Origin: a virus
Reading direction: 5' to 3' (one strand)
DNA: 21,452 nt
IMG/VR virus record: IMGVR_UViG_3300036860_000713
Span: 1 to 21,452 of that record
Shown here: piece by piece, positions 1 through 21,452 of the stretch
How positions within the stretch are numbered: the first letter of the stretch is position 1
How the letters are laid out: every line of letters begins with the position of its first letter
The notes under the pieces: model-generated
What the model was told of the DNA's origin: nothing
Databases searched by the model: none
Seen by the model: only the letters and a program-made list of their open reading frames with translations
Made by a program: the position numbers and the translations under genes

Positions 1-516
1 CTCGAAGGTCCCGTCCGCCAGATGGCGCTGGATGCTTGGCAACTGCAGGTAGGGCTTGGTCACGACGCCCCAGCGGCCAGCCGCCGGACCCTCCGCCCAC
101 ATGAAGAGGGTCCCCGGGGCCAGCGGACCAGTTGCCGGCACACCCAGGGTCAGGTCACCGCGCTCACCGTGCAAGTACGTCCAGGCAAGACCGACGTCAA
201 GCACCCGGGTCTTGGACCAGTGGCCCAGCAACATGGCCGGCACGTGACCAGCAAGGATGAAGTAGCGATCACTATCTTCCTTGTAATTGATGATGGGCAC
301 CACGGTGGTCCCCTTCAGGGTGCCGTCCGCAAAGTACCACTCAACGCTGCCCGGCTCAAGCGGCGGGCTGGAGAACCCCAACGTGGCTGGCGCCAGGGCT
401 GTCGCCTCCAGCCGTGCCACGCTCACCGGCGGGTCAACGTAGCGGCCCACCAGCAGCGCCGAGGCTGTGCCAGCAACCGCGCCAAGTGCCTTGCGAAACA
501 GGTCCCGTCGCTCCAT
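1..516 (-). CDS. Partial protein with Tat-like N-terminal leader (3' end outside window)
   Basis: The frame is open from an ATG at 516 to the left edge (172 codons, no stop), so the C-terminus is missing. The start follows a strong ribosome binding site (AAGGAG, 5 nt spacer) that overlaps the TAA of the preceding gene at 527-529. The N-terminus reads MERRDLFRKALGAVAG, followed by a short Ala/Gly/Leu-rich stretch to about residue 24. This twin-arginine plus hydrophobic layout resembles a Tat export signal or a single membrane anchor. The rest (about 45-172) is rich in Gly, Val, Trp and Tyr and looks beta-structured. I do not recognise the family. It is last in the visible gene string, after two small proteins. 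Codon use looks like that of its neighbours. That it is a gene is fairly certain; its function is unknown. Confidence 0.75.
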   Translation of the reverse strand, partial: MERRDLFRKALGAVAGTASALLVGRYVDPPVSVARLEATALAPATLGFSSPPLEPGSVEWYFADGTLKGTTVVPIINYKEDSDRYFILAGHVPAMLLGHWSKTRVLDVGLAWTYLHGERGDLTLGVPATGPLAPGTLFMWAEGPAAGRWGVVTKPYLQLPSIQRHLADGTFE

Positions 517-526
517 TGCCTCTCCT

Positions 527-787
527 TTAGTCCAACGGCCCCAGCCACCGCAGCTTGCGGCGCGGGAAGGTGCGGATCGGGTCAGCCCCCAGCCGCACCT
601 CCAGGGTGTGCGCGGTGTTGCGCAGGGAGTTGCACACGATGCCCCACCGCCCGGTCTCGAAGCCCTCCTCGTTCAGGAGGACACACCAGTCGCCCGGCAC
701 CAGCTCATGCGCGTCCGCCGTCGCCTGGTCCAGGTGGCGCTCAACAGTGGTGGTCTTGACGTCGACGTCCGTAGCCTGCTTGCCCAT
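527..787 (-). CDS. Small phage protein of unknown function (86 aa)
   Basis: The start is ATG at 787, preceded by AGGAG with a 4 nt spacer and placed 7 nt after the TAG of the upstream gene. The same frame stays open further upstream to 961, but that extension has no ribosome binding site and overlaps the neighbour heavily, so the short form is preferred. The product begins MGKQATDVDVKTTTVERHL. It has a central beta-like segment with DWCVLLNEEGFETGRWGIV at about residues 33-51 and a basic end (FPRRKLRWLGPLD). No membrane segment or catalytic motif is visible. It sits between a virion-like beta protein and a gene with a Tat-like leader, and its stop overlaps the ribosome binding site of that next gene. 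Function unknown. Confidence 0.7.
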   Translation of the reverse strand: MGKQATDVDVKTTTVERHLDQATADAHELVPGDWCVLLNEEGFETGRWGIVCNSLRNTAHTLEVRLGADPIRTFPRRKLRWLGPLD

Positions 788-794
788 GGTGCTC

Positions 795-1166
795 CTAGAC
801 GGTTGTGCCCGACGCCACGAGGCTGCTGCGCCGGGGATTGTTGTCAGCGGTGAGGCCGCTCGGCTGGACAATCTGCGCCCAGAAGGGTGCGTCGTCCAAG
901 GCAGCGATGTCGCCCAGGTTGACGTCGCTCTGGCTGAACGTCCCCGGCGAGCCCGCGACATCCGCAGCGATCTGCGTGTAGTCCGCCCCGTCGTTGGTCC
1001 CCACTGCCTCGATCGTGACCACGACGTCCTCCGCTGTCGAGGTGCCGAAGTTCTGCACGAAGAACTTCTTGGCGGTGGACGAGCCCGGGGTCGGCACGTT
1101 CCCCTGATCGGACGTCGTGATGACCGTGGACTCGTCGCTGTCGAGCATTCTCAGTGACGCTGGCAC
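795..1166 (-). CDS. Putative virion-associated beta-sandwich protein (123 aa)
   Basis: The start is GTG at 1166, seven nt after a GGGAG ribosome binding site that overlaps the end of the preceding gene. An in-frame ATG at 1148 is an alternative. The product is acidic, with alternating hydrophobic strands: an early segment DSDESTVITTSDQGNV, then KKFFVQNFGTSTAEDVVVTI, a GTFSQSDVNLGDI stretch and an FWAQIVQPSGLTADNNPR stretch near the C-terminus. This pattern (asymmetric NxGT loops, FW near a late strand) resembles small beta-sandwich proteins found with phage tails, but I cannot name a family. It lacks a signal peptide and membrane segments. Its place downstream of the tail and glycan genes fits a minor virion or decoration role; this is inference. 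Confidence 0.65.
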   Translation of the reverse strand: MPASLRMLDSDESTVITTSDQGNVPTPGSSTAKKFFVQNFGTSTAEDVVVTIEAVGTNDGADYTQIAADVAGSPGTFSQSDVNLGDIAALDDAPFWAQIVQPSGLTADNNPRRSSLVASGTTV

Positions 1167-1179
1167 AGCTCAGCTCCCG

Positions 1180-1512
1180 TCAGCGGCCTCGACGCCGCTG
1201 ACCCCGATGACGCCCACGGTCGGGGCACTCCCGCCACGCCCGCCGCACACCCGCCCGGAAACCCGCATTGAAGGCGTCCCGGCAGCGCTCCTCGCGCCGT
1301 CCCTGGCTGTAGCGGTTCCAAGCGACGACTGCGCCCGCGGCGCTCAGCAGCCCAAGCCCGTTGTTCCCCCGGGCAATCTCGTAGATGGCCAGCGCGCTGA
1401 CTCCGAGGGCGGTGTTGCGCCGCCCGGTGGGGCTGGCGTTGGCCGGCAATGGTAGTGCCAGCAAGAACAGGCCAAGGACCACAACCACCGCGCTGAACTG
1501 ACGAATCTTCAT
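1180..1512 (-). CDS. Small signal-peptide protein with glycine-rich hydrophobic segment (110 aa)
   Basis: The start is ATG at 1512, chosen because AAGGAGG lies just upstream; longer in-frame extensions lack such a site. Residues 1-26 (MKIRQFSAVVVVLGLFLLAL, then PLPANA) form a clear signal peptide with a likely cut after ANA, or else a first membrane segment. Residues about 31-62 are Gly/Ala/Leu/Val-rich and may make a glycine-zipper or second membrane segment. The tail, about 65-110, is strongly basic (RREERCRD, then several RGR/RRR runs) with two cysteines. The layout could fit an exported small protein or a two-segment holin-like protein; no holin is otherwise evident in the window. It follows the glycosyltransferase gene after 26 nt. 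Function unknown. Confidence 0.7.
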   Translation of the reverse strand: MKIRQFSAVVVVLGLFLLALPLPANASPTGRRNTALGVSALAIYEIARGNNGLGLLSAAGAVVAWNRYSQGRREERCRDAFNAGFRAGVRRAWRECPDRGRHRGQRRRGR

Positions 1513-1538
1513 CAAGCTCCTCCTTGTCATTATACCGC

Positions 1539-2579
1539 CTACAGCGGCTCCTTGCCGAAGCGTCGGAGGGTGGCCTCCAGCTCGTGGAGCACCAGCTCCT
1601 TGGTGAGGCGTCGCATGCACACGTAGTGCTTCGCCGGCTCCTTCGGATTCTCCTTCCGGCAGGGATGCAGGTACCAGCAGGGAGCACAGTCCACAATGGC
1701 GGTGGGGTTGACGTAGCTACCAGGGTACTCCCGCATCCGCAGGGCCCCGTCGGTGGGACCAAACAGGCCGACGACCGGCACCCCCAGCGTGCCCGCGACG
1801 TGGAGGATGCCGGTGTCCGGGGAGACGACGACGTCGAGGTGGGCGATGGCGGCAGCCACCTTGCGGATGTGCATGCCGAGCATGGCTGGCACCTGGTCCG
1901 TGACCTTCTTGAGTGCATCGATCGAGCACACCTTGTAGCCACGCTGCTGCAGCTCCCAGGCGAACTGGGAGGCGAAGGGCCAGTCCCGCGCCGGGTCCTT
2001 GGTGGTGAGCACCACGCCGACCCGCACGCCGGCCCCGAGGCGCTCCTCACACCACCGTGCTCCCTCCGCCAGCTCGCTGCCGGTCAGGTGCAGGATGGGG
2101 CGCCGGTTGGAGGGTGCCACCCCCGCAGCCCGGCACCAGATGTCCGTGCGGTGGTCCTTGACGTGGGGCTGCTGGGCAGTCTCGGTCAGGGCGCAGACGA
2201 CGTTCAGGTCGATCACCAGGTCCGTGTCCCGCACGCAGTGAGGCACCATGTCAGCGTGGTTCGGCGCGTTGCGGAACTCCTGCCGCACGTGCCGCGTGGG
2301 AGAGCAGACAAACTCAAAGGGGTTGACGTGAACGAGATCGTCGATGAAGGGGTTGTGCCGAAAGATCATCGGCAGACAGCCCGCCATGTAGCTGCTGTCA
2401 GTCGCCACGGTCAAGAAGCACCCGGGGTACTTCTCCTTGAGCCCGCGGAACACTGGCGTGCACATCAGGACGTCACCGATTCCGCCAAGCTGTCGGAAGA
2501 CGGTGATCTTCTTGAGCTTTGGCTCACGGACAACCCGAGTGGGCCACACCTTGAGCACGCGAGTAGCCTCCGCAATCAC
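1539..2579 (-). CDS. Glycosyltransferase family 9 (heptosyltransferase-like)
   Basis: This is a GT-B glycosyltransferase of the family that includes LPS heptosyltransferases, which move a sugar from an ADP- or similar nucleotide sugar to a glycan acceptor. The N-terminal domain has the hallmark LGGIGDVLMCTPVFRGLK (about residues 31-48). The C-terminal domain has the donor-site signature SPDTGILHVAGTLGVPVVGL at about 253-272, running on into FGPTD. A late cysteine set (C298, C301, C307, C321, the last in HYVCMRRL) matches the metal-binding-like Cys cluster seen near the end of many GT9 proteins. Length (346 aa) is normal for the family and the protein looks intact. The GTG start overlaps the TGA of the upstream methyltransferase (GTGA), so the two are translationally coupled. 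It is the last gene of the six-gene glycan cassette. The exact donor and acceptor cannot be read from sequence. Confidence 0.9.
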   Translation of the reverse strand: MIAEATRVLKVWPTRVVREPKLKKITVFRQLGGIGDVLMCTPVFRGLKEKYPGCFLTVATDSSYMAGCLPMIFRHNPFIDDLVHVNPFEFVCSPTRHVRQEFRNAPNHADMVPHCVRDTDLVIDLNVVCALTETAQQPHVKDHRTDIWCRAAGVAPSNRRPILHLTGSELAEGARWCEERLGAGVRVGVVLTTKDPARDWPFASQFAWELQQRGYKVCSIDALKKVTDQVPAMLGMHIRKVAAAIAHLDVVVSPDTGILHVAGTLGVPVVGLFGPTDGALRMREYPGSYVNPTAIVDCAPCWYLHPCRKENPKEPAKHYVCMRRLTKELVLHELEATLRRFGKEPL

Positions 2580-3259
2580 AGGGTGAGGGCCTCCATCACC
2601 AACCCCTCCTGGTCCTGCAGCTCCTCCCTGCGCAGCCCTGTCTTGCGAATGATGGCGTGGCCACGCTCATCCTCCACGAACTGCACCGCCACGACGTTGT
2701 CACTGTCCACGAACTCCTCCAGCCACTGGTCGATGGCCTCCCTGATCTGGGGGAAGTAGTAGTCATCGAGGATCACGAAGCCCCGCTGGTGCAGGATGGG
2801 CCACACGTTCATGAGGTCATTGAGCACCCCGTGCTTGTCGTGGTTGCCGTCGACGTGGATGAGGTCAAAGGTCCCCAGCTTGGCCGGGATGCCGTCGAAG
2901 GAGTTCCACCGCAGCGCCCGACAGCGCGCGTGGAACCCAACGATGCGGAAGTTGTCGTTGGCCTGCTGGCACGACCCGGCGTGGTAGCTCTCATCGTCGA
3001 TGCCCAGGTACTCGAAGCGCTCGACGCCCGCCGCCAGCGCTGCCGCGCAGCAGACGATGCCCGTGTAGCCGAACCGCACGCCAATCTCCAGCATGTGTCG
3101 TGGGCGGAACTTGTGGACTAGGCCACCGTAGACCGCGAAGTACCGGTCGATGATCTCCTGCGGGTACCGGTCACCCAGCGGGAAGGCCACCTGGTCCACC
3201 AGCCGACGATCAAATTTCCACCACTCCGGCTCGGTCAGGAACTCCACCTCGACAACCAA
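2576..3259 (-). CDS. Class I SAM-dependent methyltransferase (paralogue of the gene at 3802-4464)
   Basis: A Rossmann-fold methyltransferase of the Methyltransf_24-like kind. Motif I is MLEIGVRFGYTG (about residues 56-67), the acidic loop is FDLIHVDGNHDKHG (131-144), and a later strand ends GFVILDDY (160-167). The TTG start at 3259 is supported by GGGAGG with a 5 nt spacer; the start lies 12 nt after the previous stop. It shares motif I almost word for word with the gene at 3802-4464 (EIGVRFGY in both), and both have the VDG(N/D)H and VDD/LDDY positions, so the two are diverged duplicates flanking the P-loop gene. Members of this group methylate sugars or other small acceptors; a sugar O-methyltransferase is the natural guess beside two GT9 genes. 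Its end overlaps the next start. Confidence 0.87.
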   Translation of the reverse strand: MVVEVEFLTEPEWWKFDRRLVDQVAFPLGDRYPQEIIDRYFAVYGGLVHKFRPRHMLEIGVRFGYTGIVCCAAALAAGVERFEYLGIDDESYHAGSCQQANDNFRIVGFHARCRALRWNSFDGIPAKLGTFDLIHVDGNHDKHGVLNDLMNVWPILHQRGFVILDDYYFPQIREAIDQWLEEFVDSDNVVAVQFVEDERGHAIIRKTGLRREELQDQEGLVMEALTL

Positions 3260-3271
3260 GTCAGCCTCCCC

Positions 3272-3802
3272 TCAGAACGGCAGCAGCAGCCCTGCCAGCC
3301 CGTACTTCTCATTGGCGTTGACGACCTCGACGGTTGGCGGCGGCAGCCCGAGCTGCGCAAACAGGTGTCCCCGCACCTCCGGCACCGTCACGAAGAGCCC
3401 GTACGGCACCACGACCAGGGTCGTCTTCAGCCAGCTCGCCAGCTCGTAGGCCAGCTTGGCCGCCACCAGGATCGTCTGCCGCGCCGCCTCGAAGGTGCGC
3501 CCCTCGTAGTTCTTCAACTGCCCTGCCACCACGAAGTCGCTGCGCCGAGAGATGAGGATGGGCGTCACCCGGTACCCCGCTGCCTTGAGCAGCCCCGCGA
3601 TGGCAAGCACGTCCGGCACCAGCAGCCCATTGGGCACGCTGCGCGCAAGTGCGAGCTTGCTTGGCTTGTCGCGGAAGCACAGGTCATCGGTGCTCTCACC
3701 GGCGTCCGGGTCACCGTAGCACCCTGCCGAGCAGAGGCACCGCCGGAAGAACCTCGTGCCGGAGTTCTCGGGGCCAAGCACAAAGTAGGCACGCTTTCCC
3801 AT
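3272..3802 (-). CDS. P-loop sulfotransferase-like protein (176 aa)
   Basis: The N-terminus carries YFVLGPENSGTRFFRR (about residues 6-21). The GPxxSGTR loop resembles the phosphosulfate-binding loop of sulfotransferases rather than a Walker A GxxxxGK(S/T), because there is no lysine-Ser/Thr pair. Downstream are a Cys-rich, Gly-Asp segment (CLCSAGCYGDPDAG, 23-36), a strand-loop VTPILISRRSDFVVAGQLKN (79-98) where sulfotransferases carry RDP/RS-type PAPS contacts, and a helical C-terminal half. At 176 aa it is shorter than most sulfotransferases (about 250-300 aa). The ATG start shares one base with the previous TGA (TGATG). It is sandwiched between two paralogous methyltransferases, which supports a glycan-modifying role. 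A small-molecule kinase-like function is the main alternative. Confidence 0.65.
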   Translation of the reverse strand: MGKRAYFVLGPENSGTRFFRRCLCSAGCYGDPDAGESTDDLCFRDKPSKLALARSVPNGLLVPDVLAIAGLLKAAGYRVTPILISRRSDFVVAGQLKNYEGRTFEAARQTILVAAKLAYELASWLKTTLVVVPYGLFVTVPEVRGHLFAQLGLPPPTVEVVNANEKYGLAGLLLPF

Positions 3803-4464
3803 CAGCCTGCGTTCCGCTGCAGGAGCGCCAGCCCACGCTCATTCTCGTGCCACTGGAACGCCTGCAACTCCGCAAGGTGCTCGTCACGGAACTGCTCCAC
3901 CGCGCGCTTCACGTCGGTCATCCCCGTGTCGTCTACGATCACAACCGCACCAGGGGCAGTCAGGGGCCAGATGTTGACAAGGTCGCGGTAGCACCCCTCG
4001 TAGGAGTGGTCCCCGTCAACGTTGACAAGGTCATAGACTCCAAGGTACTGACACACCTTCTCGGGCAGCCCCGCTCGTGTGTCGTGGCGAAACAGCTCAA
4101 CACCAACGCTTGGCGTCTGGGCTGCGAAGTTCGCGCTGGCAACCTCGTTGCTTGAGACTGCTGGATCTTCAGGGTGACTGAAGAAGCAAGCGTCGATTCC
4201 ATCGTAGCCGAGGATCCACACCTCTGGATCGTAATTTGGGCGTCCTGCAAGGGCACCCAGGCACATCGCAATGCCGGAGTAACCGAAGCGCACCCCGATC
4301 TCCAGGATCTCCTCGGGCCGGTACTTCCTGGCAATGCCCGCGTAATCCGCGTAATACGTGTCATCTGCCCAGCGGCCGCCAAAGATGGTGATGTCCGAGG
4401 GCACTGCAAAGCTGGAGATGGGCACTGGGTACCGCTCGCTGACGTGGAAGATGTCGTGTCTCAC
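3802..4464 (-). CDS. Class I SAM-dependent methyltransferase (220 aa)
   Basis: The start is the GTG at 4464, overlapping the TGA of the upstream gene as GTGA and preceded by GGAG with a 5 nt spacer. The frame is open for another 50 codons upstream, but that part lies inside the neighbour. Motif I is ILEIGVRFGYSGI (about residues 53-65). The acidic/catalytic stretch is YDLVNVDGDHSYEGC (144-158) and a following strand reads VVIVDDTG (174-181), the typical Methyltransf_24 arrangement. It is a paralogue of the gene at 2576-3259. In context (GT9, zinc-ribbon methyltransferase, P-loop protein, second methyltransferase, GT9) a sugar methyltransferase is likely. No signal peptide or membrane segment, so it should act in the cytosol. 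Confidence 0.87.
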   Translation of the reverse strand: MRHDIFHVSERYPVPISSFAVPSDITIFGGRWADDTYYADYAGIARKYRPEEILEIGVRFGYSGIAMCLGALAGRPNYDPEVWILGYDGIDACFFSHPEDPAVSSNEVASANFAAQTPSVGVELFRHDTRAGLPEKVCQYLGVYDLVNVDGDHSYEGCYRDLVNIWPLTAPGAVVIVDDTGMTDVKRAVEQFRDEHLAELQAFQWHENERGLALLQRNAG

Positions 4465-5243
4465 AGCCGCTCCAGCCTCAGGACACAGGTCATGATGTTC
4501 GGCACTCCATCCGGCAGTGTCCCGCGAATGTGGTCCTCCGGGTGCTCGGCGTAGACGAGCCGCGCCTGCACCTCCGGCGTCGTGAAGATCAGCTCGAACG
4601 ACCGGGGGTTCCACCAGTAGTGGTGGTGCTCCCCAGGTCGAAAGTGCTTCCAGGGTCGACTGGGGAAGCTCCGGGGAGCCCGGGGCACGCTGATCATCAG
4701 CCAGTCAGTGCTGAGCGCTGCCGCTCGTGGCGCGGCCAGGTCCTCGAAGTGCTCCAGGGAGTCGAAGAACGTGATGACCCGGTAGCGCTCCTCCGGCGGC
4801 AGTGGGTCTGTCGGCAGCGCCACGCGCCGCACACCGGGGTACTCGGTGGGGTTGACGTCATTCCCCACGGCAGCCCACCCGACGGCAGCGGCGGCGCGAA
4901 TGAAGCTGCCATTCCCGTACCCCACGTCCAGGAGCCGGCCCCGGCGAAGCTGCTCGCCGGTGGCAGCACACTCGTGCAGGCTCAGGACGTGCCACAACAC
5001 GCGCAGGCGCAGCTCGCTCATCTGCTGCATGGCTGGGTACCGATCATAGCGCTCTGCCACGTAGGCACGGTCATAGACCGCAGTCGTGTGTCGGTCAGCA
5101 GCACAGTAGGTGAAGCAGTGGTAGCAGTAGCCAAGTCCCCGCTGGTGGGGGTACAGCAAGTCCCGAGCACAGGCGGGGCAGCGCTCGCGCTGCTCAGCCC
5201 CGCAGGAGGAACTCGGCGATGGCGCTGGTGTCGAGCTGGTCAA
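4461..5243 (-). CDS. Zinc-ribbon class I SAM methyltransferase (260 aa)
   Basis: The preferred start is TTG at 5243, because AGGAG with a 6 nt spacer stands in front of it; an upstream ATG at 5261 has no ribosome binding site. With this start the gene overlaps the upstream gene by 50 nt. The N-terminus has a zinc-ribbon pattern: CPAC (residues 22-25), CYHC (40-43) and another Cys at 47. The methyltransferase domain follows with motif I LLDVGYGNGSF (104-114) and FFDSLEHFED (159-168), the Methyltransf_23 hallmark, then a His-rich loop RPGEHHHYWW. A zinc ribbon ahead of a Methyltransf_23 domain is a known layout among sugar C-methyltransferase and glycan-cluster proteins. It is coupled to both neighbours. 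Confidence 0.85.
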   Translation of the reverse strand: MTSSTPAPSPSSSCGAEQRERCPACARDLLYPHQRGLGYCYHCFTYCAADRHTTAVYDRAYVAERYDRYPAMQQMSELRLRVLWHVLSLHECAATGEQLRRGRLLDVGYGNGSFIRAAAAVGWAAVGNDVNPTEYPGVRRVALPTDPLPPEERYRVITFFDSLEHFEDLAAPRAAALSTDWLMISVPRAPRSFPSRPWKHFRPGEHHHYWWNPRSFELIFTTPEVQARLVYAEHPEDHIRGTLPDGVPNIMTCVLRLERL

Positions 5244-6075
5244 ATTGTCGCTCCTGACCATGGTCGAAGGGATACGTGAATACCCTATTTTCTGGGTGTC
5301 GCAGCCCGTAGGTGTACTTTGAGTCCAGCGTCGGCAGGTGGCGCGTCATCAGGGGCTCGGGCACCACCAGCACCGTGCGACGCCGGTGGTCCCAGGCAGC
5401 GCGGATGAGGTTTGAGTGCGCCCCGACAAAGGCGTCACAATTGGCCACGAGGTGGTAGGTCACCCGAATGTTGAGCTGATCAATCAGGTCGGTGAGGTTT
5501 GGTGCGGCTGGGCACAGCTCCTGTGTGTACTTGTGGCCGCGGTCATGGTTCCGGCCAATCACCAGGAGGCTGGCCGCCGGTGCGAGGTGCTGCAGGGCTG
5601 CAGCCAGCCGTGCGATGGCAGCCACGTCAAAGCCATCGCGGTCAGAGAGCCCCGCGTAGGGCTGGGCCACGACGCAGGGGCGCCGCGTCAGGAGTTGACC
5701 AAGCAGGTGACGCTCACCCTCCAGCAGGTGGATCTGCGGTTGTTGAAGGTCAAGTTGGCGCACCCCCGCGTCATGCAGCAGGTCATTGCGCGAGAGCGGG
5801 ATGAAGCCATCCGCAGTGGGGGTGTTCCACCGGTGCTGCAGCTCGGGCGTGGGTGGTGCCCAGGGCTCCTCCACGACCTCATGGACGTGGGGGTGACCGT
5901 GGAACAGGTCCGTGGCAGCACCAGCGCAGTGACACTGGGAGTAGATGCGCACGCGCGCGCCATTGCGCTCCACGAGACTGGCCAGCTTGCGAAAGCTGGG
6001 TTCGTGAAGCCAGTCCCACCAGAGGTCACCCACGCCACCGCCAAGCGCACCAAAGACCTTGAGCTGGTCAGCCAA
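5194..6075 (-). CDS. GT9-like (GT-B) glycosyltransferase, divergent
   Basis: The TTG start at 6075 is set by AGGAGG with a 5 nt spacer, which itself overlaps the previous stop. The N-terminus has VFGALGGGVGDLWWDWL (residues 7-23), the GGxGD loop of GT9 enzymes, then a strand-helix pattern and HPHVHEVVEE (61-70), where family members have a hP-x-V-D-E-V-I element. The second half has CVVAQPYAGLSDRDGFD (134-150), LLVIGRN (170-176) and FVGAHSNLIRAAWDHRRRTV (216-235), matching the donor-site region where typical GT9 proteins read DSGxxHxA. The usual DTG/DSG and H are replaced by HSN and R, so it may use another donor or be partly degenerate in activity. At 293 aa it is a little short. It leads the glycan cassette. 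Confidence 0.72.
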   Translation of the reverse strand: MADQLKVFGALGGGVGDLWWDWLHEPSFRKLASLVERNGARVRIYSQCHCAGAATDLFHGHPHVHEVVEEPWAPPTPELQHRWNTPTADGFIPLSRNDLLHDAGVRQLDLQQPQIHLLEGERHLLGQLLTRRPCVVAQPYAGLSDRDGFDVAAIARLAAALQHLAPAASLLVIGRNHDRGHKYTQELCPAAPNLTDLIDQLNIRVTYHLVANCDAFVGAHSNLIRAAWDHRRRTVLVVPEPLMTRHLPTLDSKYTYGLRHPENRVFTYPFDHGQERQFDQLDTSAIAEFLLRG

Positions 6076-6085
6076 GCAAGCCTCC

Positions 6086-6511
6086 TCAATACGAGGAACC
6101 GAACCACTGTATCACTCTAACAACGTAGAAGACCATCGAAATCTCGAAGCTGTCGCAGCTTCCTCGAATTGGGACTGGGTGGAAGGCTGCCTGTCCTGGG
6201 GCAAAGAGCACCTCGAAGCGATTCGGGAACCAGTCCCGCAGCTCCCAGGTCGTGCCCTGACTTCGAAACTTAGTCCAGAGGTCTTGACATGTCACATAGT
6301 CGGTGACCTCAGCCTCCAGGTTGATCACGAAGTCCGCCACCTGCAGCCCACGGTCCTGGTGGATGACGGAGCCGGAGAGGACCCGGTGGCTGCTGCCGCG
6401 CTTGGCATTCTGGAAGGGGTCGTACCGGGTGGGGTCGACGGAGAAGGTGGTGATGTTGCCGCCGTCGAGGCTGCGGAGGGACATGCTGCTGGCTGCAAGT
6501 GGTGTCGGCAC
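6086..6511 (-). CDS. Small tail-like protein, first gene behind the cassette promoter
   Basis: From GTG at 6511 the product has 141 residues; from the in-frame ATG at 6484 it has 132. Neither start has a Shine-Dalgarno site. A promoter -10 box ends 7 nt before the GTG, so the mRNA could begin at the GTG itself (leaderless). The protein has no signal or membrane segment and looks mostly beta: segments HRVLSGSVIHQDRGLQVADF, VINLEAEVTDYVTCQDLW and FEISMVFYVVRVIQWF. Its position right after the tape measure is where distal-tail or tail-tip genes usually start, and the strand-rich makeup fits, but I do not recognise the family. Its stop lies in the ribosome binding site of the glycosyltransferase gene that follows. 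Confidence 0.7.
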   Translation of the reverse strand: MPTPLAASSMSLRSLDGGNITTFSVDPTRYDPFQNAKRGSSHRVLSGSVIHQDRGLQVADFVINLEAEVTDYVTCQDLWTKFRSQGTTWELRDWFPNRFEVLFAPGQAAFHPVPIRGSCDSFEISMVFYVVRVIQWFGSSY

Positions 6512-6517
6512 AGTCTT

Positions 6518-6546
6518 ATTCTACCCCACGGGCTGACACCTGTCAA
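6518..6546 (-). promoter_or_regulatory. Sigma70-type promoter (TTGACA, 17 bp, TAGAAT)
   Basis: On the minus strand the -35 box TTGACA is at 6546-6541, the spacer is 17 bp, and the -10 box TAGAAT is at 6523-6518. This is a perfect -35 and a five-of-six -10 at ideal spacing. It lies in the short gap just after the tape measure stop, so it would drive the tail-like gene and the six-gene glycan cassette on their own transcript. A dyad TGACA-CC-TGTCA (6534-6545) overlaps the -35 box and could be an operator. The expected start site (about 6511) coincides with a GTG codon. Confidence 0.7.
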
Positions 6547-9500
6547 CTACGCGGTGGTCCGGCGGCTGTCGCGGATGAGCTGGTCCTTGAGGGTGTCCAA
6601 CGTCTTCTTCGTGTCGGCGCCGAGCTGCCCGATGTTGAGGTTGATGGTGGTGCCACCCTCCCCCCGTTGATTCCTGGTGGGGGTCTCACCGGGTTTGCGA
6701 GGGGCACCCGCACGCTCAAGCTGCTGCTGGGCCTGTCCGGCAATCGCCGCCTCAGGGGCAGGCACGCGGGCACCCAGGAAGGTCTGAAAGATCCGTGTCA
6801 GCCCCTGGTCAAGCGCAATCCCAGCCCGCGTTGCCTCCCCTGCAAACTTTCGGATTGCGTCCTGCGTGCGCCCGAACTCCACGTTGAGCTGTAGGAGCGC
6901 CCGCGCCGAATCAACCTGCAGCCGCTGCCGCTCAACTCCCTCATCCCGCAAGCTGCGCCGGTCCTGCAGCTCCCGCTCCCGGCGACTCTCCTGTGCGTCC
7001 AGCAGACCCTGGTCAGCGTCGATGGTGCGCTCCCGCACCTGCTGCGCCTCACGGATGTCGGCGAAGGTGCGCTGATCCTCTCGCACCCCACCGGCGGTGA
7101 TGGCCGCGCCGGCGAGCTGCTGCCGAATGCCCGGGGTGACGTTGACACCAAGCCCACGAAGCTGCGCCCCTGCTTCCTCCAGCCCCCCCTCCCCCAGGAG
7201 GGTGTCAACGAGGTTGCGGATGAACTCCTGTGCCCGCTGTGCTGCAAGCTCGCCCTGCTGCGCGCCAGGAAGCAGTCTGGTCTCAGGTCCACGCTGGATC
7301 TGCTGCAGCAGTCGTCGCTGCACCTCCTGCTGCACGGAGGGGAGGGTGATGGGCAACGACGGCTGCCCAAGCTGACCGCCACCGGGAAAGAGCACCTCAC
7401 CGTTGGGGCCAATGACGGGGGCGGCCACTCCCTGCCGCTGGGTCTGCAGCGCCTGCGCTGCGGCCTGCTTCGCAGCCCGCTGGCGCTTGAACAGTGACTC
7501 ATCAACCCGTGCATCAATCCTCGCCTGCGCGGCCCGGCGGAGGTTCACCTCCTCGGCCAGCCGCGCCTTGACGTTCTCGATGTCGCGGTCGCGGAGGCGC
7601 TCCTGGAAGTGGGCCACGTCCAGCTCGATCTCCTTGCGCTTCAGGGCACCCTGCTGTGCCAGGTCAATGATCTGCAGCCCGAAGTCCCGCGCCTTGTCCC
7701 GCACCTCCTGGCGCGCCTCGATCTCCCGGCGGGCCGTGTCCTTGACGGTGGCGTTGTAGAACTGGAAGAACTCCGCGACCGTGGCCTTCCCCGCTGCCAC
7801 CTGCTGCCCGAACTGGGCCACGCGCCCCAGGGCCTCCTCGCGGAGCGCGGTGAGGGTGCGCCCCTGCGCGGTGGCCAGCTCGCCCCGGACCCCCGCCCGC
7901 TCTCCCTGCCGCGTCAGGAACTGCGAGATGAGGGCCCGCCGGCCCTGCAGCTCGATTGCCGCCAGGGTCTGGGTGAGCTGCCGCTTGTCCCTGATGCGGC
8001 GACGCGCGTCAATCGTCTCCCGCAGGGTGCGCAGGCGGATGAGGCCCTCCTCGTCCTGGAGGCTCTCCGCCTGGAGCTGCCTGACCGCGAGTGCCTCGTC
8101 CTCCCGCAGCTCAAGGAGGTCGCGCTGCAGGGTCTTGTCCAGCGCCTTGAGGCGGATGGCCGCCGCCTTCTTGTCCTCGAACTGGGTGATGATGTTCTCT
8201 TGCTCCAGCTTGGCCTGGAGCTTGAGGGCTGCCTCCCGGTCCCGGTTCAGCTCGGCGAAGGCCAGCTTCGCCTGCAGTTGCTCCTGCCGCAGGGCGCTCT
8301 CGTGCACCCGCAGCCGGTACTCCTCGGCCTCCTTGGCGGTCTTGGACTGCTGGTCCTCCTGCGCCTTGAGCTGTTGTTCCGCTCGACGGGCACCCGCAAC
8401 TGTCGTCTTTGGCCCGAAGTCTGGGCCCCGTTGCTGCTCTAGTCGCCTGAGAACACCACCAAAACCTCCCCCTCCGAACAGACCCGCAAATCTCTCAAGG
8501 GGTGTAAATTGAGCGGCTTCCGTCCCTTCCCGTCGAATGAATTCCCGCAGGCGACTGCGCCGCTCACGGGTGCGGAGAAGGGGCTCGACGAGCGCTGCAC
8601 GCTCGGGCTGCACCTGCTCGACGACGCGACCCGCACCTGCGCGCTGCCCAAGCTGGGTTGGCAAGCCCTGGGCGAGGAAGTTGACGCCAGCACCAACCCC
8701 GAGCCCCGTGAGCGCGGCACCACCAACCAGCGTCGCCGGGAGCGCCCCCGCGGCGAGCCCACCGGCAGCGCCCAGGCCTGCGAGCCGGCCCAGCAGGCCA
8801 AGCCGCGCTGCACCACCGAGGGCAAGCCCACCTCGCGCCGCCGCGAAGCGCCCGAGGAAGCCCGGGGCCGCCGCCCCCGCAACCCCGGCGGCTGCCTGTC
8901 CGGCGGCACCGGCAGCGCCGGCAGCGCCGCCGCCACGACCCCCGAGGAACCCAGCCGCTGTCTGCGTGAGCTGCAGCCCCTTGAAGGCCAGGGCAACGGC
9001 AATCAGCTCCCGCGCGTGCTCCGCCAGGAAGCGGAAGAAGGTCAAGGCGGGGGCCAGCGCGCGACCCAGGCCAACGACGTCGCGCACGAGGGTGCCGATG
9101 ACCTTCCCCACCTCCTGGGCACTACTCTTGACGCGCTCGTCGGTGAGGAAGTCCCGCAGGTTGCGCGTGACTCCCACAATCTGCTTAAAGGCCGCCTCGG
9201 TGGCAATCTGCAGGAACAGCTTGACCTGCGAGATGAGGGTCGTGAACACCCCGGTGGCGGACTGCGCGAAGGCGTCCAGGATGGGCTTGGCCTGCTGGAA
9301 CCGCTTGGTCAGCTCCTCCACGAAGGCTGAAGGGCCCCTCGGACCCTGACGGCCAGGACGTGCCTGCAGGCGCTGAATCTCGCTGATGCTGCGGAAGTTG
9401 AGGAGGCGTGCAACCGTGGCCCCCTGCAGGCGCTCGCCGAGCAATAGAGCCCGCACCTCCTGCGAGGTCTGTCGCTGACCACCGGGGAGACCAATGGCCC

Positions 9501-10713
9501 GGGCGATCTGCGCGACGTTGGCGATGGCCTGAATAGCCGGGCGGAAGGACTCGGGACGCAGGCGGTTGAAGCGGAAGCCAGCCCGCTGGGCGAGGGCGAG
9601 GTTCTCGGTGACCGTCTCCTGTAGCTCCTGCTGCTCCAGGAGGGACTTCGCCGCCACGTCGCGGATGATGTTGTAGATGCCCGCCGTGCCCCTGAGGAGC
9701 GCGTTGGCCTTCGCGGCCCCCTCCACGGTCCTGCCCTGGGAGTCGACCACGTCGTTGGACAGGGCCAGGGTGGCCGCCATGGTGAGGTTGGTGCGCTCCA
9801 GGGCGGCGTTGAGCTTGATGCCCTCGGCGACGAGGCCGACGAGGCCACCCAGGAGGCTGACGTTGGCCACGATCCCCAGGGCATTGGCGGCCCGCGTGGC
9901 CTTGTCAAAGGCGTTGGTGAGGTTGGTGCCGACGAGGCGCACAGCCTGTTGGAGGCGGTTGGGGTCAATGGGGCCACCGCCACCGCCGCGAACTCGAAGC
10001 GGAGGACGATTTTCAGCCCTAAAAGCCTCCCGTGCAGCCTGCGCCGGGGTGCGGAGGCCGAGGCGCGCCACAACCTCGGCAGCCCGCGTCTCCTCCGTGC
10101 GACGCTGTCGAGCTGCCTCTTGATCCTGAATTCGCAGGTCACGCCTGGCATCGCGAGCCTGTTGCGTGAAGTCGCGCCGATTCGCGGCTCGTCGCTCACG
10201 TTCCTCCTGGCGACTACGCGCCTGCAGCGCCAGGATGTTGCGCGCCTCGGATTCCTCAAAGGCCTGCCGCACGACGCGGCCACGGAAGCCCCGCGGAAAC
10301 GCCGTGGGGACACCACCCTGCTGAATCCTGAGCCGCGCCTCCTGCTCGACCTGCCGGTCCAGCGCGTCACGCTTGGCAGTGCTCCTCCGCACCTGCGTGG
10401 CTGCGGCATTCGTGGCGTTGGCGAGGTTCTGCTGCGCCTGTGCCGCCTGGGTTGCGGCGTTGACCTGCAGTTGGATGGTGGTGCGCGGCACGCCGGTGAA
10501 CTGGGCCACCTGCTGTGCCGTGCGAAACCCCTGCGTCACCGCTGGAGCAGCAGCGCCAGCTCTGGCCCGGCCAGCGGCTGCCCCCCCGGGCGCCACGACG
10601 CCAACCTGCCGCATGCGCTGCACAAAGGCGGCGTACTCCGCCTCTGCGGCGCGGAGCTGCTTCCGCCACTCGGCAAGGTCGACTCGAAGCGCAGTTACCA
10701 GGGAACTCGGCAT
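6547..10713 (-). CDS. Tail tape measure protein (1388 aa)
   Basis: The longest gene of the tail set, directly after the chaperone pair, as in siphoviruses. The ATG at 10713 is preferred; an adjoining GTG at 10716 is also possible, and the ribosome binding site is weak (GGGA). The N-terminal part (to about 250) is Arg/Ala/Gln-rich and helical. Residues about 565-690 form a long Gly/Ala/Leu hydrophobic region (for example LAGLGAAGGLAAGALPATLV) of the kind that inserts in membranes during DNA entry. Long charged coiled-coil stretches follow (about 770-920 and 940-1120). The C-terminus has TTINLNIGQLG, a strand often seen at the end of tape measures. By the usual rule of about 1.5 angstrom per residue, a tail near 200 nm is implied. 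The protein sets tail length and is threaded through the tube. Confidence 0.92.
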   Translation of the reverse strand: MPSSLVTALRVDLAEWRKQLRAAEAEYAAFVQRMRQVGVVAPGGAAAGRARAGAAAPAVTQGFRTAQQVAQFTGVPRTTIQLQVNAATQAAQAQQNLANATNAAATQVRRSTAKRDALDRQVEQEARLRIQQGGVPTAFPRGFRGRVVRQAFEESEARNILALQARSRQEERERRAANRRDFTQQARDARRDLRIQDQEAARQRRTEETRAAEVVARLGLRTPAQAAREAFRAENRPPLRVRGGGGGPIDPNRLQQAVRLVGTNLTNAFDKATRAANALGIVANVSLLGGLVGLVAEGIKLNAALERTNLTMAATLALSNDVVDSQGRTVEGAAKANALLRGTAGIYNIIRDVAAKSLLEQQELQETVTENLALAQRAGFRFNRLRPESFRPAIQAIANVAQIARAIGLPGGQRQTSQEVRALLLGERLQGATVARLLNFRSISEIQRLQARPGRQGPRGPSAFVEELTKRFQQAKPILDAFAQSATGVFTTLISQVKLFLQIATEAAFKQIVGVTRNLRDFLTDERVKSSAQEVGKVIGTLVRDVVGLGRALAPALTFFRFLAEHARELIAVALAFKGLQLTQTAAGFLGGRGGGAAGAAGAAGQAAAGVAGAAAPGFLGRFAAARGGLALGGAARLGLLGRLAGLGAAGGLAAGALPATLVGGAALTGLGVGAGVNFLAQGLPTQLGQRAGAGRVVEQVQPERAALVEPLLRTRERRSRLREFIRREGTEAAQFTPLERFAGLFGGGGFGGVLRRLEQQRGPDFGPKTTVAGARRAEQQLKAQEDQQSKTAKEAEEYRLRVHESALRQEQLQAKLAFAELNRDREAALKLQAKLEQENIITQFEDKKAAAIRLKALDKTLQRDLLELREDEALAVRQLQAESLQDEEGLIRLRTLRETIDARRRIRDKRQLTQTLAAIELQGRRALISQFLTRQGERAGVRGELATAQGRTLTALREEALGRVAQFGQQVAAGKATVAEFFQFYNATVKDTARREIEARQEVRDKARDFGLQIIDLAQQGALKRKEIELDVAHFQERLRDRDIENVKARLAEEVNLRRAAQARIDARVDESLFKRQRAAKQAAAQALQTQRQGVAAPVIGPNGEVLFPGGGQLGQPSLPITLPSVQQEVQRRLLQQIQRGPETRLLPGAQQGELAAQRAQEFIRNLVDTLLGEGGLEEAGAQLRGLGVNVTPGIRQQLAGAAITAGGVREDQRTFADIREAQQVRERTIDADQGLLDAQESRRERELQDRRSLRDEGVERQRLQVDSARALLQLNVEFGRTQDAIRKFAGEATRAGIALDQGLTRIFQTFLGARVPAPEAAIAGQAQQQLERAGAPRKPGETPTRNQRGEGGTTINLNIGQLGADTKKTLDTLKDQLIRDSRRTTA

Positions 10714-10724
10714 CACGGTGTCCC

Positions 10725-10765
10725 AACGAAAACGGCAGAACCTACCCCATTGTAGGCCCTGCCGT
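10725..10765 (-). terminator. Stem-loop with U-rich tail ahead of the tape measure
   Basis: On the minus strand ACGGCAG (10765-10759) pairs with CTGCCGT (10738-10732); an inner CCTAC pairs with GTAGG, and the two bases between can form G-U pairs, giving a stem of about 14 bp with a 6 nt loop (AATGGG). TTTTCGT follows at 10731-10725. This is a plausible intrinsic terminator or attenuator between the chaperone pair and the tape measure, lowering expression of the latter. Confidence 0.6.
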
Positions 10766-10790
10766 CAGGGGCAGCACTTGCGGTGCGGGC

Positions 10791-11638
10791 TCAGTGCCGG
10801 ATCTTGATGGCCTCCGGGAAGAGCATGGCAAGGCGGTTGACCTCGGACTCCGGCACGTCCCAGTCATCACCGTCCTGCGCCGGCCGCATGCCCACGTCAG
10901 TCGGGGCGTAGTAGGGGCGTGGGCGGCGCTCGAACTCACCGTTGCGGCCGCCTGACCCAGTGGCCCCCTCGGCGGCATCGGTACCCTCCAGGTCTGCGCC
11001 AGCCGCCACCCCCCGCGTCAACAGCTCCATCTTCCACCTCCGGCGCTCCCGCTTGCTGTAGGAGCGCCACAGCTCCTCGACCTTCACCCGAGGCCACCGC
11101 AGGACCACGAGGGGTGAGCACCCGTAGGCCGCCCCCAGGGCCTCGCAGCGGTCCACGTAGTCTAGGGTGAAGTCGGGGTCAGATTCGAATCGGCGGACGA
11201 CAGCGTCAGCGCGTCGCCGTTGGCCGTTGCCCTGAACTCCCGCAGGCGGGCCAGCGGAATCAGCGGGTTGCCGGCCTGGTAGAAAAAACTCTCCACCTGG
11301 TTCAGCTCGTACCACGCCTCAAAGAGTTGCTGCGCCTTCGGGAAGGTCAGGTGCGTCTCCAGGTGCGCCACCGTGTCCCGGTGGTTTGCGTCACCCGGCT
11401 CCACCCCGAGGATGAGGGCGAAGGTGGGGATGGATTCCTGCCAGCGGGCGAGGCTGAGCTGCGACAGCTCCCGCATGGTAGCGTCGTCCTTGAGGTCCGC
11501 CTGCTGGCTGTCGTTGTAGACCGCCAGCAGCACCTGCTCCAGGACGGCAGCTCGCTGCTGCGTGATGGTGAAGGAGCGACCACCCAGGGTCACCTCAATC
11601 ATGGCGTCAGCGTCAAGGTCAAGGATTCGATTGCTCAT
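10791..11638 (-). CDS. Tail assembly chaperone, -1 frameshift long form (gpGT-like, 282 aa)
   Basis: This is the predicted fusion made when ribosomes slip -1 at T_TTT_TTC (11288-11282). It joins 119 residues of the upstream frame (ending ELNQVESFF) to 163 residues of the second frame, starting LPGRQPADSAG. The second frame is rich in charged residues and contains CEALGAAYGCSPLVVLRWPR and EELWRSYSKRERRRWKMELL, a helical segment like the T domain of lambda gpGT and related chaperones, then a disordered acidic end. Position (between major tail protein and tape measure), the overlap, and the -1 frame relation are all as expected for this family. The second frame also has a possible start at 11315, but no good ribosome binding site was seen there. 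Confidence 0.78.
11162..11638 (-). CDS. Tail assembly chaperone, short form (gpG-like, 158 aa)
   Basis: The ATG at 11638 begins MSNRILDLDADAMIEVTLGG and has GGAGG just upstream with a short spacer; the frame is open 16 codons further up but without a ribosome binding site. The protein starts with a beta hairpin-like segment (EVTLGGRSFTITQQRAAVLE), then helices (LARWQESIPTFALILGVEP and KAQQLFEAWYELNQVESFF), the usual makeup of gpG-type chaperones that coat the tape measure during tail assembly. A slippery heptamer T_TTT_TTC at 11288-11282 lies in the Phe-Phe codons at residues 118-119, and an SD-like AGGTGGAG sits just before it (11298-11291). Ribosomes that do not slip finish this form at 11162. 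Confidence 0.83.
   Translation of the reverse strand: MSNRILDLDADAMIEVTLGGRSFTITQQRAAVLEQVLLAVYNDSQQADLKDDATMRELSQLSLARWQESIPTFALILGVEPGDANHRDTVAHLETHLTFPKAQQLFEAWYELNQVESFFYQAGNPLIPLARLREFRATANGDALTLSSADSNLTPTSP
11282..11288 (-). promoter_or_regulatory. Slippery heptamer for -1 programmed frameshift
   Basis: In the upstream frame the codons AGT TTT TTC contain T_TTT_TTC, which fits X_XXY_YYZ exactly; both Phe tRNAs can re-pair with TTT after a -1 slip. The downstream frame (to 10791) lies in the -1 register. An SD-like AGGTGGAG a few bases before it could stimulate slipping, and GCCGGC/GCTGGC downstream could form a weak stem. Confidence 0.78.
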
Positions 11639-11657
11639 GGTCCTCCAGGAAAGGGGT

Positions 11658-11681
11658 AGGTGGCTCCAAGCGGAGCCACCT
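11658..11681 (-). terminator. 10-bp stem-loop after the major tail protein gene
   Basis: AGGTGGCTCC and GGAGCCACCT form a perfect 10 bp stem with a 4 nt loop in the 50 nt gap after the major tail protein stop. The following minus-strand bases are ACCCCTTTCC, only partly U-rich, so it may be a weak terminator or an mRNA-stabilising hairpin rather than a full stop. Confidence 0.5.
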
Positions 11682-11688
11682 CGCACTC

Positions 11689-12312
11689 CTAGTTCCGCTC
11701 GTCAATCAGCGTGAAGTACTGCTCACCGGCTGGCCGGGTGGTGTCTGCCAGCGCGATGAACTGCACCTCGAACTGGTTCCAATCTTCCTCGTTCCAGGGC
11801 AGCGTCGCCGTCCCCACAGCCTGCGCGAAGTAGACCTCAGCGATCTGTCGCTTCCCCGTCACGCAGGACTTGACGTGGGTGAACCGCAGCCCAACCTTGT
11901 CGAGGGCGCACTGTCCACCCAGCTTGAACTGGTCGTTCGTTCCCACTACAGTGACGCTGGTGGTGAGGTCGCCAGTGGGCGCCACCGTGGTCCCGTCGAT
12001 GAAGGTGAAGCCCGCCTGCGAGCTGGAGATGACGCCGCCGCCGAAGGCAAGCTTCAAGTTGGCCACGCGCCACTCCGCCATGGTGAAGGTGATCTGCACG
12101 CGCTCCCGCAGGACCTGGCGCTTCACGACGATGAGGGGCTGGCTCGTCTCGAAGTCCCGCGTCTCACGCGTGATCTCCATGGAGAAGACGCCCTTGATGG
12201 CCCCCACGTCCTGAAAGCCCTGAAAGACGTCGTTGGTGTCGTAGTTGCCGAACTCAAGCACGCCGATCCCGAGGCTGATGTCGGCGGTGGTGATTCGCGT
12301 CCCAGCAGGCAT
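11689..12312 (-). CDS. Major tail (tube) protein (207 aa)
   Basis: The ATG at 12312 follows GGAGGA with a 4-5 nt spacer. The product opens MPAGTRITTADISLGIGVLE and includes DVGAIKGVFSMEITRETRDF (about residues 36-55), followed by KRQVLRERVQITFTMAEW and a GTNDQFKLG loop, then a long strand-rich C-terminal half. The GAxxG...I...T pattern followed by a strongly strand-forming core is typical of siphovirus tube proteins, which stack as hexameric rings. Size and place (after tail terminator, before chaperones) match. It is bracketed by two hairpins (12331-12345 and 11658-11681), as would suit a gene needing high mRNA levels. No second tube or sheath gene was seen nearby. Confidence 0.85.
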   Translation of the reverse strand: MPAGTRITTADISLGIGVLEFGNYDTNDVFQGFQDVGAIKGVFSMEITRETRDFETSQPLIVVKRQVLRERVQITFTMAEWRVANLKLAFGGGVISSSQAGFTFIDGTTVAPTGDLTTSVTVVGTNDQFKLGGQCALDKVGLRFTHVKSCVTGKRQIAEVYFAQAVGTATLPWNEEDWNQFEVQFIALADTTRPAGEQYFTLIDERN

Positions 12313-12330
12313 GTTGTCCTCCGATCACAG

Positions 12331-12345
12331 CCGGGCGGCGCCCGG
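12331..12345 (-). other. GC-rich hairpin upstream of major tail protein gene
   Basis: A perfect 6 bp stem CCGGGC/GCCCGG with a 3 nt loop sits in the 38 nt gap between the tail terminator-like gene and the major tail protein. There is no U-tract, so it is more likely a 5' mRNA end protector or processing site than a terminator. Confidence 0.4.
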
Positions 12346-12350
12346 GGTTG

Positions 12351-12803
12351 TCAGGTCAGCACGCTTCCGCGGAACAGGTAACGCGCACTGACCTGCCACG
12401 CGCTACTTGCCTCCAGCCACACGCCGGAGTCAGCCATCACCTCCCGCACCTCGTGGCAGCAGAAGTCGCTCGTCGAGAGGAGCGTCTTCTGGTTGTGCAG
12501 GAGCTGACTGGCCACGTCGTACATCTCCATCGTCTCACCCTGGTCGTCCTGCGAGTAGAACTGCACCAGCATGAAGCCAGGGTCGTAGATCCGTGGCGCC
12601 CACACCCCCTGCCGCCCACGTTCCACGTAGAGCGTCACGCACGGATAGACCGGCTGCCGCACGTCGATGAGATGCCGGGGGTAGATGCGACCCCCCTGTG
12701 GGTCCACGCTGCCATCCGGCAGGAAGTTCACGAAGGCGGCGAACTCGGCGCTGCTCAGGAGCCGCTGCCGAAAGGCGGCGATGGGTCTGGAGGTGACTGC
12801 CAT
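12351..12803 (-). CDS. Tail terminator/completion-like protein (150 aa)
   Basis: The ATG at 12803 overlaps the previous TGA by one base (TGATG); a TTG one codon earlier is less likely. The product has an N-terminal helix (FRQRLLSSAEFAAFVNFLPD), a conserved-looking YPCVTLYVERG strand at about residues 53-63, then FMLVQFYSQDDQGETMEMYD and a C-terminal strand SAWQVSARYLFRGSVL. This helix plus beta sheet plan, with a 'P-x-V-x-L' strand in the first half, is what tail terminator proteins (lambda gpU / DUF3168-like) show. It would cap the tube and join it to the head. The place immediately before the major tail protein is the usual one. Call made on layout and context more than on strict motifs. 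Confidence 0.65.
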   Translation of the reverse strand: MAVTSRPIAAFRQRLLSSAEFAAFVNFLPDGSVDPQGGRIYPRHLIDVRQPVYPCVTLYVERGRQGVWAPRIYDPGFMLVQFYSQDDQGETMEMYDVASQLLHNQKTLLSTSDFCCHEVREVMADSGVWLEASSAWQVSARYLFRGSVLT

Positions 12804-13351
12804 CAATCACGCTCCGGCAGATCAGCGGCGACGCTGCCGTGGTTGATGGGCGTCAACTGCGGCCGGTACCCGGGCGTCGTGCCCAGCACGTCGTGCACGC
12901 TGGCGTGCGCTGCTGCGATGATGGCTGCCACCGCATCCTCCTGGTAGATCAGCGCGGCCGTCACGAAGTCCCTTGGCCGCATCTTCCCCGCCGCGCTGGC
13001 CCGCTCGTCCTGCACCACGTACCAGGTGTGCGGGGAGGTGGAGTGAATCTGCGCCTCCACAAACTCCTTCGCGCGCACCGCGCCTGGCGCCCGCAGCCCA
13101 CCGTGCAGGCTGCCGCTCTGGTGGTGCGTGATCCAGTCCTCGAACGGGCCACTCCCCGCCGGGAGCCGCCTGGCGTACGGGTGACCCAGGCGCGCCAGGT
13201 CTGCCGGGGTGTGCCCAATCGCCGCCGTGAGCTGCTGCATCTCCGCCAACACCGCCTGGGCAGCCTCCTTGACGGCACCGGCCAGCGCCTGCACCATCGC
13301 CCGCTCCACGCGGCGAAACTCACGCTTGACGTCAGCCAACGGGTCCGGCAC
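12803..13351 (-). CDS. HK97 gp10-like neck/tail completion protein (182 aa)
   Basis: The GTG at 13351 is preceded by GGAG at 8 nt. The product starts with a long helix (DVKREFRRVERAMVQALAGA), then a loop with DLARLGHPYARR (about residues 51-62) and QSGSLHGGLR, a strand HTWYVVQDERA, and a C-terminal helix after FVTAALIYQEDAVAAIIAAA. The helix, then DLarlGHPYAkr, then QSG-x-L pattern is typical of the HK97 gp10 group that acts at the head-tail junction. It lies between stopper-like and terminator-like genes, exactly where this family belongs. It is coupled to the next gene. No membrane segment despite the Ala-rich C-terminal helix. Confidence 0.7.
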   Translation of the reverse strand: MPDPLADVKREFRRVERAMVQALAGAVKEAAQAVLAEMQQLTAAIGHTPADLARLGHPYARRLPAGSGPFEDWITHHQSGSLHGGLRAPGAVRAKEFVEAQIHSTSPHTWYVVQDERASAAGKMRPRDFVTAALIYQEDAVAAIIAAAHASVHDVLGTTPGYRPQLTPINHGSVAADLPERD

Positions 13352-13399
13352 TTGGGTCGCTCCAAACAGCGGCGTTTCAACACGCTAGAAAATCATCTC

Positions 13400-13428
13400 T
13401 TGACACTCAGTGGCCATCCCGGTATCAC
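13400..13428 (+). promoter_or_regulatory. Possible plus-strand promoter in the 159-bp gap
   Basis: TTGACA (13400-13405), a 17 bp spacer and TATCAC (13423-13428, four of six to TATAAT) point toward the connector gene, antisense to all genes in the window. A transcript would run into the 14 bp hairpin at 13489-13521 within about 90 nt. It could make a short antisense RNA, or be chance. Confidence 0.25.
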
Positions 13429-13488
13429 TAAGCATACTCTAGACCCGGACCTCCACGTTACTGCCATGGGAGCTTGAAGGGCTTCGAC

Positions 13489-13521
13489 CACAGCTCTGAG
13501 GGGTCTACCCTCAGAGCTGTG
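13489..13521 (-). terminator. Perfect 14-bp stem-loop at the end of the stopper-like gene
   Basis: CACAGCTCTGAGGG (13489-13502) and its exact complement (13508-13521) form a 14 bp stem with a 5 nt loop. The stop codon of the stopper-like gene (13511-13513) lies in the stem. No clear U-tract follows on either strand, so it may be a factor-dependent terminator, RNase barrier or bidirectional block. The gap from 13352 to 13488 holds no gene that I can support. Confidence 0.55.
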
Positions 13522-13936
13522 CCTTCGAGCTGTTCAGGAAGCACCGTCGCAACGGCCCCACGTAGGTCGACGCCTCCACCAGGTAGCTCTTCCCGTCCGC
13601 CGCCAGCACCAGGTTGTCACCCTCACGGATGTCCTGAAAACCCGTGTACAGCGTCACCAGCTCGGTCTGCTGCTGCCCCTCCGGGGCGACGTTCCACCGG
13701 TCCTGCTTCGGGTTGACCCCGGCGAAGACGCAGGGCTCGTCAACCAGAATCGGCGCAAAGTCTTGCAGGATCGGGCGGCGCTCAAGCCCGATGTCATCCC
13801 GCGGCGGTGCCAGCGGGTCGTTCAGCGTGCGCCGGTAGAGCGTGAACGTCGTGGTGACGGACTCAGCGCCGCACCCACAGGTGGTGGCCAGGGCAAGGAG
13901 GCGCTGGCGCCACAGGTCCGCGCAGCAGTTCGTCAT
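13511..13936 (-). CDS. Head-tail stopper/connector-like protein (141 aa)
   Basis: The ATG at 13936 overlaps the previous stop (ATGA). After a Cys-rich N-terminal helix (MTNCCADLWRQRLLALATTC) the protein is mostly beta: FTLYRRTLNDPLAPPRDDIG, then CVFAGVNPKQDRWN, and TLYTGFQDIREGDNLVLAAD followed by GKSYLVEASTYVG. A strand, then GDxLVxxDGxxYxV, is typical of small beta-barrel stopper proteins (head-tail connector group) that plug the DNA-filled head. Position between adaptor-like and gp10-like genes supports the call. Five cysteines (residues 4, 5, 20, 22 and a later one) are unusual for the group and could bind a metal or form disulphides. A perfect hairpin covers its 3' end. Confidence 0.65.
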   Translation of the reverse strand: MTNCCADLWRQRLLALATTCGCGAESVTTTFTLYRRTLNDPLAPPRDDIGLERRPILQDFAPILVDEPCVFAGVNPKQDRWNVAPEGQQQTELVTLYTGFQDIREGDNLVLAADGKSYLVEASTYVGPLRRCFLNSSKAQL

Positions 13937-14700
13937 GGCCCGTGACTCCGCTGTGCCGGCCAGACGCCCTCATGACGCCGCGCATTGAAGAGTTCCCACC
14001 CCTGCTCCTCCAGGTCCTTGGCCTCCTGCTCCCAGTGCCTGAGCAGCTTGCCGTCGTCCCGCAGCGCCTCGGCGAAGGTGATGCCCGCGCAGAGGCTGAA
14101 CGTCCGTGCCAGCACGCGGCAGCAGCGCGCCTCGACGAGCTTCAGGAACCAGGACTCGTCCTCGTCCCGCAGCTCAGCCTCGGTGCGCGGCTTTGTGAAC
14201 CGCACGAAGGCGCGACAGGCCCCCTGGGGCACCGGGAAGACCCGGATGGGCGAGCCAGGGCGGTTGTCCAGGTGCTCGAACTCCCCCGGTGAGAACCGGT
14301 GAATCAGCGCAGCCCAGTCCTGGTCCCACAGCACCCAGTCGCCAGGGGTGTAGAAGGACCAGGTGGAGGGCAACCCCAGGATCGGTGCCCCCCCCTGGAG
14401 GATGGGGGCCAGCCCGAAGACGCTGAGGTTGTCCCCCGACAGGTTGTTGGTCCAGACCAGCTCGTAGGCGCGCAGCCCGCCGGGAAAGACCCCCTGGCTC
14501 GTCGCTGCGTCCGGCACCGTGTTGAACAGGTCGTACACCTGTTGGCAGGGCACTAGGTCGAAGAAGCCGCCGAGCATCACCGGGTACTCGAACTTGAGGT
14601 CCCGCAGGACGTACTTCACTGCCCCGACAATCTCGCTGTCCAGGAGATTGTCAGGGTAGCCGCCCTCCCTGATTGCCTCAATGATTTGCTCGTTGGTCAT
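13933..14700 (-). CDS. Head-tail adaptor-like or neck protein (255 aa)
   Basis: The ATG at 14700 lies 6 nt after the previous stop with only a weak ribosome binding site. The N-terminal helix MTNEQIIEAIREGGYPDNLL is followed by another (EIVGAVKYVLRDLKFEYPVM), a strand-rich centre (VYDLFNTVPDAATSQGVFPG, then WSFYTPGDWVLWDQDWAALI) and a helical C-terminus with WFLKLVEARCCRVLARTFSL and LRHWEQEAKDLEEQGWELF. Helical ends around a beta insertion and a late ...A...L...W..EA..L..........W helix are seen in larger adaptor or neck proteins. It comes right before the stopper-like gene, as adaptors do. I do not recognise an exact family; an alternative is a minor capsid protein. Confidence 0.6.
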   Translation of the reverse strand: MTNEQIIEAIREGGYPDNLLDSEIVGAVKYVLRDLKFEYPVMLGGFFDLVPCQQVYDLFNTVPDAATSQGVFPGGLRAYELVWTNNLSGDNLSVFGLAPILQGGAPILGLPSTWSFYTPGDWVLWDQDWAALIHRFSPGEFEHLDNRPGSPIRVFPVPQGACRAFVRFTKPRTEAELRDEDESWFLKLVEARCCRVLARTFSLCAGITFAEALRDDGKLLRHWEQEAKDLEEQGWELFNARRHEGVWPAQRSHGP

Positions 14701-14706
14701 CCCGAC

Positions 14707-14964
14707 TTACGGCTTCTTCTTGGACATCACGTCGGTGCGGTCAACCTTGATGGCATCCGACTCACCCGTCAACACCCGCTTGCCCTTGGGCAGCAGGTCG
14801 ACGTCCTGCGTCGGAGTCGCCACGAAGGTCGTCCCGTCCAGCGCCTGCTTCACGAACTGCCCACTCCCCGTCACGTGCCCCTCCGCGGCGCCCTTGTCCG
14901 TGTAGGGCCCGGAGAGCACGTTGTCCTGCCCATCCACGACGTACCACTGGTCCTTCACCAGCAT
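14707..14964 (-). CDS. Small beta protein, paralogue-like to the next small gene upstream (85 aa)
   Basis: The ATG at 14964 is preferred, since AGGAGGT lies at about 7 nt; the GTG at 14973 sits directly against that site. The product begins MLVKDQWYVVDGQDNVLSGP, then TDKGAAEGHVTGSGQFVKQ and a strand VDLLPKGKRVLTGE, ending in lysines (MSKKKP). The opening W-Y-(V/C)-V-D...GP(Y/F)-T-x...A motif is shared with the product of the gene at 15001-15180 (KWYCVDSNAPHHVKAGPFDT), so the two look like tandem diverged copies of a small module. It lies between capsid and connector genes, where phages often carry head decoration or scaffold-related small proteins. Function unknown. Confidence 0.72.
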   Translation of the reverse strand: MLVKDQWYVVDGQDNVLSGPYTDKGAAEGHVTGSGQFVKQALDGTTFVATPTQDVDLLPKGKRVLTGESDAIKVDRTDVMSKKKP

Positions 14965-15000
14965 CCTACTCACCTCCTCCCCGTCCGTTGTCGACGCCTG

Positions 15001-15180
15001 CTAGTCCTCGTCGATGGGATCACCCCAGAGAACCGAGTTCGTGCCCACCAGCACCTGATCCATTGCACTGGACGCACTCGCAGCCTCAGCCTGCGTGTCG
15101 AAGGGCCCAGCCTTGACGTGGTGCGGGGCGTTACTGTCGACGCAGTACCACTTGCCCGGTTGAATTTGAACGTTGTGCAC
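15001..15180 (-). CDS. Small protein (59 aa) sharing a W-Y-x-V-D...G-P module with its neighbour
   Basis: A short gene from GTG at 15180 to TAG at 15001-15003. GGAGG with a 7-8 nt spacer precedes it, inside the end of the upstream gene (stop at 15184-15186), so translation is coupled. It reads VHNVQIQPGKWYCVDSNAPH at the start, then HVKAGPFDTQAEAASASSAM, and ends DPIDED. The KWYCVD...AGPFDTQAEA layout matches QWYVVD...SGPYTDKGAAE in the following gene. A different frame over the same bases is longer (to 15257) but is Arg/Thr-rich and lacks such features, so this frame is preferred. Unknown function; perhaps a head-associated protein. Confidence 0.72.
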   Translation of the reverse strand: MHNVQIQPGKWYCVDSNAPHHVKAGPFDTQAEAASASSAMDQVLVGTNSVLWGDPIDED

Positions 15181-15183
15181 TGG

Positions 15184-15411
15184 TCACTCCTCCCTGCAGT
15201 ATCTTGCCGAGAACGGTTGATGCGGAGTCCGCACGAAGGGCTGCAGCAGCGGGTCATCCTCCATCACCTTGAGTTGCGGGATGGGTCGCCGCTGCAGCAC
15301 GTGAATCGTCACCAGGGGCAACGTGCCGATGGCGTGGGGTGGAATCACAGTGGTCCCCCACTTCACCGGCGCGTTACCCATGTTCTTGACCAGCCCTCGG
15401 AGTTCACTCAT
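15184..15411 (-). CDS. Small protein downstream of the capsid polyprotein (75 aa)
   Basis: The frame runs from ATG at 15411 to TGA at 15184. There is no clear ribosome binding site for that ATG; a second ATG at residue 11 (MGNAPVKWGTT) is an alternative. The product has strand-like VKWGTTVIPPHAIGTLPLVT and LQRRPIPQLKVMEDDPLLQ, with no membrane segment. It sits 44 nt after the capsid polyprotein, with a hairpin in the gap, and is coupled to the small gene behind it. I do not recognise the family. A small head-stabilising protein is possible but not shown. Confidence 0.6.
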   Translation of the reverse strand: MSELRGLVKNMGNAPVKWGTTVIPPHAIGTLPLVTIHVLQRRPIPQLKVMEDDPLLQPFVRTPHQPFSARYCREE

Positions 15412-15423
15412 GGTGAGTTGGTG

Positions 15424-15447
15424 AGCGCCAGGGGGCAGCCTGGCACT
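15424..15447 (-). terminator. Stem-loop after the capsid polyprotein gene
   Basis: AGTGCCAGG and CCTGGCGCT form a 9 bp stem with one G-U pair and a 6 nt loop in the 44 nt gap after the polyprotein stop. There is no U-tract, so termination would be partial; it may instead protect the long capsid mRNA from 3' decay. Confidence 0.45.
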
Positions 15448-15455
15448 CGGTCAGT

Positions 15456-18400
15456 CTACGGCACCTCAACGCCGGTGTCACCCGGCACGATGGTGATGGT
15501 GCCCATGGTGTCACCCACGACCACCCGGTGCGCTGCACGGGACATCACACCCTGCTTCTGGGTGAAGGTGTCCGGCAGCGTCAGGAGGGGCGCGATGTAG
15601 TCGATGTAGGGGGCGAACACGTACCCCGTGTCCGACCAGTCGGCACCCCGGCGGATGACCAGGATGGTGTTCTGGTTCACCCCTGTCCAGAAGCTCGTCT
15701 GGTAGACCTTGATGTCAGCGCTGGTGCCAGCCAGCCAGGGCGTCACGGCCAGGCCGGGGTAGACCTGCGGATTGACCCCCGTCGGCTGCACCGGCTGCCG
15801 GTAGGCTGCGCCCAACCGGAGGATGGCCTGCGGCCCGGCGATGACGTGCGTCGCGTTGCCGTGGCGCTTGGAGAAGATGTCCATGCTCACCGCGTCGATG
15901 TAGCGCGGCAGGTACTCCGCCCACTCCTTCTGCGTGTAGCCAGTGGGAGCGTTGGTGCCATAGAAGCGTGCGCTGGCCGTGGCGCCCGCGACCATCTCGT
16001 TGAGCACGGTGAGGTTCCACTCCAGGGCAATCTCCCGGGAGAGGGCTGACATCAGCTCGGTGTTCACGTCCAGCCCATGGTAGGCCCGCAGGTCCTGCAG
16101 CTCCTCAATCGTGTTGATGGAGGTGAGGGCCTTGGTCGTCGCCGTCACCGACACGGAGGCCAGCCGGAGCTGGATCTTCGCCGCCTCGTCGCACTCAGCC
16201 GCGCGATCCGCGAAGGACGAGCTGAAGGACGAGCTGCGGTCCATGAACATCCGGTTGGAGATCGTGGCCCCCGACTGGTCCACCACGTCCATGCCCGGCA
16301 CTGGGCACCGGAACGCATTCAGGAAGAAGATGCGCCCGTCAGGCCGGTCCATCGGCTGGATAGAGGCGATCTCCGGCGCGATGAGCTGCGGGTAGACCGC
16401 CCGGACCAGCGGGAAGATGAACAGCGCGCTGGAGGGCGCGCCACCGGCTGCCACCGAGGTGGTGCAGTCAGCGCAGGCCTGGTCCATCCATGCATCCTTG
16501 ACCTGGATGGGGTCGTAGCCCTGGTAGAGCCGCACAAACGCCGTCAGCGCAGCAGGGCCATTCCAGTTGTCATCCTGGTGCTGGGCGATGTTCAGCAGGA
16601 TCTGCCGCAGTTGGCGCCGCCGGGTCTTCACCGAGTCGGGTGCGTGCACCGGCGCACCTGTCTCATCATCCTGCCGGATGAAGCTCTGTGGGTCGTAGAG
16701 GACCGTGTCGTCCACGTCCTTGACCAGGAAGTCAATCATCTGCCGGGGGGTCTTCGGGCCAGGGCGCTCCCCAGGGTCCTGCTGGACCTGGAAGCCGTGC
16801 GCCAACTGCGGGCGCTCCTTGTACATCGAGAGCACCGCCGGCAGCATGCGCTCGGAGTGCGCCTCCAGCTCCGCGATGGACTTGCACTGCCCCTCGTTGA
16901 GGATGTTGCGGTAGGAGTTGAGCCACTGTTGCGGGAGCTTGTGCTCCGTGCGCGCCTGCTCCAGGAGCTGCCGCTTGCGCTCCTCCAGCAGGAGGGGCAT
17001 CATCCGCTCCTGCTGCGCAGCCACCGCGGTGAGGGTAGCCACGAAGTCCGGGGCTGCCTGCTGCAGTGCTGCTGTGGCTGGTGCGGTAACCGGGACATCC
17101 AGCGCGGCGGTGGCAGCGCCCGCCGCAGGGGGTGTCGGGGCGGGCGGGGGTGCGGCAAGCTTCGCCAGCGTCTCGGTGATCTGCGCGAGGGTCGCAGCCT
17201 GCGCCTGGACCTGCTGCGACAGGGTTTCGATCTCTTTCATGTCGTGCTCCTCAGCAGTAAGGTCGGCCTGCTGCGCCATCTCGTGCGTGGTGATGGTCGC
17301 GCCCGGCGAGGCGCCGGACCCGACAGCGTCGAATGTGCGGCAGCGGTACCCACGCTGGATCACCAACGCATCCTGGTACCGCTCGCCGGTGGTGGGGTTG
17401 ACCCAGTCGCCCTGCTTGCGCGTGCCCTTGCCCCGGGAGGAGACGTCCACCTTGGCATCGTGCTGCAGGAGCATCTGCAGGTTCTGCCCAGAGGGCACCG
17501 TGGGCAGCACGCGACCAGCGCCCATCAGCCGGTCACCCTCAAGCCACACCTCATCCCAGAGGATGCAGGAGCGGTCCAGGGATGACTCACCCGGCGGTGG
17601 GTGGTTGGACTCGCCGAGGAGCGCCCCCTGCTCGGCGGCTGTCTGCAAGAAGGGGAGGTTGTCCTCCCACACCTGCGTCGGGTAGACCTCCCCCATGGCG
17701 TTCAGGACGTTCCCGACGGTGAGGCAGGCTCGAATGTGCATGACTCCCGTCTGCTTGTCCACCTCCACCTGCTCAAGCTCAAGCGCGCAGGTCTGGACGA
17801 GGTCCTCGTCCCCGCCCGGCGGCGGCTGCCCCTGGGCCAGCCAGGTGGGCGTGGTGGTCCACTGGGGGTCCTGGTTCAAGGCCCCCGTGAGGTCAGGCGC
17901 CACGCTCTGCTTGTCACCGGGCCACTCGGCGTCGTGCGACTTGTAGAGCGACTTGAGCTTGCCCAGCGCCGCCGACTTGTCACCGCCGGAGGCTGCAACC
18001 TTGTTGCCCCGAAAGCCCTTGGTCAGGGCTGCGTAGGCACGCCCAAGCTGCGGCACCGTCACCTTGCCCGGCGTCTCCTCCACGCGCACCTTCCAGGTCG
18101 AGGGGAGGTCAGGGTCGCCGATGATGAGGTAGGCACCTCGGGAGAACTGCTGACCGTTGTCGGTCTTGAACTTGGCCTCCTGGTCGACCACGGTCTGAGT
18201 CCCGCCGATGTTCAGGCCCTCGCGCTCTGGTGTCTCCATCGCCTCCCCCTCATGCGGCACCACGACGGTCAGGACCTCGACCGGCTGGGCGTCGCCCAGT
18301 GCCACCTCAAACGTCGTCGGGTTGAACGTGTAGTCAACCTTCCAGTAGTCAGTGTCCTCATCGCCCTCGTCCAGGGAGCAGCAGACGGCGAAGTTGGGGT

Positions 18401-18950
18401 AGACTGCCAGCACGTACCCGTACTCGCCCAGGTACTCGTCGCCCTCATCCCGCACGGCGCAGCACACCCGCCGGATGCGGTGGTCCAGGGAGCCGGGAAA
18501 GTCATCGGTGTGAGGCGCACACGGCATTGGATTCGCGTATGACTGCACAAGCGCCTCGAAGTCAAAGTACGGGACACCGAGCCCCTCAAGCTGCCGCAGG
18601 AGTCGCAAGTCCTGTGTCGGGTTGGCTGCCACCTGCGCCAGCAGGTCGTTGACCGTGCGCTGGGCAGGCAGCGCCTCGGGGTTGCGGCGCCAGTGCTCCT
18701 GGTAGAGCCGCTGCGTGTCCAGGAGGAGCTGCTGGGTGGTCAGATCAGACTGGCTGGCCTTGACCCACTTGCCACCCTTCTTCTTGAAGACGCGCTTCAC
18801 CGCCGCCCAGGCCACTTTGAAGGCCCGCTCCTCATTGCCACCGTAGGTGCGGTGAGCGGCATTGAACGCAGCGCGAAAGATGCGTTGACCCCGCTTCGGC
18901 AGGGCACCCTTGACACCCTCTGGCAGCTCGCTGGTCCTGGCGTAGGGCAA
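15456..18950 (-). CDS. Head polyprotein: ChaB-like / S80-type prohead protease / scaffold / gp23-like major capsid (1164 aa)
   Basis: One frame carries several head functions. Residues 1-65 look ChaB-like (MPYARTSELPEGVK, VAWAAVKRVF, KGGKWVKA), which also supports the TTG start. Residues 160-345 contain a strand-rich region (DYWKVDYTF at 201-209) and a WKVRV...AYAALTKGFRGNK module like those before some phage head proteases. Residues 400-555 form a T4 gp21/S80-like protease: GALLGESNHP with His450, VDVSSRGKGT with Ser504/505, then RTFDAVGSGASPG. Residues 571-670 are helical with an Ala/Pro run, scaffold-like. Residues about 680-1164 match gp23-type capsid proteins: FPLVRAVYPQLIAPEIASIQ (846-865) then PMDRPDGRIFF. 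Normally these are separate genes. The whole would assemble and then cut the prohead. Confidence 0.88.
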   Translation of the reverse strand: MPYARTSELPEGVKGALPKRGQRIFRAAFNAAHRTYGGNEERAFKVAWAAVKRVFKKKGGKWVKASQSDLTTQQLLLDTQRLYQEHWRRNPEALPAQRTVNDLLAQVAANPTQDLRLLRQLEGLGVPYFDFEALVQSYANPMPCAPHTDDFPGSLDHRIRRVCCAVRDEGDEYLGEYGYVLAVYPNFAVCCSLDEGDEDTDYWKVDYTFNPTTFEVALGDAQPVEVLTVVVPHEGEAMETPEREGLNIGGTQTVVDQEAKFKTDNGQQFSRGAYLIIGDPDLPSTWKVRVEETPGKVTVPQLGRAYAALTKGFRGNKVAASGGDKSAALGKLKSLYKSHDAEWPGDKQSVAPDLTGALNQDPQWTTTPTWLAQGQPPPGGDEDLVQTCALELEQVEVDKQTGVMHIRACLTVGNVLNAMGEVYPTQVWEDNLPFLQTAAEQGALLGESNHPPPGESSLDRSCILWDEVWLEGDRLMGAGRVLPTVPSGQNLQMLLQHDAKVDVSSRGKGTRKQGDWVNPTTGERYQDALVIQRGYRCRTFDAVGSGASPGATITTHEMAQQADLTAEEHDMKEIETLSQQVQAQAATLAQITETLAKLAAPPPAPTPPAAGAATAALDVPVTAPATAALQQAAPDFVATLTAVAAQQERMMPLLLEERKRQLLEQARTEHKLPQQWLNSYRNILNEGQCKSIAELEAHSERMLPAVLSMYKERPQLAHGFQVQQDPGERPGPKTPRQMIDFLVKDVDDTVLYDPQSFIRQDDETGAPVHAPDSVKTRRRQLRQILLNIAQHQDDNWNGPAALTAFVRLYQGYDPIQVKDAWMDQACADCTTSVAAGGAPSSALFIFPLVRAVYPQLIAPEIASIQPMDRPDGRIFFLNAFRCPVPGMDVVDQSGATISNRMFMDRSSSFSSSFADRAAECDEAAKIQLRLASVSVTATTKALTSINTIEELQDLRAYHGLDVNTELMSALSREIALEWNLTVLNEMVAGATASARFYGTNAPTGYTQKEWAEYLPRYIDAVSMDIFSKRHGNATHVIAGPQAILRLGAAYRQPVQPTGVNPQVYPGLAVTPWLAGTSADIKVYQTSFWTGVNQNTILVIRRGADWSDTGYVFAPYIDYIAPLLTLPDTFTQKQGVMSRAAHRVVVGDTMGTITIVPGDTGVEVP
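17238..17252 (-). promoter_or_regulatory. Internal ribosome binding site and start inside the head polyprotein
   Basis: GAGGAG (17252-17247), a 6 nt spacer and ATG (17240-17238) stand in frame at Met571, exactly where the protease ends and the scaffold-like helix begins (MKEIETLSQQ). Starting here would make a 594-residue scaffold-capsid protein without the protease, in the excess that a capsid needs. The bases also encode Glu-Glu, so chance cannot be ruled out. Confidence 0.5.
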
Positions 18951-18962
18951 CGACGTGTCCCC

Positions 18963-19394
18963 CTAGTCCTTCACATCTCCACCGGTGGCCGACTTCAAGA
19001 GGTCCTTTACCTCTTGTTTCAGCTCCGCAATCCCAGCCTCGCGGGCCTTGCGGGCAGCCGCAGCCTGCGGGCTTGTGGCCCCATGCTCCTGCTTGGCCAC
19101 CTCCACCGTGACCTGCATGGGGATGTAGGCATGCACCGCGTCACTGAGCTGGTCGAGCTGCCGCAGGACCTCCAGCGCGTAGGCGCTGGCAAGCTTCTGC
19201 GCATCACCCCGGGAGAGGTTGGCCACCGCCACCGCGATCACACTGTCGATGGACTTCAGCAGGACGTGCGCCGTGCTCTTGGCGAGCTGATCCACCGCGA
19301 GCTGCTTGACTGCCGCCTCCAACTGGTGGAGGAGACGATCCTTGAGGTCACCTCCAAGGTGCGGCAGCGCAAACTTCAGCAATTGCTCGAACAT
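18963..19394 (-). CDS. Small helical protein before the head polyprotein (143 aa)
   Basis: The ATG at 19394 has GGAGG with a 4 nt spacer. The product is nearly all helix: MFEQLLKFALPHLGGDLKDR, then LLHQLEAAVKQLAVDQLAK, a more hydrophobic stretch HVLLKSIDSVIAVAVANL at about residues 43-60, and a charged C-terminus AELKQEVKDLL. The hydrophobic part is short and broken by charges, so a true membrane span is doubtful; a holin call is not supported. Heptad-like leucines suggest a coiled coil. It ends 12 nt before the polyprotein start, so the two are probably co-transcribed from the promoter-like site behind it. It could be a head assembly factor, or a lysis partner of the amidase. Unknown. Confidence 0.65.
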   Translation of the reverse strand: MFEQLLKFALPHLGGDLKDRLLHQLEAAVKQLAVDQLAKSTAHVLLKSIDSVIAVAVANLSRGDAQKLASAYALEVLRQLDQLSDAVHAYIPMQVTVEVAKQEHGATSPQAAAARKAREAGIAELKQEVKDLLKSATGGDVKD

Positions 19395-19408
19395 GGAGCC
19401 TCCACTCT

Positions 19409-19447
19409 GACACTTGTCTGAATTCTACCGCGATTCAGCGACACTTG
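19409..19447 (-). promoter_or_regulatory. Promoter-like region: TAGAAT flanked by two CAAGTGTC repeats
   Basis: On the minus strand a -10-like TAGAAT (19427-19422) lies between two copies of CAAGTGTC (19447-19440 and 19416-19409), spaced 31 bp apart. There is no consensus -35 at 17 bp (TGTCAA instead). The upstream copy is 12 bp before TAGAAT; a similar CAGGTGTC is 11 bp before the TAGAAT at 6518-6523. It would drive the small helical gene and the head polyprotein. A 6 bp inverted repeat CTGAAT/ATTCAG surrounds the -10. Confidence 0.45.
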
Positions 19448-19465
19448 ACACGGACTGGGTCACCC

Positions 19466-20050
19466 TCAAGGGTTATCTTGTGGGAACCTGAGCCTCATCT
19501 TCAGGTCATGGGCCTCCTGCCGCAGCCGGCCAAGGTGATCGCGGAGGTGCCCAGGACACTCCGTTGGCCTGAAGTGACTGTGTGGTTGAACAGTCGCCGT
19601 GTCGAAGTCACCCCAGTGGGCCAACCACGCATGCAGCGTCACCAGCGCCTGCCACTGTGCATCGGTGACGAGGAACTCCTGGTCGTAGCGCCCCTCGGTC
19701 TCGATGCCGAACCACTGGGAGTTCGCCAGGTTGTTGCCTGCGTGGGAGCCACGCACGCAGCGCCCCCGGCGTGCGGCGGCAAGGCTCCCATGGCGCCCCT
19801 CCAGGATGATGCCACCGCGGCTGACCAGGAAGTGCTGCCCGGTGTCCGCCCACCTTCGCGCGAGGTGGTCCCGCTGGATGGCCCGAGCCAGCTTGAAGGA
19901 CCGGTGCAGCTCCTCAGGACCCAGGAGCGGCGTGGCATTCGGCGACGCAGTGTGGTGAATCACGGTGCCCACCGCAGGCTTGGTGGGAAAGGCCCGGTGC
20001 ACGGGGAGGGCACCCCACTCCTCGCAGGTGAAGATCCTGGGCTCCGTCAT
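19466..20050 (-). CDS. N-acetylmuramoyl-L-alanine amidase (Amidase_2/PGRP type), endolysin candidate
   Basis: This is a zinc amidase that cuts the bond between MurNAc and L-Ala in peptidoglycan. Visible hallmarks: VIHHTASPNATP (H32/H33, zinc ligand), GQHFLVSRGGIILEGRHG (about 71-88, the fold's central strand), IETEGRY (116-122) and HSHFRPTECPGH, where H157 and C165 are spaced as in T7 lysozyme's H122/C130 pair. At 194 aa it is a one-domain enzyme with no signal peptide, membrane segment or obvious wall-binding domain. It overlaps the gene before it (ATGA) and lies upstream of the head genes, an unusual place compared with a late lysis cassette. Its job may be host lysis or, as it lies next to a fibre-like gene, wall penetration at entry. 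No clear holin adjoins it. Confidence 0.9.
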   Translation of the reverse strand: MTEPRIFTCEEWGALPVHRAFPTKPAVGTVIHHTASPNATPLLGPEELHRSFKLARAIQRDHLARRWADTGQHFLVSRGGIILEGRHGSLAAARRGRCVRGSHAGNNLANSQWFGIETEGRYDQEFLVTDAQWQALVTLHAWLAHWGDFDTATVQPHSHFRPTECPGHLRDHLGRLRQEAHDLKMRLRFPQDNP

Positions 20051-20331
20051 GGGCGAACCTTGGCGAAGATGTCGTCGTGAAAGTTGGTCACCAGGAACGT
20101 CTTGACTGCCGCCCCGGAGCTGATGACGTTGTCGAAGTCAGTCCCATCGGCGTGCTTCAGGCTGGAGGCGTCAAGCGCCGCCTCAATCTCAGCGGCAGTG
20201 AGAGTCAGCCCGGCACTCTCCTTCTCGTCCTTGAGGTTTGCCAGGTCCTCAACCGCAATCATGAGCCGATTCGCTGCATCCGCAAGTCGCGTGCACAGGT
20301 TCAGCGCCTTGTCGGTGGTGTCAACAGCCAT
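20047..20331 (-). CDS. Small phage protein coupled to the amidase (94 aa)
   Basis: The ATG at 20331 has a full AAGGAGG site with an 8 nt spacer. The product reads MAVDTTDKALNLCTRLADAA, then NRLMIAVEDLANLKDEKESA, a second helix TAAEIEAALDASSLKHADG and VKTFLVTNFHDDIFAKVRP. It is soluble-looking, with no membrane span long enough for a holin. Its stop overlaps the amidase start (ATGA), so the two are made together. It lies 34 nt after the fibre-like gene. I do not recognise a family. A role linked to the fibre or amidase is possible from context alone. Confidence 0.7.
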   Translation of the reverse strand: MAVDTTDKALNLCTRLADAANRLMIAVEDLANLKDEKESAGLTLTAAEIEAALDASSLKHADGTDFDNVISSGAAVKTFLVTNFHDDIFAKVRP

Positions 20332-20365
20332 TGGTTGGTCCTCCTTACTTCAGGTAGAGCCTGAA

Positions 20366-21452
20366 TCATTTGAGAAAAATTTGACAACCCTCGAAGACGG
20401 GATCGTCTGCTGCGGTCGTGCTCTTCGCCTGCAGCTTGTAAATCTTCACGCTGTTCTGCAGCGCCGCTGGGATGGCGGTGAGTGCGCTGGCGTTGCGGCC
20501 ACTCACCACGTCCAGGGAGATCAGCACGTTGGCAGTCCCGACCTCCAGCACCTGCACCGTCTGCGTGCCGGTCCCAATCTTGTTCCAGAGCACTGCCAGG
20601 CGCACCTGGGTCTTGCCGTTGGTGTCAATCTGCACGCTCTTCCCATCGGCGTTGGTGTTCACGTAGATGTCCACGAACGATGCGCCGATGTTGGTCTTGG
20701 TGCTGGTGACCTCCCAGTAGGCCACCAGGTCCTCCCGCGCGCCCGGTGCCCCGGGCGGTGCGACCCAAGTCTGGTCACCGCGCAGGAACTTGGTGGTGTC
20801 CGGTGTCCCAGTGCCGAGCTGCGCAGTCGGCACCAGGGAGTTGCTGCCCAGGCCAGCGTACCCACTGGCAGCCCCCTTGTTGGCCGTCGCCTCCACCGTG
20901 CCGTCGTGCAGGCTAGCCCCGTGGCTCGTCGGCGCCCGGGAGTTCGTGTTCCGCGCGTCGCCGTCGGTGACGTACTTGTTCCCCGACCCCGGCGTGCCGC
21001 TGGTGCCCGCCAGGGCGCTCTTCTCGCCACTGCTCGGGTCGTTCGCGTTGGAGTGCGTGGCAAAGTTCAGGGAGAGCTTGCTCTCCGCGATGGCTGCCGC
21101 GCTGGCAACGTCCGCATTCTCCACCAGCTTCGCGGCGGAGTCCTCAGCCCCGGCAGTGACGTGCCGGAAGCCCGTGCCGGTGGGTGGGGTGCCACCAGCG
21201 GGCGGTGTCGCCCACATCTGGTCGCCGCGCAGGAACTTGCTGGAGTCCAGGCTCCCACTGCCCAGCTTCGTCGCGGGCAGCAGGGTAGGGTCCTGCTCCA
21301 GCACCACCTTGTCCACAGGCGACCAGGTGGCTGCCCCGGTGGCAGTGCTGGTGCAGGAATAGAGCTGGCCCGTCACGACGTTCAGCCACTTGGAGCCGAC
21401 CTCGTACCCCTGTGTGCCGTCGTTGCCCACAACGGGTGCGACGGTGGCTAAG
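20366..21452 (-). CDS. Tail fibre-like protein, C-terminal part (5' end outside window)
   Basis: The frame is open to the right edge; a GTG at 21430 is internal, since meaningful sequence (LATVAPVVGNDGTQGYEVG) continues before it, so the real start lies beyond the window. The opening GNDGTQGYEVGSKWLNVVTG followed by LYSCTSTATGAATW is the common tail-fibre element '(D/N)D..GY.vGS.W.n..tG..Y.C......A.W'. Two copies of a fibre repeat follow, KFLRGDQMWATPPAG and KFLRGDQTWVAPPGA, with a shared lead-in. The last 125 residues form a strand-rich domain (VAYWEVTSTKTNIGASFVDI then AVLWNKIGTGTQTVQVLEVG) that may be a receptor-binding or trimerising tip. The protein would be on the virion surface. Confidence 0.83.
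   Translation of the reverse strand, partial: LATVAPVVGNDGTQGYEVGSKWLNVVTGQLYSCTSTATGAATWSPVDKVVLEQDPTLLPATKLGSGSLDSSKFLRGDQMWATPPAGGTPPTGTGFRHVTAGAEDSAAKLVENADVASAAAIAESKLSLNFATHSNANDPSSGEKSALAGTSGTPGSGNKYVTDGDARNTNSRAPTSHGASLHDGTVEATANKGAASGYAGLGSNSLVPTAQLGTGTPDTTKFLRGDQTWVAPPGAPGAREDLVAYWEVTSTKTNIGASFVDIYVNTNADGKSVQIDTNGKTQVRLAVLWNKIGTGTQTVQVLEVGTANVLISLDVVSGRNASALTAIPAALQNSVKIYKLQAKSTTAADDPVFEGCQIFLK
20744..20839 (-). repeat. Fibre repeat, copy 2
   Basis: Encodes VPTAQLGTGTPDTTKFLRGD followed by QTWVAPPGA. It matches copy 1 at 21191-21286 (LPATKLGSGSLDSSKFLRGD, QMWATPPAG) at most positions, including a near-identical DNA core in the FLRGDQ codons. Confidence 0.7.
21191..21286 (-). repeat. 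Fibre repeat, copy 1
   Basis: Encodes the LPATKLGSGSLDSSKFLRGD module followed by QMWATPPAG. The FLRGDxxW core is a common tail-fibre and collar motif; the second copy lies about 447 bp further along the same gene. Confidence 0.7.

Follow-up and report, generated by a model that had tools for sequence, protein, structure and literature searches.

Does a single gene of this phage encode the protease, the scaffold and the shell protein of its head, and if so, how could a prohead be built from such a product? The locus lies in a 21,452-bp stretch of viral DNA, hereafter the window, and a first reading made from the letters alone (the sequence-only reading) had proposed a protease, a scaffold-like region and a capsid protein fused in one 1164-residue gene. 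We find that the three parts are joined in one gene in this phage and in a small group of relatives.

Domain architecture of the fused gene

The open reading frame of 1164 codons, 18950-15456 on the minus strand, contains no internal stop, so that the proposed coordinates and uninterrupted frame are both borne out (Table 1). Pfam, PHROG and fold comparisons support the proposed order within it: first a protease of T4 type, next a linker that is helical, and last the gp23-type shell domain.

Table 1. Positions of the features discussed in the text, in window coordinates.
Feature	Position	Strand	Remarks
Fused head polyprotein gene	15456..18950	-	1164 aa, 127.6 kDa, TTG start
ChaB domain	18756..18950	-	residues 1-65; Pfam PF06150, E = 1.4e-18, match 9-64
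N-terminal region	17793..18755	-	residues 66-386; 254-338 matches PHROG 19463 (unknown function)
Q386, candidate protease N-terminal cleavage	17793..17795	-	LVQ^T; LIE^T or FLE^T in relatives, LIE-9 in T4 gp21
Peptidase_S77 / T4 gp21-like protease domain	17271..17792	-	residues 387-560
H450	17601..17603	-	predicted catalytic; invariant in 34 homologues; in LGESNHP
S504	17439..17441	-	predicted catalytic nucleophile; invariant in 34 homologues; in VDVSSRG
D541	17328..17330	-	predicted third catalytic residue; invariant in 34 homologues; in FDAVGSG
Helical linker / scaffold-like region	16479..17270	-	residues 561-824; AlphaFold2 helices; conserved within the fused clade
GAGGAG, Shine-Dalgarno-like	17247..17252	-	6 nt upstream of the internal ATG
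Internal ATG (M571)	17238..17240	-	at the protease/scaffold junction, where most fused lineages and the protease-scaffold relatives also have start-like sites
Predicted nested product	15459..17240	-	residues 571-1164, scaffold-like region and capsid; 594 aa, 64.9 kDa; inferred
Q824, candidate capsid maturation cleavage	16479..16481	-	[LM]xQ throughout the fused clade
gp23-type major capsid domain	15459..16478	-	residues 825-1164; a cut after Q824 would leave 340 aa, 36.7 kDa
Ig-type major tail protein	12312-11689		PHROG 807
1389-aa ORF	after the two overlapping ORFs		tape-measure position

The protease is a member of the S77 family by all sequence and fold tests that we ran. The Pfam family Peptidase_S77 (PF03420) matches residues 404-516 (E = 2.7e-9; 37.3 bits against a curated cut-off of 27), PHROG 207 (head maturation protease) matches residues 391-650 (E = 3e-26), and a profile of the protease aligns with T4 gp21 (5JBL) at E = 5e-27. 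An AlphaFold2 model of residues 380-575, computed from 34 sequences, has a mean pLDDT of 86.8; Foldseek pairs it best with 5JBL (E = 1.1e-8, probability 1.00), with herpesvirus maturation proteases next. All three motifs named in the sequence-only reading are present, within domain matches well above chance, and the putative catalytic residues that they carry follow the order of H-77, S-153 and D-178 in SPN3US gp245 (PMC5694885). The expectation of a protease fold at residues 400-560 thus agrees with the gp21 fold given by AlphaFold and Foldseek. The label "S80/T4 gp21-type" needs correction: the gp21 half stands on the Pfam S77 match and 5JBL, and S80 is instead the family of phiKZ gp175 (PMC5694885).

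The C-terminal domain is a Gp23-family capsid protein with an HK97-type fold closest to T4 gp23. PF07068 (Gp23) matches residues 901-1143 (E = 5e-35; 122 bits against a cut-off of 24.4), PHROG 138 (major head protein) matches residues 918-1140 (E = 1e-28), and the capsid profile aligns with that of T4 gp23 at E = 1e-50. The gp23 hallmark FPLVRAVYPQLIAPEIASIQ lies at residues 846-865, as anticipated. In a Foldseek search with a model of residues 571-1164, T4 gp23 structures are the best matches (E = 4e-14). The fold predicted for residues 680-1164 is therefore present, but it begins at about residue 825, with residues 561-824 forming the linker.

In the same model, which is of moderate confidence (pLDDT 75, pTM 0.51), long helices precede the capsid domain. 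We found no scaffold-family match to the linker in Pfam or the PHROGs, and homology with the scaffold part of relatives that encode protease and scaffold in one gene was not significant in a profile comparison (hhalign E = 0.044, probability 1.2%). The helical in-frame linker described from the letters is present, and we assign a putative scaffold role to it from its position and predicted helicity.

The N-terminal ChaB module had been overlooked in the original domain list, which was otherwise right in its protease, linker and capsid. This module differs by lineage: ChaB occurs in the window and in the L093 and L095 lineages, DUF6582 in L110, and neither of the two in L098 and L114. By record, the G002 and G003 fusions carry ChaB as the window does, and G005, G010 and G011 do not; as half of the fused records that we searched lack it, we rejected it as a marker of the fusion. 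A search of plasmids returned matches to ChaB only.

The fusion in related phages

A search of metagenomic phages for the same domain order, which had been suggested as a check, revealed the one-frame protease-linker-capsid gene at 12 further IMG/VR loci: L013 (5'-truncated), L095 (on the same contig as L014), L094, L093, L096-L100, L109/L110 and L114. These represent seven lineages beyond the window, eight in all, and their capsid domains are roughly 40-60% identical to that of the window. In a survey of 81 loci that contain both domains, 12 encode everything in one ORF, 13 a long protease-scaffold ORF and a separate capsid, and 56 a short protease ORF and a separate capsid; many are near-copies, so these numbers should not be read as frequencies. 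Genes of the one-ORF type are monophyletic in both the capsid tree (support 100/100) and the protease tree (100/98), and these computed trees indicate that the all-in-one fusion has a single origin. One head lineage thus presents a graded series, from three genes through protease-scaffold plus capsid to all in one.

In a search of 50,697 phage records, coverage of the query stayed below 80% everywhere. The closest matches in annotated collections, LR756511 and Salicola SCTP-2, are not fusions, as each has three separate ORFs. No fused prophage or relative was found in 84,980 bacterial and archaeal genomes by scans with short conserved peptides, which may miss distant ones.

The genes around the fusion suggest a tail of another kind. 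A T4-type portal is present in nine of nine related records. Matches to PF04984 (sheath) and PF04965 (gp25 wedge) are absent from the nine records, which may be fragments and in which diverged sheaths could escape detection. Next to the Ig-type major tail protein of the window are two ORFs that overlap, and a slippery heptamer, T TTT TTC (11288-11282), lies in a frame that suits a -1 shift; these are likely frameshifted tail chaperones, and a tape-measure-like ORF follows. The tail genes of the window therefore fit a siphovirus-like set, as the sequence-only reading had it. This co-occurrence of T4-type heads and siphovirus-like tail genes bears on classification by capsid and on surveys that use gp23 as a marker.

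Candidate cleavage sites

If the fused chain is processed, where would it be cut? At the N-terminal boundary of the protease, LIE^T or FLE^T is seen in several relatives and LVQ^T, LVQ^S or LIQ^T in most of the fused clade, with the placement of the site less certain in L096, L109 and L114. Most separate-gene relatives carry a hydrophobic-x-E triplet at the capsid boundary, about 15-25 residues upstream of a P-x-x-R-R motif, whereas eight of eight fused lineages have [LM]-x-Q where these relatives mostly have hydrophobic-x-E. Another recurrent Gln lies just past the protease (Q560 in the window). The simplest reading of these alignments is that the P1 preference has shifted from Glu to Gln in the fused clade, although the conserved Gln might instead be structural.

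In that second case, the fusion would be as described, with a protease that keeps T4-like Glu specificity, structural glutamines, and cleavage at other Glu sites. This is a serious possibility, if one we place below even odds. T4 gp21 cuts after L/I-x-E (PMC9026906), the characterised S77 and S80 enzymes in the literature consulted cut after Glu (PMC5694885), and the linker of the window offers [LI]xE triplets, starting for example at residues 591, 654, 662, 684 and 692. However, the fused protein of the window has no Glu at all from residue 763 to the capsid core, and [LM]xQ occupies the place of the hydrophobic-x-E triplet in every fused lineage.

A probable internal start at the protease/scaffold junction

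T4 gene 21 has a second start, from which short gp21s are made beginning at Met45 (PMC9026906). In the protease-scaffold relatives L015, L016, L020 and L017, a strong Shine-Dalgarno sequence and an ATG lie within the gene at the beginning of the scaffold. Most fused lineages have a Shine-Dalgarno-like start of moderate strength at the protease/scaffold junction, and in most it is the best or near-best such site. A combined interval test, in which shared ancestry is ignored, covered seven fused lineages (p = 1.4e-4) and five relatives (p = 2e-7). The recurrence of this site at the junction suggests a nested product comprising scaffold and capsid, and we consider the start at 17240 likely to be used. 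We saw no conserved separate start directly before the capsid domain in the fused genes.

Alternatively, the gene could produce the full-length chain only, with a protease on each shell subunit in a 1:1 ratio, no internal start, and the excess protease cleared on maturation. We regard this as unlikely, but several results point towards it. The internal Shine-Dalgarno sequence of the window is unremarkable by itself (rank 5 of 78; interval p = 0.249), L114 has no good junction start, and in a synonymous-codon test of the fused genes the Shine-Dalgarno strength was that expected from codon usage for the encoded residues (p 0.19-0.71). Against these stand the start-like sites found at the same junction across most of the fused clade and their strong counterparts in the protease-scaffold relatives. 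Moreover, a 1:1 chain would impose a protease load far surpassing that of T4, where a prohead holds about 55 copies of gp21 (PMC9958956).

Continuity of the reading frame

A longer contig of this phage, 109,530 bp in length, contains the window with two mismatches in 21,452 bp, and the fusion frame is uninterrupted there as well. Along the ORF of the window, position-specific GC is uniform and shows continuous coding periodicity. A comparison of L094 with L095 gave a dN/dS of 0.03-0.11 for each segment, linkers included, indicating purifying selection in the segments tested. We searched six fused records: every Gp23 match, and the one protease match, falls inside the fused ORF, and no second gp23-type or gp21-type gene was detectable, so the fusion is their only visible source of shell protein. 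The eight lineages, the longer contig and the purifying selection together exclude a missed stop for practical purposes. An assembly error that erased a stop or frameshift and artificially joined separate genes can accordingly be dismissed: the fusion is known from metagenomic contigs only, but the layout recurs at the 12 further loci, several of them from separate metagenome data sets, with low dN/dS over the linkers and unbroken coding periodicity.

A model for head assembly and maturation

Our preferred reading, to which we give a probability of roughly 0.65, is that the gene belongs to the T4 head lineage and encodes a polyprotein precursor of the capsid, with scaffold and protease tethered to the shell, a nested start, and self-processing at Gln sites. 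The assembly route, nested start, cleavage sites and Gln specificity in this model are all inferred. From N to C terminus, the full-length chain would consist of the ChaB domain and N-terminal region, the gp21-type serine protease, the helical scaffold-like stretch and the gp23-type shell domain with its HK97 fold. The shell domains would assemble around a gp20-type portal, with the helical stretch acting as a tethered internal scaffold in the manner of the HK97 delta domain, and the protease would enter the prohead through its attachment to shell subunits. The second start at the junction probably yields most subunits as the 594-aa scaffold-capsid protein and leaves the full-length chain a minority, which would restore the protease:capsid ratio to well under 1:1.

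After assembly, the protease would free itself and the shell by cutting after Q386 and Q824, and possibly near Q560. The first of these cuts may correspond to the activation of T4 gp21 by cleavage after LIE-9: nine N-terminal residues of gp21 block the active site until they are removed (PMC9958956). The N-terminal module of the fusion would then stand in for the T4 propeptide and be lost at the first cut. A more specific version of the model remains tentative, somewhat short of an even chance: phages with siphovirus-like tails would have a self-processing capsid polyprotein, from the T4/herpes-assemblin lineage, in which two starts of one gene set the protease dose, and in the fused clade the P1 preference of the S77 protease would have moved from Glu to Gln alongside its sites. 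The fusion makes two questions testable: whether S77 proteases can switch from Glu to Gln at P1, and how proheads cope with a protease that is attached to the shell.

Comparison with known systems

The window shares with T4 gp21, gp22 and gp23 the protease fold and triad positions, the capsid family and fold, the order protease-scaffold-capsid and a T4-type portal in the genome. T4, as the sequence-only reading had stated, and the annotated T4-like matches that we inspected carry three separate genes, whereas the window has one gene for all three parts, an additional ChaB domain, and putative L-x-Q sites in place of L/I-x-E. The PHROG 207 protease-scaffold genes (L015, L016, L017, L020 and others) have a homologous protease and capsid and a helical C-terminal part on the protease; they differ in having a separate capsid gene with its own strong Shine-Dalgarno sequence, and Glu at the candidate cleavage positions.

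The lambda protease belongs to another family than that of the window. Lambda C and Nu3 are overlapping genes according to work referenced in PMC8508860. The likeness lies in a protease and a scaffold in frame, with a junction start that could give a shorter product, and is greatest for L015, L016, L020 and L017. In lambda the capsid gene is separate, while the nested product of the window would include the capsid. The capsid proteins of HK97 and T5 are not known to belong to the gp23 family by sequence. The delta domain of HK97 gp5 and of T5 resembles the scaffold-like region of the window as a scaffold tethered to the capsid N terminus and removed by proteolysis (PMC10275583), but in HK97, unlike the window, the protease is encoded by a separate gene (PMC8508860).

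The fusion had also been said to appear unusual. We found no published three-part fusion of T4 type in the open-access literature. Three-part fusions as such have a precedent: a protease, scaffold and major capsid protein have been proposed to share a single gene in Pseudomonas phage MD8 (gp5) and MD8-like phages (PMC8508860). The window has the same layout, with one ORF for a protease, a capsid and a scaffold-like region between them, but not the lambda/ClpP-type protease and Mu-like capsid of MD8 (PMC8508860); its protease is of the S77 (gp21) family and its capsid of gp23 type. The two fusions are probably independent events in different lineages. Given this precedent with other protein families, the window represents the T4-lineage version of a known three-part layout.

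N-terminal module of the fused protein

The one-frame protease-linker-capsid protein of the related locus L110 carries DUF6582 at residues 14-92, in place of the N-terminal ChaB module. This substitution suggests that the N-terminal modules of fused proteins are exchangeable.

Neighboring genes and related loci

In the window, the endolysin/amidase-like gene lies within the head gene cluster, immediately upstream of the fusion, and both copies of the direct repeat fall in a single ORF, also upstream of it. Two overlapping ORFs are placed between the major tail protein and a tape-measure-like ORF; they are likely tail assembly chaperones made by -1 frameshift. The methyltransferase-like ORFs are possibly one methyltransferase, split or duplicated.

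Among relatives, the portal ORF of locus L115, with intein splicing domains in two stretches and HNH endonuclease matches, reaches 1225 aa. In L017, which has a separate gp23-type capsid gene, the ORF upstream of the protease-scaffold gene shows a weak intein splicing match, under the cut-off. Record G001 encodes a D5-type primase/helicase close to its phage-encoded DNA polymerase gene.

Features in the window and in related loci
Feature	Source	Position	Strand	Detail
Tail ORF	window	11686-11162	-	overlaps 11315-10791
Tail ORF	window	11315-10791	-	overlaps 11686-11162
Slippery heptamer	window	11288-11282	-	T TTT TTC, within the tail ORF overlap
Endolysin/amidase-like gene	window	20050-19466	-	PHROG 1493, E=3e-20
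Direct repeat	window	20752-20838 and 21199-21285		~88 bp, copies ~80% identical
Several methyltransferase-like ORFs	window	5261-2576	-	PHROG 6564, 2675
T4-type portal gene	L115	2650-6327	-	intein splicing domain and HNH endonuclease matches
ORF upstream of protease-scaffold gene	L017	1-1887	+	
DNA polymerase III alpha	G001, locus L103	74223-77291	-	PHP domain
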